In this document: positions 1 to 64,000 of the stretch, piece by piece | Numbering within the stretch: the stretch's first letter is position 1 | Layout: each line of letters begins with the position of its first letter | Assembly (NCBI GenBank): GCA_029248105.1 | Contig: JAQWJZ010000037.1 | Coordinates: forward strand, 1-64,000 | From: Flavobacteriales bacterium | GTDB taxonomy: Bacteria > Bacteroidota > Bacteroidia > Flavobacteriales > UBA7312 | DNA length: 64,000 bases | Reading direction: 5' to 3' | The notes under the pieces: generated by a model | What the model was told of the DNA's origin: nothing | Databases searched by the model: none | The model's input: only the letters and a program-made list of their open reading frames with translations | Translations under genes and position numbers: made by a program

Positions 1-3000
1 ACCTACCACACGGTAACGAATCATATAGTGTGATGGTGCAGCACTTGGTGCAGACCAGTTAAACACTACTCTGTTGTGAATAATATCATCAACAAACAAC
101 CCTGTTGGTACAATATCACAAGGATCTTCATTTGGTTCATATTCACATGATCCATCGTCAAAAGCAGCATCAGGGTTATAGTTTATGGCATTTTCATCTA
201 TACAACCTCCAATTTCTATTACTATCTCATAAATACTAAAGTTTTCTTCAACCGTACAATCTATAGTAACGTCTGTTACTGCGACTATATAGTCTCCTGC
301 TGTTAGAGCAAATGGGTTTTGTTGAACGCCATTTAGATCATAAACATTAATATCATAGTTGTTAGATCCATTGATACCTGTTGCAATGATATTTCCATCT
401 GATGCACCAGATGTAGTAACATCTTGTGTGCTAATGATAGAAACTTCTAGTTCGCCACAATAATTACAGTTGCCATCATCTATAGTAGCTCCAGGGTTAT
501 AGTTATCAGCATTTGGATCCATACATCCAAAAACTTCATTTGAACAATCGTTACATTCGCTAAAGCAAACGGTTGGTAAATCAATAACTTGACCACATTC
601 AGCAGTGAAGAAATAGTTTGGTGATGGATCGCCAGAAATTGGATCTATACCCAAGGCACAAGCTTCAGGAGCATAACCAATTACACCCCAACCAGACCAG
701 CCGTCAGCAGAACCTGTAAGTGCGTGTACATATTGGTGAGTTTCACCTGCTGCTACAGTAGTAGAACCAGTGTAAATACCGTCACCATCTTCATCAGATA
801 GAGTTACACCCCATCCGTACCAAGGTCCAGCAAATGATCCATTGATCACTACATTATCGTATTCATCGCTTATTACATCTACGGCATTTACACTAAAGTT
901 TACTGTTGCAAGTTGGCAATAATCACAACTTCCATCATCGGTTGTAGCGTTTGGATTGTAGTTAACAGCTGTCGCATCTGTACATCCTAACACCTCGCCT
1001 GTGCATTCAGCACATTCGCTAAAGCAAACAGTTGGTAAATCAATAACTTGACCACATTCTGCAGTGAAGAAATAGTTTGGTGCTGGATCGCCAGAAATAG
1101 GGTTTATTCCCAAGGCACAATCTTCAGGAGCATAACCTACAACACCCCAACCTGACCAGTCATCAGCCGAGCCAGTTAGAGCGTGTACATATTCATAAAA
1201 TCCTGGCTCTAATTCTAATGAACCAGAAAACACACCATCCATATCATCATCAGTAAGTGTAACACCCCATGATTCCCAATATTGATTAGAGTCGCCAAAA
1301 GCATCCCAACTTCCGTTAATTAACACATTGTCATAAGCTGCTGATATTACATAACTTGCATCGACATTGAAATTTATTATTGCTGGTTCTTCACAGAGAA
1401 CACATGAGCCATCATCAATGTTAGCATTTGGATTAAAGTTGGCAGCAGATTCATCAGTACAGCCAAAAATTGTAGTAGATGAGCATTCGCCATCTACCCA
1501 AGAAGTAACCCCATTAATTTCAGCATAGCATGAGTTGCTATAAGTAACATTGTTACAACCACAGACGGGATAGAAAATTTCCATACACATTCCATTAGGG
1601 TCAATAAGTGATGGATTTATACAATCGTATTCACAACTTCCATCGTCTTCAACAGCATTAACGTCATAATTAGTTGCTGTTATATCAGTGCAACCTGAAA
1701 CACTTGGCGAAGCTAAGATATCACAGGTGTCATTTATATTAATTGTAACGTTATTTTGACTCAACTGCCAGTTTCCCCCAAAGGACTCTTTACTCCATAA
1801 TACATTAATATCTGCTGTATTGACATCAAAATTCCATGTCATAGTGTTACTAAATACTCCATTACTTGAACTCATTACTCCAAGGGCGTATCCACCAGTA
1901 GCACTATTGATAATTAGATCATCTATAGGGTCATTATCAGCAGATTCAACTTGAATGATAACAGAGTTTGGACCATTATTTCCAATAGAAAGAAAAATAG
2001 AAGAAGGCACTTCAGCATCATTCATGAAGTGATAGGTTTGAGTATTGCAATATGCAGAAGCACTAGCCAAGTACTCGCAACTACCATCTTCTGAATTAGC
2101 ATCTGAATTATAGTTAGAAGCAATTGGGTCTGTACATCCTAAAATAACTGTTGGTATTGCAATGTCACACGTATCGTTTACATTAACTGTAACATCACTT
2201 TGAGACCACATCCAGTTTCCACCAAAAGATTGCTTACTCCATAATACATTAATATCTACAGTACTGACATCAGAATCCCATGTCATAGTGTTACTAAATA
2301 CTCCGTTACTTGAAATCATTGTTCCAAGGGCGTATCCAGCAGTAGCACTATTGATAACTAAATCATTTATTGGGTCAGCATCAGCAGACTCGACTTGAAC
2401 AATAATAGAGTTTGGGCCATTATTTCCAACAGAAATAAAAATAGAAGAAGGTACTTCAGCATCATTCATGAAGTGATAGGTTTGAGTATTACAGTAAGGA
2501 GATTCTCCTTCAACTAAAAACTCACAACTACCGTCATCTAACGAAGCTGATGGATTGTAGTTCATAGCTGATTCATCAGTACAGCCAGAGATAATTGGAC
2601 ACGTGCCATCAGTTTCACAGCTACCGAAGCAATGTAACAAAGTAGTGTCTGAACTGATGGTTGGTAAGATTCTATCGTTCCAGTTTGCCGCATCTGCACA
2701 AAAGAGACCCGCTATGTTTTCTTTAGCACCCCAGTCACCGCCATTAGCAGGACTGTTAAGAAAGGTATAGTTGCCTGTTATACCTGGATTAATATAAGTC
2801 ACACCAGTCCAAATGCCATCACCATCATCATCAGATAAGGGTAAAGCAACGGCATCTCCTAGCATACCGCCTCCAGCGTACATCCCGTTAGGACCTACTA
2901 TTATATTAGCAGTATTGACAGAAAGTGTAACGGCAAAACCTTCTGAATCGGAGCTTTGCGCATAACTTGAATTCGTACTCAGAAAAAGGATAAAAATCCA

Positions 3001-3036
3001 ACCAAGCACAACATTTATTGATTTAGAAATTGTCAT
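1..3036 (-). CDS. giant secreted multi-repeat protein, N-terminal 1012 residues (3' end off-window)
   Basis: Open from an ATG at 3036 to the window edge with no stop. A signal peptide (residues 1-26, ending YAQ) predicts export. A first beta domain (about 33-110) resembles the starch-binding-like modules of Bacteroidota, with a DDDGDGIW turn. Seven 23-residue units of the form GC(T/M/I)D...NYN...DDGSC follow at residues 151, 300, 448, 525, 684, 837 and 944. Two near-identical beta domains lie between units 1-3, a Kazal-like segment (VCGCNNVTYSNSC) between units 3 and 4, and two near-identical starch-binding-like domains between units 4 and 6. The visible end starts a fibronectin type III domain. 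A C-terminal T9SS sorting domain is expected but lies outside the window. Role unknown; probably a cell-surface or adhesive protein. Confidence 0.85.
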   Translation of the reverse strand, partial: MTISKSINVVLGWIFILFLSTNSSYAQSSDSEGFAVTLSVNTANIIVGPNGMYAGGGMLGDAVALPLSDDDGDGIWTGVTYINPGITGNYTFLNSPANGGDWGAKENIAGLFCADAANWNDRILPTISSDTTLLHCFGSCETDGTCPIISGCTDESAMNYNPSASLDDGSCEFLVEGESPYCNTQTYHFMNDAEVPSSIFISVGNNGPNSIIVQVESADADPINDLVINSATAGYALGTMISSNGVFSNTMTWDSDVSTVDINVLWSKQSFGGNWMWSQSDVTVNVNDTCDIAIPTVILGCTDPIASNYNSDANSEDGSCEYLASASAYCNTQTYHFMNDAEVPSSIFLSIGNNGPNSVIIQVESADNDPIDDLIINSATGGYALGVMSSSNGVFSNTMTWNFDVNTADINVLWSKESFGGNWQLSQNNVTININDTCDILASPSVSGCTDITATNYDVNAVEDDGSCEYDCINPSLIDPNGMCMEIFYPVCGCNNVTYSNSCYAEINGVTSWVDGECSSTTIFGCTDESAANFNPNANIDDGSCVLCEEPAIINFNVDASYVISAAYDNVLINGSWDAFGDSNQYWESWGVTLTDDDMDGVFSGSLELEPGFYEYVHALTGSADDWSGWGVVGYAPEDCALGINPISGDPAPNYFFTAECGQVIDLPTVCFSECAECTGEVLGCTDATAVNYNPNATTDDGSCDYCQLATVNFSVNAVDVISDEYDNVVINGSFAGPWYGWGVTLSDEDGDGIYTGSTTVAAGETHQYVHALTGSADGWSGWGVIGYAPEACALGIDPISGDPSPNYFFTAECGQVIDLPTVCFSECNDCSNEVFGCMDPNADNYNPGATIDDGNCNYCGELEVSIISTQDVTTSGASDGNIIATGINGSNNYDINVYDLNGVQQNPFALTAGDYIVAVTDVTIDCTVEENFSIYEIVIEIGGCIDENAINYNPDAAFDDGSCEYEPNEDPCDIVPTGLFVDDIIHNRVVFNWSAPSAAPSHYMIRYRVVG
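139..207 (-). repeat. 23-residue GCxD/DDGSC repeat unit 7
   Basis: Residues 944-966 of the giant secreted protein. GCIDENAINYNPDA is followed by DDGSCEY. The Cys pair and acidic cluster suggest a disulfide-pinned metal (Ca2+) loop. That function is inferred. Confidence 0.8.
460..528 (-). repeat. 23-residue GCxD/DDGSC repeat unit 6
   Basis: Residues 837-859. GCMDPNADNYNPGA is followed by DDGNCNY. The most divergent unit at its end (GNC instead of GSC). Confidence 0.75.
553..920 (-). repeat. long tandem duplication B, copy 2 (starch-binding-like domain)
   Basis: Matches 1012-1395 at an offset of about 459 nt. Long stretches are identical at nucleotide level, especially around the coding for YAPE.CALGI.PISGDP, indicating a recent in-frame duplication. 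Edges are approximate. Confidence 0.75.
919..987 (-). repeat. 23-residue GCxD/DDGSC repeat unit 5
   Basis: Residues 684-706. GCTDATAVNYNPNA is followed by DDGSCDY. It separates the two copies of the starch-binding-like domain. Confidence 0.8.
1012..1395 (-). repeat. long tandem duplication B, copy 1 (starch-binding-like domain)
   Basis: Partner of 553-920. This copy is slightly longer between the WGVTL turn and the first strand. Edges are approximate. Confidence 0.75.
1396..1464 (-). repeat. 23-residue GCxD/DDGSC repeat unit 4
   Basis: Residues 525-547. GCTDESAANFNPNA is followed by DDGSCVL. It directly follows the Kazal-like segment. Confidence 0.8.
1627..1695 (-). repeat. 23-residue GCxD/DDGSC repeat unit 3
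   Basis: Residues 448-470. GCTDITATNYDVNA is followed by DDGSCEY. It directly precedes the Kazal-like segment. Confidence 0.8.
1719..2052 (-). repeat. long tandem duplication A, copy 2 (beta domain)
   Basis: Matches 2161-2496 at an offset of about 443 nt. The coded protein is nearly identical, sharing NTQTYHFMNDAEVPSSIF and the SVxWSKxSFGGNW region. Confidence 0.8.
2071..2139 (-). repeat. 23-residue GCxD/DDGSC repeat unit 2
   Basis: Residues 300-322. GCTDPIASNYNSDA is followed by EDGSCEY. It separates the two copies of the duplicated beta domain. Confidence 0.8.
2161..2496 (-). repeat. long tandem duplication A, copy 1 (beta domain)
   Basis: Partner of 1719-2052; see that entry. Each duplicated block travels with one 23-residue Cys/Asp unit. 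Confidence 0.8.
2518..2586 (-). repeat. 23-residue GCxD/DDGSC repeat unit 1
   Basis: Residues 151-173. GCTDESAMNYNPSA is followed by DDGSCEF. Confidence 0.8.
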
Positions 3037-3066
3037 TTTATGAAATTATTTAGGTTAGCAATGTGT

Positions 3067-3074
3067 CAAAACTA
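3067..3074 (-). promoter_or_regulatory. -7 promoter element for the giant repeat protein
   Basis: Reads TAGTTTTG on the minus strand, matching the Bacteroidota -7 consensus TAnnTTTG, 30 nt before the start codon. No convincing -33 box. Confidence 0.45.
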
Positions 3075-3126
3075 CACTTTATATCTAAAAATCCTAATAA
3101 CCTAAGTTAATTTTTTAAAAAAATAA

Positions 3127-4212
3127 TCATTTTATGTGTTTTTTACACTTATTCCAATACTTGAAGAAGCTAGGAAAATAACCCGTGACAGGAAATATCC
3201 AATCTCTATCTTCTTCTGTTCCTTCATAACAATGATTTAGAGGATGTTCTTTATAGTATATACGACTCTCTTTGGTAACTTTTTTTAATTCCTTGAACTC
3301 GCCAACATATAATTGTATGCCATTAATATTTTTGGATAAGCCTAACATAAATTCCATTGATTTATTTGAAATGGGATAAGTCTTAAATATGCTAGGCTCA
3401 ATTAATAGAACTCTGTTGACGTCAAGCTTTGATTTCCATTTTGGATCTAAATTGTAGAAATTATAGATTAAAGTAGGCTTTTCTTGATCTATACTTATTT
3501 GTTTTTTTATGTCAGGCAATGAAGTTTCAAGCTTCAGTTTTTCTAATACAGTAAGTTCTTTAGGAATTTCTAATGTAGAAAATTGATGATATTCTACATC
3601 TAAAAATGTATTTTTTTGATTGGTGTAGCAATACTTATTAATGTTATTTTGATTGGCATAATATAATTTGTTACTATTGCTACCACATACCCATTGCCAA
3701 CTCAAACTATTGCTAGCCCAATCAGCATCTAACAAATGGTAATACATCCATTGAGAAGGCAGTTTCCAATGAGATTTTGCTACATTACAGCATAGGGCAG
3801 CGATATACATTCGTAAATGATTGTGTATGTAGCCTGTTTTATAAAATTCCTGTATAGCTTCATCAATAGCAAAAATTGAAGTGTTAGCGTCAACTATTGA
3901 TTTTGGAATAAAATAATTTTGTACACCTTCTTGTTTTTTCTTTAAATCAGAATTGATCAGTGTACCTTTATCAATCCAAATTTGTTGCCAGTAGTCTCGC
4001 CAAGCTAATTCTTGAATAAATTTTTCGATTTTGTAAAAGGGATAGTCTTGAGACATAATATACTCAAAGACTTGTTTGGTTGAAATAACACCTCTAGAAA
4101 TGTAGGGCGATAATTGGGTTACTGCTCCATCAATAAAATTTCGGTTTTTCCCATATTCTACAGGACTAATGGAATCTAATTTTTGGAGTATTTTTGAAAA
4201 GTCAGTCTCCAT
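3127..4212 (-). CDS. FAD-binding photolyase/cryptochrome-like protein lacking the N-terminal antenna domain
   Basis: 361 residues. Residues 1-200 match the helical FAD-binding domain of DNA photolyases and cryptochromes: RNFIDGAVTQLSPYISRGVIS (phosphate and flavin contacts), AWRDYWQQIW, TGYIHNHLRMYIAA, and DADWASNSLSWQWVCGS, the region carrying the electron-transfer tryptophans. The usual N-terminal Rossmann antenna domain is missing because the protein begins about 20 residues before the FAD domain. The C-terminal 130 residues (RVLLIEPSIFKTYP, IQLYVGEF, DRDWIFPVTGYFPSFFKYW) look like an alpha/beta domain placed after the FAD domain. Whether it repairs DNA or senses light is unknown. It has its own promoter box, and a small minus-strand gene lies upstream. 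Confidence 0.8.
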   Translation of the reverse strand: METDFSKILQKLDSISPVEYGKNRNFIDGAVTQLSPYISRGVISTKQVFEYIMSQDYPFYKIEKFIQELAWRDYWQQIWIDKGTLINSDLKKKQEGVQNYFIPKSIVDANTSIFAIDEAIQEFYKTGYIHNHLRMYIAALCCNVAKSHWKLPSQWMYYHLLDADWASNSLSWQWVCGSNSNKLYYANQNNINKYCYTNQKNTFLDVEYHQFSTLEIPKELTVLEKLKLETSLPDIKKQISIDQEKPTLIYNFYNLDPKWKSKLDVNRVLLIEPSIFKTYPISNKSMEFMLGLSKNINGIQLYVGEFKELKKVTKESRIYYKEHPLNHCYEGTEEDRDWIFPVTGYFPSFFKYWNKCKKHIK

Positions 4213-4242
4213 ATTGTATAACTATTTAGTGTAAAAGCTATA

Positions 4243-4250
4243 CAAAAGTA
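4243..4250 (-). promoter_or_regulatory. -7 promoter element for the photolyase-like gene
   Basis: TACTTTTG on the minus strand, 30 nt before the start codon at 4212. It implies transcription separate from the small gene upstream. Confidence 0.45.
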
Positions 4251-4297
4251 AGGTTTTAAGTTGAGATTGAAACTATTAGCTTAATTTAAAAAAGTAA

Positions 4298-4603
4298 TTA
4301 TTGATTTCTATTTCCTCTAAAAGCTTGATACAATTTATCTTTTATTTCTTCTTCCATATCAGATTCAGCTTGAATGTAGCCTTCTTTTCTGCCAATTATC
4401 ATTGCTATAAAAATAGCTTCTCTTAAATTATGTCCTTTCTGAAGAATTTTCATCATAGCATCGTATGTATTTTCGGTTTCATCAGCAATCTGATTAGCTA
4501 TTTTTTCAAATTCTTCGAGTTCTTGTTTGTCACATTCTAAGAGGTGACATAGCTTTTCTATCTCAAAGTTATTTAGGTGTTGTGTTTTACTTGGAATGTT
4601 CAT
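4298..4603 (-). CDS. small hypothetical protein, acidic, helical
   Basis: 101 residues, not recognised. No signal peptide or membrane segment. Strongly helical and charged (DKQELEEFEKIANQIADETE, ESDMEEEIKDKLYQAFRGN), with one short hydrophobic stretch (REAIFIAMIIG). It lies 85 nt upstream of the photolyase-like gene on the same strand. Probably a cytosolic protein or binding partner. No function can be assigned. Confidence 0.55.
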   Translation of the reverse strand: MNIPSKTQHLNNFEIEKLCHLLECDKQELEEFEKIANQIADETENTYDAMMKILQKGHNLREAIFIAMIIGRKEGYIQAESDMEEEIKDKLYQAFRGNRNQ

Positions 4604-4723
4604 AATCTATAATTTCTACTAATTACTTAAACAAAAATCATGCCATTTTTATGAATTAGTCAAAATGTCAGTTTTAAAAAATATTGTAAATCCGAGGTTC
4701 TATAGTATTTGATTTAAAATTAG

Positions 4724-4731
4724 TAAATTTG
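4724..4731 (+). promoter_or_regulatory. -7 promoter element for the Kazal-domain secreted protein
   Basis: TAAATTTG, a perfect TAnnTTTG match, 29 nt before the ATG at 4761. Confidence 0.5.
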
Positions 4732-4760
4732 AAGTACACTTAATCAAAACTTTTTAAAAT

Positions 4761-6098
4761 ATGTTTTATCGAATTCTATGGTTGTTTGTTCTTACTCCTT
4801 TCATTTCTTTAGCTCAAGATTGTATAGATGAACAAGCTGTTAATCCTGATTGTTTTTGTATTCAATCCTATGAACCTGTATGCGGTTGTGACGGAGAATT
4901 ATATGGCAATTCGTGTGAAGCAACGGAGTGTGCTGGAGTTACTTCTTATGTTTCGGCATACGACGAAAATGGAAATTTGATAGACTGTTCAACGGTAGCT
5001 ACTGCAAATTCTATTTGTGATTCTATAAGTGTAGAAATAGAATCTTTTGACTTTTTGACACAAGATGAAGAGGTAACTTTGGCTATAAACATGTCTACTT
5101 TCTTCACATCATCTGTGTTTTTTGACTACGCAGGTTTTGTCCTTGTAAATGCTGATGGAGATGCTGTTGCACAAGAAGGCATGGATGCTGGTAATGTATA
5201 TGGTTTTGGTTCTAACTACAGCGATACAAGAACATTATATTTCGATGAGTTTTTTAGCTTCCCTTTCGAAGGTACTTTATTGTTGTTTGAAGGTTTTTTT
5301 GCTGGAAACCCTGAATTAGCATGCTCTTTTGATATTAGCTTTGGACTTGATGGTGCTGGAGTATCTTTAGAAGGGCAATATTATTTGGAAGAAGAATACG
5401 ATTATTTGGAGTTCACTTCTGACTCTATATTTATTTATGACTTTGAAGACAATATGGAATGTTATGAATTTATTTCACTCGGTTATATAGCATCGGATTC
5501 TGTCTTAGTGATTTCGGATGAAGAAGAGGAAGAACTGATGATGATAAATTACTACCTAAATGGTGATAACATTAATCTCTCTATGGATGGTGATTATATG
5601 GAACTTGTCTACACCTTGTTTGAGTCTTCAAAATGGGAGGAATGTGACGATGATTCAATTTCAGATTGTATGATTTCTAATGTTTATGCTGAAGCAGGAG
5701 AGTGCGATAGCTTAGGTTATTTTATGGTTGATATAGAATTTGATGTTATGAGTCCATCCGCATACACCTTTACAATTCAGGGTAATGGCACTAATTACGG
5801 TTCTTTTGAATATGGTCAAGTGTTTTATCAGGTGGGTCCACTTTTAGCTGACGGAGTTACCCCTTATGAATTTGCAATTACCGATAATGAAAATCCGGAA
5901 TGTTCTGACTTTTACGATTTAGGAACGGTAAGTTGTGAAGGGGCTACAGGAATTACAGATTTACAAACACAAGACAGACGACTTTTGTTTATAAAAAACA
6001 TACTGGGAGAAACGGTTAATAAATTAGAGCCTAATAACCCTTATATTTATTTTTATGATGATGGTAGTTTTGAAAAGAGAATTATCTTTGAAAAATAA
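4761..6098 (+). CDS. secreted protein with N-terminal Kazal-like domain and variant C-terminal sorting signal
   Basis: 445 residues. Signal peptide residues 1-18 (ISLAQ). Residues about 20-77 form a Kazal-type protease-inhibitor-like module (EPVCGCDGELYGNSCEA) with paired cysteines. The middle is an acidic beta-rich region of unknown fold (EEEYDYLEF, DEEEEEL). The C-terminus (LFIKNILGETVNKLEPNN, then IYFYDDGSFEKRIIFEK) resembles the short end-signal seen on many flavobacterial secreted proteins rather than the standard YPNP type A domain. It is probably exported by the T9SS and may inhibit serine proteases at the surface; the latter is inferred from the module only. The next gene follows within 25 nt. 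Confidence 0.7.
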   Translation: MFYRILWLFVLTPFISLAQDCIDEQAVNPDCFCIQSYEPVCGCDGELYGNSCEATECAGVTSYVSAYDENGNLIDCSTVATANSICDSISVEIESFDFLTQDEEVTLAINMSTFFTSSVFFDYAGFVLVNADGDAVAQEGMDAGNVYGFGSNYSDTRTLYFDEFFSFPFEGTLLLFEGFFAGNPELACSFDISFGLDGAGVSLEGQYYLEEEYDYLEFTSDSIFIYDFEDNMECYEFISLGYIASDSVLVISDEEEEELMMINYYLNGDNINLSMDGDYMELVYTLFESSKWEECDDDSISDCMISNVYAEAGECDSLGYFMVDIEFDVMSPSAYTFTIQGNGTNYGSFEYGQVFYQVGPLLADGVTPYEFAITDNENPECSDFYDLGTVSCEGATGITDLQTQDRRLLFIKNILGETVNKLEPNNPYIYFYDDGSFEKRIIFEK

Positions 6099-6120
6099 AT
6101 TATCATTTAAAGTTATACCA

Positions 6121-6885
6121 TTGTTAAAATATAAGCATTTCATTAAGTCAGACGATGCCGATTGGATAACTTTTATTCATGGGGCAGGAGGCAGTAGTAC
6201 CATATGGCACAAGCAAGTCAAAGTACTCAAAGAACATTTTAATTTATTATTAATTGATTTAAGAGGGCATGGTATGTCTAACGATATGCCTGTTCAGAGT
6301 GACTATTCTTTGGATATTGTTGTTGAAGAGGTAGTTGAAGTTATTCAACACCTAAAGATCAAAAAATCACATTTTATTGGTGTCTCTTTAGGGACTATAA
6401 TAATCACTAAAATTTCAGATTTATATCCTAGTCTCGTAAATAAAGTAATATTAAGCGGAGCTATTACTAGCTTTTCAACACGAACACTTTTTCTTCTTAG
6501 AACGGCTCAAGCCATTAAAGGATTTACGCCTAACATTATATTATATCGTTTGTTTGCGCTTATTATAATGCCCAGTAAAGAGCACAGAGTATCAAGAAGA
6601 GTGTTTATCAATGAAGCTAAAAAAATTAAAAATAGAGCTTTCCAGAATTGGTTAAGGTTGTTGCCTGAAATTAAACATACTATTGATGATATTTCTAAAC
6701 TAAAATTGTCAAAACCTACCTTATTTATTTCGGGCATAGAAGATTATCTCTTTGTTCGTCAAATTGAAGAATACGTTAAAGACAAGTCCAATTGTTTTTT
6801 AGAAAAAGTAAATAATTCTGGTCATATTGTAAACATTGATCAACACCAAGTTTTTAATACATTTGCATTAAAATTCTTAAAATAA
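6121..6885 (+). CDS. alpha/beta hydrolase
   Basis: About 254 residues from a TTG start at 6121. Family features: oxyanion loop FIHGAGGSSTIW, LLIDLRGHGMS, nucleophile elbow GVSLGT (Ser), acid residue in FISGIEDYLF (Asp), and catalytic His in NNSGHIVNID. Substrate unknown; the family includes esterases, lipases and haloperoxidase-like enzymes. An ATG cluster at 6055 would extend the protein by 22 residues and overlap the upstream gene by 44 nt. The TTG start is preferred because homologous proteins usually begin just before this strand. It lies 2 nt before the rhodanese-thioredoxin lipoprotein gene, so the two are probably co-transcribed. Confidence 0.82.
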   Translation: MLKYKHFIKSDDADWITFIHGAGGSSTIWHKQVKVLKEHFNLLLIDLRGHGMSNDMPVQSDYSLDIVVEEVVEVIQHLKIKKSHFIGVSLGTIIITKISDLYPSLVNKVILSGAITSFSTRTLFLLRTAQAIKGFTPNIILYRLFALIIMPSKEHRVSRRVFINEAKKIKNRAFQNWLRLLPEIKHTIDDISKLKLSKPTLFISGIEDYLFVRQIEEYVKDKSNCFLEKVNNSGHIVNIDQHQVFNTFALKFLK

Positions 6886-6887
6886 TT

Positions 6888-7601
6888 ATGAAAAACTTCA
6901 TTGCTCTAGTTGGTTCAATCTTACTTATTGCTTGTTCCTCAAATTCACAAACGTTTACCAATTTATCCCCAAAAGAGTTCAAATCTGCATTTGAAAAAGA
7001 GAATGCCATTCTTTTAGATGTGCGTACTCCTCAAGAAATTAATGGCGGTATGATAGAAAATGCCAGTACTATTGATTTTTACGATGCAGATTTTTCCAAA
7101 AAAATTGCAAAGATTCAAAAAGATAAAACGGTATATGTCTATTGTAAGAGTGGAGGTAGGAGCTCCAAAGCTGCAAAAATGTTATTAGAGTCAGGACAAA
7201 CCAAGGTGGTTAATTTGAAAGGTGGGATAATGGCATGGAATACAAATCGTATGCCACTGACCAAATCCACGTCTAAAAAAGACCATTCTATGGAGGAGTT
7301 GTCAATTTCTGATTTTGATAATATGTTATCAAAAAATAGTTTGGTCTTAGCTGATTTTCATACCCTTTGGTGTGTGCCTTGCCGAAAGATGTCGCCCATT
7401 GTAGATGAACTTAAAGTTGAATACGAAAGTTCAGCAGAAATTCTTAGAATAGATATGGATAAAAGTGAACTTTTAGCAGATTCTTATAATATCAAAGCCG
7501 TGCCTACTTTTGTGCTTTTCAAAGATTCTAAAGAAATCTGGAGACATACGGGTCTTATCAGTAAAGAAGAATTAGAGGAGATATTAAAATCTAATATTTA
7601 A
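6888..7601 (+). CDS. rhodanese-thioredoxin fusion lipoprotein
   Basis: 237 residues. Lipobox LLIAC at residues 12-16 gives a periplasm-facing lipoprotein. Residues about 28-122 form a rhodanese domain with the active-site loop YCKSGGRSS, which holds the persulfide cysteine, and the signature LLDVRTPQEI. Residues about 138-235 are a thioredoxin domain with active site WCVPC and the cis-proline motif VPTF. The fusion suggests sulfur relay or repair of protein disulfides and persulfides in the periplasm; partners are not evident. Probably co-transcribed with the hydrolase. It ends 5 nt before the convergent 3' end of tmRNA. Confidence 0.85.
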   Translation: MKNFIALVGSILLIACSSNSQTFTNLSPKEFKSAFEKENAILLDVRTPQEINGGMIENASTIDFYDADFSKKIAKIQKDKTVYVYCKSGGRSSKAAKMLLESGQTKVVNLKGGIMAWNTNRMPLTKSTSKKDHSMEELSISDFDNMLSKNSLVLADFHTLWCVPCRKMSPIVDELKVEYESSAEILRIDMDKSELLADSYNIKAVPTFVLFKDSKEIWRHTGLISKEELEEILKSNI

Positions 7602-7606
7602 ATTAG

Positions 7607-7973
7607 TGGAGCTGGTGGGAATCGAACCCACGTCCAAACAAGGAACTCAAGCGCTTTCTACATGTTTATTGTTTTTTGATTGTCGGGAAGGGTAAGGAAA
7701 AACACAACCATACTCCAACCTTATCTTCTTTAGTTTCGCTTTTTAGTCGAAGCCCTAAATCGCTAGCTCAATCTTTTCTGATGCTTCAATAGAACGAAAG
7801 CGTTGAGCCATCTTTCATTCGGAAGCAAAGGCGTCCTAAATACTATATCTAGGCAGCCATAGCGTAGTTATACTCGCCATTTAAAAGTGTGTGAATTGAT
7901 ATTTACGAGCCAACAAACAACGCTCGACATGCTTACGGTTAACTTCATCTTGTAGTCAAAACCAGTCAGCCCC
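7607..7973 (-). ncRNA. ssrA: transfer-messenger RNA (tmRNA)
   Basis: The minus strand begins GGGGCTGACTGG and ends with CAGCTCC plus discriminator A, forming the 7-bp tRNA-like acceptor stem. The 3' part has a standard T-arm (GTGGGTTCGATTCCCAC). CCA is not encoded. The resume codon GGC at 7878 opens a 9-residue tag GEYNYAMAA, closed by TAG at 7849-7851. The Bacteroidota form of the tag is GENNYALAA, so the fit is good. The product rescues stalled ribosomes with SmpB and marks the nascent chain for degradation. Confidence 0.95.
7849..7878 (-). other. tmRNA tag-peptide reading frame (GEYNYAMAA)
   Basis: Nine sense codons (GGC GAG TAT AAC TAC GCT ATG GCT GCC) then TAG. The tag ends in AMAA where most bacteria have ALAA. 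Codon assignment read directly from the sequence. Confidence 0.85.
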
Positions 7974-8266
7974 AATAAAAAAAGAACAGCTGCAAAGTTA
8001 CACTATTTATAACTTTCATTTACACAGAATTATTAGTAGTCAAAAAGGAGTTTTTTTGATAAAGCATACATGTAATCTCGATTAAGACCAATTTATTACT
8101 GATAAATGATGGATTTTTTCCGTTAAACGAGTGTGAAAATGTTAAGTTTTTTGATAGTGCAATATATTAGGTTTGTATATGTTTAAGCACATTAGCATAG
8201 CAAGGGATTTAGCATAGAGGTTGTCCTAGAGCTAAAGTAGTGATTATGTAAAACTTAAAGTGGGGA
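7974..8266. other. intergenic region between tmRNA and the chimeric gene
   Basis: About 290 nt of AT-rich sequence. It must hold the tmRNA promoter (minus strand) and that of the chimeric gene (plus strand). Apart from the TAGGTTTG box at 8168, I see no conserved feature and no remnant of the missing N-terminal half of Fic. Confidence 0.5.
8168..8175 (+). promoter_or_regulatory. possible -7 promoter element for the chimeric gene
   Basis: TAGGTTTG, a match to TAnnTTTG, 91 nt before the ATG at 8267. This long leader is unusual here. A TTTG at 8150-8153 is spaced only 14 nt away, shorter than the consensus. Confidence 0.3.
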
Positions 8267-8839
8267 ATGAAATTTGTCTTAAGTATATTTTTTCTGTTTT
8301 TGAGTGTAGTTCTTTTTGCGCAGATACCGGGTATTCCTTACCAAGCGGTTTTGCTAAGTCAAGAAAATGCTCAAGAGTTACCGGGTTACGATTCTGAGTA
8401 CGCCAATTTACTAACCAATTCTATAGTTTCTGTGCGTTTTTCGATTTATGATGGTAATGGCCGTACTGCTCGATTAAGTATGAACCTCATTTTAATGTCT
8501 TTTGGTTTTCCGCCTGCTATCATTCTACGAAATGATAGGAAAAAATATTATGCTGCCTTAAATGCCGCTAATAAGGGTAATTACCAAAAGCTAATGCTTC
8601 TTATGGTGCAAGCTGTAGAGCGTACTTTAAATATTTATATTAATGCTTTGCCTGGTTCCGAAGATGGCTATGATGAGATTTCAAATATCGTTAAAGAGGA
8701 TGATGTTCCTTATGGGCAGGAGTATATTAGTTTACTGGCTCGGCAGGGTAAAATAGATGCTTATAAAGAAGGAAAAAATTGGTTAACCTCTAAAAAAGCC
8801 ATTCATAATTATATCATAACAAGAAAGCGTAATCGCTAA
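8267..8839 (+). CDS. chimera: secreted-protein N-terminus fused to the C-terminal half of a Fic protein
   Basis: 190 residues in one frame. Residues 1-65 have a signal peptide (ending FAQ) followed by IPGIPYQAVLL and SIVSVRFSIYDGNG, the typical start of secreted Bacteroidota fibre-like proteins. From D62 the protein is the second half of a Fic-domain protein: DGNGRTARLSMNLILMSFGF, DRKKYYAALNAANKGNY, and a C-terminal helix-turn-helix-like tail (EYISLLARQGKIDAYKEG). In Fic the motif is HxFx(D/E)GNGR. Here the His position is Phe, so AMP transfer should be lost. The fusion point sits in the shared word DGNG. Most likely a deletion scar or decaying gene, but the frame is intact. Read as a possible pseudogene. 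Confidence 0.7.
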   Translation: MKFVLSIFFLFLSVVLFAQIPGIPYQAVLLSQENAQELPGYDSEYANLLTNSIVSVRFSIYDGNGRTARLSMNLILMSFGFPPAIILRNDRKKYYAALNAANKGNYQKLMLLMVQAVERTLNIYINALPGSEDGYDEISNIVKEDDVPYGQEYISLLARQGKIDAYKEGKNWLTSKKAIHNYIITRKRNR

Positions 8840-8881
8840 ATTTTTGATTAGAATTTAAGTTTTTTATTAGATAAATTCTGC

Positions 8882-8889
8882 TAATTTTG
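8882..8889 (+). promoter_or_regulatory. -7 promoter element 4 nt before a start codon
   Basis: TAATTTTG, then aggc, then ATG at 8894. With transcription starting 5-7 nt after the box, the mRNA would begin at the start codon (leaderless). No clear -33 box. Confidence 0.5.
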
Positions 8890-8893
8890 AGGC

Positions 8894-10105
8894 ATGACTA
8901 AAACCAAGATTGGCATATTAAGAGAGGGTAAAACACCACCTGATAAAAGAGTTCCTTTGACTCCTACACAATGTCAGGTGCTAATGAATCAATATTCTAA
9001 TTTAGATTTGGTGGTTCAAAAAAGTCCTATTCGCTGTTTTGATGATAGTGACTATTCAGCTTTAGGTATTCCATTAGTTGATGATGTTTCGGACTGTGAC
9101 ATACTTATGGGAGTAAAAGAGGTTGTGAAAACAGAACTTCTTAATGATAAAATGTATTTTTATTTTTCTCATACGATAAAATCACAACTATATAATCTAG
9201 AGTTGCTTCAAAAAATGGTTGAGAAAAATATCTCAATGGTTGATTATGAAACGTTAAAGTATGCCAATGGAAGACGTGTTCTTGGTTTTGGTAGATTTGC
9301 TGGTGTTGTGGGTTGTTACAATGGTTTTTTGGCTTATGGTGAAAGAACTCAAAAATACCATTTAAAACCTGCTAATAGTTGTGAGGATAGGGTAGAGCTT
9401 GAAGAGGAGTTAAAAAAGATAGACTTGCCTAACGTTAAAATCATTGTTTCTGGAAATGGTAGAGTAGGGCAAGGTGCCTTAGAAATTATACATACTTTAG
9501 GTATAAGAGAAGTAAGCAAAGAAGAATTTACGACTCAAAGTTTTGATGAAGCTGTTTATGTTCATCTAGATTTTTACGACTATAATGTGCGAATTGATGG
9601 TTCGGACTTTTCTAGTTCAGATTTCTTTTCGAATCCAGAATTATTCAAATCTTCGTTTATTGATTTTGCTTCTTGTGCTGATATTTTTATTGCTGGTCAT
9701 TATTATGGTGCGGGTTCTCCTTATCTGTTTACTAGAGAGGATGCTAAGTCTCCTGATTTTAAAATTCGTACAATTGCTGATATTTCTTGCGATATTGATG
9801 GTCCTGTGGCTTCTACCATTCGCCCTTCAACTATAGAAAACCCTATTTATGGGTATAATCCCCATACCGAATCTGAAGATATTTTTAATAAAGAAGATGT
9901 CATCACAGTAATGGCAGTAGACAATTTGCCTTGTGAATTACCGAAAGACGCTTCTGAAGATTTTGGTAACGAATTAATAACACATATTTTTCCTTGCTTA
10001 CTTTCAGAGGATAGCGATAATATTATCGATAAAGCTACCATTTGTAAAAATGGTGATTTGAATGCTCCTTATGAATATTTAAGAGATTACTTAAACGGCT
10101 ATTAG
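8894..10105 (+). CDS. saccharopine dehydrogenase/alanine dehydrogenase-like NAD(P)-dependent oxidoreductase
   Basis: 403 residues, cytosolic. The N-terminus (IGILREGKTPPDKRVPLTP) is the alanine dehydrogenase/transhydrogenase-type substrate domain. VLGFGRFAGVVGCYNGF is typical of the lysine-forming saccharopine dehydrogenase branch, and KIIVSGNGRVGQGALEII is the Rossmann nucleotide-binding loop. TIADISCDIDGPVASTIRPS matches the catalytic-domain end. It probably interconverts an amino acid and a 2-oxo acid with NAD(H); the exact substrate is not clear in Bacteroidota. Its stop codon interlocks with that of rpe on the other strand (TTAG). Confidence 0.8.
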   Translation: MTKTKIGILREGKTPPDKRVPLTPTQCQVLMNQYSNLDLVVQKSPIRCFDDSDYSALGIPLVDDVSDCDILMGVKEVVKTELLNDKMYFYFSHTIKSQLYNLELLQKMVEKNISMVDYETLKYANGRRVLGFGRFAGVVGCYNGFLAYGERTQKYHLKPANSCEDRVELEEELKKIDLPNVKIIVSGNGRVGQGALEIIHTLGIREVSKEEFTTQSFDEAVYVHLDFYDYNVRIDGSDFSSSDFFSNPELFKSSFIDFASCADIFIAGHYYGAGSPYLFTREDAKSPDFKIRTIADISCDIDGPVASTIRPSTIENPIYGYNPHTESEDIFNKEDVITVMAVDNLPCELPKDASEDFGNELITHIFPCLLSEDSDNIIDKATICKNGDLNAPYEYLRDYLNGY

Positions 10106-10752
10106 CATTTTTTTAAATCACTAATTGTTTGAGTAGGGTTTTCTGATTTGAAAACAAAACTTCCTGCTACTAATACATCTGCTCCTGCTTCTATTAGTTT
10201 TGGTGCATTTGTAGAGTTTACTCCTCCATCAATTTCTATCTTAGTATTGGCGTTTTTACTGTTTATAAGTTTTTTTAGTTCTTTGACTTTGTCATAGGTG
10301 TTTTCAATGAACGACTGACCGCCAAATCCTGGATTTACTGACATTAAGCAAACTAAATCAATGTCATTAATGGTATCTTTTAATAAATCCACTGAAGTAT
10401 GTGGGTTCAGTGCTACACCAGCTTGCATACCTTCAGCTTTTATAGCTTGTAAGGTGCGATGTAGGTGTGTACAGGCTTCATAATGAACGGTTAGGATATC
10501 AGCACCTACTTCTTTAAAGGTTTTGATGTATCTGTCGGGTTCAACAATCATCAAGTGTACGTCCATGGTTTTCTTAGCATGTTTTTTAATAGCCTTAATA
10601 ACTGGCATTCCAAAAGATATGTTAGGAACAAATACGCCGTCCATTACATCTATATGAAACCAATCGGCTTGGCTTTGGTTAAGCATTTCACAGTCTTTTT
10701 GTAGGTTGGCAAAATCGGCTGCTAAAACGGAAGGTGCTATTAAATGTGACAT
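10102..10752 (-). CDS. rpe: ribulose-phosphate 3-epimerase
   Basis: 216 residues from ATG 10752. An upstream in-frame ATG at 10776 would add 8 residues that the family lacks and would overlap the promoter box. TIM-barrel enzyme of the pentose phosphate pathway converting ribulose 5-phosphate to xylulose 5-phosphate. Seen: HLIAPSVLAADFANL, the metal-binding HIDVMDGVFVPNISFG, MDVHLMIVEPDRYI, SVNPGFGGQSFI and EIDGGVN, which carry the His/Asp metal ligands and phosphate site. It lies downstream of rpoD but is separated by a terminator, so it is transcribed separately. Confidence 0.96.
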   Translation of the reverse strand: MSHLIAPSVLAADFANLQKDCEMLNQSQADWFHIDVMDGVFVPNISFGMPVIKAIKKHAKKTMDVHLMIVEPDRYIKTFKEVGADILTVHYEACTHLHRTLQAIKAEGMQAGVALNPHTSVDLLKDTINDIDLVCLMSVNPGFGGQSFIENTYDKVKELKKLINSKNANTKIEIDGGVNSTNAPKLIEAGADVLVAGSFVFKSENPTQTISDLKKC

Positions 10753-10773
10753 AAATGATAAATTATTTTGCGA

Positions 10774-10781
10774 CAAAGTTA
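10774..10781 (-). promoter_or_regulatory. -7 promoter element for rpe, abutting the rpoD terminator
   Basis: TAACTTTG on the minus strand, 21 nt before the rpe ATG. Its first T is the last T of the rpoD terminator tract, so the terminator and the next promoter share sequence. Confidence 0.5.
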
Positions 10782-10806
10782 AAAAAAAAGAGAGCCGAAG
10801 CTCTCT
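10781..10806 (-). terminator. intrinsic terminator of rpoD
   Basis: On the minus strand, a 7-bp stem AGAGAGC / GCTCTCT closes a TTCG tetraloop and is followed by a run of nine Ts. It starts about 6 nt after the rpoD stop codon. Confidence 0.9.
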
Positions 10807-10811
10807 TTAAA

Positions 10812-11675
10812 TTATCCCAAGTAGGTTTTTAATATTTTACTTCTTGAAGTGTGTTTTAATCGGCGAACAGCTTTTTCCTTAATTTGTCGAACTCTTTCTC
10901 TTGTAAGATCAAATGCTTCACCAATTTCTTCTAAGGTCATGGCATGAGCTCCATTTAATCCAAAATAGGCTTTAACGACTTCACCTTCTCTAGGTGTTAG
11001 TGTTGCTAAAGCTCTTCCGATTTCTTGTCTTAATGAATCAACCATTAGTCCTTCATCAGGGTTAGGGCTGTCTTCACTACCAATGACATTATACATATTG
11101 CTGTCTTCTCCTTCAACTAAAGGTGCATCCATGGATACGTGACGACCAGAATTTTTCATAGCCTGTTTCACTTCATCTTCAGTCAAATCCAATTCTTTAG
11201 CGACTTCTTCAGCTGTAGGTGGTCTTTCCAATTGTTGTTCCAATAAGGCATAGGCTTTATTGATTTTATTGATGGATCCAATTTTGTTCAAGGGTAGTCT
11301 GACAATTCTTGATTGTTCGGCCAATGCTTGAAGTATAGATTGACGAATCCACCATACTGCGTAAGAAATAAATTTGAAACCACGAGTTTCATCAAAACGT
11401 CTAGCAGCTTTTATCAAACCAAGGTTTCCTTCGTTGATTAAATCAGGAAGTGATAAACCTTGATTTTGATATTGCTTTGCTACTGACACTACAAAACGTA
11501 GATTAGCTTTAGTAAGCTTCTCTAAGGCCATTTCATCACCTGCTTTTATTCGTTGAGCTAACTCGACTTCTTCTTCTGCAGTAATTAAGTCTACACGACC
11601 TATTTCTTGCAAATATTTATCTAGTGAAGCGGTTTCTCTGTTGGTTACCTGTTTGGTGATTTTTAGCTGTCTCAT
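10812..11675 (-). CDS. rpoD: primary RNA polymerase sigma factor (sigma-70 family, Bacteroidota type)
   Basis: 287 residues, the short form typical of Bacteroidota, without the long acidic region 1.1 of E. coli RpoD. Region 1.2: [22 protein letters not shown]. Region 2: [31 protein letters not shown] and [21 protein letters not shown], which read and melt the -7 box. Region 3: [18 protein letters not shown]. Region 4 helix-turn-helix: [10 protein letters not shown]-like segment and [19 protein letters not shown]. It directs housekeeping transcription and is the expected reader of the TAnnTTTG boxes in this window. It is followed by a strong terminator. Confidence 0.96.
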
Positions 11676-11704
11676 CTTGTAATTTAATGTTAATATTTAG
11701 GTTG

Positions 11705-11728
11705 TTCTAGCATACTTATACGCTAGAA
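11705..11728 (-). promoter_or_regulatory. inverted repeat upstream of rpoD
   Basis: TTCTAGC and GCTAGAA flank about 10 nt (catacttata plus c), in the gap between pnp and rpoD. No T-run follows on either strand, so it is not a classic terminator. It could be an operator or an mRNA hairpin in the rpoD leader. Role unknown. Confidence 0.35.
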
Positions 11729-11752
11729 ACAATCAAAGGTTACAACTGTTGA

Positions 11753-13864
11753 TTATTTTTTTTCAGGTTTTGGTAAAAGTACTTTTCTTGATAATCTGAG
11801 TTTTCCAGATTTAGCATCAATTTCAGTTAATTTAACTTCTACTTTATCACCTTCTTTCAAAACATCTTCAACATTTTCGACTCTTTCCCAATTGATTTCT
11901 GAAATATGTAATAGTCCGTCTGTTCCCTTACCAATATTTACAAATGCACCGTATGGCATTATTGATCGTACTGTTCCAGTAAAGACATCACCTACTTCAG
12001 GAGTGAATGTTAACGCTTTTATTTCAGAAATAGCATTGTCAAGTAATTCTTGACCTGTTCCTAAAATTTCTACTTTACCTTGATTATCAATTTCTTCAAT
12101 TGTAATTGTAGTATCCGTATCAGCTTGAAGTTGTTGGATTATCTTTCCACCTGGTCCAATTACTGCTCCAATTGTATCTTTAGGTATATACATCACATGA
12201 ATTTTTGGCACATGTGGTTTTAGTTGCTCTCTAGTTTCAGATATAGTATCTGTTAGCTTCCCTAAGATGTGCATTCTACCAGCATTGGATTGCTCTAGTG
12301 CTTGAGTAAGAATTTCATACGATAATCCTTCTATTTTGATATCCATTTGACAAGCAGTAATACCATCTTTAGTACCACATACTTTAAAGTCCATGTCGCC
12401 TAGGAAGTCTTCATCTCCTAGGATATCTGATAATACAGCAAACTTGTTTCCATCAGTTATTAACCCCATGGCAATACCTGAAACGGGTTTTCTTAGTTTA
12501 ACACCTGCATCCATTAATGCCATTGTTCCGGCACATACCGTTGCCATAGATGATGAACCGTTTGATTCAAGTATATCAGAAACGACTCTTACAGTGTAAG
12601 GGTTGTCTTCGTCAATCATTCTCGACAATGCTCTTTGTGCAAGGTTACCATGACCAATCTCTCTTCTACTTACCCCTCTAATTGGTCTTGCTTCACCAGT
12701 TGAAAATGGAGGGAAGTTGTAGTGCAGATAGAATCTTTCGGAACCTACCTTAGTTACACCATCAATTCTATTCTCATCCATCTTTGTACCTAATGTTACT
12801 GTGGTAATAGATTGTGTTTCACCTCTTGTAAAAAGGGCTGAACCGTGTGGTCTTGGTAAATAATCTACTTCACACCATATTGGACGAATATCAGAAGGGT
12901 TACGACCATCTAAACGTACGTTTTCGTTTAGCACCATATCTCTAACGGCTTTTTTCTCAGCCTTTTTGAAATATGCTCCTAACATGAAACTTTTTTCAGC
13001 AAGTTCTTCTGCTGAAAGTGTTTCTTTAAAAGCATCTTTAATGGCTTTGAAATCGTTGCTTCTAGCGTGTTTTTCAGATGCTTTTTTTGCTACAGAATAG
13101 AATTTGTCATAACAGAATGCCATAACATTATCTTCTAATTCCTTATCGTGATTTTCGTGAGAGTACTCTCTTTTAGTTTCTGTACCTACTTCTTTTGTTA
13201 ATTCCAATTGAACAGCACAGTGATTTTTTATTTCATCATGGGCAAATTTGATAGCTTCTACCATTTCTGCTTCAGAAATTTCATCCATTTCACCTTCCAC
13301 CATTGCTACACTATCAGCAGATGCACCGATTACCATATCAATATCAGATTCTTCTAATTGAGCTGGACTAGGGTTAGCTATTAATTCACCATTAACACGT
13401 CCAACTCTTACTTCAGAAATTGGACCATTGAATGGAATATCAGAAACTGCAAGTGCAGCAGATGCACCTAATCCTGCTAATGCTTCTGGACATACGTTTT
13501 CATCGTGCGATACTAAGGATAACATGATTTGTGTGTCAGCATGGTAGTCGCTAGGGAATAATGGACGCAGTATTCTGTCTACTAATCTCATTATTAAAAT
13601 TTCGTGATCCGTTGGTCTTGCTTCACGCTTTAAAAAACCACCTGGAAAACGTCCATCAGCAGCGAATTTTTCTCTGTAATCTACAGTAAGTGGCAGGAAG
13701 TCAACATCGTCTTTAGCATCTTTATTAGATACTACTGTTGCTAATAGAACAGAATCACCCATTCTTAATTCAACTGATCCATGAGCTTGTTTAGCTAATT
13801 TACCAGTTCTTATTTCAATGGTTCTACCATCTTTCTGTTCAATTTTTTTTACAATTTCTTTCAT
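11753..13864 (-). CDS. pnp: polyribonucleotide nucleotidyltransferase (PNPase)
   Basis: 703 residues, normal family length. Two RNase PH-like domains ([17 protein letters not shown] near the N-terminus; [16 protein letters not shown] and [17 protein letters not shown] in the second core). Catalytic aspartates lie near [17 protein letters not shown]. Then a KH domain ([16 protein letters not shown], about residue 575) and an S1 domain ([26 protein letters not shown]). It degrades RNA 3' to 5' with phosphate. It follows rpsO on the same strand with a hairpin in between, the classic rpsO-pnp arrangement. Confidence 0.97.
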
Positions 13865-13902
13865 TTTTCTTTGTCTATTAACATACTAACGGATTTATAC
13901 AC

Positions 13903-13929
13903 AAAAAGGCAATTGAAAAATTGCCTTTT
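13903..13929 (-). terminator. hairpin between rpsO and pnp
   Basis: An 11-bp perfect stem (AAAAGGCAATT with AATTGCCTTTT), 4-nt loop, and a short T-run on the minus strand. It could terminate rpsO transcripts partially or act as a processing hairpin. In E. coli an RNase III hairpin at this place controls pnp. Confidence 0.7.
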
Positions 13930-13954
13930 GCGTATTGTCCGCTTAGAAGATACC

Positions 13955-14224
13955 TTATCTTCTTATTCCTAAATCTTTAATAAGCGTTCTATATTTCTCG
14001 ATGTCTTTATTCATCAAGTAATCAAGAAGACCTCTTCTCTTACCTACAAGAAGTTGTAGTGAACGCTGAGTATTTTTATCTTTTCTATTATTTTTTAAGT
14101 GACCTGTAAGGTATGATATTCTGTTGGTAAATAAAGCTATTTGACCTTCAGTTGAACCTGTATTTTTTGAGTCACCGCCGTATTTTTTAAAAATGGCGTC
14201 TTTTTCTTTAGCAGTTAAATGCAT
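13955..14224 (-). CDS. rpsO: 30S ribosomal protein S15
   Basis: 89 residues, exactly the family length. Seen: GGDSKNTGSTEGQIALFTNRI, LTGHLKNNRKDKNTQRSL, LLVGKRRGLLDYL and IEKYRTLIKDLGIRR, including the residues that contact the 16S rRNA three-way junction. It binds central-domain 16S rRNA early in 30S assembly. It has its own promoter box and sits upstream of pnp. Confidence 0.98.
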   Translation of the reverse strand: MHLTAKEKDAIFKKYGGDSKNTGSTEGQIALFTNRISYLTGHLKNNRKDKNTQRSLQLLVGKRRGLLDYLMNKDIEKYRTLIKDLGIRR

Positions 14225-14258
14225 TTTGTTTTGTTTTTTATATCCTAAAAATGGTTTG

Positions 14259-14266
14259 CAAATATA
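14259..14266 (-). promoter_or_regulatory. -7 promoter element for rpsO
   Basis: TATATTTG on the minus strand, 34 nt before the rpsO start codon. Confidence 0.5.
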
Positions 14267-14307
14267 GAAAAACTTTTAAATAATAAAAGATATTTCACTC
14301 TTGTTTT

Positions 14308-15153
14308 CTAGGATAAGTACATATCTAGTAATGATGATATTTTGGATTTTAGATTTTTACGTTCTACAATGAAGTCTAGAAATCCGTGCTCCAGAACAAA
14401 TTCAGAGGTTTGAAAACCTTCTGGTAGGTTTTTACCAATGGTTTCTTTGACTACTCTAGGGCCAGCAAAGCCTATTAATGCTCCAGGTTCTGCAATGTTT
14501 ACATCGCCCAGCATAGCAAATGATGCTGTTACACCACCTGTTGTAGGGTCTGTTAGTAGGGAGATATAGGGTAATTTAGCTTGAGCGAGTAATGAAAGGT
14601 TTGCAGATGTCTTTGCCATTTGCATAAGAGAAAATGCGGCTTCCATCATTCTTGCTCCACCTGATTTAGAGATCATCATGAAACCACATTTTTGTTTGAC
14701 AGCTTCTTGAATGGCTCTACTAATTTTTTCACCTACAACAGCACCCATTGACCCTCCAATGAAATTGAAATTCATACAGGCAATAACAATGGGTTTACCG
14801 TCAATTTTTCCGTATCCTGAAGTGATAGCATCTTTTAAACCGGTCTTCTTTTTAGTTTGAACTAGTCTATCCTTGTATTTTTTGGTATCCTCAAACTTTA
14901 AGGGGTCTTTAGATTCCATTTTAGCATCTAGCTCCTTGAATTTACCTTCGTCAAATAGAATAAAAAAGTAGCCATCAGCATTAATTCTTTCATGGTAGCC
15001 ACATTTTTCGCAGACACTTAGTCCAGATTCATGTTCTTCTGTTGGCGCTATTTGTTTACATTTAGGACATTTGTACCACAATCCCTCAGGGGTTTCTTTT
15101 TTATCGTTTGTGGAAGTAGTAATGCCTCCTTGTATTCTTTTAAACCAACCCAT
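14308..15153 (-). CDS. accD: acetyl-CoA carboxylase carboxyltransferase subunit beta
   Basis: 281 residues. N-terminal zinc ribbon (CPKCKQ, then CEKCGYH, residues about 29-51) followed by the crotonase-like carboxyltransferase core: [57 protein letters not shown] and [14 protein letters not shown]. With AccA it transfers the carboxyl group from biotin to acetyl-CoA, the first step of fatty-acid synthesis. It lies 5 nt downstream of fbaA and is probably co-transcribed with it. Confidence 0.97.
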
Positions 15154-15158
15154 TTTGT

Positions 15159-16220
15159 TTACTTCAAGGTATTAACGTTATTTAAATCAGCAAAGGCTTG
15201 ATTAAGACGACTTTTAAAAGCTTCTTCCCCTTTTCTTTGCCATACTCTAGGGTCGTAATACTTTTTGTTAGGAATGTCGTTGCCTTCAGGATTTCCAATC
15301 TGACTTGAAATGTAGTCCTTTTTGTCATTCATATAATCTCTTACTCCAGATGTGAAAGCGTATTGAAAATCGGTATCTAGATTCATCTTTATTACTCCAT
15401 ATCCTATCGCTTCTCTAATATCTTCTACTGAAGAGCCTGACCCGCCATGAAATACAAAGTTAACTGGATTTTCAATGGTGCCAAATTTTTCTTGAATATA
15501 CGTCTGAGAGTTTTTAAGTATTTTAGGTTGTAAGTCTACATTTCCAGGTTTATATACTCCGTGAACATTACCAAAAGCGGCTGCAACAGTAAATTTATCA
15601 CTTACTTTCATCAATTCTTCGTAGGCATATGCTACTTCTTCGGGTTGAGTGTAAAGTTTTGAGCTATCGACGTCTGAATTATCAACACCATCTTCTTCAC
15701 CTCCTGTAATACCTAATTCTATCTCTAATGTCATATCCATTTTACTCATTCTTTCGAGATAGCGTTTGCAGATATCAATATTTTCTTCTAAAGATTCTTC
15801 TGAAAGGTCTATCATGTGTGAGCTATATAATGACTTACCATGTACTTTGTAAAAATCTTCACTAGCAGAAAGTAGTCCATCGATCCATGGTAAAAGTTTT
15901 TTAGCACAATGGTCGGTGTGTAATATAATTGTTGCACCATACAGTTCTGCTAGCTGATGGGTGTGCATTGCTCCTGAAATACCACCAGCTATTGCTGCTT
16001 GGAAATTGTCGTTTGAAAGACCTTTACCGGCAAAAAATTGACTTCCACCTGCTGAAAATTGAACCATAGCTGGAGAATTGTTATCTCTAGCGGCTTCTAA
16101 AACAGCATTTACACTACTTGTATTTACAACGTTAACTGCAGGCAATGCATAAGCGTGTTGTTTGGCATGGTTAAATATTTCTTGTACTTGGTTTCCTGTG
16201 GCTACACCAGCTTTTATCAT
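15159..16220 (-). CDS. fbaA: class II fructose-bisphosphate aldolase
   Basis: 353 residues from ATG 16220. A TTG at 16229 would add only three residues and is less likely. Zinc-dependent TIM-barrel enzyme of glycolysis and gluconeogenesis. Seen: [20 protein letters not shown], metal and catalytic residues in [56 protein letters not shown] and [10 protein letters not shown]. Length and motifs match the long class IIA (E. coli FbaA) group. First gene of a transcript that includes accD. Confidence 0.96.
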
Positions 16221-16247
16221 TTTATTCAATTATTAAAGTTATACCGG

Positions 16248-16255
16248 CAAATGTA
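16248..16255 (-). promoter_or_regulatory. -7 promoter element for fbaA-accD
   Basis: TACATTTG on the minus strand, 27 nt before the fbaA ATG. Confidence 0.5.
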
Positions 16256-16327
16256 TTAAATACTATTTTTTATTGAATGTTTCATCAAGATATTTTTTTA
16301 CTTTCGGCTTAAAGTTTTAAACAGAGA

Positions 16328-17032
16328 ATGTTAACTAAAAATCAAATTAAATTAATTCGTTCCCTATCTCTTAAAAAGAATAGGCAAAAACACGGCTTAT
16401 TTGTTGTAGAAGGAGAGAAGTTGGTTAATGAAATACTTGCTTCTGATTGGGAGGTTGAAAGTATTTATGCCACAAAAGAATGGTTAGGAAGTGACGCGGT
16501 CATTGTATCAAAAAACGAATTAAACAGAATCTCATCATTAAAATCACCTAATAAAGTGTTAGCTGTTGTAAAGGTCAAGGCAAATCTTAAACCCATAAGT
16601 GGTGATACGGTTTTAGCATTAGATGGTGTTAAAGATCCTGGTAATTTGGGAACAATCATACGTTTAGCAGATTGGTTTGGTGTTAAGGATATCATATGTT
16701 CTACTGATTGCGTAGATTATTTAAACCCTAAAGTAGTTCAATCAACAATGGGTTCATTTGCTCGAGTCAATCTACACTATACCAACTTAGTGGGTGTTTT
16801 TAACGATAATCCTGATTATACATTGTATGTGACTGTTTTGAATGGCACTTCTCTGAAAGATGTAAAAAAGGTAAAGAAAAAGATTATTGTTTTAGGCAGT
16901 GAGTCAAAGGGTGTAGGTGAGGATATCTTAGAATTGAAAGGCGAGAGAATTACAATACCTAAATCTAAATTTTCGAGAGCTGAGTCGTTGAATGTTTCCA
17001 TCGCCTCAGCAATAATTCTTTCTTCACTTTAA
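16328..17032 (+). CDS. TrmH/SpoU-family RNA 2'-O-methyltransferase
   Basis: 234 residues. An N-terminal substrate-binding domain (LKKNRQKHGLFVVEGEKLVN) precedes a SPOUT-fold methyltransferase with the three usual motifs: LDGVKDPGNLGTIIRLADWFG, IIVLGSESKGV and ITIPKSKFSRAESLNVSIASAI. It methylates ribose in rRNA or tRNA using S-adenosylmethionine in a trefoil knot. The exact nucleotide is not predictable. Its 3' end overlaps the convergent small gene by 9 nt. Confidence 0.92.
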   Translation: MLTKNQIKLIRSLSLKKNRQKHGLFVVEGEKLVNEILASDWEVESIYATKEWLGSDAVIVSKNELNRISSLKSPNKVLAVVKVKANLKPISGDTVLALDGVKDPGNLGTIIRLADWFGVKDIICSTDCVDYLNPKVVQSTMGSFARVNLHYTNLVGVFNDNPDYTLYVTVLNGTSLKDVKKVKKKIIVLGSESKGVGEDILELKGERITIPKSKFSRAESLNVSIASAIILSSL

Positions 17033-17308
17033 ATTTTTTCTGGAGTATTTTGCCAGTAATCCCTTCCATTTACATGATTTGCAAAAAAATCTCTTGAAAA
17101 AGAAAATATTAAGGGTTAAAGTATTACACAAATTATCTTTCGGTAAGTTTCTTAGTCTATCAAGAGGCTGACTACAAATCGGACAACAATTACTGAATGA
17201 CTTGCTTTTTAGTCTTGATTTGAAAAGTCTAAGCCTTAATATTATAAGAGTAATTAAATATGAAAAAATTAAAAATACAATTATTACTACATAATCCACA
17301 ATTACCAC
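17024..17308 (-). CDS. small membrane protein with zinc-ribbon-like cysteines
   Basis: 94 residues from a GTG start. One N-terminal membrane helix (IVDYVVIIVFLIFSYLITLI) followed by a basic stretch and two CxxC pairs (CCPICSQ and CKSCKW) that look like a zinc ribbon facing the cytosol. No family recognised. It overlaps the end of the methyltransferase gene by 9 nt tail to tail and lies 49 nt upstream of the FAD oxidoreductase on the same strand. The start is uncertain: no ATG is available near the N-terminus. Confidence 0.6.
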   Translation of the reverse strand: MVIVDYVVIIVFLIFSYLITLIILRLRLFKSRLKSKSFSNCCPICSQPLDRLRNLPKDNLCNTLTLNIFFFKRFFCKSCKWKGLLAKYSRKNLK

Positions 17309-17357
17309 TTAGTGTTAAAGTTACAATTATGTAAACTTATAGAATTTTTTTGATATT

Positions 17358-18896
17358 TCAAATTCTATCAGCTACTTTTTTTCCATCAATTGCTGCAGAA
17401 ACAATTCCGCCAGCATATCCTGCGCCTTCACCACAAGGGTAAAGGTTGTTGATTTTAAGATGTTGCAGACTATCTTTATCTCTAGGAATTGATACAGGTG
17501 ATGATGTTCGACTTTCTAATGCTATTATGTTTGCCTCGTTTGTTAAATACCCTTTCATTTTTTTGCCAAAAACTTTAAAACTTTCTGACAACGAACTCGA
17601 AATACTATTCGGTAATATTTGGTGTAAGGGTTGTGATAAAATACCAGGTTGATAAGATGTTTTATTTAATTTGTTGGAAGTTTTATTATTTATAAAATCT
17701 ACCATTCTTTGTGCTGGAGCAACTTGTAAGTCAGGGGTTAATTTACACATACTTTCTTCTAATGACATCTGATAGTATAGCCCTTTTAGCTCTCCATGCT
17801 TTTCAAAAGGTTTTAGGTCTTCATCTTTTACTTCTACTACAATACCTGAGTTAGAAAAAATAGAATCTCTTTTTGAGGGGGACATACCATTAACTACTAT
17901 TTCACCACTATTTGTTGCTGCAGGTACAATAAAACCACCGGGGCACATGCAAAATGAATATACGCCTCTATTATTTGTTTGTGTGACTAATTTATAAGAT
18001 GCTGGTGGGAGGTAAGGCCCTCTTTCTTTACATGAATATTGTATTTGATCGATTAGACCTTGTGGGTGTTCTATCCTAATACCCATAGCAAATGGCTTGT
18101 ACTTAATTTCTATTGATTTTCTATCTAGTAAATTAAATATATCTCTGGCCGAATGACCAGTAGCTAAAATGGTGTTTTTTGCTAAAACTTTATCTTTATT
18201 TTGTAGGACTACACCTTGAATCGTATTATCTTTTATAATAAAATCGACAACTTTGGTGTTGAAGTGTATTTCGCCACCATGAGACAAAATGGTTTCTCTT
18301 ATATTGGCAATAATCTTTGGTAATTTATTGGTGCCAATATGCGGTTGTGCTTCAATTAAAATATCTTCTTTGGCACCATGATAAACTAATGTTTCTAAAA
18401 TATCAATGATTGATCCTCTCTTTTTGGATCGAGTATATAATTTTCCATCTGAGTAAGTGCCGGCCCCACCTTCTCCAAAACAATAGTTAGATTCTGGGTT
18501 TACAATATGGTTCTTATTAATTGCAGCAATATCGCGCCTTCTACTTCTAACATCTTTACCTCTTTCAAAAATGATGGGTTTTTTACCTTTTTCTAAGAGT
18601 GTCAAAGCTGCAAACAGACCTGCGGGTCCTGAACCTATAATGATTACTTCTTCAGAATTTGATACGTCTTTGTAGTTTTTTTCAATTTTAAGGTTTTCTT
18701 TTTTTTCCTTTTCATGGATTTCTATTCTAAGCTGGATTTTTACATCTCTTTTTCTAGCATCAATAGATTTTTTTAAGATTTTCCAATTGGACAATTCAAT
18801 TTCATTAGAATTTAATTCCTTATTGATATGCTTATTAATGGATTCATCAAATGCAGCGTCTTCTGGACTAAGTGTTAAGGAAAGTATTTTGGACAT
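17358..18896 (-). CDS. FAD-dependent oxidoreductase (COG2509-type)
   Basis: 512 residues. An N-terminal domain of about 80 residues (KKSIDARKRDVKIQLRIEI) precedes the FAD Rossmann motif (IIGSGPAGLFAALTLLEKG). Then FERGKDVRSRRRDIAAINK, NYCFGEGGAGTYSDGKLYTR, ILATGHSARDIF, and a C-terminal FAD motif (LYPCGEGAGYAGGIVSAAIDG). These match the widespread uncharacterised FAD dehydrogenase family. Physiological substrate unknown. It is read in the same direction as porT and ubiE, 11 nt after porT, and is probably the last gene of that transcript. Confidence 0.88.
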   Translation of the reverse strand: MSKILSLTLSPEDAAFDESINKHINKELNSNEIELSNWKILKKSIDARKRDVKIQLRIEIHEKEKKENLKIEKNYKDVSNSEEVIIIGSGPAGLFAALTLLEKGKKPIIFERGKDVRSRRRDIAAINKNHIVNPESNYCFGEGGAGTYSDGKLYTRSKKRGSIIDILETLVYHGAKEDILIEAQPHIGTNKLPKIIANIRETILSHGGEIHFNTKVVDFIIKDNTIQGVVLQNKDKVLAKNTILATGHSARDIFNLLDRKSIEIKYKPFAMGIRIEHPQGLIDQIQYSCKERGPYLPPASYKLVTQTNNRGVYSFCMCPGGFIVPAATNSGEIVVNGMSPSKRDSIFSNSGIVVEVKDEDLKPFEKHGELKGLYYQMSLEESMCKLTPDLQVAPAQRMVDFINNKTSNKLNKTSYQPGILSQPLHQILPNSISSSLSESFKVFGKKMKGYLTNEANIIALESRTSSPVSIPRDKDSLQHLKINNLYPCGEGAGYAGGIVSAAIDGKKVADRI

Positions 18897-18907
18897 CTCG
18901 TTATATT

Positions 18908-19603
18908 TTATTCAAATGTAAATGATATTGTAAAGCCTCTAGTTTTCATTCCTTTTATGGATCGGCTGTATATGCTACCATCGTTTACTACTAAGTTTGT
19001 TAATCCAAAATTGGCTTTTAGTTCAGGAGAAAATTTGAAATAGGGCAGGTAAAAATCCAAGCCTAATCCAATTTCATATAAAAAATCATCTTTTTTAATT
19101 TTTACAATTTCTAAACCTTCGTCGTCAATATTTCTTTGCGAAGCTAAGTCCAATGAATATTTTAAGCCGGTGAGAATATAGGCTCTACCATTATTATAGC
19201 GTGATGATTTGTACTTTAAACTTATAGGAAATTCAATAAAAGTGGATTCAATTTTTTTATTTTCATCAGTTAGTACAGTGTTGTCATTTAGAGTGTAGAA
19301 TATTCTTCTTTCAGCTAATGAAAGGGTAGGGATAAACCTTAAGTCTAGGTTATTTCCTAATCGCATATTGGATACTACTCCTAGATTAAAACCTTTTTGA
19401 TTTTGGGATTGGAGTACAAAAAGTTCGTCTTCTACATTTGAAACTGGTGTTATTTTAAAATCAAGAGTATTTATACCTATCAAAAAACCAAAATGTAATG
19501 GTTTATTATCATAGTTAGGTAGGTTTAGAGGGACATTGTAGCGTTGAGCAAATAGGCTTTGGCTCAAAAGTATCAAGACAGTTAATTTGTAAATTTTTTT
19601 CAT
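18908..19603 (-). CDS. porT: type IX secretion outer-membrane protein PorT
   Basis: 231 residues. Signal peptide ending SLFAQ, then an 8-stranded-type beta-barrel pattern ending in phenylalanine (FTISFTFE). Features of the PorT/SprT family: NYDNKPLHFGFLIGINTLDF, GFNLGVVSNMRLGNNLDLRF, FIEFPISLKYKS and LGLDFYLPYFKFSPEL. PorT is required for T9SS secretion in Porphyromonas and Flavobacterium. The several sorting-domain proteins in this window are its expected cargo. The ubiE-porT pairing on one transcript is common in Flavobacteriia. Confidence 0.88.
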   Translation of the reverse strand: MKKIYKLTVLILLSQSLFAQRYNVPLNLPNYDNKPLHFGFLIGINTLDFKITPVSNVEDELFVLQSQNQKGFNLGVVSNMRLGNNLDLRFIPTLSLAERRIFYTLNDNTVLTDENKKIESTFIEFPISLKYKSSRYNNGRAYILTGLKYSLDLASQRNIDDEGLEIVKIKKDDFLYEIGLGLDFYLPYFKFSPELKANFGLTNLVVNDGSIYSRSIKGMKTRGFTISFTFE

Positions 19604-19629
19604 ACTGCAATATCGTAAAAAAAATAGAA

Positions 19630-20358
19630 TTATTTCGTTGCAGTATATAAAGCTGCGACGCCAAATGTTAATGGCTTAAATTCAGCCTTTTTAAAGCCAG
19701 CTTTTTCAAGTTTTTTGATAAAATCACCTCTACTTGGAAAGGCTGCTACAGATTCGGGGAGATAAGTATATGCTGAATTGTCTTTTGAAAATAACTTTCC
19801 TAAAAGTGGAAGTATCCCTTTAAAATAAAGTCCATATAATTGTTTGAATGGAAATGTGTTTGGTTCAGCGGGTTCCAAAATGGCTAATTTACCACCTGTT
19901 TTCATAACTCTACACATTTCACTAAGTCCTTTGTCCAGGTTTTCAAAGTTTCGAACACCAAAACCTGCAGTTACCGCATCAAATGAATTATCATCAAATT
20001 GAAGATTTTCTGAATCGCCATATATCATGTCGATAATATTGTCAATACCTTTTTTCTTCATTTTTGAACGTCCTACCTCTAGCATATTATTAGAGATATC
20101 TATACCAACAATTTTGTTTGGTTTTAGGGAGTTTGCTTCAACAGCTAAATCACCTGTGCCTGTTGCAATATCTAATATTGTTTTTGGATTTACTTTAGCG
20201 ATTTCTTTCACTGCTCTCTTTCGCCATAATATATCAATGCCTAAAGATAAAAAGTGGTTGAGAAAGTCATATCTACCAGCAATAGCGTCAAACATTTTTG
20301 CTACTTGTTCTTTTTTGGAAGATTTATCTTTATTATAAGGAGTGATTTTTGTTCCCAA
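19630..20358 (-). CDS. ubiE: demethylmenaquinone methyltransferase
   Basis: 242 residues. Class I SAM-dependent methyltransferase with the UbiE/MenG signatures YDFLNHFLSLGIDILWRKRA, ILDIATGTGDLAVEA (SAM motif I), DAVTAGFGVRNFENLDKGL and GGKLAILEPAEP. It adds the last methyl group to menaquinone. With mqnE elsewhere in the window, it indicates menaquinone as respiratory quinone. The start is TTG at 20358; the alignment of the KKEQVAKMFDAIA segment supports this start, with a promoter box 23 nt upstream. Confidence 0.95.
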   Translation of the reverse strand: MGTKITPYNKDKSSKKEQVAKMFDAIAGRYDFLNHFLSLGIDILWRKRAVKEIAKVNPKTILDIATGTGDLAVEANSLKPNKIVGIDISNNMLEVGRSKMKKKGIDNIIDMIYGDSENLQFDDNSFDAVTAGFGVRNFENLDKGLSEMCRVMKTGGKLAILEPAEPNTFPFKQLYGLYFKGILPLLGKLFSKDNSAYTYLPESVAAFPSRGDFIKKLEKAGFKKAEFKPLTFGVAALYTATK

Positions 20359-20381
20359 AACTTAAATAGTGTGTTAGGGTA

Positions 20382-20389
20382 CAAAGATA
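20382..20389 (-). promoter_or_regulatory. -7 promoter element for ubiE-porT
   Basis: TATCTTTG on the minus strand, 23 nt before the TTG start of ubiE. Confidence 0.45.
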
Positions 20390-20406
20390 GCCAAATAGTT
20401 ATTCTA

Positions 20407-22641
20407 CTATTCAATATCTTTTTTATTAATGCTATTAACGAATAGTATATTTCCTAAATTGTCATATCCTTCGAAAATGTCAAGTTTTTGTTTCTTCACT
20501 AATTCACCTCTAAATCCTATTATTGTTAAATCTGATTTTGATGAGCGTTGGTTTATAATCTCTTTAATACTGATGTCTTCATCGTGTAGTAACATTTTCA
20601 TATTCCTAGGTGAAATAGGAAGACGACCAGATTCAATGTAGTCAAACATTTGATTTTTATATTCTTCAAATTTATCTTTAGGATAAATAGAAAACACCTT
20701 GATTTGTGCGTTTTTCCAATCTGGGTGCCCTAAGATAATATATCCTAATAAGATCATCATATTTGAGTTTTCATAATCTCTTGACGATATCCAAATGTGG
20801 ATTTCTTCTTTTTTATCAACCTTATTGTCATTGGAGCGCATTATGGCAACGTCATAGCCTGTGGTATGTAGTAGGTTAAAATTGCTAATTACATCTTCAA
20901 ATGATTCTTTGTTTGACTCGCAATATTCTAGAAGAATAAGATTATTTTCAGTTCCTGTAATACTAGAAAGTTGTACGACTTGTGCTAGGGCAGATGTATA
21001 AGAAGGTGAAATTAAAGTATCTACATATACATTCGTTTTTTTATTTTCAATAAGTTTATGTTTAATTTCTTTTGACTCTTCAAACGTTTGTTTACTTAGA
21101 TATCCTTTAATAAAATGTATGTATGTTCCGAAACCATATTTGTGTGCTATCCATCTTGTAATATCAAAAGCACCATTTCGCTTTAAGGAGGCATCACTAA
21201 TACTTACAACGAATGGTCGCCAATGTACATTTGAAATTGAGCTTTCATTTTTACGTTGTAAAAATATTTGAATTTGTCTTCCAAGTTGTTCTAAAACATC
21301 TTTGAAAAGATTAACAAACTCTCTTTTGTCAGATGATTTTTTACTAATGAAATAATAGAAAGAAATCATGATGATAATAGAAAGAAAAGCAAATAAGGTA
21401 TCCATTTTGAACATTAACCAAATAGATAATGTTGCTCCAAGCAGAGATATATACCATCTTGATTTAAATACTGGTCGGTATGACGGATCTCCAGAAAAAT
21501 GTTCTAAAAAAGAGATTAAGCAAATTGCTCCATAGGTTACCATAAAAAACATGGAAATAATTCGAGCGACAAAATTAATATCACCAATGTAAATAAAGAA
21601 AAATGCAATAACACAGGTTACTAATGTACCATTGAGCGGTTCGTTATTTTTTTTCTTTCCCTTGGCTAACCAATAGTCAAGTTTTAAAGATGGGAATATC
21701 TTATCTTTTCCAAGAGCTTGTAATGTACGTGGAGCCACAATGATCGAGCCTAAAGCAGAAGAAATAGCTGCGCAAGCCAATCCAATAGGAATAATTGGTC
21801 TCCAAAGTGCAATATCACTCATTACAAGTTGATTGTTAGCAAGGTTCTCTAAATCGGTAGAAACTGTTAGTTTGAATGCTACTAAAACATATATTATAGC
21901 CCCTAAGATAGTAGCAATTATGGTCCCTCTTGGGATAGAAACTCTAGGTTCTTTTAAGTCGCCAGATAAGCCTAAACCAGCAGAAATCCCTGTAAAGGCA
22001 GGGAAAATAATGGTAAATACATAAAAGAAATTATCGGCATTTTCTACCTTCGAAAAGAAGTCTACATTATCCCAACTTATTTGACTTTCTCCAAAGAAGA
22101 ATAAAATCAAAGAAACAAATATGATTGATGCTACAACGTATAGGGCTTTAACTCCTAAATCGGCACCTTTTGATAGTATAAGAATTGATAATAAGCTCAT
22201 TGACACTAAGCCGATGGCTTTTCTATCTTCTAGATAATGAGAAAAACTCCCAAGGTTATAGGTTTCGTTAATGTATTGTCCAAAAGGAATAAATGACTCA
22301 GCAAAGGCAATGATATAAAAGGAAACACTAATGGCTTGTGATAAAAATAATGCAATACCAATGGCAGCACCAATATTTAATCCAAATGATCTAGAAATTA
22401 CGTAATAGTCACCGCCACCCTCCACCTTTCTATTGGTTGCAATTTCAGCAACCGCCAAAGCAGTAGGAATTGTAACCGCATGACCTAGTATAATAATTGC
22501 TATTGCTCCAAAGAAGCCTACATTACCAACGGCATATCCGAAACGTAAAAATAGAATGGCACCTAAAATAGTGCTGATAGAAGCCATAAATACAGGGGTC
22601 GTTCCAAATTGACCAAGACTTTCTTTTAATCTTCTAGGCAT
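20407..22641 (-). CDS. APC-superfamily transporter, cation-chloride cotransporter (SLC12)-like
   Basis: 744 residues. About 12 membrane helices in residues 12-430, opening with FMASISTILGAILFLRFGYAVG, then VEGGGDYYVISRSFGLNIGAAIG, AFTGISAGLGLSGDLKEPRVSIPRGT and ALGSIIVAPRTLQALGKD, the pattern of Na-K-Cl/amino-acid cotransporters. The last 300 residues are cytosolic (IHFIKGYLSKQTFEESKEI, DLTIIGFRGELV) and resemble the SLC12 C-terminal region. Transported ion unknown: chloride with potassium or sodium is the best guess; amino acid is the alternative. Monocistronic. Confidence 0.82.
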   Translation of the reverse strand: MPRRLKESLGQFGTTPVFMASISTILGAILFLRFGYAVGNVGFFGAIAIIILGHAVTIPTALAVAEIATNRKVEGGGDYYVISRSFGLNIGAAIGIALFLSQAISVSFYIIAFAESFIPFGQYINETYNLGSFSHYLEDRKAIGLVSMSLLSILILSKGADLGVKALYVVASIIFVSLILFFFGESQISWDNVDFFSKVENADNFFYVFTIIFPAFTGISAGLGLSGDLKEPRVSIPRGTIIATILGAIIYVLVAFKLTVSTDLENLANNQLVMSDIALWRPIIPIGLACAAISSALGSIIVAPRTLQALGKDKIFPSLKLDYWLAKGKKKNNEPLNGTLVTCVIAFFFIYIGDINFVARIISMFFMVTYGAICLISFLEHFSGDPSYRPVFKSRWYISLLGATLSIWLMFKMDTLFAFLSIIIMISFYYFISKKSSDKREFVNLFKDVLEQLGRQIQIFLQRKNESSISNVHWRPFVVSISDASLKRNGAFDITRWIAHKYGFGTYIHFIKGYLSKQTFEESKEIKHKLIENKKTNVYVDTLISPSYTSALAQVVQLSSITGTENNLILLEYCESNKESFEDVISNFNLLHTTGYDVAIMRSNDNKVDKKEEIHIWISSRDYENSNMMILLGYIILGHPDWKNAQIKVFSIYPKDKFEEYKNQMFDYIESGRLPISPRNMKMLLHDEDISIKEIINQRSSKSDLTIIGFRGELVKKQKLDIFEGYDNLGNILFVNSINKKDIE

Positions 22642-22663
22642 AAATAAATAGAAAATATTTTTT

Positions 22664-22671
22664 CAAATGTA
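22664..22671 (-). promoter_or_regulatory. -7 promoter element for the SLC12-like transporter
   Basis: TACATTTG on the minus strand, 22 nt before the ATG at 22641. Confidence 0.45.
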
Positions 22672-22725
22672 TAAAAATTAAAAATCAAATCTTTTATACA
22701 AAATAGTATTAAATTCGCCTCCATA

Positions 22726-23520
22726 ATGACAAAGGATAGACTGCACGAAATTATTTTTGAAGCGGATACTAAGAAAGGTAAGCTTTTTGATGTTATGTTA
22801 CTTATAGCTATCCTAATTTCTGTTTTAGGCGTTATTTTAAGTAGCGTAGAAGCTATAGAAAAAGAATATGGCAATCTTTTAAGATTAACAGAGTGGTTTT
22901 TCACCATATTATTTACAATAGAATACATACTCCGAATTTATTCAATTAAAAAACCGTTTAAATATATCTTTTCATTTATGGGTATTATTGATTTTTTGTC
23001 AATTATACCTACTTATTTGGTGTTTTTATACCCACCCATTCACGTTTTAGTAGATATCCGTGCTATTAGACTAATTCGGATTTTTAGAGTATTTAAATTG
23101 TCGAGATATTTGAGAGGTGCTATAATTATGCAAATTGCACTTAAATCTTCAAGACCTAAGATAATTGTCTTTTTACTTTCGGTTTCTTTAATAGTTATCA
23201 TTCTAGGAACTCTGATGTATATTGTTGAAGGACAAAAAAATGGTTTTGAGAATATTCCCAAATCAATTTATTGGTCTGTTGTAACTTTAACGACTGTGGG
23301 TTATGGTGATGTGGTTCCAGTAACTTCTTTGGGTAAGTTCTTAGCCTCAATAATTATGATATTAGGTTATGGAATTATTGCTGTACCAACGGGGATTGTT
23401 ACAGCTGCTATGACCAAGTCATCGAAGGTTTCGACTCAGTCTTGTAGAGAATGTTCAAAAGAAGGTCACGAAGCAGATGCTGTATGCTGTAAATTCTGTG
23501 GTGCTATATTAAACGACTAG
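22726..23520 (+). CDS. voltage-gated potassium channel with C-terminal zinc ribbon
   Basis: 264 residues. Six membrane helices: S1 (FDVMLLIAILISVLGVIL), S2 (WFFTILFTIEYILRIY), S3 (FSFMGIIDFLSIIPTYL), S4 with regularly spaced arginines (IRAIRLIRIFRVFKLSRYLR), S5, and S6 after the selectivity filter TLTTVGYGDVVP, which is the K+ signature. The last 25 residues carry two CxxC pairs (CRECSKEG and CKFCGAIL), a zinc ribbon not usual in Kv-like channels. Residues 1-20 are cytosolic. The gene overlaps the convergent kinase gene by 17 nt. Confidence 0.9.
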   Translation: MTKDRLHEIIFEADTKKGKLFDVMLLIAILISVLGVILSSVEAIEKEYGNLLRLTEWFFTILFTIEYILRIYSIKKPFKYIFSFMGIIDFLSIIPTYLVFLYPPIHVLVDIRAIRLIRIFRVFKLSRYLRGAIIMQIALKSSRPKIIVFLLSVSLIVIILGTLMYIVEGQKNGFENIPKSIYWSVVTLTTVGYGDVVPVTSLGKFLASIIMILGYGIIAVPTGIVTAAMTKSSKVSTQSCRECSKEGHEADAVCCKFCGAILND

Positions 23521-24472
23521 CTTCTTTTAGAAGCATGTCTTTATCCAATGGATTGACTCCAACACTTTCACACGATAATCCACCAGCAAGGTTAGCCAGT
23601 TGAGCTATCGCATTGAAATTAATATTCTTAGCCAAAGCTAAAGCGGCAGTAGCAATAACAGCATCACCAGCACCTGATACGTCAACTATATTTCTTTTAA
23701 AAGCGGGGTAGTGGGTACTCTCATTTTCAGTTTGAATATATACCCCTTTTTCTGATAGGGTAAGAAGGAATGCTTTAGCGTCGAGCTGTTTTCTTTGATA
23801 TGAAACAATATGTGCTAAGGAGTCTAAACTTAAGGAATCATTGTCACTAGAGTTACTCTCTGTTAACTCCTTAGAATTTGGTTTAAATAAATCAACTCCT
23901 TTGTATTCCCAATAATTATCTTTCTTAGGATCTACTAGAACAGGTATGTTTAATTTTTTGGCTGATGATATTAATTCACTAATAATGTTTTTAGAAAGAA
24001 CTCCTTTGTTGTAATCTTGAAAAATAACGATTTGAACATCTTTCATTAAATGTTTTGTATGTTGAATGAAATCAGATTCATTAGAGATTGAAAAGGTGTC
24101 TTCTTCGTCAACTCTTAGTTGGTGTTTGTTTTCACTTATTATTCTTGTCTTAAGGGTAGTTTTTCTATCTTCTTGTAAAATACCTTCGGTTGACAGTTTC
24201 TCGGCTTTCATTAAATCGAAAAAGCCTTTGTCATCATTTCCTATTACTGAGCATAAAATGGGTGTCCCACCTAAAGCTTTAATATTGGATGCTACATTAG
24301 CAGCACCACCAAGTCTTTTTTCATGTTTTTCAACATCAACAATAGGTATTGGAGCTTCTGGAGATTGTCTATTTATACTCCCCCACATGTAAGAATCAAT
24401 CATGGCATCACCAATAATAAGGACTTTGATTTTTGCAAAATCGTTAAATATGTTATGCCAATTTATTTTCAC
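23504..24472 (-). CDS. hldE: PfkB-family sugar kinase, heptose 7-phosphate kinase-like
   Basis: 322 residues. Ribokinase-like fold: ILIGDAMIDSYMWGSINRQSPE, EKRLGGAANVASNIKALGG (substrate loop), DQYNKGVLS-like segment at IFQDYNKGVLSKNI, PVLVDPKKDNYWEY, and the anion hole NIVDVSGAGDAVIATAALAL with catalytic Asp. These match the kinase half (RfaE domain I) of HldE, which makes heptose-1,7-bisphosphate for lipopolysaccharide. The nucleotidyltransferase half is absent, so only the kinase step is encoded here. It lies 4 nt downstream of the aminotransferase gene. Confidence 0.85.
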   Translation of the reverse strand: MKINWHNIFNDFAKIKVLIIGDAMIDSYMWGSINRQSPEAPIPIVDVEKHEKRLGGAANVASNIKALGGTPILCSVIGNDDKGFFDLMKAEKLSTEGILQEDRKTTLKTRIISENKHQLRVDEEDTFSISNESDFIQHTKHLMKDVQIVIFQDYNKGVLSKNIISELISSAKKLNIPVLVDPKKDNYWEYKGVDLFKPNSKELTESNSSDNDSLSLDSLAHIVSYQRKQLDAKAFLLTLSEKGVYIQTENESTHYPAFKRNIVDVSGAGDAVIATAALALAKNINFNAIAQLANLAGGLSCESVGVNPLDKDMLLKEASRLI

Positions 24473-24476
24473 TAAT

Positions 24477-25670
24477 TTATTTCAGTTTTGATAATGATTT
24501 TCTGATCCTCTCCACTGCTTCGATAAGATTTTCTTCAGAGGCAGCATACGATATTCTAACACAATTTGGAGAGCCAAAAGCTTCTCCAGCAACTAAGGCT
24601 ACGTGAGCATCGTTTAGAAGATACATGCAGAAATCGCCAGAGTTCGCTATTACTTTTTCGCCATCAACCTTGCCAAAATAGTGTGATACATCGGGAAAAA
24701 TATAAAACGCACCATCAGGAGTATTTGTTTTAATTCCAGGTATTTCAGATAACATTTTCAACATTAAATCTCTTCTTTTGTGAAATGCTATCCTCATGTG
24801 TTCAACTTCAGATGGAGAAGCTAACATTGCTGTTTCTGTGGCTTTTTGAGCAATAGCACAAGTAGCAGAGGTGACTTGACCCTGTATTTTGTTACAGGCA
24901 CTAGCAATCCATTGTGGTGCTGCTATGTAACCCACTCTCCAACCAGTCATTGCAAAACCTTTAGAAACACCATTTACGGTAATAACCCTATCTTTTATTG
25001 AATCTATTCTGGCCATACTGTAATGTTCAACTCCAAAATTGATGAGTTCGTATATTTCATCACTAATCACATATATTTGAGGGTGCTTTTCTAAAACTTT
25101 TGCTAATTCTTCTAGTTCTTTTTGGCTGTATACCGTTCCACTTGGATTACATGGAGAACTAAAAATTATCATTTTTGTATTTGGTGTAATAGCTTTTTCT
25201 AAGTCTTGTGGACTCATTTTGAAGTCATTTTCAATACTACTTTTAATCACTACTGGTGTTGCCTCACCTAATTTAACTAGTTCAAAATAGCTTACCCAAT
25301 ATGGAGCAGGTAATATGACTTCATCTCCAGAGTTTAGCAAACTCAAGCATACATTGGCTATGGATTGTTTTGCACCTGTAGATACAACAATTTGTTCAAC
25401 ATTAAACTCCAATTGATTGTCTCGTTTTAACTTTTTGCAAATGGCTTCTCTTAGCTCAGCTAAACCAGGGACAGGAGTGTAGTGCGAGTAATTATTATCG
25501 ATGGCTTGTTTGGCTGATTCCTTAATAAATTCTGGGGTGTCAAAGTCGGGTTCTCCAAGACTTAGAGCAATAACATTATGTCCTTGTGCTTTTAACTCAC
25601 GACTCATCCTAGCCATGGCAAGTGTTGCAGATTCTGATAATTGCTTTAAACGATTTGATACTTGTTGCAT
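24477..25670 (-). CDS. aspC: pyridoxal-phosphate aminotransferase, aspartate aminotransferase-like
   Basis: 397 residues, fold type I, subgroup I. Seen: ALSLGEPDFDTPEFIKES, YSHYTPVPGLAELREAI, VVSTGAKQSIANVCLSL, LPAPYWVSYFELVKLG, FSSPCNPSGTVYS, VISDEIYELINFG and VNGVSKGFAMTGWRVGY, where the Lys forms the internal aldimine. FGSPNCVRISYAASEENL supplies the Arg that binds the substrate carboxylate. It exchanges amino groups between an amino acid, probably aspartate, and 2-oxoglutarate. Exact substrate range not predictable. Confidence 0.92.
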   Translation of the reverse strand: MQQVSNRLKQLSESATLAMARMSRELKAQGHNVIALSLGEPDFDTPEFIKESAKQAIDNNYSHYTPVPGLAELREAICKKLKRDNQLEFNVEQIVVSTGAKQSIANVCLSLLNSGDEVILPAPYWVSYFELVKLGEATPVVIKSSIENDFKMSPQDLEKAITPNTKMIIFSSPCNPSGTVYSQKELEELAKVLEKHPQIYVISDEIYELINFGVEHYSMARIDSIKDRVITVNGVSKGFAMTGWRVGYIAAPQWIASACNKIQGQVTSATCAIAQKATETAMLASPSEVEHMRIAFHKRRDLMLKMLSEIPGIKTNTPDGAFYIFPDVSHYFGKVDGEKVIANSGDFCMYLLNDAHVALVAGEAFGSPNCVRISYAASEENLIEAVERIRKSLSKLK

Positions 25671-25698
25671 TATAGTGATATAAAAAAAAGATTAAATA

Positions 25699-25706
25699 CA
25701 AAAATA
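25699..25706 (-). promoter_or_regulatory. -7 promoter element for the aminotransferase gene
   Basis: TATTTTTG on the minus strand, 28 nt before the ATG at 25670. Confidence 0.45.
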
Positions 25707-25765
25707 CTAATTTACAGATGTAAATCATCTTTTCTTAAAATGATTTCTTTTTGTTATTTTATAAT

Positions 25766-25773
25766 TAACTTTG
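25766..25773 (+). promoter_or_regulatory. -7 promoter element for the FN3 T9SS protein
   Basis: TAACTTTG, 27 nt before the ATG at 25801. The nearest TTTG upstream is only 12 nt away, shorter than the consensus. Confidence 0.4.
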
Positions 25774-25800
25774 TAATAGATATTTATTAAACACTTAATC

Positions 25801-27246
25801 ATGCGAGTCCATCTTTTATTTATAGTATTTTTATTTTATACACTACAAACGTTTTCTCAAAATTGTCCACAACCAACGGGCTTATACACGGATAATTACA
25901 ACTTTAATTCTTCTTCGGCCTCTGTTGTAGGTCATTGGGATTCCTTGTTAGGTACTGGAGTTCAGCACTTTCTTGTCAATTATAAACAAATTGATTCTTT
26001 AGAATGGAACAATTTAGCCAACTTAGATAGTACTTCAACAAGTAAAATTATTGGTTTATTAGAATATAACACAACTTATGTATGGAGAGTTGCTGCTTAT
26101 TGTTCAGAAAACTATCAAGACCCAAGTGAATGGTCTGTTGTAGATACTTTTACGACTTTGGAATACGTAGAATGTCCAATGTCGTCCAATATTTACTCTG
26201 ATAATGTTATTGTTACTGAAGTTACTGGTTTTGCCGATGGCCACTGGGATTCTATGCTGGGTATGGGAGTCGATCATTTTATGGTTGGTTACAAATCAAT
26301 AGATGATACATCTTGGAATTATATTTCTAATTTGGATAGTACTGCCAATTCAAGAACAATTGGTGGCGACCTTGAGCATGAAAATTATTACGAGTGGAAA
26401 ATTAAAGCTTTTTGCTCACAAAATCAGAGTTATTATTCAGATTGGTCTGTAAGCGATACGTTTTACATTGGTATCTTTGTTCCTCAAGAATTTGAACCCG
26501 AAATTAGTATTGATTTATCGTCCTTGCTTTGTGAGGATTTAACAGATATTAATTTTGAGATTGAACAAGGGCTAAACCAACCAGATATTCAGTCAACTAC
26601 AGTTAATTCAAATCAAGGTAGTTTAGATTTAGAAAACCTAGAAATTGGTCAAAATGTTGGTTTTGCAACTGCTGTTACTGGTATCAATGATTTTATCAAT
26701 AATGAATACTCTTTAGTGGTAGGTGATATATTGATAGATGAAAACACCGTAGAAATTGACTTGGTTGAGGATGACAATGTTCAATTTTCATTCACGATAA
26801 TTAATCTTGATGATGGTGGTATAGAATTATTTATTGTTTCTCCAGCTGACAATAATTCTTATACCGTAGGAAACAGTTTAAACATTACTTTAACAGGGGT
26901 TTTTATTAACCCTAGTCCATCTTTATTACAGTTTGATGTTTCTATATTTTCTGAATTAAATAACAATACTTTTGATCAATTTGATTTTGATATCGATTGT
27001 GAAATTATTTCTATCCATTCTTACGAAAAGACACATGCACTATATCCTAATCCTGCAACCTCTTATGTGGATTTAGCGTTTGAGGGATTAAAGACTATTA
27101 AAATAAGTGATATAAATGGTCAATTGATATCTTCTTTAGAAACATCATCTCAACAGTTAGATATTAAATACCTTTCTTCAGGAATATATTTTGTTGAAAT
27201 TCAAAATGGAGTAAAAAGAAGTGTTGAAAAATTAATTGTTAGATAG
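25801..27246 (+). CDS. T9SS-exported protein with two fibronectin-III-like domains
   Basis: 481 residues. Signal peptide residues 1-19 (TFSQ). Two related fibronectin-III-like domains (about 22-120 and 123-220), each with a GHWDS turn and HFxVxYKxIDxxxWN strand, then a central region of unknown fold, and a C-terminal type A sorting domain (LYPNPATSYVDLAFEG, SGIYFVEIQNGVKRSVEKLI). It is exported by the T9SS and likely anchored at the surface. No catalytic motif. It overlaps the convergent MFS gene by 15 nt. Confidence 0.85.
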   Translation: MRVHLLFIVFLFYTLQTFSQNCPQPTGLYTDNYNFNSSSASVVGHWDSLLGTGVQHFLVNYKQIDSLEWNNLANLDSTSTSKIIGLLEYNTTYVWRVAAYCSENYQDPSEWSVVDTFTTLEYVECPMSSNIYSDNVIVTEVTGFADGHWDSMLGMGVDHFMVGYKSIDDTSWNYISNLDSTANSRTIGGDLEHENYYEWKIKAFCSQNQSYYSDWSVSDTFYIGIFVPQEFEPEISIDLSSLLCEDLTDINFEIEQGLNQPDIQSTTVNSNQGSLDLENLEIGQNVGFATAVTGINDFINNEYSLVVGDILIDENTVEIDLVEDDNVQFSFTIINLDDGGIELFIVSPADNNSYTVGNSLNITLTGVFINPSPSLLQFDVSIFSELNNNTFDQFDFDIDCEIISIHSYEKTHALYPNPATSYVDLAFEGLKTIKISDINGQLISSLETSSQQLDIKYLSSGIYFVEIQNGVKRSVEKLIVR

Positions 27247-28404
27247 TTGTTTTAGCTTTAGAGAAGCAAGAACTCCACATATTCCAACAATTATACTTAG
27301 TAATAAAAAGCTCTGGCTTAAAGTGTATACGTCAGCTATCCACCCCATTAATGGTGCAATAACAGCAAATGTTGCTCGAATGCAAAAGCTTCTTATAGAT
27401 AATACTGTTGCTCGCATGTTTGAGGGGGTAATATCATTGATGTAGGTGCGCATAACAGGAGTTGCAACCCCCCTAAATAAATAAACAATACCTATCATTA
27501 CTAAGCCCATAATAGCTGTTGATTTAGAAAGTAAAAATATGGGGATGCTAATACCCAAACTAATGAGTATTAAGAAACTATTCTTGGAAAAGAATTTTTG
27601 TAATCTATAAGCATTAATAGATGAAAAGCCAGTAATAAGGTTTAAAAACGCCCAAGCAAAGCCAAAGTATTTTAAAGGCATATTAATACTTTTGAAATAA
27701 GGCTGTGCAAACCATGCTAATGATAATGTAGCAAATCCAACTGCTGAAGAAAGTATAATCAACCATTTCAAGACCTTATTTTCAACAAGTGAAAATTTAA
27801 CAACTTGCCAAATAGCTTTAAATTTTTTGGGTAATCTATTTTCCTTATGCACTTTAGGCTCAACTAGCATAAAAGTAAATGGAATAATAAGAGCCGCTAC
27901 GACGACTTGCACATGCCAAGGCAAACGCAAAGATATTTCGGCTAATAGGCCACCGCAAATTCCTGCTATTGCCTCAGAAAAGTTGCCTATTCCATAGGCT
28001 ACTCCTTCTACTTTGGTGTATTCTTCTTCCTTTTTACTTTCGGCAAGAGAGTCGTACATAAGAGCAGAGTCAGCACCTGAAATAAAACTTGAACCTATAC
28101 CCAAAATGATTTCACCAATAAAAAAATACCAGAAGTTGAAAGAAAGACTAATCACTAAAAAACCTAAAAAACAGAATATAGTTCCAAGTATCATGGTATG
28201 TTTTCTTCCAAAAACATCGGCTAAATATCCAGATGGTATTTCCATTGCGGCGACCATAAAAGAATAGATTCCTTGAAGTATCATGACTTGCTGTAAGCTT
28301 AATCCGTTTTCTTGAAAGAAAAGAACCACTATAGGCATTGCCACCATAAACCATTTCAGTCCTTTAATGACATATAGTTTCCAGATGTTAGAATATACAC
28401 TCAT
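27232..28404 (-). CDS. MFS transporter
   Basis: 390 residues with about 12 predicted membrane helices. The second helix is followed by the MFS motif A-like loop (GYLADVFGRKHTMILG). EIPSGYLADVFG and GIGSSFISGADSALMYDSLAE resemble the Bacteroidota group annotated as MFS efflux-like transporters. Substrate unknown. Separated from the upstream xerD gene by 1 nt, so the two are translated from one message. Confidence 0.88.
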   Translation of the reverse strand: MSVYSNIWKLYVIKGLKWFMVAMPIVVLFFQENGLSLQQVMILQGIYSFMVAAMEIPSGYLADVFGRKHTMILGTIFCFLGFLVISLSFNFWYFFIGEIILGIGSSFISGADSALMYDSLAESKKEEEYTKVEGVAYGIGNFSEAIAGICGGLLAEISLRLPWHVQVVVAALIIPFTFMLVEPKVHKENRLPKKFKAIWQVVKFSLVENKVLKWLIILSSAVGFATLSLAWFAQPYFKSINMPLKYFGFAWAFLNLITGFSSINAYRLQKFFSKNSFLILISLGISIPIFLLSKSTAIMGLVMIGIVYLFRGVATPVMRTYINDITPSNMRATVLSIRSFCIRATFAVIAPLMGWIADVYTLSQSFLLLSIIVGICGVLASLKLKQLSNN

Positions 28405-28405
28405 C

Positions 28406-29305
28406 TTAGGACCTAGGGTGATGTGATATGATAGACTCTCTTAAAAATGCTCTATTGATATGGGTGTATAGTTGAGTAGTTGTGATGGATTCGTGTCCTA
28501 GCATTTCTTGTACTGCTCTAAGATTAGCGCCTCTTTCTATTAATTCAGTAGCAAAACTATGTCTAAATGTATGAGGGCTAATATTTTTTTTAATCTGCGC
28601 TTTAACAGCTAATTCTTTCACAATATTGAAAATAGATACTCGACTTAAATGTTTACCTCTTTTACTAAGAAAAATAAAGTCTTCATGACCTATTTCTATA
28701 GATTGATGACAGCGGATTTCATTAATATAAATAGTCAAAACGTTAGCTGTAACCTTGCCCATTGGTATTAAACGCTCTTTATCTCCTTTACCAGTGACTT
28801 TTATAAACCCATCATTTTTGTACCAATTAGAAAGCTTTAAGTTGATTAATTCAGAGACTCTTAATCCGCAACCATAAAGAGTTTCTATAATTGCTTTATT
28901 GCGCTGCCCTTGTGGATGACTCAAGTCAATTGCATTAACAATCGTATCAATTTCTTCTGTGCTCAAAGTATCGGGAAGTTTTAAACCTTTTTTTGGACCT
29001 TCAATAAGATGACTAGGATCGTTTTTTATAATATCCTCAAGAATTAAGTATTTGAAAAAAGCCTTAACGCCAGATAATATTCTAGCTTGTGTACTAGCAC
29101 TCATTCCAATTTCTGCAATCCATCTAATAAATGAGGTTAAATCCTTAGTGCTTATCTTTTTTACACTAAGTTTAGTTTCATTCATTTCTAGGTAATCTAC
29201 AAGTTTGTTGACATCTCTAATGTAGGATTCAACAGAGTTTTCAGACAGAGAACGCTCAAGCATTAAATAAGAACGAAAGCCATTTATATTATTTTTCCAA
29301 CTCAT
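28406..29305 (-). CDS. xerD: site-specific tyrosine recombinase XerD
   Basis: 299 residues, normal length. N-terminal SAM-like DNA-binding domain (FRSYLMLERSLSENSVESYI). Catalytic domain with all active residues: Arg in LYGCGLRVSELINL, Lys in GKGDKERLIPMG, HxxR in SPHTFRHSFATELIERG, His in MLGHESITTTQLY, and the Tyr nucleophile in TQLYTHI. It resolves chromosome dimers at dif with XerC; the lack of any mobile-element genes nearby argues for the housekeeping role. First gene of a pair with the MFS transporter. Confidence 0.92.
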   Translation of the reverse strand: MSWKNNINGFRSYLMLERSLSENSVESYIRDVNKLVDYLEMNETKLSVKKISTKDLTSFIRWIAEIGMSASTQARILSGVKAFFKYLILEDIIKNDPSHLIEGPKKGLKLPDTLSTEEIDTIVNAIDLSHPQGQRNKAIIETLYGCGLRVSELINLKLSNWYKNDGFIKVTGKGDKERLIPMGKVTANVLTIYINEIRCHQSIEIGHEDFIFLSKRGKHLSRVSIFNIVKELAVKAQIKKNISPHTFRHSFATELIERGANLRAVQEMLGHESITTTQLYTHINRAFLRESIISHHPRS

Positions 29306-29309
29306 TGAT

Positions 29310-29317
29310 TACTTTTG
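29310..29317 (+). promoter_or_regulatory. -7 promoter element 4 nt before aroQ
   Basis: TACTTTTG, then tact, then ATG at 29322. Predicted leaderless mRNA. It lies immediately beside the start of the divergent xerD gene. Confidence 0.5.
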
Positions 29318-29321
29318 TACT

Positions 29322-29741
29322 ATGAAAGTTATCATCATTAATGGTCCAAATTTAAACTTATTAGGTTTAAGAGAAAAGAGTATTTATGGAGAAAAGTCTT
29401 TTGATGCGTATTATAAAGAACTTTGCGCTAAATTCTCTTCTATTAATTTTAGCTACTACCAGAGCAATGTAGAAGGGGAGATTATCAATTTTCTTCATGA
29501 AAATGGCTTTGAGGCAGACGCTATTATTTTAAATGCAGGAGGTTATACCCACACTTCAGTAGCTATTGCTGATGCTATTTCTTCTGTACAGTCTCCTGTT
29601 ATTGAGGTACATATTTCTAATATTTATTCTAGAGAAGAGTTTCGAAAAAAATCACTTATTGCTCCATATTGTAAGGGTAGTATATGTGGTTTTGGTTTGG
29701 ATAGCTATCGCTTGGCAATAGAAAGCTTAACTTCTATTTAG
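29322..29741 (+). CDS. aroQ: type II 3-dehydroquinate dehydratase
   Basis: 139 residues, dodecameric class II enzyme of the shikimate pathway. Seen: IINGPNLNLLGLREKSIYG (with the catalytic Arg/Tyr loop), YYQSNVEGEIINFLHE, ILNAGGYTHTSVAIADAI and VIEVHISNIYSREEFRKKS (catalytic His). It converts 3-dehydroquinate to 3-dehydroshikimate. Monocistronic, divergent from xerD with 16 nt between start codons, and overlaps the convergent small gene by 8 nt. Confidence 0.97.
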   Translation: MKVIIINGPNLNLLGLREKSIYGEKSFDAYYKELCAKFSSINFSYYQSNVEGEIINFLHENGFEADAIILNAGGYTHTSVAIADAISSVQSPVIEVHISNIYSREEFRKKSLIAPYCKGSICGFGLDSYRLAIESLTSI

Positions 29742-29970
29742 CAAGAAAACCTCTGTGAGGTCTTAGTTTATTTTTAACAAAATCTAAATTACTTTCGTAT
29801 ATACAAATGGAGCAAATGCTATGTAGGTCATTAATTTTTTCAGTTTTATGTTCTAAAAAAGGGATATTCTCTTTTTTCATAAATTCAACAAGGTGAATTA
29901 GCTGGTGCTCGGCTGTTTTTAAAGCATCTTCCCCTCTAAAATCCCAAACCAAACGAATCTTATTTTCCAT
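29734..29970 (-). CDS. small conserved-looking protein downstream of ddl
   Basis: 78 residues, no signal or membrane segment. MENKIRLVWDFRGEDALKTA, HLVEFMKKENIPF and KNKLRPHRGFLAK suggest an alpha/beta fold. Not recognised. It overlaps ddl by 11 nt on the same strand, which suggests translational coupling, and overlaps the convergent aroQ by 8 nt. No function assigned. Confidence 0.65.
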   Translation of the reverse strand: MENKIRLVWDFRGEDALKTAEHQLIHLVEFMKKENIPFLEHKTEKINDLHSICSICIYESNLDFVKNKLRPHRGFLAK

Positions 29971-30934
29971 TAAACATATGCTTTACAGATTGATTAAATA
30001 ATTCCGATAGTGTTATGCCTTTACACTTAGCCTGTTGTGGAATAATACTTTCTTCAGAAAGTCCTGGAACGGTATTCGCTTCTATCATATAAGGTTCATC
30101 ATTCATAATGATGTAGTCTATTCTAGCTATTCCATCCAATTCAAGCAATTGATAAATTTCAATTGTTTTTTCTGAAACTTTTTGAGCTAGCTGTTGGCTT
30201 ATACGAGCGGGGGTAATTTCATTTGATTTTCCTTCGTATTTAGCTTCATAATCGAAGAATTCGTTCTCACTAACAATCTCTGTGATAGGAAATGTATCTA
30301 TTTTTTGGTTTAGGTTGTGTACACCACAAGTGACCTCAGTTCCTATAAGTAAGGATTCAATAAGTATATAATTATCTTGTTCGAAAGCTTTTTCTATAGC
30401 TGGTATGAGTTCATCTTCAGATTTTACTTTACTAATTCCAAAACTACTTCCGTTTCCATTAGGCTTAACAAAACATGGAAGACCTAGCTTTTTAATAATA
30501 TCTGAACAATTGATTTGCTCTCCTTTTTCTAGTTTTATAGATTCGGCACATAGAATTCCACAGCTTCTAAGAAAATCGTTACAGGCGCCTTTATCAAAAC
30601 TCAATTCCGATGCCTTTACACCTGAGCAGGTATAAGGAATATTTAAATTATCAAGGTAATGTTGCAAAACACCATTTTCTCCTGGCGCACCATGAATAGC
30701 CATAAAAACACCATCAAATTTTATTTTTTGACCGTCAATATTTACACTAAAGTCAGATTTATCGATAGGGTATGATTTTCCATTGTTTTCTAATCTCCAA
30801 CCTTCATTGTCAATAATTACAGAATAGGTATTGTATCTGTTCTTATCTAGGAATTTCATAGCTACCATTCCACTTTTTAGTGAAACAACCTTTTCAGCAG
30901 AAAAGCCTCCCATCACAACTGCAATATTCTTCAT
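29960..30934 (-). CDS. ddl: D-alanine--D-alanine ligase
   Basis: 324 residues, ATP-grasp enzyme making the D-Ala-D-Ala dipeptide of peptidoglycan. Seen: VVMGGFSAEKVVSLKSG, GVFMAIHGAPGENGVLQHYL, YTCSGVKASELSFDKG, LPCFVKPNGNGSSFGISKVK (ATP-grasp Lys and glycine loop), and MIEANTVPGLSEESIIPQQ with metal-binding residues. Its -7 box lies 4 nt before the start codon. The divergent neighbour encodes a PASTA-domain membrane protein, another cell-wall-linked gene. Confidence 0.95.
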   Translation of the reverse strand: MKNIAVVMGGFSAEKVVSLKSGMVAMKFLDKNRYNTYSVIIDNEGWRLENNGKSYPIDKSDFSVNIDGQKIKFDGVFMAIHGAPGENGVLQHYLDNLNIPYTCSGVKASELSFDKGACNDFLRSCGILCAESIKLEKGEQINCSDIIKKLGLPCFVKPNGNGSSFGISKVKSEDELIPAIEKAFEQDNYILIESLLIGTEVTCGVHNLNQKIDTFPITEIVSENEFFDYEAKYEGKSNEITPARISQQLAQKVSEKTIEIYQLLELDGIARIDYIIMNDEPYMIEANTVPGLSEESIIPQQAKCKGITLSELFNQSVKHMFNGK

Positions 30935-30938
30935 AATT

Positions 30939-30946
30939 CAAAAATA
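30939..30946 (-). promoter_or_regulatory. -7 promoter element 4 nt before ddl
   Basis: TATTTTTG on the minus strand, then aatt, then ATG at 30934. Predicted leaderless mRNA. Confidence 0.5.
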
Positions 30947-30986
30947 AACTAAATACATATAAACACCACATGGGCAGCATAATTAT

Positions 30987-30994
30987 TATATTTG
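30987..30994 (+). promoter_or_regulatory. -7 promoter element for the PASTA gene
   Basis: TATATTTG, 19 nt before the ATG at 31014. The ddl and PASTA promoters lie back to back in 80 nt. Confidence 0.45.
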
Positions 30995-31013
30995 TTTTTC
31001 GTTATCGATTATT

Positions 31014-31808
31014 ATGGAAGACAACAATAAGTCCTGGTTATCATTTATAACTACTAAAACATTTTTTAAAAACCTATCCCTTTCTTTAGGTTTAGGTGTT
31101 TTAATAGTCTTGTCGGTATTGATTGTTTTAAGGTTTTACACTCGGCACGATAATTTAATCGAGTTGCCCAATTTTAGTGGTTTAGATATTAAAGTTGTTG
31201 ATAGTGTGTTGGTAGAGAAATCATTGCGTTACATAGTTATTGATTCTGTTTTTAATAGTGAACTTGCTCCGCTGAGTATCATCGATCAAGACCCTGTTGC
31301 TGGTTCTTTTGTAAAGGAGGATAGACGTATTTATCTTACTGTAGTAGCCAAACGTAAAAAACAAGTTCAAGTTCCTCGACTTGTTGATTTAAGTTTGAGA
31401 AGAGCTGTGTCTAAATTGAAATCTCTTGAATTATCTGTTGGAAATCTGTCTTTTGTACCTGATATGGCAAAGAATGCTGTTTTAAAGCAACTTGTTGATG
31501 GTAAAGAAATTGAATCTGGAATATTAGTTCCGGTAGGTACAAATGTAGACTTAGTCGTTGGTAATGGTTTAAGTGATGTTATGGTTAATCTTCCAAACTT
31601 AAAAGGCTTAACAAAAGAAGATGCTGAAATATTATTGCAGATGAATTCCATAAATGTGGGCTTAGTTCTTTATGATTCTTCAGTAAAAGATAGTAGTATA
31701 GCAGTAGTATATCGACAACGTCCATCTGCAGATGAGAATGCCATGATTAATCTAGGTAGGAATGTTGATATTTATCTTAAACCTCCAAATAACACTATCG
31801 ATGAATAG
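31014..31808 (+). CDS. single-pass membrane protein with three PASTA domains
   Basis: 264 residues. N-terminal cytosolic tail of about 20 residues, one membrane helix (LGLGVLIVLSVLIVLRFY), then three PASTA modules outside (IELPNFSGLDIKVVDSVL; VQVPRLVDLSLRRAVSKL; VNLPNLKGLTKEDAEILL), each ending in a DxxL(T/K)V-like strand. PASTA modules bind peptidoglycan or muropeptides. No kinase or transpeptidase domain is attached. Divergent from ddl. The stop codon overlaps the start of the next gene (ATGAATAG). Confidence 0.88.
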   Translation: MEDNNKSWLSFITTKTFFKNLSLSLGLGVLIVLSVLIVLRFYTRHDNLIELPNFSGLDIKVVDSVLVEKSLRYIVIDSVFNSELAPLSIIDQDPVAGSFVKEDRRIYLTVVAKRKKQVQVPRLVDLSLRRAVSKLKSLELSVGNLSFVPDMAKNAVLKQLVDGKEIESGILVPVGTNVDLVVGNGLSDVMVNLPNLKGLTKEDAEILLQMNSINVGLVLYDSSVKDSSIAVVYRQRPSADENAMINLGRNVDIYLKPPNNTIDE

Positions 31809-33615
31809 ATTATTCTTTTTATTCTTCTGTATAGGTCAAACATTAATAGCTCAAGAGTTTGTCAATCCATTGATGTTAAATACCCAATTACCCGATGCCA
31901 ATTCTAGATCATCTCTAGTGATTAGCACGACCCTTGAATTGCCATTTTATGATGATTTCTCTGATTATTCAGTTTATCCGAAACCCTCTCATTGGATAGA
32001 TAAGGATGTGTTTATAAACAAAAAATACGCTGTCAATCCACTAAACCTAGGAGTCGCAACTTTTGATGGTCTTGACTCTCTTGGTAAACCTAGAAATTTA
32101 GCTTCAGAAACAGTTCATGGTCCATCGGACTATTTAACCTCAAGACCTATCAATTTGTCTAATTTATCTGAGGTATACTTATCTTTTGCTTTGCAATCTA
32201 CAGGAATTGGTAATGAGCCTGAAGCAAACGATATCTTTAAAATTGAATGCTTAGATACTAGTTTGGTATGGCAAACTGTATGGGATACAACAGGCTATAG
32301 CCTTTCCGATTTTGAAAATATTAAGATTACTATTAATAATTTAACATTTCTTCACAATGCTTTTCAATTTAGATTTCATAATGAAGCTACTTTGTCAGGT
32401 AATTTTGATCATTGGCATATCGATAATGTTTTATTGACTGATGACATCTCATTAAGTGAAGATAATGAGGATATTGCATTTGTTTATGAAACTTCTCAGA
32501 TGTTAAATTTTTACACCTCTGTCCCTTGGTCTCATTTTGATTTAAATAGGGCAGCATATATGGCTCCAACAATGGATACTTGGCTTAGGAATAATTATTC
32601 TACAACACAAAGTGTCGATTATAGATACGATATATATAATAACCAAAACGAATTAATTTTTCATTATCCGTCTACAGGGCCAAGTAGAAATGATGAGATA
32701 CCACCTTTTTTAACAGATAACTTCTCTTATTCTGATGATTCTCCAGCTGCAATAACTGTTGGCGTATCGGCTTTCCCTTCTTCTAGTATTGACTTAGAAT
32801 CAAATACTTTTACTATTGTTCAGTCCATAGCAACAGACGATAACGATTTATTTAAAACGAATGATACTTTACGATATACTCAACATTTTAAAAATTACTA
32901 CTCATTAGACGATGGGTCTGCTGAGGCTTCGTATGGAATTAATGTTGAGGGAGGACTGGTTGCTATGCTGTTTAATATTTCTGAAGACGATACATTGAAA
33001 GCTGTTCAGATTCATTTTGAAGAAAATTTTGAAGATTCTGATGGCTTAGCATTTAGTATTACACTTTGGGATAGTGATGGTGGTGTGCCGTCAGATATTC
33101 TATATCAAAGTCAAATATTCTATCCTAAATATACCGACACTAAAAATGGATTTTATGAATATGTTTTAGAAAATCCTATCAGTGTATCGGGCTCTATTTT
33201 TGTAGGGTGGGAACAATATTACGATGAGATAATAAATGTTGGATTAGATAGAAATACAATTAATAATAACAGGATGTACTATAATTTAGGTGCGGGTTGG
33301 AATCAATCTAATTGTGCTGATTGCGATGGCACTTGGATGATTAGACCAGTATTTGGAAGTTTAACGACCTCTTCATTGGATGAGGCTTCAACAGTTTCAC
33401 TTGATGTATACCCAAACCCTGCTAATTCATCGGTGAATATAGAATTTACAAAGCCATTTACTCTATCTATATATAATTTAAATGGAGAACTCATTCACAA
33501 TGATTTTTCTGATGGTAGTATTGGAATTGATTTACTCTCTTTTTCAAAAGGTATTTATATACTCGAAATCTTATCGAATGATAGGAAATATAGAGAAAAG
33601 CTAGTCGTACAATGA
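31801..33615 (+). CDS. T9SS-exported protein, beta-rich
   Basis: 604 residues from ATG 31801, which overlaps the PASTA stop. An upstream in-frame start at 31762 would put 13 residues before an otherwise standard signal peptide (MNRLFFLFFCIGQTLIAQ). The middle holds a jelly-roll-like region (LELPFYDDFSDYSVYP, FQFRFHNEATLSGNFDHWHI) and a domain with SITLWDSDGGVPSDILYQ. The end is a type A sorting domain (DVYPNPANSSVNIEFTKP, KGIYILEILSNDRKYREKLV). Exported by the T9SS; function unknown. It overlaps the next gene by 4 nt. Confidence 0.85.
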   Translation: MNRLFFLFFCIGQTLIAQEFVNPLMLNTQLPDANSRSSLVISTTLELPFYDDFSDYSVYPKPSHWIDKDVFINKKYAVNPLNLGVATFDGLDSLGKPRNLASETVHGPSDYLTSRPINLSNLSEVYLSFALQSTGIGNEPEANDIFKIECLDTSLVWQTVWDTTGYSLSDFENIKITINNLTFLHNAFQFRFHNEATLSGNFDHWHIDNVLLTDDISLSEDNEDIAFVYETSQMLNFYTSVPWSHFDLNRAAYMAPTMDTWLRNNYSTTQSVDYRYDIYNNQNELIFHYPSTGPSRNDEIPPFLTDNFSYSDDSPAAITVGVSAFPSSSIDLESNTFTIVQSIATDDNDLFKTNDTLRYTQHFKNYYSLDDGSAEASYGINVEGGLVAMLFNISEDDTLKAVQIHFEENFEDSDGLAFSITLWDSDGGVPSDILYQSQIFYPKYTDTKNGFYEYVLENPISVSGSIFVGWEQYYDEIINVGLDRNTINNNRMYYNLGAGWNQSNCADCDGTWMIRPVFGSLTTSSLDEASTVSLDVYPNPANSSVNIEFTKPFTLSIYNLNGELIHNDFSDGSIGIDLLSFSKGIYILEILSNDRKYREKLVVQ

Positions 33616-34628
33616 TAAACGAAGTAGAAGACGAGTTGTTTGAACATCATCGTGTTGTTGCAGATAAGGGTCAAGAGCCACTTAGAGTAGATAAATTTCT
33701 CTTAAATCGTCTTGAGGGAACTTCAAGAAACAGAATACAGCAAGCTGCTGTTGATGGCTACATTAAAGTTAACGATAAAAGCGTTAAATCCAACTATAAG
33801 GTAAAGCCTCATGATATAGTAACGGTTATGTTTAATAACCCGCCTAGAGAAGTAGAATTAATACCACAAGATATTCCATTAGATATTGTTTATGAAGATG
33901 AGGACATTGTGATTTTAAATAAAGAGGCTGGTATGGTTGTGCATCCTGGTTTTGGTAATTATTCAGGTACTTTGGTTAATGCTTTAGCTTTTCACTTCAA
34001 AGATTTGCCTGCCAACGGAGGAGATTTAACACGTCCTGGATTAGTACACCGAATAGATAAAAATACAACTGGACTAATGGTTATTGCTAAGAATGAAGCT
34101 ACTATGACATCATTGTCTAAACAGTTTTATGATAGGACAATTGATAGAAGGTATAATGCTTTAGTTTGGGGAGAATTAAAAGAAGAAGAGGGGACTATTG
34201 ACGGGCATATCGGAAGAAGTTTAAAAAATAGAAAAGTCATGACCGTTTTTCCTGAGGGTGAATATGGAAAACATGCAAAAACACACTATAAAGTGCTTGA
34301 ACGATTTGGTTATATAAGTTTAGTAGAATGTAAACTTGAAACTGGGCGAACTCATCAAATTAGAGTGCACTTTCAACACATAAAACACCCTTTGTTTAAT
34401 GACTTTGAATATGGGGGAGATAAAATTCTTAAAGGAACTACTTTTACAAAGTATAAGCAATTTGTTGAAAATTGCTTTCGTATGATTCCACGTCAATCGT
34501 TACATGCTAAAAGTTTAGCTTTTACTCACCCTAGAACAAAAGAATGGATGAAATTTGATTCTGAACTACCTGAGGATATGAAAAGCGTTATTGAGAAGTG
34601 GAGGAATTATGCTATTCACAAAATTTAA
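33612..34628 (+). CDS. rluD: RluA-family 23S rRNA pseudouridine synthase
   Basis: 338 residues. N-terminal S4 RNA-binding domain (LRVDKFLLNRLEGTSRNRIQ) and a catalytic domain with the Asp motif RPGLVHRIDKNTTGLMVIAK; also DIVYEDEDIVILNKEAGMVVHPG and LVECKLETGRTHQIRVHFQHI. It isomerises uridine to pseudouridine in 23S rRNA; RluD specificity is the usual call for this length. It starts inside the stop region of the T9SS gene (ATGA), so translation is coupled. Its stop interlocks with that of mqnE (TTAA). Confidence 0.93.
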   Translation: MINEVEDELFEHHRVVADKGQEPLRVDKFLLNRLEGTSRNRIQQAAVDGYIKVNDKSVKSNYKVKPHDIVTVMFNNPPREVELIPQDIPLDIVYEDEDIVILNKEAGMVVHPGFGNYSGTLVNALAFHFKDLPANGGDLTRPGLVHRIDKNTTGLMVIAKNEATMTSLSKQFYDRTIDRRYNALVWGELKEEEGTIDGHIGRSLKNRKVMTVFPEGEYGKHAKTHYKVLERFGYISLVECKLETGRTHQIRVHFQHIKHPLFNDFEYGGDKILKGTTFTKYKQFVENCFRMIPRQSLHAKSLAFTHPRTKEWMKFDSELPEDMKSVIEKWRNYAIHKI

Positions 34629-35791
34629 TAGCTTTTACTTTCCTGTTGTTTGTCGAAAACAAAATCTTTATAGTCTTTAATAGTATTGTAAACCGTATCC
34701 CTTTCAATAGGATGTCTTTTTACATTTTTGATAAGTTCTACTAATTGTTGAGTTGATAGGCTAGGGCTTTGTTCTTCAGCGCCTGCCATAGAATAAATCT
34801 TAGTGGTATCATCAATTGTTCCATCGATATCATTCACGCCATAGGAAAGACTCAATTGAGCTGTGTTCCTTCCAATCATAGGCCAATATGCTTTCAGATG
34901 TGGAAAGTTATCCATAAAAATTCTACTGATAGCATATACTTTTAAATCGTCAATGACCGAAACTTCTGGAATGTGTGACATTTGATTTTCACCGTTTCTA
35001 AATTTTAGAGGAATAAAGGTGTTAAAACCTTGAGTTTTATCTTGTAATTCTCTTAATCTATTCATGTGATCTATCAGATGCTTTGGCTCTTCTATGTGTC
35101 CGTATAGCATAGTAGCGTTAGATGGCATTCCAAGCTTATGAGCTGTTTCATGAATTTCTAACCATTGTTCAGACGAACATTTATCATTACATATTTCGGC
35201 TCTTATTTTTTCATCAAAAATTTCAGCACCACCACCAGGCAAAGAGTCTTGTCCGTTCTCTTTAAGTATTCTTAAGCCCTCTTCAAAACTAACTTTAGCC
35301 TTTCTACACATGTATTCTAGCTCAACAGCAGTAAATGCTTTGACGTGAATATCGGGTCTTATTTCTTTGACTTTTTTAATCAGATTGGCAAAATAATGTA
35401 AACCCATTTTTGGGTGAACACCACCAACGATATGAACTTCTGTAATCGGTTGGTCTTTATATTCCTCCATTTTTTTAAGGATATCCTCTTCTGATAATTC
35501 CCAACCTTCGGTTTTGTGTTTTAATAATTTAGAATAAGAACAAAATTTACAGTCAAATACACAAATGTTGGTAGGCTCTATGTGTATATTTCTATTGAAA
35601 TAAGTAAAGTTTTGGTGTTTCTTCTCACGAATATAGTTTGCAAGGGATCCTAAAAAGGCTAAATCGGCATCAAAAAGAAGAACACCTTCCTCTGGATTTA
35701 TTCGTTCTCCAACTATAACCTTTTGAGCTATTGACTTAAGTTTAGAATCTATGGAGTTATTTTCAAGGATGTGGGAAATTCTATTATTCAT
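34625..35791 (-). CDS. mqnE: aminofutalosine synthase, radical SAM enzyme
   Basis: 388 residues. The radical-SAM cluster motif CVFDCKFC (CxxxCxxC) is at about residues 78-85. HIVGGVHPKMGLHYFANLI, LPGGGAEIFDEKIRAEIC, SNATMLYGHIEEPKHLIDHM and FNTFIPLKFRNGENQMS match the MqnE/CofH family. It converts the MqnA product to aminofutalosine in the futalosine route to menaquinone. The first codon directly abuts the stop of the trypsin-like protease gene, so it appears to be the last gene of the MbnP-led operon. Confidence 0.9.
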   Translation of the reverse strand: MNNRISHILENNSIDSKLKSIAQKVIVGERINPEEGVLLFDADLAFLGSLANYIREKKHQNFTYFNRNIHIEPTNICVFDCKFCSYSKLLKHKTEGWELSEEDILKKMEEYKDQPITEVHIVGGVHPKMGLHYFANLIKKVKEIRPDIHVKAFTAVELEYMCRKAKVSFEEGLRILKENGQDSLPGGGAEIFDEKIRAEICNDKCSSEQWLEIHETAHKLGMPSNATMLYGHIEEPKHLIDHMNRLRELQDKTQGFNTFIPLKFRNGENQMSHIPEVSVIDDLKVYAISRIFMDNFPHLKAYWPMIGRNTAQLSLSYGVNDIDGTIDDTTKIYSMAGAEEQSPSLSTQQLVELIKNVKRHPIERDTVYNTIKDYKDFVFDKQQESKSY

Positions 35792-37693
35792 TTATCGATT
35801 TAAGATCAGTCTTTCTGTTACTATTTCAATTCCGTTTGATAGTTCTATAAAATAGACACCGTTGCTAAATGTTGATAAGTCTACTCTTAATGAATTATAT
35901 AAATCGCCAGAATATATTTCACGTCCTAAAAGAGTATATACTTTTACATGTGTTAAGTCAGAATTATCTTGACTGATATATACAATGCCATTTGAGGGAT
36001 TAGGAAAAATATTTAATGATTGTTTGAATTCTTCAACACCTATACTACTTCCTTCAGAGTTTACAAGGATGTAAGCCGATTTTAGTTCACTACTCTCGTC
36101 ACCTGCTTCAGTGACTTTTAGGCGAACAGTGTAATTACCATCATTACTATAAGTTACAATTGGTGATTCTTCATCTGAGCTTGTTGGGCTTACTCCTGCA
36201 CCATAAAATAACCATTCATATGTGTCTGGGCTTCCAGTTCCAGTATAGCTAAATTGAGTTGCATAGCCTGTGAGAACATGGGTGTGTGATGCAACAAAGT
36301 TTGAAAATAGTGTAGTGCCACAAACTTTACCATCTAATGTAGTTACTCCAGAATTGTTGGGGTCTAGCCATGGCTTGAGTTGTCTGTTACTTGAGTTTCC
36401 ATTTTGGTTCCAGCTGTACGAAAATTTACCATAAAAGTCAGAGCCATTAGTAAAAGCACAGTAAGAAGATCCTGTAGAAAGGTCGCCTACGATTTGTTTA
36501 TTAGCATTTAAAAGTGGGCTACCTGATGATCCACCTTCTGTAACTCCATGACCATTTTCAGTTCCTGTCCATTTTACTCTCCAGTCATATCCTGAGCTAC
36601 TTGCAGATTGAGTGTACTTGGATATTTTTTTGATATCTCCGGCAGGGTGGTGTATACCTACACCATTAGCAGATGGGGTAGTTGTTCTGTCCCAACCAGC
36701 TGCAAATAAACCATAATCGTAAGGAGGAGTGTCATTCAATTCTAATAGGTGGAAGTCTGATGTGCCGCTTATGTTTCCTGTTGCGCTACTGTTAGAAATT
36801 TTAGAACAACCAGTCATTGTATTTGAGGATGGACTACTACTAGGATTTTCGCATTCCGATGCTTCGTAGTTGAAGTAGAATACCCATTGATTCATGTCAT
36901 TTTGACTAGCATAAACATTATTATCATCATCATAGGTACAGTGATCGGCAGTTAGGATATAAGGCTTACAATCTTCGGCTGTATTGTTAATGAAAGAACC
37001 GCTACACCAGAAGTTATTGTTTCCGATTTTAAGACTTATTCTACAAACAGCTCTTTTGATATCTTGCCAATCGTCACCCTCAGGGGAACAATTAACGTTT
37101 ACTTCGCAAGAACCAGAATCTCCAAAATTGTTTATGTCTCTAGTTGTTTTTATCGATCGGTAGGCGTAGGATACTTGATTAATATGAATAATAGGCTGAC
37201 CTTCACCTTTTTGGATATATTCTAGTGTTATTTCACTATCTTCTATGATTTCATTTGCAAAAACACCGCTTTCGTGATTGTTGGCATTTGTGTAAGCACC
37301 TAGTAGTTTGGTTTTATCAGAATTATAAATGTAAAGTTCGCCATTGGAAGGTATCCAAAAAGCATCGTAATACAATCCTAATGCTTGAGCACCTTCAGAC
37401 CTAATATTTAGCCTCCATATTTTGTTTCCATTATCCATCGTTTCCCAAAGACCATCTTTTGAGGGATCTATATCACAATCTAATAATACAGCATATCTAT
37501 AAGGCTTACCTTTCATAGCATCTTCCTTATCTTCTTCTTCCAGAGCAATTGAATTTGGCGCAGGGATTTCTATAGTAGGCACTTCTCTAGAAAGAGTTTC
37601 TGTAAAGCTTACAGGAATACCATTTGACTTTATCTGTGCATAACTGATAGAACTTAATAGAATGCTTAAGATTATAAAAAGAGACTTTCTCAT
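35792..37693 (-). CDS. T9SS-exported trypsin-like serine protease with PKD domain
   Basis: 633 residues. Signal peptide ending SYAQ, a prodomain-like region to about residue 190, then a chymotrypsin-fold domain with His in ILTADHCTY, Asp in SDFHLLEL and Ser in TEGGSSGSPLLN, paired with several disulfide cysteines (CEVNVNCSPEG, CRISLK). This resembles lysyl-endopeptidase-type secreted proteases. Then a PKD domain (TYEWLFYGAGVSP, DGNYTVRLKV) and a type A sorting domain (NIFPNPSNGIVYISQ, NGVYFIELSNGIEIVTERLI). Substrate specificity is not certain. It overlaps the M43 protease gene by 4 nt. Confidence 0.88.
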   Translation of the reverse strand: MRKSLFIILSILLSSISYAQIKSNGIPVSFTETLSREVPTIEIPAPNSIALEEEDKEDAMKGKPYRYAVLLDCDIDPSKDGLWETMDNGNKIWRLNIRSEGAQALGLYYDAFWIPSNGELYIYNSDKTKLLGAYTNANNHESGVFANEIIEDSEITLEYIQKGEGQPIIHINQVSYAYRSIKTTRDINNFGDSGSCEVNVNCSPEGDDWQDIKRAVCRISLKIGNNNFWCSGSFINNTAEDCKPYILTADHCTYDDDNNVYASQNDMNQWVFYFNYEASECENPSSSPSSNTMTGCSKISNSSATGNISGTSDFHLLELNDTPPYDYGLFAAGWDRTTTPSANGVGIHHPAGDIKKISKYTQSASSSGYDWRVKWTGTENGHGVTEGGSSGSPLLNANKQIVGDLSTGSSYCAFTNGSDFYGKFSYSWNQNGNSSNRQLKPWLDPNNSGVTTLDGKVCGTTLFSNFVASHTHVLTGYATQFSYTGTGSPDTYEWLFYGAGVSPTSSDEESPIVTYSNDGNYTVRLKVTEAGDESSELKSAYILVNSEGSSIGVEEFKQSLNIFPNPSNGIVYISQDNSDLTHVKVYTLLGREIYSGDLYNSLRVDLSTFSNGVYFIELSNGIEIVTERLILNR

Positions 37694-39510
37694 TGTAAAA
37701 TTATTTTTTTATAATAAATGTAGTTGTTTTGGGTGCTTATTTGAACCAAATAGGTTCCTTTTTTAAGATAGTACAAATTTAACTTTTCTAATCTTGCTTG
37801 ACAACTTTTTTGCAAAACTATTTTGCCTAATAAATCGTAAACCCTTATGTCTTCAATATTTAAATCAGACTCAATTGTTAAAATTCCTGAACTAGGGTTT
37901 GGATAAATTGAAAAAGGATTTTTTAGGTCTTCTTTAATTTCAGAAATTGTGCACAAGTCTATTACTGCTTCATTGCTAAATTCACCACTTGTAACTTGAT
38001 TATTTACCATAATATAACCATTGCCAAAATCACAACATATACCGTCGTCATAATCGTCATAAACCACTAGTGTATAGCAGCTGTCCATATCTTGACAAAA
38101 ACTAAATGTATTGAGGTAATTACTTACAAGTTCATTATCGAATGCAATAACTTCATTGCTGCTGTTCAGTATTTCCCATCTATTTTCATCGGCATAGTTA
38201 TCTGTTTGAATATGGAACTCAAAATCTGTACCATCTTTCAAAATAAAATTTATCGTTAATGAATCGTTGTTAGGGTTCAAATCACGAAAACCATTGGGCG
38301 AGGAGGTGTATATAGTCATAGTATGTTCACCAGGTTCTAGGCTGTAGGTTCCTAGATTAACCTCAACGGAAGAATTGGGAAGAAGGTTGCCGTTCCAATT
38401 TAGAGTTTGTGTTTCGTTATCATCAATTTGAAAATGTATTTCAGACTGATAAATATTGGAGTTTGAAAAATTTAAAAGAGAACTTATAATTTCAACCTCA
38501 GTACCACAGTACTCTTGATTATTGGCAGGAGATATATTCTGATTGATGCCTACATCTTCAAAAGGTAATGAACATGCTTGAGAATTATTCAGATCTAATC
38601 TTTGTGTATTTAATGTAGCATGCATTCTATCTTTTTGACCATTGGTGAAAAGATTCATACAGCCGTCGTCGGAATAGTCCATATAATTCTGAAACATATC
38701 GCCAGAATTTGAACATGATGGACTAGGGTGTGAGGGACAGCCATAATTTTCTGTATTTTGTATAGGCGTGTCTTCCACCTGATCGTTTCCGCAATTACCA
38801 TCTCCCCAAATGTGCAATAAGTTTAGCCAATGACCTAGCTCATGAGTAGCAGTCCTTCCTTTATTAAAAGGAGGTGATACGTCAATTGTTCCAAGGTTAG
38901 AGTAATTGATAACAACAGCATCTCTACTTACATTGCCACCGGGAAAAGATGCAAAACCTAGTGCATTTGTTAAATCACAAATGTAGATATTAAGGTATCT
39001 GCTAGGGTCCCAAATTGTTTTACCTCCCAAAGAGTCGTGAAAAATTCTATTGTCATATAATGAAAACGAGCTAATATCAGATTGGGTATAGGTTATGCCT
39101 GATGTAGTGTCGTTGTTGGGAGTGCGTTGTGCTAAGCAGAAATTGATACCGCAATCAGCAGCTAAATTCAAAAATTCTGATGGTGTTTGATTTGCATCGG
39201 GATTAGTGCGATTAAAATCTTGATTGAGTACGTCAAGTTGGCTTTGAATTTGTTCAGAGCTTACATTTTCACTTTCGTTTTCATATATCACATGAAAAAC
39301 TACAGGAATATTAAAAGAATTTGCAGAGGAACTTTTTTTCCATTGTTTAATCTCTAGCTCAATACTATGACGTTTTTCTATAAGCTGGGGATTGTTTTTA
39401 ACTTCAGAATTCCACCTTTCCATAGTGCCGCATCTTAACTGGGAAAAAGCATCGTATGAAATACATAACAAAAGTAAAAGAATACAAAATGTATGGAATT
39501 TATGCTTCAT
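37690..39510 (-). CDS. T9SS-exported M43 (pappalysin-like) zinc metalloprotease
   Basis: 606 residues. Signal peptide ending AFSQ, prodomain, then the M43 catalytic domain with zinc motif HELGHWLNLLH, followed by a Met-turn-like YMDYSDDGCMNLFT with NGQKDRM. FHVIYENESENVSSEQIQSQL and LNIYICDLTNALGFASFPGG fit the family. A beta domain with CARDB-like character (about 315-415) and a type A sorting domain (FSIYPNPSSGILTIESD) close the protein. It lies 8 nt after the dihaem peroxidase gene and overlaps the next protease gene by 4 nt. Confidence 0.9.
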   Translation of the reverse strand: MKHKFHTFCILLLLLCISYDAFSQLRCGTMERWNSEVKNNPQLIEKRHSIELEIKQWKKSSSANSFNIPVVFHVIYENESENVSSEQIQSQLDVLNQDFNRTNPDANQTPSEFLNLAADCGINFCLAQRTPNNDTTSGITYTQSDISSFSLYDNRIFHDSLGGKTIWDPSRYLNIYICDLTNALGFASFPGGNVSRDAVVINYSNLGTIDVSPPFNKGRTATHELGHWLNLLHIWGDGNCGNDQVEDTPIQNTENYGCPSHPSPSCSNSGDMFQNYMDYSDDGCMNLFTNGQKDRMHATLNTQRLDLNNSQACSLPFEDVGINQNISPANNQEYCGTEVEIISSLLNFSNSNIYQSEIHFQIDDNETQTLNWNGNLLPNSSVEVNLGTYSLEPGEHTMTIYTSSPNGFRDLNPNNDSLTINFILKDGTDFEFHIQTDNYADENRWEILNSSNEVIAFDNELVSNYLNTFSFCQDMDSCYTLVVYDDYDDGICCDFGNGYIMVNNQVTSGEFSNEAVIDLCTISEIKEDLKNPFSIYPNPSSGILTIESDLNIEDIRVYDLLGKIVLQKSCQARLEKLNLYYLKKGTYLVQISTQNNYIYYKKIILQ

Positions 39511-39518
39511 TTTATAGA

Positions 39519-40565
39519 TTAGGGTTGGAAATCTGGATTGTTGATGAAACTTGTGTCAGTTAATGTTTTTAGAAAATTTATCAAATCTACTTTGTTTTGA
39601 TCACTTAGGCCTAGTCCAATGTCTACTTTTTTCATTAATGGATCAATGGTATATGAATTGTGGCCACCAAAATTGTAATGTTCAATAACTTCCTCTAAGG
39701 TTTGGAAACGACCGTCATGCATATAAGGTGCGGTGAGTTCTATATTTCTTAATGAAGGACTCTTAAATTTCCCTTTGTCATTAATATCACCAGTAACATT
39801 ATATCTACCGTTATCCATTTCATTTTCTGGATCAAGTCCGTTGTTATGAAATGCATTACTCGTAAATAAGGGGTATGAATGGCAGTGAAAACAATCTCCC
39901 TTTTCAGTGTTAAATATTTCTTTACCTCTTAATTCCGAAGGGGTAAGACTAGCTCTGTAATCCAAAAATTTATCGAATTTAGAGTCAGCAGAAATTAAGG
40001 TTCTTTCAAATTGTGCAATGGCTTTTACTACATGATTAGAGTCTATTTTCTCGGTGTTGAATGCTTCTCTAAAAAGACGTTTGTATTGGTCGTTTGCCAT
40101 GAGTTTTCTACTAACATCTTGCCAGCTAGGAGAGTGCAATTCAACAAAGCTAGTAACAGGGCCAAAGGCTTGATCTTCTAATGTTATTGATCTGCCATCC
40201 CAAAAATTTGAGGTATTCCATGCCGGATTAACTATGCTAGAAGCGTTCATTTTACCTAATATACCTTCAATACCAACGCTGAATTGAGCAGGGTCGCTAA
40301 AAGAATTGGCTTGAAAATGGCAATCGGCACAGGACATGGTGTTATTGCCTGAAAGTATGGGGTCGTAGAATAATTTTTTACCAAGGGCAATACCCTCTTC
40401 AGTCATGGGGTTATCTGATGGAATATCTGCCTGAGGAAAGCCTTTTGCTTTTTCTAACTGAATATAAGTGGGGTTAAAGACAAAAGGCTCTACATAAGGT
40501 ATGTCTCTTTGACATGAGAATAATACCGAAAGTATTATAAGATATTTTAGACTATTGAATTTCAA
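39519..40565 (-). CDS. dihaem cytochrome-c peroxidase/MauG-family lipoprotein, MbnH-like
   Basis: 348 residues. Lipobox LFSC at residue 18. Two haem-binding motifs, CADCH (79-83) and CFHCH (225-229), with GKKLFYDPILSGNNTMSC, FWDGRSITLEDQAFGPV, LRNIELTAPYMHDGRFQTLEEVIEHYN, all family hallmarks. It would act in the periplasm on peroxide or, as in MbnH, on a partner protein. The gene start overlaps the MbnP-like gene by 14 nt, the arrangement of mbnP-mbnH pairs, where MbnH oxidises a tryptophan of MbnP to kynurenine. That function here is inferred from context. Confidence 0.85.
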   Translation of the reverse strand: MKFNSLKYLIILSVLFSCQRDIPYVEPFVFNPTYIQLEKAKGFPQADIPSDNPMTEEGIALGKKLFYDPILSGNNTMSCADCHFQANSFSDPAQFSVGIEGILGKMNASSIVNPAWNTSNFWDGRSITLEDQAFGPVTSFVELHSPSWQDVSRKLMANDQYKRLFREAFNTEKIDSNHVVKAIAQFERTLISADSKFDKFLDYRASLTPSELRGKEIFNTEKGDCFHCHSYPLFTSNAFHNNGLDPENEMDNGRYNVTGDINDKGKFKSPSLRNIELTAPYMHDGRFQTLEEVIEHYNFGGHNSYTIDPLMKKVDIGLGLSDQNKVDLINFLKTLTDTSFINNPDFQP

Positions 40566-41331
40566 AAGTAGATGAAAAGTTAGTCATTAATTGTTGTGCA
40601 AGTTTAGAGTTGGTGCTTTGGTGTGGTAAATCTTCAGATAGATCAACAGAGTCAAAAATTTTGGATACATCTATATTTACTACCAAAGTGTTTGTATTGT
40701 CTTTAGAGACACTAATTTGTTGGTATAAAGCAATGTTTCTAAGCAAATCATCATGAGCTAAATGGTAGGTTAGTGGATAGAAGTTATCGCCTTGTAGTGT
40801 GTCCATTTTACCTTCTATCATTACAAAAATATAAGACGATGGTTGCATAGCCCAAAAGGTGTTTTGATTCAAACCTAAAGGATGGTTGACATCATAGTCA
40901 GCAGGAACGGTGCTATTCTGTTGGCTATTAAGTCCTAAGTCAAAGTATAAGCTATCAAATGAATCTTCTTCTATATTAAAAGTCAAAGTTTTTGAATTTG
41001 GATTGTCAATATCAAATAAGTGAACTTCACTAAGGTTTTTGTTTCCGTCAGCTGACTTGAGTTGAATGTTGCTGATATAAAATTTCATGTTTTCAAGTCG
41101 AAAGCTAAAGTTTTGACTTTGGATAGTGTCATACTTCTCAAAGCTTTGATTGCCATTTACTAGTCTAAAATCAATATTTAAGGAACCTTCATACAAACAC
41201 GAGTTGTCATCTTCGTTTGCTTCGCTATTGTAATTGATAGCGTTATAGTCGGTGCATCCTGGCTCTTTACAAGAGTAAAAAGTCAAGACAATACTGAGAA
41301 CAAATAGAGCGAAAAATTTAGATTTAATCAT
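40552..41331 (-). CDS. MbnP-like copper-binding lipoprotein
   Basis: 259 residues from ATG 41331; an earlier ATG at 41367 would put 12 residues before the signal peptide and overlap the promoter. Lipobox FYSC, then one GC-D/DDNSC unit (residues 25-47), then a beta-sandwich domain with MbnP hallmarks: LENMKFYISNIQL, NHPLGLNQNTFWAMQPSSYI with the tryptophan that MbnH would modify, IFVMIEGKMD and YHLAHDDLLRNIAL. MbnP proteins of methanotrophs bind copper with the modified Trp. Here only one Trp (FWAMQ) is present at the site. No methanobactin genes are nearby. Leads the operon with the MbnH-like gene. Confidence 0.8.
   Translation of the reverse strand: MIKSKFFALFVLSIVLTFYSCKEPGCTDYNAINYNSEANEDDNSCLYEGSLNIDFRLVNGNQSFEKYDTIQSQNFSFRLENMKFYISNIQLKSADGNKNLSEVHLFDIDNPNSKTLTFNIEEDSFDSLYFDLGLNSQQNSTVPADYDVNHPLGLNQNTFWAMQPSSYIFVMIEGKMDTLQGDNFYPLTYHLAHDDLLRNIALYQQISVSKDNTNTLVVNIDVSKIFDSVDLSEDLPHQSTNSKLAQQLMTNFSSTFEIQ
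41191..41259 (-). repeat. isolated 23-residue GCxD/DDxSC unit in the MbnP-like protein
   Basis: Residues 25-47 of the lipoprotein. GCTDYNAINYNSEA is followed by DDNSCLY. Same length and pattern as the seven units of the giant secreted gene at 1-3036. Confidence 0.8.
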
Positions 41332-41336
41332 AGGTA

Positions 41337-41344
41337 CAAATATA
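41337..41344 (-). promoter_or_regulatory. -7 promoter element 5 nt before the MbnP-like gene
   Basis: TATATTTG on the minus strand, then tacct, then ATG at 41331. Predicted leaderless mRNA. A TTTTG lies about 22 nt upstream, close to the expected -33 position. Confidence 0.5.
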
Positions 41345-41475
41345 ACGATTATAGTGTTGTTAATCACAAAACGTAAACCTTCATAGTAAATTGTAAAGTA
41401 TTAAAAATGTGAATAAGTGTTGGCTAATTTAAAGTTGTATTTTCTTTTAATTATCTATTTTGCGTTAAAGAATCA

Positions 41476-44400
41476 ATGCTTAAAAACCTACACATATATC
41501 GCTCTTCTGCGGGCTCTGGAAAAACCTATTCTTTAGTGCGTAACTTCATTGCTATGTCATTATTAGGTAATGAAGAACATTTTAATCCTCGCTATTTCAG
41601 ACACATATTAGCCATAACGTTTACAAATAAAGCTGCTTCTGAAATGAAGGAAAGGGTGTTGTCTTTTATTTCTGATTTATCAAAGGCTAAGGGCTTGGGC
41701 AATAGCAATTCTTTTTTTGCTCATATACAAGAAGATACTGGTCTTACAGATAATGAAATACAAGAACGCTCACAACAAATACTGACTTGCATCTTGCATA
41801 ACTATACTGACTTATCCATTTCAACTATTGATAAGTTTGTTTTTAAGATAGTAAGGACTTTTGCTCACGATTTGCAGATGGCACAAGCCTTTGATGTAGA
41901 GATGGATCAAGAGCAACTCATACAGCCAGCGGTTTCTTTTTTAATCAGTCGTATTGGAACAAACAAAGAATTATCCAACGCCTTAGTGTCATTTGCGTTG
42001 ACTAAAGCCGACGAAGGAAAGAGTTATAATCTAGAAAGTGCCTTAGAAGAATTTTCTAAACATTTATTCATTGAGAAATCAGAAAAGTTTGTGGAATCAT
42101 TGTCTAGTACTAGTATTAGCGATTGTTTAGAAGTAAAAGATGAAATTAGTAGAGAGATACACGATTTTGAGTCTGTTCTTTTGAGCAAGAGGAACGAATT
42201 TTTATCCTTTTGTAAAGACAACTCTTTAGAAGCTTCGCATTTTACTAGTAAGTATTTTTATAATTATTTCGATAATTTTAAAAAGCGTTCTGCTGATAAA
42301 TTTTTTCCTACTCCAAGTGTCAAAAAGAATATAGATAAGGGGGTTTGGTATGCTAAAACTATAGATGAGGATAAGAAGGTTATCATTGACCAAAACATTC
42401 ATGTTTTAACCAAGCTTTTCGATGAGGTACAGCAGCATTTAAAAAAGCATTTCAACTCTTATATTTTTAATAAACTACTTTATAATAATATCTTTTCTAT
42501 TGCAGTATTGAATGAGATATCCAAGGAGTTAGAGCAATTTAAAGAAGAAAATAATATTAAGCATATTTCAGAATTTAATAGTGCTATTGCGGAAATCATC
42601 AGAAAAGAACCAGCACCTTTTATTTATGAGCGTTTAGGAGAGCGTTATCATCATTTTTTGATAGACGAGTTTCAAGATACTTCAGTGATGCAATGGCATA
42701 ATCTATTACCCTTAGTTCATAATTCTTTGTCAGAAGGCCATCAGAACCTCATTGTAGGCGATGCTAAGCAATCTATTTATCGATGGAGAGGCGGAGAGGT
42801 AGAACAATTTATACAATTGCCACAGTCTATATTTCAAGGTGAGCTTTTGCCCAATACAGATGAAATAAGCCAAAGTATTATAAACGCTAGTGAAGAAAAG
42901 TTTTTGAACGATAACTGGCGAAGCGATAAAGAAATTGTAAAATTCAACAATCAGTTTTTTGGCAAGTTAAAAGGTGTAGTAAGTGAAGATTTGCAAAAGA
43001 TATACCAAGGAAATGAGCAAAACCCTAAGGGGAATGATGGTGGTTATATCCATATAGACACACTGTCTAAGTCAACAGATTTTAAGCAAGAGGTTATGGA
43101 CAAAATTGTTGCACAAATAGATGTCTTAACATCTAAAGGATATGATCTCAAGGACATGGCTATTTTGTGCCGTACCACCAAAGAAAGTAGGGAAGCAGCA
43201 GAAGCTCTTAATACAAACGGAATAGACGTATTATCTGATGAAGCTTTATTGATTAACGCCTCTAAAGATGTCAGTTTCTTATTAGCAATACTTTCCTTTT
43301 TGCACCATACTAAGGATAAGGTAGCTATTACTCAAATAACTACTTATCTCTACCATAGAGATGGTCAAGAGTACGATATTCATTCACTCCTAAATGCAAT
43401 CGGTAAAGGAGATTATTTAGCTTTTTATAATTACATCAACTATTTGGGCATTGAATTTTACCCTCAACGTTTATGGGAGTTGCCTATTTATGATTTAGTA
43501 GAGCGTATAATTTATGTTTTTGAATTATCATCAACCGATGTTTATATTCAATACTTTTTAGATGTAGTACATAAATTCTCTATCAAAAACAGTAACAGCG
43601 TTACAGCCTTTTTAGAATGGTGGGAAAAGAATAATCACAAAGAGGGGATAATCGTTCCCGAAGATATGGACGCTGTGAAAGTTATGACTGTTCACAAATC
43701 AAAAGGGCTAGAATTTCCGATTGTATTCATACCTTTTAATTGGAAAATAGGTAAGCCTAGCAAACAATTTTGGGTAGATGCTAAGGGAAAGATAAAAAAG
43801 ATGAAGGTGGCTTTATTAAACAATAGTAAGCACTTAGAACATTCGGAATATGCTGGAATTCAGAAGGAAGAACAACAAAAAGCTCTCCTAGACGATTTGA
43901 ATGTTTTGTATGTTGCTATGACACGCCCTAAGCATCAATTATACATATTCACTGAAAAGCATAAAGATTTAAAGAAAATTAATTCGTTGAGCAAACTCAT
44001 TGGTCATTATTTTGAAGATTACCAAGGGGATTTTCCTATTAAGATAGGGCAACTGACAAATAAGAAGTTTAAACCCAAAGAAGAAGAACAGGCCTTGGAG
44101 TTAGATTACACTTCAACTTCCAATTGGAGAGATGTTATTCACTTGAAGAACAATTCCAATCAGCTGTGGGATATTGATCTCGATAGACAAAAATGGGGAA
44201 GTCTTTTGCATGAGGCTTTGTCCAAAATCTATTTCATAGATGATAAAGAACAGGTCGTTGATAATTTAGAAAGAAACGGATTGCTTTCACAAGAAATGAA
44301 ACTGAAGTTGAGGTCTAGGATAGAAGAATTGCTCAATGACGAGCAGATAAAGCCTTTTTTCTCTTCTGAATGGGAAGTCAAAACCGAGCAAGAGATCTTA

Positions 44401-44613
44401 CAGAAAAGTGGAGATTCTTATATTCCAGATCGACTGTTGATTAAAGGAAAAGAAGTGCAGGTTATCGATTATAAAACAGGCTCTACTTCTCAAAAAAACA
44501 AACATAAAGAGCAAATAGACAATTATTCTAACTTATTGAAAATGATGGGCTTCAAAAAAGTATCTAAATTTATTATTTATACTGAACAAACCGAAAAAAT
44601 AGTGTCATGGTAA
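41476..44613 (+). CDS. addA: AddA-like ATP-dependent helicase/nuclease
   Basis: 1045 residues. UvrD/Rep-type helicase: Walker A SSAGSGKTYSL (residues 9-19), TFTNKAASEMKERV, Walker B DEFQDTS, GDAKQSIYRWRGGE, TVHKSKGLEFPIVF and LNVLYVAMTRPKH. A C-terminal PD-(D/E)xK nuclease motif follows (YIPDRLLI ... VIDYKTGS). It unwinds and resects double-strand breaks in a complex with AddB and loads RecA. The next gene overlaps it by 7 nt and encodes the AddB-like partner, so the two are translated together. Confidence 0.9.
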   Translation: MLKNLHIYRSSAGSGKTYSLVRNFIAMSLLGNEEHFNPRYFRHILAITFTNKAASEMKERVLSFISDLSKAKGLGNSNSFFAHIQEDTGLTDNEIQERSQQILTCILHNYTDLSISTIDKFVFKIVRTFAHDLQMAQAFDVEMDQEQLIQPAVSFLISRIGTNKELSNALVSFALTKADEGKSYNLESALEEFSKHLFIEKSEKFVESLSSTSISDCLEVKDEISREIHDFESVLLSKRNEFLSFCKDNSLEASHFTSKYFYNYFDNFKKRSADKFFPTPSVKKNIDKGVWYAKTIDEDKKVIIDQNIHVLTKLFDEVQQHLKKHFNSYIFNKLLYNNIFSIAVLNEISKELEQFKEENNIKHISEFNSAIAEIIRKEPAPFIYERLGERYHHFLIDEFQDTSVMQWHNLLPLVHNSLSEGHQNLIVGDAKQSIYRWRGGEVEQFIQLPQSIFQGELLPNTDEISQSIINASEEKFLNDNWRSDKEIVKFNNQFFGKLKGVVSEDLQKIYQGNEQNPKGNDGGYIHIDTLSKSTDFKQEVMDKIVAQIDVLTSKGYDLKDMAILCRTTKESREAAEALNTNGIDVLSDEALLINASKDVSFLLAILSFLHHTKDKVAITQITTYLYHRDGQEYDIHSLLNAIGKGDYLAFYNYINYLGIEFYPQRLWELPIYDLVERIIYVFELSSTDVYIQYFLDVVHKFSIKNSNSVTAFLEWWEKNNHKEGIIVPEDMDAVKVMTVHKSKGLEFPIVFIPFNWKIGKPSKQFWVDAKGKIKKMKVALLNNSKHLEHSEYAGIQKEEQQKALLDDLNVLYVAMTRPKHQLYIFTEKHKDLKKINSLSKLIGHYFEDYQGDFPIKIGQLTNKKFKPKEEEQALELDYTSTSNWRDVIHLKNNSNQLWDIDLDRQKWGSLLHEALSKIYFIDDKEQVVDNLERNGLLSQEMKLKLRSRIEELLNDEQIKPFFSSEWEVKTEQEILQKSGDSYIPDRLLIKGKEVQVIDYKTGSTSQKNKHKEQIDNYSNLLKMMGFKKVSKFIIYTEQTEKIVSW

Positions 44614-47357
44614 AGCCTTTTTTACAAGAATTAGCCAGTCAGATGATTGCCAAAGGCAATATGGAAAAGCTGACTATAGTTTTGCCATCTAAACGTTCTA
44701 TAGTATTCTTAAAGCATTATTTGGCACAAGAGATAGAACAACCTGTTTGGTTGCCTCGCATCTATTCCATTGAAGATTTTATCACTGAATTATCAGGCTT
44801 GAATACTTTGGATAATTTGAGCTTACAGTTCAGGCTTTATGATGTTTTTGATACCAATAGACCCGAAGATAACGACGATACTTTTGAGCAATTTCTAAAA
44901 TGGAGTCAAACCGTTTTGTATGACTTTAATGAAATGGATCGCTACTTGGTTGATCCTAAGCGTTTACTCACCAATCTAAGAGATATAAAGGAGTTAGAGC
45001 AATGGAGTTTGAACAGTGCCGAGCTTACACCATTTCAAGAAAAATACGTAACATTCTTTGGGTATTTGTACGAGTGGTATGAAGTATTTACGCAATCTTT
45101 GAAAGCAGATAATTTAGCTTATCAGGGTTTGGTTTATCGACATGCGGCCGAGCAGATAATCGATATAAAGCACGATTTTGATGAGGTTTGGTTTGTGGGG
45201 TTGAATGCCCTTACTACCGCAGAAAATCAGATTATCAATCATTTTGTTAATCATAAAAATGCACGTTTGATATGGGATGCCGATAGCTATTATGTCAATA
45301 ATGATAAACACGAGGCTGGTTTATTCTTGCGACAACATTTTAAACTATGGGGCACTCAGAAATTGAGTCGCTTTTATGAGGATGAAAAGCATATTGAAGT
45401 GATAGGTTGTGCCAAAAATGTAGGGCAGACCAGGGCGGCTGGTCAGCTTTTAGAAACATTAGGCAGTAGTAACGATACAGCCATTGTCCTTGCTGATGAA
45501 AATTTATTATTTCCTGTTTTGAACAATTTGCCCCAATCAGTAGATGCATTCAATATTACAATGGGTGCACCCATCAGCAGTACTCCATTATTTAGTTTGG
45601 TAGATATCCTTTTTCAAACTCATCTCAGGAAGATTCAATACGGACAAAACAAATACCATGCTCAGGATTTGATTAAGCTATTCCGTCACCCTTATTTTAG
45701 TCGAATGTTCAATCCTGACTTTTTGGGTAAGATACAATCCTTTTTACGTCATAAAAAAGTGATTTTTGTTTCGACTACTGCTATTAAAAAATCGCTAGAT
45801 AACCCACAAGAATGGGACGTCTTGGGTGCACTTTTGGGTGACTGGTCAGATCCTAAACTAGCTATTCATTCTGTAAAACAGCTTTTAGATGCTTTAAAGC
45901 ATAGGCTTTTAAACGAGAAAGCTAGTGTAGAATCGGAAATATTGTTTGCGTTTTATAAATCGATACAAGTACTAGAAAATCATCTCTTGGATTTCAAATC
46001 CGAAATGGATTTAAAGACGCTTAGAGCTATTTTCTTCCAGATTATAGGTAAAGAGTCAATAGCCTTTATGGGAGAGCCTCTAAACGGCTTACAGATGATG
46101 GGTGTGTTAGAGTCACGAACGCTTGATTTTAAAAATCTCATTATGCTAAGCGTTAATGAGGAAAAGCTACCAGCAGGTAAATCGGTCAATTCCTTCATTC
46201 CATATATCTTAAAAAAGTATTTTAAGATGCCTACCCATGAAGAAAGGGATGCTATTTTTGCTTATCACTTTTACAGACTACTCCAACGTTCCGAACGTAT
46301 TTACCTTTTGTACAACACCCAAAACGACGAGTTTGGTAGTGGAGAAAGAAGCCGATTCATCACTCAACTCTTAAACGAATACCAAGCAGGTACTATTCAA
46401 CAACGCATACTGCATTCAGAAGTTACAGCGCTAACCGAAGTACAGCCTTTGGAAATTCCTAAATCTAAAGAGGTTCAAGACTTGATACTACAATGGGCCT
46501 CCAAACGAGTGTCGCCAACGGCACTTTCTACTTTTGTGAATTGTAAACTGCAGTTTTATTTCAAATACATTGCTAAAATACGGGTTGAAAATGATTTGGT
46601 AGAATTTATGGAGGCTAACGATTTTGGTTCTATTATTCATGACGCTCTATTTCAGGCTTATTTGCCCCATTTAGATTTCGAATTGACAAGAGAAAAGTTA
46701 GATAGTATAGAGCAAGATACATTGGATTTCATTGCTGAAGGTTTTGAAAAAGAAGTGGGACAACGCATGCACCAAGGGAAAAACCATTTGATTTGGCAAG
46801 TAGCTAAGCGTTTGACAAGTAATTATTTTGATAAAGAAAGGCAATGCGTTCAGGATAGTGACGAAGCTTTGAAAGTATTAGAAGTTGAACGTTCGTTAGA
46901 ACATCAGCTTGAAGTAGATGGTGTTCAATTTAATGTTTTTGGTAATGTAGATAGGGTAGATGTAATAGGTGATGCTGTTCGTATTGTCGATTATAAATCG
47001 GGCAAGGTAGAGCAAAAAGATTTGACTTTTAAGGACTTTTCAGAATTGATAACTGATTCTAAAAAAGCCAAAGCCTTTCAACTAATGACCTACGCTTATT
47101 TGTATGCCAAGAGTAATCTGCAAGAAGATATTTCTTTCACTGTTGGCAATTATTCTTTTAGGAATTTGGAAAATGGACTAATACTTGTGAAGCAAGATAA
47201 AACCCCATTGAAAATCAACGCACTAGTCGTTCAAGAATTTGAAAAACAATTACAACTGCTTTTATCTACTGTTCTTGATGAAGATACCGAATTTACTCCG
47301 ACTAAAGATATAGATGCCTGTCAATGGTGTGATTTCAAAAAAGTGTGTGGAAGGTAG
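44607..47357 (+). CDS. addB: AddB-like nuclease subunit with Fe-S cluster cysteines
   Basis: 916 residues. LTIVLPSKRSIVFLKHYL at the N-terminus is the degenerate helicase part without an intact Walker A. The C-terminal region is a PD-(D/E)xK nuclease (FGSIIHDALFQAYL, VDRVDVIGDAVRIVDYKSGK). Four Cys for an iron-sulfur cluster are placed around it (FVNCKLQFYFKY and CQWCDFKKVCGR). It pairs with AddA for end resection. A weak terminator-like hairpin follows the stop codon. Confidence 0.88.
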   Translation: MVKPFLQELASQMIAKGNMEKLTIVLPSKRSIVFLKHYLAQEIEQPVWLPRIYSIEDFITELSGLNTLDNLSLQFRLYDVFDTNRPEDNDDTFEQFLKWSQTVLYDFNEMDRYLVDPKRLLTNLRDIKELEQWSLNSAELTPFQEKYVTFFGYLYEWYEVFTQSLKADNLAYQGLVYRHAAEQIIDIKHDFDEVWFVGLNALTTAENQIINHFVNHKNARLIWDADSYYVNNDKHEAGLFLRQHFKLWGTQKLSRFYEDEKHIEVIGCAKNVGQTRAAGQLLETLGSSNDTAIVLADENLLFPVLNNLPQSVDAFNITMGAPISSTPLFSLVDILFQTHLRKIQYGQNKYHAQDLIKLFRHPYFSRMFNPDFLGKIQSFLRHKKVIFVSTTAIKKSLDNPQEWDVLGALLGDWSDPKLAIHSVKQLLDALKHRLLNEKASVESEILFAFYKSIQVLENHLLDFKSEMDLKTLRAIFFQIIGKESIAFMGEPLNGLQMMGVLESRTLDFKNLIMLSVNEEKLPAGKSVNSFIPYILKKYFKMPTHEERDAIFAYHFYRLLQRSERIYLLYNTQNDEFGSGERSRFITQLLNEYQAGTIQQRILHSEVTALTEVQPLEIPKSKEVQDLILQWASKRVSPTALSTFVNCKLQFYFKYIAKIRVENDLVEFMEANDFGSIIHDALFQAYLPHLDFELTREKLDSIEQDTLDFIAEGFEKEVGQRMHQGKNHLIWQVAKRLTSNYFDKERQCVQDSDEALKVLEVERSLEHQLEVDGVQFNVFGNVDRVDVIGDAVRIVDYKSGKVEQKDLTFKDFSELITDSKKAKAFQLMTYAYLYAKSNLQEDISFTVGNYSFRNLENGLILVKQDKTPLKINALVVQEFEKQLQLLLSTVLDEDTEFTPTKDIDACQWCDFKKVCGR

Positions 47358-47359
47358 TC

Positions 47360-47383
47360 GATTGACTTTTTCAATCAATTTTT
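47360..47383 (+). terminator. weak terminator-like hairpin after addB
   Basis: GATTGA and TCAATC form a 6-bp stem around a 5-nt T-rich loop, followed by AATTTTT. Short stem, so low confidence. Confidence 0.35.
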
Positions 47384-47482
47384 AAGATCATCATTAATTA
47401 CGCATAAATCTTTTATGAACTGTTGTTTATCTTTTGGTAAGATAATTTGGTAGGATATTTTTTCATGTTTAGGTTTATTCAT
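47375..47482 (-). CDS. possible 35-residue peptide
   Basis: Opens at ATG 47482 and ends at TGA 47375. MNKPKHEKISYQIILPKDKQ is the start of the peptide. Lys-rich, no membrane segment, no family recognised, and no clear promoter. It fills the only non-overlapping gap between convergent protein-coding genes. It may be a chance open frame. Confidence 0.25.
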   Translation of the reverse strand: MNKPKHEKISYQIILPKDKQQFIKDLCVINDDLKN

Positions 47483-47603
47483 TAGTTTATAAATTCCTTA
47501 AAGAGGTGCTAATGACTTTTCTAATACAAAAGGTGTGAAATGTAAAAAATAGGGGCAATTCATAGCTTAATGCTTTAAGTTTTACAAATGTAAGAATAAT
47601 AAA

Positions 47604-48422
47604 TTACTCTTTAAAAAGAAGAGGAGCAACGTCAGAATGATAATCTACAATAAGGTGTTGTAGTCCTATTTCTATTGCATTTTGAGTGTTGTATTTATCA
47701 ATACCATAAACGATTTTTCTTTCTAATAAGTTCTCTTTTTTTAGGAAATCGATATGCGATTCGTCAACCTCAGAATAGAAACTTGCTAAATAGTTAGGTT
47801 CAACGGCTTGTGGTATAAGGTAGTAGGTCCATTCCTTACCCTTGTTGAACCCCTCTAATACGGTTTTGATCTTGGGGTTGTGGTATTTTAAATAGGCCAG
47901 AAATAAGATGTTAGCATCGGCAACCAATACATTATCATAGGTTTGATATTTATTTAATAAAGCGATTAAGCTATCTGCTATGCTTTTGTTGGTTGATTTT
48001 ATATCCAGATAAATATGATCAAATTGTGACGATTCTTTTAATAGCTCTTCCAATGACAATGTTTTTTGTGTAGTAGCTTTCGAATTATGAATGATGTTAT
48101 GTTTTTGTATATCTGACCATTTTAGCTCATTGATATTTTTTTCAATACCTAAAAGTCGATTGGCATTTTTGTCGTGAAAAATAAGCAGTTTGTGGTCTTT
48201 GCTCATTTGAACATCTGTTTCAATAGATTTAAACCCTAAAACTTTGGATTGTTCAAAGCTATCCCATGAGTTTTCGGCTAAATGTGGCAGCCCTCTGTGA
48301 GCAAAAATCATTTTATTTTTTGAAGTAGTATCGTGTATATTGTCTTTCTTGCCGAATTTCACAAAGGAAATCAATAACAAGACGGCGCAAATAAAAAGCA
48401 CACTTTTTAAAACTAACTTCAT
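47604..48422 (-). CDS. glycerophosphodiester phosphodiesterase
   Basis: 272 residues from ATG 48422; an earlier ATG at 48449 adds 9 residues before the hydrophobic N-terminus (LVLKSVLFICAVLLLISF). A GDPD TIM barrel with IFAHRGLPHLAENSWDSFE (HRG...E...N), SIETDVQMSKD (ExD metal ligands) and LLIFHDKNANRLLG (second His). It hydrolyses glycerophosphodiesters to glycerol 3-phosphate; the membrane-anchored or secreted position suggests use of external lipid head groups. Monocistronic. Confidence 0.88.
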   Translation of the reverse strand: MKLVLKSVLFICAVLLLISFVKFGKKDNIHDTTSKNKMIFAHRGLPHLAENSWDSFEQSKVLGFKSIETDVQMSKDHKLLIFHDKNANRLLGIEKNINELKWSDIQKHNIIHNSKATTQKTLSLEELLKESSQFDHIYLDIKSTNKSIADSLIALLNKYQTYDNVLVADANILFLAYLKYHNPKIKTVLEGFNKGKEWTYYLIPQAVEPNYLASFYSEVDESHIDFLKKENLLERKIVYGIDKYNTQNAIEIGLQHLIVDYHSDVAPLLFKE

Positions 48423-48484
48423 TATGAATCGTGTTAAAGGAAGATGCAATTTACATCAATCTTCTCTAATAAAAGGTCTGAGAA

Positions 48485-48516
48485 TAAAAAACCCACTCTA
48501 TTGCTAGAGTGGGTTT
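48485..48516 (-). terminator. intrinsic terminator of tRNA-Glu
   Basis: A 12-bp perfect stem (AAACCCACTCTA with TAGAGTGGGTTT), 4-nt loop, and a T-run on the minus strand, starting 1 nt after the tRNA 3' end. Confidence 0.9.
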
Positions 48517-48517
48517 G

Positions 48518-48589
48518 CAGCCCCTAGGAGAATCGAACTCCTGTTTCCAGGATGAAAACCTGGCGTCCTAACCACTAGACGAAGGGGCC
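48518..48589 (-). tRNA. tRNA-Glu (UUC)
   Basis: 72 nt on the minus strand. Acceptor GGCCCCT pairs with AGGGGCT (first pair G-U). Anticodon arm CCAGG, loop TTTTCAT, CCTGG gives anticodon UUC (Glu). T-arm CAGGAGTTCGATTCTCCTA. CCA is not encoded. Confidence 0.95.
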
Positions 48590-48670
48590 AGTGTGTTAGT
48601 CCTTAAAAAAGGCGAGTGCAAATATAATATCTTTTGTATTTCTACAAAGAAGTTGCATAAAAAAAAGAAA

Positions 48671-49342
48671 TTATTTTTCGTTTCTGAATTTGAAACCTAG
48701 TTTTTTAGCTGTTTTAAGCTTCATATTCTGGCTCATTTCCTTGATTTGGTGCAGACTTACTACTTGCACATCTTTGTATGGAGGAGTAATAAGCTCAAAG
48801 TCCATAGCATGAAGCATCAGCTCTTGAACGATATTTTTTAAAGTGTCTTTGTTGAGTGTATCGTTTTGGAAATCATTATGTAAAAAACTCATTCTTCCAT
48901 TGCCGTCAGTAAAAAAATGTTTGTCTTTATTGATAAATACCCTCCCTATTAAATAGCCTAAATCATTGACTCTGTTGTATTTGAAACTGTCACTCAAGAA
49001 ATTGTAAACATTAATAACTCCGCAATAAGCCCTGTATTCGTCTTCTTTGACATAGCTGCTGTTCCATATTTGGTGGCTTTTGTCAAAAGAAAAGGTATTG
49101 CTGTGCATGTGAAAGATTAGTATGTCGCCAGAAAATTTAAACTCTATTTCAAACTCGCCTTTGTCGGTGTGTTTGATTTCTACGTGCTTATCAACAGGAG
49201 ATACTTCTTGATTTAACTCCTCTGATAATTCGCTAATTACTTCTTTAAGTAAATCAAAAAATGATTTGCAAACTCTGTAAACTTCTTGTTTAGCAGCAGC
49301 TTTTTGAGTGAGTTTGTTTATTATTTTTTCTGATGAATCCAT
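48671..49342 (-). CDS. hypothetical protein coupled to proS
   Basis: 223 residues. Not recognised. No signal peptide or membrane segment. Contains a long N-terminal helical region (KQEVYRVCKSFFDLLKEVI), an alpha/beta-like centre (HVEIKHTDKGEFEIEFKFSG) and a basic C-terminal tail (MKLKTAKKLGFKFRNEK). The start codon overlaps the stop of proS (TAATG), implying coupled translation with prolyl-tRNA synthetase. Function unknown. Confidence 0.7.
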   Translation of the reverse strand: MDSSEKIINKLTQKAAAKQEVYRVCKSFFDLLKEVISELSEELNQEVSPVDKHVEIKHTDKGEFEIEFKFSGDILIFHMHSNTFSFDKSHQIWNSSYVKEDEYRAYCGVINVYNFLSDSFKYNRVNDLGYLIGRVFINKDKHFFTDGNGRMSFLHNDFQNDTLNKDTLKNIVQELMLHAMDFELITPPYKDVQVVSLHQIKEMSQNMKLKTAKKLGFKFRNEK

Positions 49343-50817
49343 TAGTATGCTTTAGCAAATATTACTTTTTGTGTAGAAGGTTGTTTACTGTAAATACATT
49401 GCCCTTCTTCTTTTTTATTGTTCAAAGGAATACAGCGAATGGTAGCTTTAGTTTCTTCTTTTATTTTTTGTTCTGTTTCGTCAGTACCATCCCAGTGGGC
49501 GTAAACAAAGCCAGCATCTTTACCAATAAGTTCCTTAAAATGTTCCCAATCTGTAGCATGATGGGTATTGTCATCTCTATATGTTTGAGCTTTCAATAAT
49601 AAGGTTTCTTGAATCTTCTCCAACAAATTATCTACCTTATTGCTTAGATCATCAATACTAACGGTTTCTTTTTCTAAAGTATCACGTCTAGCTAGTTCTA
49701 CGGTTCCATTTTCTAAATCTCTAGGTCCAATGGCTATACGTAATGGCACTCCTTTGAATTCGTATTCAGCAAATTTCCACCCTGGCTTATGAGTATCTCT
49801 ATTGTCGTATTTGATAGATATGCCAATTTTCTCTAAATCTTTTTTAATCTGTTGTGCCTTTTCACTAATCTGATTGAGTTGTTCTTCTCCTTTGTAAATT
49901 GGGACTATAACCACTTGGTAAGGCGCTAGCTTTGGTGGTAATACTAGACCATGATCGTCAGAATGTGTCATCACTAAGGCTCCCATCAATCGAGTGGAAA
50001 CGCCCCACGAGGTAGCCCAAACGTGTTCTTGTTTTCCTTCCTTGCTGGTAAACTTCACGTCAAATGCTTTAGCAAAATTTTGACCTAAGAAGTGAGAAGT
50101 ACCTGCTTGTAAAGCTTTGCCGTCTTGCATAAGAGCTTCAATACAATAGGTTTCCAAAGCACCAGCAAAACGTTCGTTAGCACTTTTCAAACCTTTAATT
50201 ACAGGCATAGCCATAAAGTCTTCCGCAAAGCGAGCATAAACCTCAATCATTTGTTCGGTTTCGTCAATAGCTTCTTGCTTAGTAGCATGAGCAGTATGTC
50301 CTTCTTGCCAAAGGAATTCTGCCGTTCTCAAAAACAAACGTGTTCTCATTTCCCAACGTACTACATTGGCCCACTGGTTTACAAGAATTGGCAAATCTCG
50401 GTATGATTCTATCCATCCTTTGTATGTATCCCAAATGATAGTTTCTGAAGTTGGACGAACGATTAATTCTTCTTCCAGCTTGGCATCAGGATCTACCACA
50501 ACACCTTTTCCGTCCTCGCTGTTTTTTAGTCTATAATGAGTGACAACCGCACATTCTTTGGCAAAGCCTTCCACGTGTTCGGCTTCTTTACTCAAATATG
50601 ACTTGGGTATAAATAAGGGGAAATAAGCATTAGAGTGTCCTGTTTCTTTAAACATTCTATCCAACTCTTGCTGCATCTTTTCCCAAATAGCAAACCCATA
50701 GGGCTTGATAACCATACAGCCTCTAACACCAGAGTTTTCAGCTAAGTCAGCCTTCACCACTAATTCATTATACCATTTTGAATAATCTTCTGCTCTGGAC
50801 GTAAAATTCTTTGCCAT
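49342..50817 (-). CDS. proS: prolyl-tRNA synthetase (short, eukaryotic/archaeal type)
   Basis: 491 residues. Class II synthetase: motif 1 region [20 protein letters not shown], motif 2 [27 protein letters not shown], motif 3 [20 protein letters not shown], then an anticodon-binding domain ([10 protein letters not shown]) and a C-terminal extension ending AKAY. The bacterial editing insertion is absent, as expected for the short ProRS group. It charges tRNA-Pro with proline. Cotranscribed with the following unknown gene. Confidence 0.96.
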
Positions 50818-50940
50818 TTTTTAATTTGAAAGTTTGTTTGTAATTTTACACATAATAATGCGTTATCTATAAAGCTAAGCAAAATTAAACTTTTTGATGA
50901 ATTGCCTAAAGATAATCCGTATCATTTAAATTATACCATT

Positions 50941-51975
50941 ATGAAAACCATTCAGCTACTTTTGTTATCCATTGTTTTGATTCTTTCTTCTTGTATTACT
51001 ATCGAGACAACTTCTTCGGGTTTTAAGGATGAAATCTATTACACTGCAAATCAATATGCTGAAGTAGCACAGAAAGAAGAGCAAGAGCAACAAGCTTATT
51101 TGCAAGAAGACGAACCGCAAGAGCAAGAAAATGAAGAAAACTATTATGATGAATATTCTTCTGACGATTATTATGACTACGGTTATTCTGCTCGTTTAAG
51201 ACGTTTTCATGGTCCTACATTTGGTTTTGGATATTACAATAACTACTACACCAATTCTTTTTGGTATTCAGGTTATCCCTCGCATTGTGGGGTAAGTATC
51301 TATTATGGTTATAACTTTTGGAATCCGTATTATCATGACCCTTTTTACAGCTTTTATGCTTACGGTTCATACCATTACAACCCTTTTTACTATAACCATT
51401 TCCATCATCATCATTATGGACACCATAACGATATCTACGCCTACAATTCATATCCTAGCTACTACAATTCTTACGATAATAACAGTGTTTATTATGGGCC
51501 TAGAGAAAATAACAAAAACAAAACGCCAGAAACTTTTGCAAATCGCTATATAAGTGAGGTAAAAAATAGAGCTCCTTTACAAGCTAGTAAAGTCAATGAT
51601 TTTGATAAAAAGCCTAACTATACGGTTCAACCTTCTAATGTATTTAATAACAAAAGACCGACATCAACTGATCAAATCAATTCAAATTTAGATAATAAGG
51701 TTAACCCCAATTATAGTATATCTAAAAACCCTAATTATTCTAAGCCTGCTAATAGTAAACCTTCCGGTAATTCTACTTTTAGTAAGCCATCGACTAATAA
51801 AAAACCTAGTAATTATTCCAAGCCTTCTTATTCAAAACCAATTAAAGAAAAGAAGCCTAACGATTATAATAAACCTAGACCCACCAGAACATATTCTAAA
51901 CCTTCGTCAAACCCTTCACCTCGAAATTCCTCCCCAAGTAGAGGAGGATCTAATAGAAGTAGAAGCCCAAGATAA
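50941..51975 (+). CDS. Tyr/His-rich lipoprotein with low-complexity tail
   Basis: 344 residues from ATG 50941; an ATG at 50902 would put 13 residues before the signal peptide. Lipobox LSSC. Residues about 40-80 are Glu/Gln-rich (KEEQEQQAYLQEDEPQEQEN), 85-175 are Tyr/His/Gly-rich (FGYYNNYYTNSFW, YNHFHHHHYGHH), and the rest is a Lys/Pro/Ser/Asn tract (SKPSGNSTFSKPS). The composition suggests an extended surface protein that may bind metal at its His cluster. It lies 9 nt before the FadL/OmpP1-like gene, and the pair is probably an operon. Confidence 0.75.
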   Translation: MKTIQLLLLSIVLILSSCITIETTSSGFKDEIYYTANQYAEVAQKEEQEQQAYLQEDEPQEQENEENYYDEYSSDDYYDYGYSARLRRFHGPTFGFGYYNNYYTNSFWYSGYPSHCGVSIYYGYNFWNPYYHDPFYSFYAYGSYHYNPFYYNHFHHHHYGHHNDIYAYNSYPSYYNSYDNNSVYYGPRENNKNKTPETFANRYISEVKNRAPLQASKVNDFDKKPNYTVQPSNVFNNKRPTSTDQINSNLDNKVNPNYSISKNPNYSKPANSKPSGNSTFSKPSTNKKPSNYSKPSYSKPIKEKKPNDYNKPRPTRTYSKPSSNPSPRNSSPSRGGSNRSRSPR

Positions 51976-51984
51976 ACACACATT

Positions 51985-53448
51985 ATGAGAAAGAATCTAT
52001 TAAACTTAGTAGCAGTATTTGCAATTTTATCTTCCGTAGCTCAAACCCATGAAGACGCTTTGTTGTTTTCTGAAAACGCAGTTGTTGGTACTGCTCGTTC
52101 TGCGGCTATCTCCAATGCCTTTGGTGCTTTAGGTGCTGATATGTCAACATTGAGTAGTAACCCTGCCGGTTTAGGCGTTTATCAATCTTACGATTTTGCT
52201 TTTTCAATTAACTTTGGGGGTGTGGATATGGCTTCTTATTATTTAGGAAATAAAATCACGAATGGTTCAGGTAACTTTAATATCCCTTCCGTTGGTTTGG
52301 TTACTCCTATGAAGTCTAGTCCAACATCGGATTGGAGAAGAACTAATCTTGGATTTGCTTACAACACGACCAAGATTTTTAAGTCCAATACAATTCAAAG
52401 TGCCTATAATGCTAATTCTTCCTTAGTGGATGTGTTTTACTCTTTTGCAGATGGGTATATGCTAGATGATTTAGATCCATTTTTTGAATTAGGAGCGTTC
52501 GATACAGATTTGATTGATTTGCAAGTAGATTCCAATGGTTGGATTGACGATGGAAACTATTTTAGAGAGGTACAGACTGGTCAAGACCAATTTAAGCAAA
52601 CCCACACTTTTGGTTCTATGGGCGAGTTTGCTATAAGCTATGCGGGTTCGTATATGGAAAAGTTATATATAGGAGCAACGCTGGGCCTTACCTCAATTGA
52701 TTACACTAAAAAATCAAGATATAACGAAAGAAATTTTGCCGATACTGCTTCCAGCGTTGAATATTTTGATATGTATGAAAATCAATTCACTACTGGAGGT
52801 GGTATTAACCTTAAATTAGGTGCTATCTATAGAGCAAGCGATAATCTTAGGTTGGGTGTTGCTTGGCATTCACCGACTCTAAACGAATTGCACGACGAAT
52901 GGGAAATGGTCCTTAGAACTCAGCATAAAGACGACAGCACCTACTCATACACTTATACATCGCCATATGGTGTTTATGATTATACCATTACAACACCAAT
53001 GAAAGTGATAGGGTCGGCGGCTTTAATACTTGATAATATCGTGTTAAGTGCAGATTTAGAGTATGTCGATTATTCTACCATGAAAATAGATGGGGATGAT
53101 TTTGATTACTTCAATAATCAACAAAACATTATAGACGCTAATTACACATCTGTTGTTAATGGTCGTTTTGGTGCTGAACTTAATTTATCTCCTTTTGTTC
53201 TTCGTGCCGGATATGCTCAGGTAAAAAATCCTTACTCAGAAACATCTAACCTCAATACTTATAGAGATGAGCGTAAATCTTACTCTTTTGGTTTAGGTAA
53301 AAGAAATCAGTTTAGTTATATCGATTTGGCTTATGTTTTTTCAGAATATTCTAATTCTGAATCTTTGTACAACACCTATTTTGAACCCGCTCATAGAGTA
53401 ACAAAAACAGCATACAACTTCATCTTTACAATGGGTTGGAAGTTTTAG
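51985..53448 (+). CDS. outer-membrane transporter, OmpP1/FadL/TodX family
   Basis: 487 residues. Signal peptide ending SVAQ, then the FadL-family start DALLFSENAVVGTARSAAISN, followed by FGALGADMSTLSSNPAGLGVYQ, the plug-domain signature. Later strands alternate polar and hydrophobic residues and the protein ends with a terminal Phe (TMGWKF), a barrel-insertion signal. It imports hydrophobic compounds across the outer membrane; substrate unknown. Downstream of the Tyr/His-rich lipoprotein gene. Its stop interlocks with that of the TPR gene (TTAG). Confidence 0.88.
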   Translation: MRKNLLNLVAVFAILSSVAQTHEDALLFSENAVVGTARSAAISNAFGALGADMSTLSSNPAGLGVYQSYDFAFSINFGGVDMASYYLGNKITNGSGNFNIPSVGLVTPMKSSPTSDWRRTNLGFAYNTTKIFKSNTIQSAYNANSSLVDVFYSFADGYMLDDLDPFFELGAFDTDLIDLQVDSNGWIDDGNYFREVQTGQDQFKQTHTFGSMGEFAISYAGSYMEKLYIGATLGLTSIDYTKKSRYNERNFADTASSVEYFDMYENQFTTGGGINLKLGAIYRASDNLRLGVAWHSPTLNELHDEWEMVLRTQHKDDSTYSYTYTSPYGVYDYTITTPMKVIGSAALILDNIVLSADLEYVDYSTMKIDGDDFDYFNNQQNIIDANYTSVVNGRFGAELNLSPFVLRAGYAQVKNPYSETSNLNTYRDERKSYSFGLGKRNQFSYIDLAYVFSEYSNSESLYNTYFEPAHRVTKTAYNFIFTMGWKF

Positions 53449-54920
53449 TTCAAGCGATTTAGTCCAGCTTTAGCCTTTTGCTCAATACCTTGTTCGTATT
53501 GATGATCTTCCATTTCAATGCAAATATTGAAGTAGCGTTTAGCCTCATCTAAATTATTATCCATTTCATATAAAAGTCCTATTTGTAAGGCCGATTTTGC
53601 GGCAAAATAGAGTGGATCATCTTTACCTGCCAAAACCGTTTTTTTATAATATTTAATAGCCACATCATTTTTGTTCATCTGCTCCATACATCTACCGTAT
53701 CTGTAAAAATACTCAAGGTTGTTTTTGGAGTTCTCAAAGAACTTGTTTGAGTTAATTTTTTCTAACTCTTCCACTGCTAAAGTTGAATAGCCACCATCAA
53801 AAAGTAATCGAGCTTTAAGAAGATTAACATGTGGTGCTTTAGAATTGCTATAATAGGATTGAGCCTCTCTATCTGCGTCCACTTGCTTACCGTTTAAACT
53901 ATTAATTCTGTTTTTATAAAGGCTATATTTTTCTTTATCGCCCTTAATGTGGTAATGCCAACTCATTCTCATTAAAGCAGATTTTTTATAATTATTCCCT
54001 TTGAAATTATCGAGGTAATTTTTAAAATGAATTACACACTCATCGTCCATCTTATTCTGCTTGTTAATGCCTAGTAAATAATCCAAGTAATGAAAAGGGT
54101 AGTAGTCCTTGTTTATTATTCTGTTTTCAAGAATTTGAATGGCTAAATCGTTTTCGCCTAATTTACTAGCTATTCTACTTGAGGCAAATTTGAGCAAGAG
54201 GTAGTCGCTGTCTTTTAGTTCGGTAAGAAGATTTTCTAGATCTTTTCTATTGTTATCTAAATTCATTTTGAGAAAAGCATACAGGAAATAAGTTTCTTCA
54301 AGCATTATACGATAATCTTTATCCACTTTCATCTCTTTTATGGATTCAGCCATCAAGTTTAAGCCCGTTTTTATATTGCCTTCCATTCCTATTATGGACA
54401 ATATCCAGCTGTACTGTTCAGGCACACTGCCAATAAGAGTATATAGTAGTCCTAAGCTTTTTTTGTTGGGAATAAAATCAGGATAAAGTTTATTGTTTTC
54501 TTGGATCAGTCTATAGGCCTTATTGATTTCAAAGGCAGCAGTAAAATATTCTCCAAATTTTAACCTGTTAGCTGCCCATTGAAGGTTTATCTCAGCTTGG
54601 CTGTACAAATACCATGGTGATTTAGATTTGTCATTTTCAACAATTTCTATTCTCTTCTCTTTATTTTTTTTCAATATATCAAAATCAGTCTTTTCTTCCC
54701 CGACTTGTATTTTTAAATAGTCAGAGTAATTTTCTATTAAATAGGCTAAGGTATTGTTAGGGTTTTCATTTTTCTCTTTTTCTAATAACAATTGAGCTTT
54801 GTCAAATTTGAGTTGTATCGTAAGTGTATATGCCTCCCTACAATTTTCATTCCATAAAAAGTCGGCAAAAGAACTTTTTGAAAATAACATTATGGAGAGT
54901 ATGATTAGAAAATAACGCAT
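53445..54920 (-). CDS. tetratricopeptide-repeat protein, secreted
   Basis: 491 residues. Signal peptide ending SFADF. About 6-8 TPR-like helical hairpins, for example YTLTIQLKFDKAQLLLEKEK, YFTAAFEINKAYRLIQENNK and YRYGRCMEQMNKNDVAIKYY. Likely a periplasmic adaptor or scaffold. Binding partner unknown. An upstream terminator's T-run abuts the ATG, but a -7 box placed inside the intergenic region would let this gene be read separately. Confidence 0.8.
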   Translation of the reverse strand: MRYFLIILSIMLFSKSSFADFLWNENCREAYTLTIQLKFDKAQLLLEKEKNENPNNTLAYLIENYSDYLKIQVGEEKTDFDILKKNKEKRIEIVENDKSKSPWYLYSQAEINLQWAANRLKFGEYFTAAFEINKAYRLIQENNKLYPDFIPNKKSLGLLYTLIGSVPEQYSWILSIIGMEGNIKTGLNLMAESIKEMKVDKDYRIMLEETYFLYAFLKMNLDNNRKDLENLLTELKDSDYLLLKFASSRIASKLGENDLAIQILENRIINKDYYPFHYLDYLLGINKQNKMDDECVIHFKNYLDNFKGNNYKKSALMRMSWHYHIKGDKEKYSLYKNRINSLNGKQVDADREAQSYYSNSKAPHVNLLKARLLFDGGYSTLAVEELEKINSNKFFENSKNNLEYFYRYGRCMEQMNKNDVAIKYYKKTVLAGKDDPLYFAAKSALQIGLLYEMDNNLDEAKRYFNICIEMEDHQYEQGIEQKAKAGLNRLN

Positions 54921-54951
54921 AAAAAAAGGGATTCTAATGATTTAGAATCCC
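54921..54951 (-). terminator. intrinsic terminator of the zinc-ribbon gene, abutting the TPR gene start
   Basis: A 10-bp perfect stem on the minus strand (GGGATTCTAA pairing with TTAGAATCCC) closes a 4-nt loop, followed by seven Ts that end at the start codon of the TPR gene. Confidence 0.9.
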
Positions 54952-54953
54952 TA

Positions 54954-54961
54954 CAAATTTA
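54954..54961 (-). promoter_or_regulatory. -7 promoter element for the TPR gene
   Basis: TAAATTTG on the minus strand, 33 nt before the ATG at 54920. Transcripts from here would begin inside the 5' arm of the terminator stem and so escape it; readthrough from upstream would form it. Confidence 0.45.
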
Positions 54962-54971
54962 AATTAAAATA

Positions 54972-55736
54972 TTAAGCTTCTTTAGGTTCGAACATTTGAG
55001 AATCAATAAGAATTCTACCACAATGTTCACAAACAATAATTTTTTTGTGAGCTTTAATATCTAGTTGTCTTTGTGGTGGTATTTTACTAAAACAACCTCC
55101 ACAAGCATCTCTTTCTACAGAAACTACTGCTAATCCGTTCCTAGAGTTCTTACGAATCCTTTTATATGCAGATAAAAGTCTATCATCTACAACCTTTTCC
55201 GCTTGCTCTGACTTTTTAAGAAGTGATTTTTCTTCTTTTTCAGTTTCAGAAACAATATTGTCTAATTCTTTCTTCTTTTCTTCGAAGATTTCTTTTCTCT
55301 CATTGAACTGTTCAGTAGCGGTAGCTTTTGTTTGGTTTAAAAACTCGACCTTAGCAAGGTTATCATTGATTTTTTTGTTTGCTAATTCGATTTCTAGATT
55401 TTGGAATTCAATTTCTTTGCTTAAAGAATCGTATTCTCTATTATTCTTTATGCTACCAAGTTGCTTGTTATATTTTTTAACTAGCTCTTCAGCTTCTTTG
55501 ATACCTAATTTTCTTGATGAAACAAATTTTTCTTTGTCTTCAAGGTCTGCATCAATTTTTCCGATACGAGTTTCTAATCCTTTAAGATCATCTTCTAAAT
55601 CTTGAACTTCCAAAGGCAATTCCCCTCTTACAGTTCTAATTTTATCAATCTCAGAATCGATAGACTGTAATTGGTGTAAAGCATTCAGCTTGTCTTCTAT
55701 TGAAAATTCTTGTTTTGCAGCTTTCTTTTTTGCCAT
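54972..55736 (-). CDS. coiled-coil protein with C-terminal zinc ribbon
   Basis: 254 residues. Long N-terminal coiled coil (LNALHQLQSIDSEIDKIRTV, LEIELANKKINDNLAKVEFL) and a C-terminal C4 zinc ribbon (ACGGCFSKIPP and CEHCGRILID). This is the widespread zinc-ribbon family of unknown function (PF02591-like). It lies 2 nt after the Nif3-like gene, a pairing common in many bacteria, and is followed by a terminator. Possible role in protein binding or as a chaperone-like factor; not certain. Confidence 0.9.
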   Translation of the reverse strand: MAKKKAAKQEFSIEDKLNALHQLQSIDSEIDKIRTVRGELPLEVQDLEDDLKGLETRIGKIDADLEDKEKFVSSRKLGIKEAEELVKKYNKQLGSIKNNREYDSLSKEIEFQNLEIELANKKINDNLAKVEFLNQTKATATEQFNERKEIFEEKKKELDNIVSETEKEEKSLLKKSEQAEKVVDDRLLSAYKRIRKNSRNGLAVVSVERDACGGCFSKIPPQRQLDIKAHKKIIVCEHCGRILIDSQMFEPKEA

Positions 55737-55738
55737 TA

Positions 55739-56833
55739 TTACATATAGTTGATAGGGTTCGTATTTATGCTTGATAAATGGGTGGCAAACTTAGTAAATT
55801 TTTTGTTAAGAATTCCACATATTAACTCTTTAGTAAATTGTTCACTTTCATAATGCCCAATATCAGCAATAATAATATCGTTTTCAGCATCAAAAAATTG
55901 ATGATATTTAAAATCTGCTGTTATAAAAATATCAGCTTTTATTCTCTTAGCATCATCTAATAAAAATGATCCTGATCCGCCGCATACAGCAACGGTTTTG
56001 ATGAAGTCTTTATGAATATCAGTGTATCTGATACAGTCCGTTTGCATTACTTTTTTTAAATGTAGGAGAAAATCATTCGTTTTCATTGGTTCATTTAATT
56101 CGCCATAAAGTCCAGACCCTATGTTTTGGTGTACATTTTCCAAATGGTAAATCTCGTAGGCTACTTCTTCGTAGGGATGTGCTTCAAATAGTGTGTTTAG
56201 AATCAAACTCTTCAAATAAGAGGGTACAACCATCTCAATTTTTTCTTCTTTTTCTTTATGCAAACTATGTTTTTTGCCAATTGTAGGTTGGCTATCTTCG
56301 TTGCCCATAAAAGTGCCTTGACCTTCGGTTGTGAAGCTACAATGACTATAATTGCCAATGTTTCCCGCTCCAGCTTCCCAAAGTTTCTCTTTAACATTTT
56401 CTGCTTCAGAAATAGGGCAGTAGAAGCTTAATTTTTTGACGTAATCCTTTTTGGGTCTGAGGATTTTGGAATTTAAAATTCCAATTTTTTGGGCGATAGC
56501 TTCATTTACACCATTTTTAACATTATCTAAGTTGGTGTGAATTGCATAAATGGCAATATCATTTTTTATAGCCTTGATGATAGTGCGTTCAATATAAGTT
56601 TTGCCATTAAAAGATTTAAGACCACTAAAGACAATAGGGTGGTGTGCAATAATCAGATTACATGATTTTTTTATAGCTTCATCAACTACTTCTTCGGTGC
56701 AATCTAAGCAAACTAAAGCGCTCGATGTTTCCCAATTTTTATCACCTGTAATTAATCCAGAATTATCATAGTCTTCTTGAAGTTGAAGAGGTGCATATTG
56801 TTCTAGATGTTTGATTATTTCATTTATTTTCAT
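55739..56833 (-). CDS. Nif3-like dinuclear metal centre protein
   Basis: 364 residues, Nif3/YbgI family with the long insert. Metal residues in CNLIIAHHPIVFSGLKSF and DIGHYESEQFTKEL. Other hallmarks: YDNSGLITGD, IAIYAIHTNLDNVKNGVNEA and VAVCGGSGSFLLDDA. It forms a hexameric ring with paired metals; proposed activities include a GTP cyclohydrolase-like hydrolase, but the substrate is not settled. First gene of a transcript with the zinc-ribbon gene. Its -7 box is 5 nt from the start codon. Confidence 0.92.
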   Translation of the reverse strand: MKINEIIKHLEQYAPLQLQEDYDNSGLITGDKNWETSSALVCLDCTEEVVDEAIKKSCNLIIAHHPIVFSGLKSFNGKTYIERTIIKAIKNDIAIYAIHTNLDNVKNGVNEAIAQKIGILNSKILRPKKDYVKKLSFYCPISEAENVKEKLWEAGAGNIGNYSHCSFTTEGQGTFMGNEDSQPTIGKKHSLHKEKEEKIEMVVPSYLKSLILNTLFEAHPYEEVAYEIYHLENVHQNIGSGLYGELNEPMKTNDFLLHLKKVMQTDCIRYTDIHKDFIKTVAVCGGSGSFLLDDAKRIKADIFITADFKYHQFFDAENDIIIADIGHYESEQFTKELICGILNKKFTKFATHLSSINTNPINYM

Positions 56834-56838
56834 AAATC

Positions 56839-56846
56839 CAAAAATA
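56839..56846 (-). promoter_or_regulatory. -7 promoter element 5 nt before the Nif3-like gene
   Basis: TATTTTTG on the minus strand, then gattt, then ATG at 56833. Predicted leaderless mRNA. Confidence 0.5.
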
Positions 56847-56863
56847 GTATTTAATAATTTATA

Positions 56864-56871
56864 TATATTTG
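56864..56871 (+). promoter_or_regulatory. -7 promoter element for lpxK
   Basis: TATATTTG, 34 nt before the ATG at 56906. Back to back with the Nif3 promoter. Confidence 0.45.
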
Positions 56872-56905
56872 TTGTGAATGAAAATTTATTCCCTTTAATT
56901 TGAAT

Positions 56906-57979
56906 ATGCCATTTTTAAAATTGTTTCTTCTTCCTATTGCCTTTTTTTATGGTCTAGTTGTATTCATTAGGAATATATTTTTTGATTATGGTATTTTTTC
57001 TTCCAAAGAATATTCAGTGCCAATAATTTCTGTAGGTAATTTATGCTCTGGTGGTAGTGGTAAATCACCCCTAGTAGAATACATTCTAAAACTTATTGAC
57101 AATAAAGCTGGTTTAGCTGTTTTGAGTAGAGGATATGGTAGAGATTCTAGTGGCTTTCAGTGGGTTTCAGAAAAATCTATCGTTAAAGACGTTGGTGATG
57201 AGCCATTACAAATTGCTCGTAAATTTCCAGATGTTAACGTTGCTGTTTCTGAAAATAGGAATAATGGTATTCAACATATTATACATGAAGAATGCGATTT
57301 GATTTTACTTGATGATGCCTTTCAACACAGGTGGGTTAAGCCGGGTTTAAATATATTGTTAACGACTTATGATAATTTATTTATCAACGATCATTTGCTC
57401 CCTTTTGGCAGTTTAAGAGAATCTAAAAATAATTTTAAAAGAGCTGATATAATAGTTGTTACTAAAACACCATACCCTTTATTACCTCTTGATGAATACC
57501 GCTTAAAAGAACAAATAGCGCCGTTTTTTCATCAAAAATTATGTTATTCATATCTCAATTATTTGCCCCCAATTAGTCTTTTTTCAGAAAATGACATACA
57601 ATTTGAAGGCAAAAAAGTAATTTTACTTACTGCTATTGCGTCTTCACAGAACCTATACGATTATGTCAACTCAAATTCAGAAATTGTAGAGCATTTTGAT
57701 TTTAGAGATCATTATTCTTTCAAGAAAAAAGATATTAAAAAAATAATTGAATGTTATAACAAGATTGATTCAGAAGAAAAGTTAATTTTAACCACTGAAA
57801 AAGATGCTACCCGTTTAGCACTATATGAAAGTTATTTTAAGGATGTATCTATTGCATACATTCCAATAGAATTTAAATTTCAAGGTAAAACTAACTTTAA
57901 CGAATTAATTTTAAAATATGTTGAGCAAAATAGAGTCGATAGCAAAGTTCCTAGAGCAGAGAATGCCCTTCAAACCTAA
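56906..57979 (+). CDS. lpxK: tetraacyldisaccharide 4'-kinase
   Basis: 357 residues from ATG 56906; a TTG two codons earlier is less likely. N-terminal membrane-associating helix (LFLLPIAFFYGLVVFIRNIF), P-loop SVGNLCSGGSGKSPLVEY, GLAVLSRGYGRDS, LILLDDAFQHRWVKPGLNIL and LTTEKDATRLALY. It phosphorylates the lipid A precursor at the 4' position. The last 62 nt overlap the purine nucleoside phosphorylase gene in another frame, a large overlap for this genome. Confidence 0.95.
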   Translation: MPFLKLFLLPIAFFYGLVVFIRNIFFDYGIFSSKEYSVPIISVGNLCSGGSGKSPLVEYILKLIDNKAGLAVLSRGYGRDSSGFQWVSEKSIVKDVGDEPLQIARKFPDVNVAVSENRNNGIQHIIHEECDLILLDDAFQHRWVKPGLNILLTTYDNLFINDHLLPFGSLRESKNNFKRADIIVVTKTPYPLLPLDEYRLKEQIAPFFHQKLCYSYLNYLPPISLFSENDIQFEGKKVILLTAIASSQNLYDYVNSNSEIVEHFDFRDHYSFKKKDIKKIIECYNKIDSEEKLILTTEKDATRLALYESYFKDVSIAYIPIEFKFQGKTNFNELILKYVEQNRVDSKVPRAENALQT

Positions 57980-58730
57980 GGCGGGTATTATTTTAGGTAC
58001 AGGATTGGGCGGACTAATCCAAAAAATTGATATAAAACAAACTCTTTCCTATAAAGATATCCCAGATTTTCCAGTTTCTACAGTTGAAGGTCATAGTGGA
58101 AAATTAATTTTTGGTTTACTTTCTGATGTTCCAGTAGTGGCTATGCAAGGACGATTTCATTTTTATGAAGGTTATTCTATGCAAGAAGTTACTTTGCCTG
58201 TACGAGTGATGAAAATGTTAGGGATTGAGCATTTATTTATATCGAATGCTAGTGGTGGTGTAAATCCCGATTATGAAGTTGGAGATTTAATGATTCTCAA
58301 CGATCATATTAATTTAATTCCAAGTCCTTTAGTAGGTGCAAACTTAGACACTTTAGGTCCACGTTTTCCAGATATGAGCGATGCTTATGAGCGATCAATG
58401 ATAGATGTGGCTATGCAAATCGGTGTTGATAGAGGTTATCGTGTTTTTGAGGGTGTTTATGCTGCTGTAACTGGACCGTGTTTGGAAACCCCTGCTGAGT
58501 ACAAATACCTTAGAATTATTGGTGCTGACACGGTAGGAATGTCGACGGCACCAGAGGTTATTGTGGCTCGTCATATGGGTATTCCATGTTTTGCTATATC
58601 TGTTATTACAGATTTAGGAGTGCCAGGAAAAATACAAAAGGTAAGTCATGAAGAAATACAACAGGTAGCAGAAGTTGCAGAGCCCAAGCTTACTGTAATT
58701 GTAGAAGAACTAATAAAAACATTGGTGTAA
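57918..58730 (+). CDS. punA: purine nucleoside phosphorylase (trimeric class)
   Basis: 270 residues. Trimeric PNP features: KAGIILGTGLGGLIQKI, VEGHSGKLIFG, QGRFHFYEGYSMQEVTLPVR, LFISNASGGVNPDYEVGDLM, VTGPCLETPAEYKYLRIIGAD, STAPEVIVARHMGIP and ISVITDLGVPGK. It cleaves purine nucleosides with phosphate in salvage. The ATG at 57918 lies inside lpxK (62-nt overlap). A shorter start (M16, 57963) would still overlap and would remove part of the usual N-terminus, so the long one is kept. Confidence 0.94.
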   Translation: MLSKIESIAKFLEQRMPFKPKAGIILGTGLGGLIQKIDIKQTLSYKDIPDFPVSTVEGHSGKLIFGLLSDVPVVAMQGRFHFYEGYSMQEVTLPVRVMKMLGIEHLFISNASGGVNPDYEVGDLMILNDHINLIPSPLVGANLDTLGPRFPDMSDAYERSMIDVAMQIGVDRGYRVFEGVYAAVTGPCLETPAEYKYLRIIGADTVGMSTAPEVIVARHMGIPCFAISVITDLGVPGKIQKVSHEEIQQVAEVAEPKLTVIVEELIKTLV

Positions 58731-58731
58731 A

Positions 58732-60063
58732 ATGAAAAATTTAAAATTTACAACGCTTTTTTACATTCTATTCACTACTACTATTCAAGCTCAAGATTCA
58801 GAGAATATTAATCTTTTATATCAATGGAGTGTGGATACATTAATTGGCTCCGAGGCATTTGATAACGTGTACAATGAAGTATGGGGCGTTGTTGTTGATG
58901 ATAGGGAATACGCTATTATTGGCTCTACTGCTGGAACACACTTTTTTGATGTAACAAATCCTTCAACAGCATCTGAGATCGCTTTTGTTGCAGGTAGAGT
59001 AGTAGGTGATGAAATTATTCATCGTGATTATCATGATTATCAGAACTATTTATACGCCGTTTCAGATGAAGGGTTAAGTTCATTGCAGATAATAGATATA
59101 TCAACATTACCTGATTCGGTTTCTGTGGTTTATGATTCTTCAGATTTATTTTATCGTTCGCACAATATTTTTATTGATACAGCAAAGGCTCGACTATATA
59201 CTACGAATGGGGATATTTATACTCTAGAAAACCCTATTGACCCAAAGTTTCTATACAACACTTCATTACTAAGTTCGCATGATGTATATGTAGAAAATGA
59301 TACAGCCTATATCAATACCGGCACACTAGGGTTTGTAATTGTTGATTTTAGTCAAACTACATTAGAAAATCAATCGCACGAAGTTATAGGGACATTGCCG
59401 ACTTATCCCGATCAAGGTTATAACCATTCTGGTTGGATTACTACCGATGGCAACTATTATGCTATGGCGGATGAAACTTGGGGTATGAGAATGAAAATGC
59501 TTGATATTTCTGATTTTTCCAATATTGAAGTCGTTGCTTTGTTTGGTTCAGGTGTAGATGAAAACTCAATTCCACACAATCAAATTATTAATGGTAATTA
59601 TTTGTACACTGCTTATTATCACGATGGGTTTTATGTTCATGATATTTCCGATCCATTTACACCTATTCTAATAGGTTATTACGACACTTTTGAGCCAGAC
59701 CATCACGAAAGTTATATGGGCGCTTGGGGTGTTTATCCTTTTTTACCTTCGGGAAATATTTTAATTTCTGATATGCAAACAGGTCTATATCTTTTTGAAG
59801 TAAATTATGACAATCCTTTAGGGACAGATGTTTTAGTCAATAATAAAAACGCCATCTATCCTAACCCTTGTTCAGATGTTTTGAACTTAAATTTGACGAA
59901 TAAGTCTCAAGTAAATTTGTATGATATTCAAGGTAATAAAGTATTTAATGCTAGTGATGTTTATAATATACAGCTAAATACCAATTTTCTTAGTAACGGT
60001 ATTTATATTTTAAAATTAACGGATGAAACAGGTGTTAGTACACATAAAATTAGTGTTCAATAA
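58732..60063 (+). CDS. T9SS-exported beta-propeller-like protein (choice-of-anchor B type)
   Basis: 443 residues. Signal peptide ending TIQAQ. A repeated WGVVVDDREYAIIGSTAGTH-type pattern with LQIIDISTL, FVIVDFSQTT and FYVHDISDPFTPILIGYYD blades matches LVIVD-type propeller proteins. The C-terminus is a type A sorting domain (AIYPNPCSDVLNLNLTNK, LSNGIYILKLTDETGVSTHK). Likely exported by the T9SS. No enzymatic motif. It starts 1 nt after punA and is probably cotranscribed with it. Confidence 0.85.
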   Translation: MKNLKFTTLFYILFTTTIQAQDSENINLLYQWSVDTLIGSEAFDNVYNEVWGVVVDDREYAIIGSTAGTHFFDVTNPSTASEIAFVAGRVVGDEIIHRDYHDYQNYLYAVSDEGLSSLQIIDISTLPDSVSVVYDSSDLFYRSHNIFIDTAKARLYTTNGDIYTLENPIDPKFLYNTSLLSSHDVYVENDTAYINTGTLGFVIVDFSQTTLENQSHEVIGTLPTYPDQGYNHSGWITTDGNYYAMADETWGMRMKMLDISDFSNIEVVALFGSGVDENSIPHNQIINGNYLYTAYYHDGFYVHDISDPFTPILIGYYDTFEPDHHESYMGAWGVYPFLPSGNILISDMQTGLYLFEVNYDNPLGTDVLVNNKNAIYPNPCSDVLNLNLTNKSQVNLYDIQGNKVFNASDVYNIQLNTNFLSNGIYILKLTDETGVSTHKISVQ

Positions 60064-60077
60064 TCTTTTTAAAATCC

Positions 60078-60107
60078 TTTGTTAAAAGAAAAAAGAGTGT
60101 AAATTTG
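60078..60107 (+). promoter_or_regulatory. promoter of rpmH (-33 and -7 elements)
   Basis: TTTG at 60078-60081 and TAAATTTG at 60100-60107, spaced 18 nt. It is the best full match in the window to the Bacteroidota consensus TTTG-N19-TAnnTTTG. The ATG follows 29 nt later. Confidence 0.7.
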
Positions 60108-60136
60108 CAAACCATTTCGGATAAATAACAAACAAG

Positions 60137-60295
60137 ATGAAAAGAACATTTCAACCTTCGAATAGAAAAAGAAGAAACAAGCACGGTTTCAGAGATAGAA
60201 TGGAATCAGCTAACGGCCGTAGAGTATTGGCAAGTAGAAGGGCTAAGGGTAGAAAAAGATTAACGGTTTCAGATGAACCAAGACACAAGCGTTAA
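60137..60295 (+). CDS. rpmH: 50S ribosomal protein L34
   Basis: 52 residues, highly basic. [20 protein letters not shown], then [20 protein letters not shown], is the L34 signature; the C-terminal [12 protein letters not shown] is the longer Bacteroidota tail. It binds 23S rRNA near the exit tunnel. It has its own strong promoter and a strong terminator, so it is transcribed alone here. dnaA/rnpA, its usual partners, are not adjacent. Confidence 0.97.
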
Positions 60296-60314
60296 TCGTT
60301 TGTTTAAGATATTT

Positions 60315-60344
60315 AAGGTGTTGCTTTTGCAACACCTTTTTTTT
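60315..60344 (+). terminator. intrinsic terminator of rpmH
   Basis: A 10-bp perfect stem (AAGGTGTTGC with GCAACACCTT), TTTT loop, and six Ts, starting 20 nt after the rpmH stop. Confidence 0.92.
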
Positions 60345-60447
60345 GAGCTATACTGTTAAAAAATCTATGTTTTTTGTTAATAGTTTCAATATTAAATCAG
60401 TTGGCTCTTTTTTTAAATAAAATATATTCGCACATACACTTTTAATT

Positions 60448-63297
60448 ATGCCCAAAGATACCTCAATACAATCCATTTTAATAATAGGTAGTGGTCCAAT
60501 TGTTATTGGTCAAGCCTGTGAATTTGACTACTCTGGCTCTCAAGCTGCTAGATCTCTTGCTGAAGAAGGAATAGAAGTTTCATTAATAAATTCTAATCCA
60601 GCAACGATAATGACTGATCCTGTTGTTGCAGATCATGTCTATTTAAAACCTCTAACTGTTGAATCTATTGAAGAGATTCTAGAAGAACGTAAAATTGATG
60701 CTGTTCTTCCAACTATGGGTGGACAAACAGCACTAAACTTATGTATAGAGGCTGATGAAAAAGGTGTCTGGGAAAAATATGGTGTAGATATTATTGGTGT
60801 TGATATTGATGCCATTAATATTACTGAAGACAGACAAGAGTTTAAAGAATTAATGAGTCGTATAGGTATCGATTGTGCACCCTCACAAACGGCTACTTCA
60901 TATCTAGAAGGTAAGGAAATTGCTCAAAAATTTGGCTTTCCATTATGTATTCGTGCATCTTATACTTTAGGGGGTAGTGGTGCATCTTTTGTACATGAAG
61001 CGAAAGACTTTGATGAACTCTTAAAAAGAGGTATGGCTATTTCGCCTATTCACGAAGTATTGATAGACAAAGCCTTACTAGGATGGAAAGAATATGAGCT
61101 TGAATTGTTGAGAGATAAAAATGATAATGTTATCATTATTTGTTCTATTGAAAATATGGATCCAATGGGTATTCATACAGGAGATTCCATAACGGTTGCT
61201 CCTGCCATGACTCTATCTGATACCACTTATCAACGCATGAGAGATATGGCTATCAAAATGATGCGTGCTATTGGTGATTTTGCGGGTGGCTGTAACGTTC
61301 AGTTTGCAGTTTCTCCTGATAAAAAGGAAGATATTATAGCTATTGAGATTAACCCTAGAGTTTCTCGTTCTTCGGCTTTGGCATCTAAAGCTACAGGTTA
61401 TCCTATTGCCAAAATAGCATCTAAACTTGCTATTGGATATACACTTGATGAACTCGATAATCAAATTACAAAATCTACATCGGCATATTTTGAGCCAACT
61501 TTAGATTATGTAATTGTAAAAATACCACGTTGGAACTTTGAAAAATTTGATGGTGCCGATAAAGTCCTTGGTTTACAAATGAAGTCTGTTGGCGAGGTGA
61601 TGGGAATTGGTCGATCTTTTCAAGAAGCTTTACAAAAAGCTTGTCAATCTTTAGAGATAGGTAGGAATGGCTTGGGTGCTGATGGCAAAAATTGGACTAA
61701 TCAAGATGATATTCTACATGCTATGAAATATGCTAGTAGCGATAGGGTATTTAGAATTTATGACGCTATTAGATTAGGTATTCCTTTGAAAACTATTTAC
61801 GATATCACAAGAATGGATTATTGGTTCATACGACAATTGGAAGAACTAGTAATGTTGGAGTTTGAAATTGAGAAATACCATATTGGAAATATCCCTAATG
61901 AATTGCTTTTAGAAGCTAAAATGAAGGGGTATGCTGATAGACAAATAGCCCACCTATTAAGGTGCTTAGAGAGTGAAGTCAACAATCTAAGAACAGAAAT
62001 GGGAATCAATAGGGTATATAAGCTTGTTGATACTTGTGCTGCAGAATTTGAGGCGAAAACTCCTTATTATTACTCTACTTTTGAGTCTAAAAAACAATTA
62101 GCAAATGGCGAATCATTCTCTGAAAATGAAAGTAGTCGTTCCGATAAAAAGAAAATTATTGTTTTAGGTTCTGGACCCAATCGTATAGGTCAAGGAATTG
62201 AGTTCGATTACTGTTGTGTTCATGGCGTATTAGCCGCAAAAGAATGCGAATACGAAACCATAATGATTAACTGTAACCCTGAAACAGTATCTACTGACTT
62301 TGACACTTCAGACAAATTATATTTTGAGCCTGTTTTTTGGGAGCACATCTACGATATCATTAAACACGAGAACCCAGAAGGTGTTATTGTTCAATTAGGT
62401 GGTCAGACGGCACTAAAACTAGCTGAAAAGTTAGAACGTTACGGTATCAAAATTATGGGTACTAGCTATGAAGCGCTAGACCTTGCAGAGGATAGAGGAC
62501 GTTTTTCTACTTTATTAAGAGATAATAATGTGCCATTCCCTGAATTTGGAGTTATCGAAACTGCGGAAGAAGCCATAGAATTATCAAAAGATTTAAATTT
62601 TCCAATATTGGTTAGGCCTTCTTATGTATTAGGCGGTCAAGGCATGAAAATTGTAATTAACGAATCTGAATTAGAACACCACGTCGTCAATTTATTGAAA
62701 GACATTCCTGGTAACAGAGTATTGTTAGACCACTACTTGGATAATGCTATTGAGGCAGAAGCAGATGCTATTTGTGATGGTAAAAACGTTTACATCATTG
62801 GTATAATGGAACATATTGAGCCTTGTGGTATTCACTCTGGAGATTCAAACGCTGTATTACCCACTTTTGACCTGAGTGATAATGTGCGTCAGCAAATGAT
62901 AGATATTACCAATAAAATTGCAGTAGCTTTAAAAACAGTAGGCTTGATAAATATTCAATTTGCTATTAAAGATGAAGTAGTCTATGTTATTGAAGCTAAC
63001 CCTAGAGCATCTAGAACAGTTCCTTTTATTGCTAAAGCCTACAAAGAACCTTATGTTAATTACGCCACAAAAGTAATGCTTGGGGAGAAAAAGGTCACAG
63101 ACTTTAATTTTGATCCTCAGAAAAATGGTTATGCCATTAAAGTACCTGTGTTCTCTTTCAACAAATTCCCTAATGTAAACAAAGAATTAGGACCAGAGAT
63201 GAAGTCGACTGGTGAAGCCATTCATTTTATTGATGATTTGAAGGATCCATTCTTCAAAAAGGTATATTCTGAAAGAAGCTTATATTTGAGTCGTTAA
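60448..63297 (+). CDS. carB: carbamoyl-phosphate synthase large subunit, without the allosteric domain
   Basis: 949 residues. Two ATP-grasp halves: the first opens with LIIGSGPIVIGQACEFDYSG and includes GGQTALNL, LRASYTLGGSGASF-like segment at IRASYTLGGSGASF and EINPRVSRSSALASKATG; the second opens with IVLGSGPNRIGQGIEFDYCC and includes GGQTALKLAEKLE, VRPSYVLGGQGM and IEANPRASRTVPFIAKA. The protein ends soon after KSTGEAIHFIDDLKDPFF. The C-terminal MGS-like regulatory domain of about 120 residues in E. coli CarB is absent. It makes carbamoyl phosphate for pyrimidine and arginine synthesis. carA is not adjacent. Confidence 0.97.
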   Translation: MPKDTSIQSILIIGSGPIVIGQACEFDYSGSQAARSLAEEGIEVSLINSNPATIMTDPVVADHVYLKPLTVESIEEILEERKIDAVLPTMGGQTALNLCIEADEKGVWEKYGVDIIGVDIDAINITEDRQEFKELMSRIGIDCAPSQTATSYLEGKEIAQKFGFPLCIRASYTLGGSGASFVHEAKDFDELLKRGMAISPIHEVLIDKALLGWKEYELELLRDKNDNVIIICSIENMDPMGIHTGDSITVAPAMTLSDTTYQRMRDMAIKMMRAIGDFAGGCNVQFAVSPDKKEDIIAIEINPRVSRSSALASKATGYPIAKIASKLAIGYTLDELDNQITKSTSAYFEPTLDYVIVKIPRWNFEKFDGADKVLGLQMKSVGEVMGIGRSFQEALQKACQSLEIGRNGLGADGKNWTNQDDILHAMKYASSDRVFRIYDAIRLGIPLKTIYDITRMDYWFIRQLEELVMLEFEIEKYHIGNIPNELLLEAKMKGYADRQIAHLLRCLESEVNNLRTEMGINRVYKLVDTCAAEFEAKTPYYYSTFESKKQLANGESFSENESSRSDKKKIIVLGSGPNRIGQGIEFDYCCVHGVLAAKECEYETIMINCNPETVSTDFDTSDKLYFEPVFWEHIYDIIKHENPEGVIVQLGGQTALKLAEKLERYGIKIMGTSYEALDLAEDRGRFSTLLRDNNVPFPEFGVIETAEEAIELSKDLNFPILVRPSYVLGGQGMKIVINESELEHHVVNLLKDIPGNRVLLDHYLDNAIEAEADAICDGKNVYIIGIMEHIEPCGIHSGDSNAVLPTFDLSDNVRQQMIDITNKIAVALKTVGLINIQFAIKDEVVYVIEANPRASRTVPFIAKAYKEPYVNYATKVMLGEKKVTDFNFDPQKNGYAIKVPVFSFNKFPNVNKELGPEMKSTGEAIHFIDDLKDPFFKKVYSERSLYLSR

Positions 63298-63300
63298 AGT

Positions 63301-63540
63301 ATGTTAAAAGCGCTATTATTAATACTTATTATTTTTTATTCGGTTCGTTTCTTAAGCCGACTTTTACTTCCTTTTTTGTTTAAGACAATGGTTAAGAAAG
63401 CACACAGCAATATGCGACCCAACGAACCTAAAAAGAGAGAGGGAGAAGTTTCTATTGATAAAACTTCAAAACAAAAAAAACAGTCTAATTCTTCGGTCGG
63501 TGAATACGTTGACTTTGAAGAAATAGATGATAACTCATAA
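63301..63540 (+). CDS. small membrane protein, DUF4834-like
   Basis: 79 residues. N-terminal membrane helix (LKALLLILIIFYSVRFLSRL), then a basic, Lys-rich tail ending in an acidic segment (GEYVDFEEIDDNS). This matches the small DUF4834 family of Bacteroidota. It lies 3 nt downstream of carB and 10 nt upstream of the YfhO-like gene, so probably part of the same transcript. Function unknown. Confidence 0.75.
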   Translation: MLKALLLILIIFYSVRFLSRLLLPFLFKTMVKKAHSNMRPNEPKKREGEVSIDKTSKQKKQSNSSVGEYVDFEEIDDNS

Positions 63541-63550
63541 ATAATAAATT

Positions 63551-64000
63551 ATGAAAACACTAGATTGGAAAAGGCTGATTCCTCATGTTTCAGCAGTTGT
63601 GATTTTTGTATTGATATCTCTAACTTACCTTTCTCCTGTCTTAGAGGGCAAGAAAATTGACCAACAAGATATCAAACAGTTTACAGGAATGGCTAAAGAA
63701 ATTGTTGATCATCGTTCTGAATACGATGAAGAACCACTTTGGTCAAACTCTATGTTTAGTGGTATGCCCGCTTATCAGATTTCAGTTTTATACAAGAAAA
63801 ACCTCATTTCTTATTGTAGAAATTTTTTCAAATTATATTTGCCAGGACCTGCTGGAGCAGTATTTCTCTATCTGCTTGGGTTTTACTTTCTACTCGTTTC
63901 ATTAGGTATAGATTATCGATTAGCTATTGTTGGAGCAATAGCTTATGCTTTTTCTTCCTATTTTTTTATAATTATAGAAGCAGGTCATAACACCAAAGCT
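63551..64000 (+). CDS. YfhO-like membrane protein, N-terminal part (runs off the window)
   Basis: 150 residues visible from ATG 63551. One membrane helix at residues 10-28 (VSAVVIFVLISLTYLSPVL), then a soluble loop with WSNSMFSGMPAYQISVLY, then further helices (GPAGAVFLYLLGFYFLLVSL, YRLAIVGAIAYAFSSYFFII). These are hallmarks of large YfhO-type membrane proteins with many helices, often linked to glycosyl transfer. The C-terminus and function are outside the window. Confidence 0.85.
   Translation, partial: MKTLDWKRLIPHVSAVVIFVLISLTYLSPVLEGKKIDQQDIKQFTGMAKEIVDHRSEYDEEPLWSNSMFSGMPAYQISVLYKKNLISYCRNFFKLYLPGPAGAVFLYLLGFYFLLVSLGIDYRLAIVGAIAYAFSSYFFIIIEAGHNTKA

Follow-up and report, generated by a model that had tools for sequence, protein, structure and literature searches.

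The photolyase-family gene on the minus strand near the start of the window, by which we mean the whole stretch of 64,000 nucleotides analyzed here (Flavobacteriales bacterium, contig JAQWJZ010000037.1, positions 1 to 64,000), probably encodes a light-driven CPD photolyase whose domains are inverted in order like those of the NewPHL/SPL proteins. In this protein the FAD domain comes first and is followed by an alpha/beta domain whose predicted structure is closest to the antenna domain usually found at the N terminus of photolyases. The gene and its parts are as follows.

3127..4212, minus strand: reversed-order photolyase gene, 361 aa, ATG to TGA, stop codon at 3127-3129
3568..4212, minus strand: FAD-binding catalytic domain, about residues 1-215, delimited by sequence and structural superposition
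3478..3567, minus strand: linker, about residues 216-245, fast evolving, delimited by the model and dN
3130..3477, minus strand: C-terminal alpha/beta domain with a predicted antenna-domain fold, about residues 246-361, assigned by structure match, with no match at the sequence level

An open reading frame check placed the boundaries of the intact frame at exactly 3127..4212. Relatives were matched in 99 stretches of the genome collection; in the best 80 of these 99, which were kept as loci, the alignment takes in the whole 361-aa protein or the greater part of it, at 43-80% identity. The dN/dS of the gene is 0.07 against locus L026 and 0.10 against L027, both with dS close to saturation; comparison with L028 yielded no usable dS. 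The gene is under purifying selection, and because 80 loci align at these identities and the ratios are this low, its frame does not represent a chance reading frame. Taxon labels of the loci (best 80 of 99) are mostly Bacteroidota; other labels are Balneola (L041), Akkermansiaceae (L060) and Verrucomicrobiales (L073), and further ones are Rhodobacteraceae (L053) and Sphingomonadales (L094, L096), three loci that may be misnamed. A nearly full-length copy is present in 9 of 40 relatives of the window's genome. The preliminary description had raised the question of whether other Bacteroidota share the architecture, and they do: 17 of 296 sampled genomes of the phylum carry the C-terminal domain, always within an open frame of 364-417 aa. 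At two loci the gene is seemingly split into shorter frames (L102:4974-5843 with the following 105-aa piece, and L100:4968-5861), which may be real or assembly errors.

The N-terminal position of a photolyase-like FAD domain, recognized in the preliminary description, is borne out by both sequence and structure. Pfam FAD_binding_7 at residues 65-187 (E 1.5e-17) is the only Pfam match above cut-off in the protein, and the Pfam and NCBIfam scans together gave a general FAD-domain match, with the models of other classes far below their cut-offs. A sequence search of the PDB aligned residues 15-179 with residues 223-397 of the Anacystis photolyase 1owl (E 1.2e-12). A full-length AlphaFold2 model was generated from 51 aligned sequences, consisting of the window protein and 50 of the 80 loci, and reached a pLDDT of 94.7 and a pTM of 0.92. 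Residues 1 to about 215 of this model superpose on the photolyase FAD domains of 7ykn (Z 15.9, rmsd 2.6, 217 aligned) and 1dnp_A (Z 15.4, rmsd 2.5, 212 aligned). The domain had been placed as starting near residue 20, with no antenna domain ahead of it. The second part holds, as Pfam, the model and the superposition all found no antenna domain N-terminal of the FAD domain; the first needs a slight shift, since the superposition on solved photolyase FAD domains begins at residue 1.

Residues that line the catalytic site were located by alignment to Anacystis photolyase.

3691..4011, minus strand: active-site block, numbered by the alignment to Anacystis photolyase
4009-4011, minus strand: E68, equivalent to Anacystis E283
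4000-4002, minus strand: W71, equivalent to Anacystis W286
3820-3822, minus strand: N131, equivalent to Anacystis N349
3766-3768, minus strand: W149, equivalent to Anacystis W367
3709-3711, minus strand: N168, equivalent to Anacystis N386
3697-3699, minus strand: W172, equivalent to Anacystis W390
3691-3693, minus strand: W174, equivalent to Anacystis W392

Further equivalences are M135 with Anacystis M353, D162 with D380 and D164 with D382. Conservation was counted over 86 rows, comprising the window protein and 85 distinct sequences from 89 open reading frames, some of them cut at one end and shown there as gaps. E68, W71, N131, W149, D162, D164, N168, W172 and W174 are invariant in all 86 rows, and M135 is retained in 82. 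The repair roles of the active-site residues of CPD photolyases are well established, and the residue equivalent to N168 lies beside flavin N5 in photolyases. The position of W174 is Tyr in all six DASH rows and Trp in class I and in the reversed-order groups. A third relay Trp is absent: residue 97, the counterpart of Anacystis W314, is Trp in none of the 86 rows, and across residues 80-148 each column shows Trp in 2 rows at most. There is likewise no set of four cysteines of the Fe-S kind, as Cys occurs in more than 30% of the 86 rows only at residues 142 (79 rows), 195 (49 rows) and 356 (60 rows). Judged from the alignment, the site is of the CPD type with a Trp dyad (W172, W149). A Trp dyad is also reported, in the accessible text of PMC8948257, for the Dinoroseobacter NewPHL.

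In the mechanism that we propose, the N-terminal helical domain would bind FAD, which would be photoreduced through a two-Trp relay consisting of W172 and then W149. Under light, a pyrimidine dimer, flipped out and held by E68, W71, N131 and W174, would receive an electron from FADH- and split, and the electron would return to the flavin. The predicted substrate is CPD in DNA, with a predicted preference for single strands.

The genomic surroundings of the family are rich in photolyase genes. Another photolyase-family gene lies in the flanks of 66 of the best 80 of 99 loci, with a DPRP/FeS-BCP gene in 59 and another photolyase type in 34; 56 of the 80 loci have at least 11,000 bases, and the others are shortened where their contigs end. 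Within the same best 80 of 99, a DUF2805-like gene is found at 29 loci and a flavin-reductase-like gene at 31, names which were taken from a single representative for each of the two clusters. Several loci, for example L048, show the order DUF2805, reversed-order photolyase, a classical-order homologue of about 486 aa, flavin reductase and FeS-BCP, with genes that overlap or nearly abut. The homologue of about 486 aa beside the gene lies at L031:6077-7537, L048:6074-7534, L036:6040-7530 and L060:6106-7656. The window's copy stands outside any such cluster. The window's genome (1.74 Mb, 99% complete) does contain two more photolyase-family genes, both on contig C18, namely one for a photolyase of classical order with 433 aa (PF00875 and PF03441) and one for a DPRP protein of 503 aa (PF04244). 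Our literature search found no paper joining photolyase and DUF2805.

The preliminary description had named light sensing without an antenna and a non-repair flavoenzyme as both possible; neither is supported as the leading reading. For a cryptochrome-like light sensor or another flavoenzyme of non-repair function it can be said that the reversed architecture and the flavin-reductase-like gene found at 31 of the 80 loci would fit a redox role, but the frequent adjacency of photolyase genes and the CPD active site argue against it. As the active-site residues, N168 included, are invariant throughout the 86 rows, we consider a non-repair role quite improbable. The neighbor of about 486 aa, by contrast, has lost these residues in 4 of 4 rows, with E replaced by R and the positions of N131, N168, W172 and W174 occupied by F, H, F and M, respectively; that neighbor may be a different kind of repair enzyme or a bacterial cryptochrome.

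In the predicted model of the C-terminal part, strands at 247-251, 266-271, 299-303, 318-321 and 332-334 are separated by helices, and the C-terminal 122 residues modelled alone again gave an alpha/beta fold (pLDDT 92.6). These five strands with their helices, within the approximately 140 residues that follow the FAD domain, agree with the alternating pattern earlier read from motifs such as RVLLIEPSIF and IQLYVGEF. To identify the fold, Foldseek's 1000 top-ranked PDB chains were re-aligned by VIA-align 2. The eight best re-aligned structures are photolyase/cryptochrome antenna domains covering 117-118 of the 122 residues. The best is PhrB 4dja (Z 7.8, rmsd 2.7, 117 aligned to residues 2-163), and Anacystis 1owm also ranks high (Z 7.3, rmsd 3.1, 118 aligned to residues 2-161); 1dnp_A is among these first eight rows with an rmsd of 6.2 and a range reaching residue 280. 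Photolyases and cryptochromes make up 39 of the 50 re-aligned rows shown, many of which are separate entries for the same Methanosarcina class II enzyme. The other 11 rows are unrelated structures, which cover only 82-95 of the 122 residues and stop short of the last helix. A Z below 8 would be weak taken alone, and it is the ranking and the full coverage that make the match persuasive.

These models support the view that an antenna-type domain has been relocated behind the FAD domain and is not missing. The permuted architecture suggested in the preliminary description is thereby upheld, as the structural comparison it had proposed returned an alpha/beta fold with antenna domains as the best matches, and the refuting result it had named, a model without a Rossmann-like fold, did not arise; its wording that the protein is without an antenna domain is not, the antenna fold being present at a new place.

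At the sequence level the same domain gives no signal. Pfam applied to 51 C-terminal domains produced nine stray families with one member each and E values of 0.022 or worse, and a profile search of the PDB had a best E of 0.55. Profile comparisons with FeS-BCP, class I, DASH, neighbor, and Deinococcus and NewPHL-like C-terminal domains all scored within column shuffles, the lowest being that against the 486-aa neighbors, where 1 of 20 shuffles scored as high. When the antenna domains of class I and FeS-BCP are compared with each other by this profile test, they fail as well, 2 of 20 shuffles scoring as high, and the method is therefore blind at such distances. Foldseek's own top 50 for the C-terminal model contained no photolyases and consisted of other folds, Rossmann-like ones included (best E 0.12). 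It would accordingly be conceivable that an FAD domain was fused to an unrelated Rossmann-like domain with no permutation involved, a reading that draws on this Foldseek result and on the lack of significant sequence similarity to antenna domains. We regard such a fusion as very improbable, however, as antenna domains rank first after re-alignment and account for the whole domain including its last helix, as established antenna domains fail the sequence test mutually, and as homologues with the same domain order match antenna profiles.

Those homologues, which are encoded on plasmids of Deinococcus and alphaproteobacteria, are 20-24% identical overall to the window protein. In Deinococcus L107 a PF00875 match lies behind the FAD domain (E 7e-4, 20 bits, below the curated cut-off of 26.6); this is one match among six proteins scanned, and the Deinococcus protein L114 has none. 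A profile of three Deinococcus C-terminal domains matched class I antenna domains with an E of 1e-5 and a probability of 82%, a score reached by 0 of 20 shuffles. A joint alignment places the RVLLIEPS..PISNKSMEF stretch of the window protein on the corresponding stretch of these proteins. The Deinococcus plasmid proteins L107, L113 and L114 combine the reversed order with a CxxCx5C motif and are annotated as 'FAD-binding domain-containing protein'; they resemble the Phr4/Phr6 type as set out in the accessible text of Haney et al. 2022 (PMC9426592).

On the preferred reading, the antenna domain that normally stands at the N terminus has moved behind the catalytic domain and forms the C-terminal alpha/beta domain. 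We predict that this domain most probably lies packed against the FAD domain, where it shields and in effect seals the flavin, and that its antenna pigment has probably been lost. A rival reading, in which the C-terminal domain of a reversed-order photolyase continues to harvest light with a bound pigment, for example the ribityl-lumazine known from bacterial (6-4) photolyases, is unlikely. The antenna fold is kept over the length of the domain, its best match PhrB is a lumazine enzyme, and 24 positions are conserved at 93% or more; for the one pair compared, the window and L026, the dN of the C-terminal domain (0.109) is close to that of the FAD domain (0.113), with 0.456 for residues 216-240. 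The domain is nevertheless short, with about 117 residues aligned on the approximately 160 of a classical antenna domain, and no chromophore site was recognized in it.

Comparison with known systems places this conserved, mainly Bacteroidota family among the inverted photolyases. According to the accessible text of the citing papers through which Emmerich et al. 2020 and Xu et al. 2021 are known to us, the NewPHL/SPL proteins repair CPDs in single-stranded DNA and have an inverted domain topology (PMC13274461), SPLs are described as having no N-terminal domain (PMC9649867), and SPLs constitute one of eight main groups (PMC9178010). As far as these accounts extend, the likeness lies in an N-terminal FAD domain, inverted topology, a Trp dyad and a CPD-type active site. 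The window protein has the N-terminal FAD domain, the second domain behind it and the dyad, the last as read from sequence only. It differs in that its branch is centered on Bacteroidota and its C-terminal domain is not recognized by sequence; at 361 aa it is also shorter than the alphaproteobacterial NewPHL stand-ins L106, L108, L110 and L111 (388-410 aa), to which it is about 20-24% identical. Membership in the characterized NewPHL family proper is probable.

The Phr4/Phr5 and Phr6 proteins of marine Synechococcus and Cyanobium likewise have the FAD domain in front and the antenna domain behind, as presented in the accessible text of Haney et al. 2022 (PMC9426592). According to the same text they carry four Fe-S cysteines and an antenna domain recognizable by InterPro and are proposed to be (6-4) photolyases, whereas the window protein lacks the cysteine set. 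Class I CPD photolyases (Anacystis, E. coli) share the FAD-domain fold and the CPD active-site residues, but in them an antenna domain precedes the FAD domain and the relay has a third Trp, features that the window protein lacks. The FeS-BCP/DPRP (6-4) photolyase PhrB provides the best structural match of the C-terminal domain, and FeS-BCP/DPRP is often the neighboring gene; PhrB, however, has the classical order, an Fe-S cluster and other residues at the aligned active-site positions. Assignment to FeS-BCP/DPRP was rejected, as PF04244 is unmatched in the window protein and in 51 C-terminal domains (E up to 1) and is matched by the adjacent FeS-BCP genes. Assignment to Cry-DASH was also rejected, with NCBIfam TIGR02765 scoring 52.5 bits against a cut-off of 317 bits. 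Published examples of the reversed order exist in NewPHL/SPL and Phr4-6, and we regard the window gene as a further, Bacteroidota-centered member of the inverted photolyases. A literature search for inverted domain order and Bacteroidota returned only PMC9426592, the accessible text of which is without that word; sequences from Bacteroidota may well appear in Emmerich 2020 and Xu 2021.

A FAD-domain tree was calculated from 50 rows and 205 columns, with 15 rows of the window's family and the alphaproteobacterial stand-ins representing characterized NewPHL. Class I, DASH and the 486-aa homologues, all of classical order, form one group (99/99), separate from those of reversed order. The tree does not unite the three groups of reversed order in a single clade, and such a clade is not rejected either (p-AU 0.49); the tree carries a long-branch warning. 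We entertain, as a doubtful proposition, that the family is a third inverted-photolyase lineage, one devoid of the Fe-S cluster, in which a miniature, relocated antenna domain has exchanged light harvesting for closure of the flavin site or choice of the substrate, or keeps a pigment at its new position. If so, this lineage together with NewPHL and Phr4-6 would indicate that the halves of photolyases can swap order, and the reversed order might equal the classical one in age. The compact 361-aa protein would also make a useful test case for the role of the second domain of photolyases, because its catalytic domain and permuted antenna fold could be expressed apart.

The distribution of DASH genes bears on the cellular role of the family. 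No DASH match is found in the window's genome at E 1e-70. DASH is rarer in genomes that carry the family (1 of 17, 5 of these 17 belonging to one genus) than in the others with an FAD_binding_7 match (68 of 145), a count which assumes that all 69 DASH genomes fall within the 162 genomes with such a match. The difference has a Fisher p of 0.001, or 0.006 with 13 genera as the unit, both rough values that ignore shared ancestry. NewPHLs reportedly replace DASH enzymes, a view ascribed to Emmerich et al. As DASH is rarer where the family occurs, we read the pattern as replacement of a single-strand repair role, which leads to the testable claim that many Bacteroidota use the reversed-order enzyme instead of DASH enzymes.

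There was no sign of a phage origin of the gene, a possibility that we rejected. Among 42 pattern stretches from IMG/VR, none encodes a relative of the 361-aa protein (tblastn), and the 10 phage records that match it do so over the FAD half, none covering more than 80% of the query. Matches in BFVD are led by giant-virus photolyases, over about 210-220 columns.

Three other open reading frames of the window were noted.

4298..4603, minus strand: small open reading frame of 101 aa upstream of the photolyase gene
8267-8839, plus strand: open reading frame of 190 aa
6888-7601, plus strand: 237-aa protein

The 101-aa frame occurs at the same place in the close relatives L026, L027 and L028 and has no Pfam match above cut-off; it is at most a candidate member of the photolyase system. 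The 190-aa frame, which has no Pfam match, starts like a secreted Bacteroidota surface protein, and its end looks to us like a Fic protein tail; the frame may have arisen as a deletion chimera. In the 237-aa protein, a rhodanese domain is fused to a thioredoxin domain.

What the first reader, a model, noticed from the sequence alone, without database searches (positions are those of the whole stretch)
8267..8839. Chimeric gene: secreted-protein start joined to half a Fic gene at a shared DGNG word
Seen: residues 1-65 read as the start of a secreted fibre-like protein (signal peptide, IPYQAV, VSVRFSIYDGNG). Residues from 62 read as the second half of a Fic protein, beginning exactly at DGNGRTAR. 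Both parent families carry DGNG at this place, and the DNA word GATGGTAATGG (8450-8460) would serve as micro-homology. The catalytic His of the Fic motif is Phe here. A simple explanation is a recombination between a secreted-protein gene and a fic gene that fused them in frame. If expressed, the Fic-derived half, including its HTH-like tail, would be exported, an unusual fate for a normally cytosolic domain.
Basis: partly seen in the sequence, partly recalled or inferred. Interest (0 to 1): 0.75.

Follow-up and report, generated by a model that had tools for sequence, protein, structure and literature searches.

The report
Deletion-born fibre–half-Fic fusion gene
In this flavobacterial genome a deletion of about 4–5 kb, visible by comparison with sister genomes, welded the start of a secreted surface-fibre gene to the back half of a Fic enzyme gene, leaving an in-frame but almost certainly enzymatically dead fusion: a clear snapshot of how gene decay can make chimeric proteins, not a new kind of system.

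Summary
The chimera is real and its origin can be shown. In a same-genus genome (G003) the interval between tmRNA and an alanine-dehydrogenase-family gene holds fibre gene (364 aa) – 261 aa gene – 837 aa gene – intact fic (321 aa), all on one strand; a second genus (G006) has fibre (1255 aa) – fic (317 aa) there. The window has the same flanks but only the 190-aa ORF: its first ~61 codons match the fibre start (65% aa identity), its last ~129 the fic end (88%). A deletion equivalent to 4,982 bp (G003) or 4,270 bp (G006) explains it. The missing parts are absent from this 99% complete genome. Relatives' fibre genes read DING/DLNG, not DGNG, so the proposed 11-bp microhomology is not supported; TGAT plus a nearby AATGG is. 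The catalytic His was deleted with the fic 5' half, not mutated. The same cassette has decayed differently in G004, G009, G002 and G005, so it is dispensable. The Fic half shows no decay (0 of 50 invariant residues changed): the fusion is recent or still constrained. Most likely a young, non-catalytic relic; expression and export are untested.

The parts
8267..8839 (+). Chimeric ORF, 190 aa: fibre-gene start fused in frame to fic end
8267..8323 (+). Signal-peptide-like start (MKFVLSIFFLFLSVVLFAQ), inherited from the fibre parent
   Evidence: read from sequence; aligns with the starts of the fibre genes of G003, G006, G007
8267..8452 (+). Fibre-derived part (codons 1 to about 61/62, PGIPYQAVLLSQ...QELPGYDSEYANLL...VSVRFSIYD)
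   Evidence: DNA alignment to the G003 fibre gene ends at window 8452
8444..8461 (+). Junction zone; the deletion breakpoint lies here (ATTTATGATGGTAATGGC)
   Evidence: fibre alignment ends 8452, fic alignment starts 8445; parental DNA compared
8450..8836 (+). Fic-derived part (DGNGRTAR... to the end), lacking the HPF catalytic part and everything upstream, including the inhibitory-motif-like SNSIEG of the parent
   Evidence: 88% identical to residues 192-321 of G003 Fic; 0 of 50 invariant positions changed
8678..8821 (+). C-terminal winged-helix-like tail of the Fic protein (helix, helix, two-strand wing, helix)
   Evidence: AlphaFold model, block pLDDT about 73-85 here against 44-67 in the first 80 residues; weak excisionase-type match TIGR01764, E 0.08-0.15
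8168..8175 (+). TAGGTTTG, a possible Bacteroidota -7 box (TAnnTTTG) upstream of the fibre start, aligned with the same word in G003
   Evidence: weak: no -33 element at the usual spacing, not present at this place in G006
7606..7973 (-). tmRNA gene (ssrA), left flank, in the same place in all relatives where the locus is held
6888..7601 (+). rhodanese-thioredoxin-like protein gene, left flank, conserved neighbour
   Evidence: domain names read from the sequence
8894..10105 (+). AlaDh/PNT-family dehydrogenase gene, right flank, conserved neighbour
   Evidence: Pfam of the G003 orthologue

Best explanation
The ORF is the scar of one deletion. The ancestor of this lineage carried, between tmRNA and the dehydrogenase gene, a secreted S74-type fibre gene (or gene set) followed on the same strand by a full-length Fic gene. 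One deletion of about 4-5 kb ran from codon ~61-62 of the fibre gene to the DGNGR codons of fic, probably by illegitimate recombination or replication slippage at a short partial match (TGAT...AATGG), and happened to keep the frame (chance about 1 in 3). The product has the fibre gene's start, probably its promoter, and a signal peptide, followed by the last 129 residues of Fic. It cannot be an AMP-transferase because the HPF histidine and the N-terminal half of the Fic fold are gone. If made, it would probably enter the Sec pathway; it has no fibre body, so most likely it is inert or degraded and on its way to loss, as the same cassette already is in sister genomes. Shown: two-parent origin, order, strand, deletion of the middle, loss of the catalytic motif, repeated decay in relatives. 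Inferred: mechanism at the breakpoint, recency, export, lack of function.
For: Intact parents in the same interval with the same flanks in G003 and G006; DNA alignments that end and start at the same point, window 8445-8452; deletion sizes 4,982 and 4,270 bp; no fic 5' half, fibre body or 261/837-aa genes left, apart from one unrelated fibre gene at G000:C38 with different neighbours; no second copy of either half; no other fused relative in 398 genomes of the order or in the genome collection. Dispensability: fic 3' remnant with a stop in G004, frameshifted fibre 5' remnant in G009, 119 and 97 bp left in G002 and G005; the protein tree separates these cases, so several losses are independent. 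Recency: omega of the Fic half on this branch 0.07, like the background 0.08, and omega = 1 rejected (2 delta lnL 8.3); 0 of 50 invariant positions changed. The model of the whole protein is of low confidence (mean pLDDT 66, pTM 0.43), with only the winged-helix tail fairly confident.
Against: The assembly is a draft (46 contigs) and no reads or second genome of the species could be checked, so the junction rests on one assembly. Full conservation of the Fic half can also be read as continued constraint rather than recency. The fibre half is too short (62 codons) for the selection test to say anything.
Confidence: 0.9

Rival explanations
1. The fusion is a maintained new gene: an exported, non-catalytic protein whose conserved winged-helix tail or nucleotide-loop remnant has been co-opted in the envelope, or a fusion kept because it captured a promoter.
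For: Open frame over 190 codons, Fic half under normal constraint on this branch and 0 of 50 invariant positions changed. Deletion-born in-frame fusions can be adaptive in bacteria (PMC4395868: fusions of diguanylate cyclase genes to upstream genes, one with four intervening genes deleted).
Against: Unique to one genome; catalytic His and N-terminal half of the Fic fold missing; the same cassette is being lost in relatives; a DNA-binding-type tail has no evident use outside the cytoplasm; most of the branch measured may predate the fusion.
Confidence: 0.12
2. Assembly or binning artefact: the fibre and fic genes are intact in the organism and the contig skips the part between them.
For: Draft genome; no reads available.
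Against: Both sides carry this species' own diverged sequence and its own flanks; the parents share only about 4-9 bp at the junction, far below usual assembly word lengths (general knowledge); the supposedly skipped parts are absent from a 99.2% complete assembly; relatives show real losses here.
Confidence: 0.06
3. An established family of signal peptide-half-Fic proteins, so not a fusion of this lineage.
For: None found.
Against: Fic relatives in which the motif was read carry it intact with the ORF continuing upstream; none of 398 genomes of the order has the fused form.
Confidence: 0.01

Closest known systems
Fic (AMP-transferase) proteins with an N-terminal inhibitory motif; closest solved structures by sequence are human FICD (e.g. 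6i7g, 4u04), then the Fic protein 3cuc
   Same: Residues 62-190 are the C-terminal part of such a protein, with DGNGRTAR and all invariant C-terminal residues
   Different: The HPF catalytic part, the inhibitory motif (read as SNSIEG in the G003 parent) and the whole N-terminal half are missing; a signal peptide has been added
Bacteroidota secreted fibre proteins with a C-terminal Peptidase_S74 (chaperone of endosialidase) domain, as in G006 (PF13884)
   Same: First ~61 codons: signal peptide and the PGIPYQAV...QELPGYD...VSVRFSI motif
   Different: Fibre body and S74 end are deleted; the fibre start itself matches no Pfam family
Deletion-generated in-frame gene fusions in bacteria (e.g. the diguanylate cyclase fusions in Pseudomonas fluorescens, PMC4395868)
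   Same: Deletion between neighbouring genes, in one reported case removing four genes, joins the start of one to the end of another
   Different: Those were selected in the laboratory and change phenotype; here the enzyme half is cut through its catalytic motif and no phenotype is known

Membership tests
Fic/DOC enzyme (PF02661) | Curated Pfam score reached | tested here: not met
   16.1 bits against a cut-off of 24; only profile positions 78-93 of 93 matched. The G003 parent scores 78.1
Fic/DOC enzyme (PF02661) | HPFx(D/E)GNGRxxR with the catalytic His | tested here: not met
   reads VRFSIYDGNGRTAR; His, Pro and Phe of the motif absent
Fic/DOC enzyme (PF02661) | Complete Fic helical core upstream of the motif | tested here: not met
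   residues equivalent to 1-191 of the G003 Fic are missing and nowhere else in the genome
Fic/DOC enzyme (PF02661) | Conserved C-terminal part | tested here: met
   0 of 50 invariant positions changed
Bacteroidota S74-type secreted fibre | Signal peptide and conserved N-terminal motif | tested here: met
   65% identity to the G003 fibre start, alignment
Bacteroidota S74-type secreted fibre | Fibre body and C-terminal S74 domain | tested here: not met
   ORF ends in the Fic tail; no S74 match
Deletion-generated gene fusion | Both parents adjacent, same strand and same order in relatives, with the middle missing here | tested here: met
Deletion-generated gene fusion | Fusion confirmed by reads or a second strain | not testable with these tools
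   no reads; one genome per species in the collections; junction DNA absent from viral contigs
Deletion-generated gene fusion | Fusion transcript and protein | not testable with these tools
   no expression data

The most novel reading that the evidence does not exclude
A newly born, maintained bacterial gene in which the nucleotide-loop remnant and winged-helix tail of a Fic enzyme have been redirected to the cell envelope by a fibre-gene signal peptide and kept by selection.
Probability: 0.07. Interest if true: 0.7.

Novelty: new member of a known kind. Interest (0 to 1): 0.36.

Why it matters
It is a clean natural case in which both parents, their order, the deleted middle and alternative outcomes of decay at the same locus can be seen in sister genomes. 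It shows how repeated loss of a dispensable cassette can by chance yield an in-frame chimera with a new predicted destination. If it were shown to be expressed and kept, it would catch gene birth by deletion at an early stage. As a function it is probably nothing, and annotation pipelines could mislabel it as a Fic protein.

Tried and rejected
11-bp DGNG microhomology: not supported, since fibre relatives read DING/DLNG. Diverged full Fic gene (first half evolved beyond recognition): rejected by the synteny and by the fibre match of residues 1-65. Established family: no fused relative. Parents elsewhere in the genome: none; the one fibre hit, C38:76158-76730, has different neighbours. Junction DNA in viral contigs: none. 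NCBIfam matches to XopAC and SoFic are far below their cut-offs and reflect the Fic C-terminal part. Promoter search: only a weak TAnnTTTG match shared with G003. Selection test on the fibre half: too short to decide; neutral branch lengths are near saturation, so no dates were estimated. A first regular expression for the Fic motif was wrong and was redone.

Full report
OBSERVATION. ORF 8267-8839 (+) encodes the 190-aa protein described, without stops. Pfam sees only the last 16 positions of the Fic profile, below the cut-off. The two halves have separate, strong relatives.

THE PARENTS. A search of 60 related genomes found, in the same-genus genome G003, an intact fic gene and a fibre gene about 5 kb upstream on the same strand, and the same in G006 of another genus. 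Reading both loci shows full synteny. G003: rhodanese-thioredoxin gene, tmRNA, fibre 364 aa, 261 aa, 837 aa, fic 321 aa, dehydrogenase, rpe, rpoD-like, pnp. G006: the same flanks with fibre 1255 aa (C-terminal Peptidase_S74) and fic 317 aa. Window: the same flanks with only the 190-aa ORF between tmRNA (7606-7973) and the dehydrogenase (8894-10105). Residues 1-65 are 65% identical to the G003 fibre start, residues 61-190 are 88% identical to the G003 Fic end.

THE JUNCTION. DNA alignment to the G003 fibre gene ends at window 8452 and alignment to the G003 fic gene starts at 8445. The deletion is equivalent to 4,982 bp in G003 and 4,270 bp in G006. In G006 the fic DNA GATGGTAATGGCCGTACTGCTCG is identical to the window from 8450 on, while the fibre genes read GATATCAACGG (G003), GATTTAAATGG (G006) and GATGAAAAAGG (G009). 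The shared word between parents is therefore TGAT plus a nearby AATGG, and not 11 bp, unless this lineage's own lost fibre gene happened to read DGNG. The 'Phe for His' is explained: position 58 belongs to the fibre half.

IS IT AN ARTEFACT? The genome is 1.74 Mb in 46 contigs, 99.2% complete. The fic 5' half is absent from it; of 1395 residues of fibre body and neighbouring genes only one partial match exists, a separate gene at C38:76158-76730 with other neighbours. Each half is present once. An assembler is unlikely to jump at so short a match. Reads were not available, so this is strong but indirect.

A LOCUS THAT KEEPS BREAKING. In G004 (sister of G003) only a 49-residue fic 3' remnant with a TAG is left; in G009 (genus of G006) only a fibre 5' remnant with a frameshift; in G002 and G005 119 and 97 bp. 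On a tree of concatenated flanking proteins, (G000,(G002,(G003,G004)),((G005,G006),G009)), with G005 placed on few residues, the intact cassette in G003 and G006 at the same site means it was probably present in their common ancestor and was lost several times independently. In a genome of another family fic is split in two frames (G016, L068:6387-7361). So the cassette is dispensable here, and one of three partial remnants happens to be in frame, about what chance would give.

AGE AND CONSTRAINT. With a codon model written for this purpose, the Fic half of the window has omega 0.07 on its own branch against 0.08 in the background; omega = 1 on that branch is rejected (2 delta lnL 8.3). None of 50 positions invariant among 19 Fic relatives is changed. 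Either the fusion is recent or it is still under constraint; the first is simpler given the decay in relatives. The fibre half gives no verdict.

WHAT IT WOULD DO. The product has a signal-peptide-like start and no HPF, no inhibitory motif and no N-terminal Fic core. The AlphaFold model is poor overall (mean pLDDT 66) with a fairly confident winged-helix-like tail. AMP-transferase activity is excluded by the missing residues on established knowledge of Fic enzymes (motif HPFx[D/E]GN[G/K]R, abstract of PMC7479194). Export is an inference. The likeliest fate is an inert or degraded protein.

COMPARISON. No fused relative was found in 398 genomes of the order, in the genome collection or, as exact junction DNA, in viral contigs; Fic relatives in which the motif was read carry it intact. 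The process is known: deletions fusing neighbouring genes in frame, in one case removing four genes, were selected in Pseudomonas fluorescens (PMC4395868).

VERDICT. Observation confirmed; interpretation supported in its core and corrected on the microhomology and on the 'His to Phe' point. New instance of a known kind of event; function probably none.

Noticed in passing
window 6888-7601: A lipoprotein-like start followed by rhodanese-like and thioredoxin-like (WCVPC) parts in one 237-aa protein, next to tmRNA; found at this place in G003, G004, G006 and G009, but not in G002.
   Followed up: partly
window 4761-6098: Secreted protein with a Kazal-like cysteine pattern (CIQSYEPVCGCDGELYGNSCEA); its 3' end overlaps the listed start of the next ORF (6055-6885).
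   Followed up: no
G000:C38:76158-76730 (L083:8057-8959, -): Another fibre-like gene of the same genome, 57% identical over 210 residues to the 837-aa gene next to fic in G003, at a different locus near a contig end.
   Followed up: partly
L068:6387-7361 (G016): A fic gene of the same subfamily split into two frames (126 and 187 aa), another case of decay.
   Followed up: no
L064:7882-11649 against L063:8149-12651: One 1255-aa fibre gene in G006 stands where G003 has three shorter genes (364, 261, 837 aa), so the fibre part of the cassette is itself rearranged between genera.
   Followed up: partly
L047, L049: Contigs filed under Actinomyces viscosus and Candidatus Kuenenia MAGs encode Bacteroidota-type Fic proteins 60-74% identical to this one: probably mis-binned or mis-named MAGs.
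   Followed up: no
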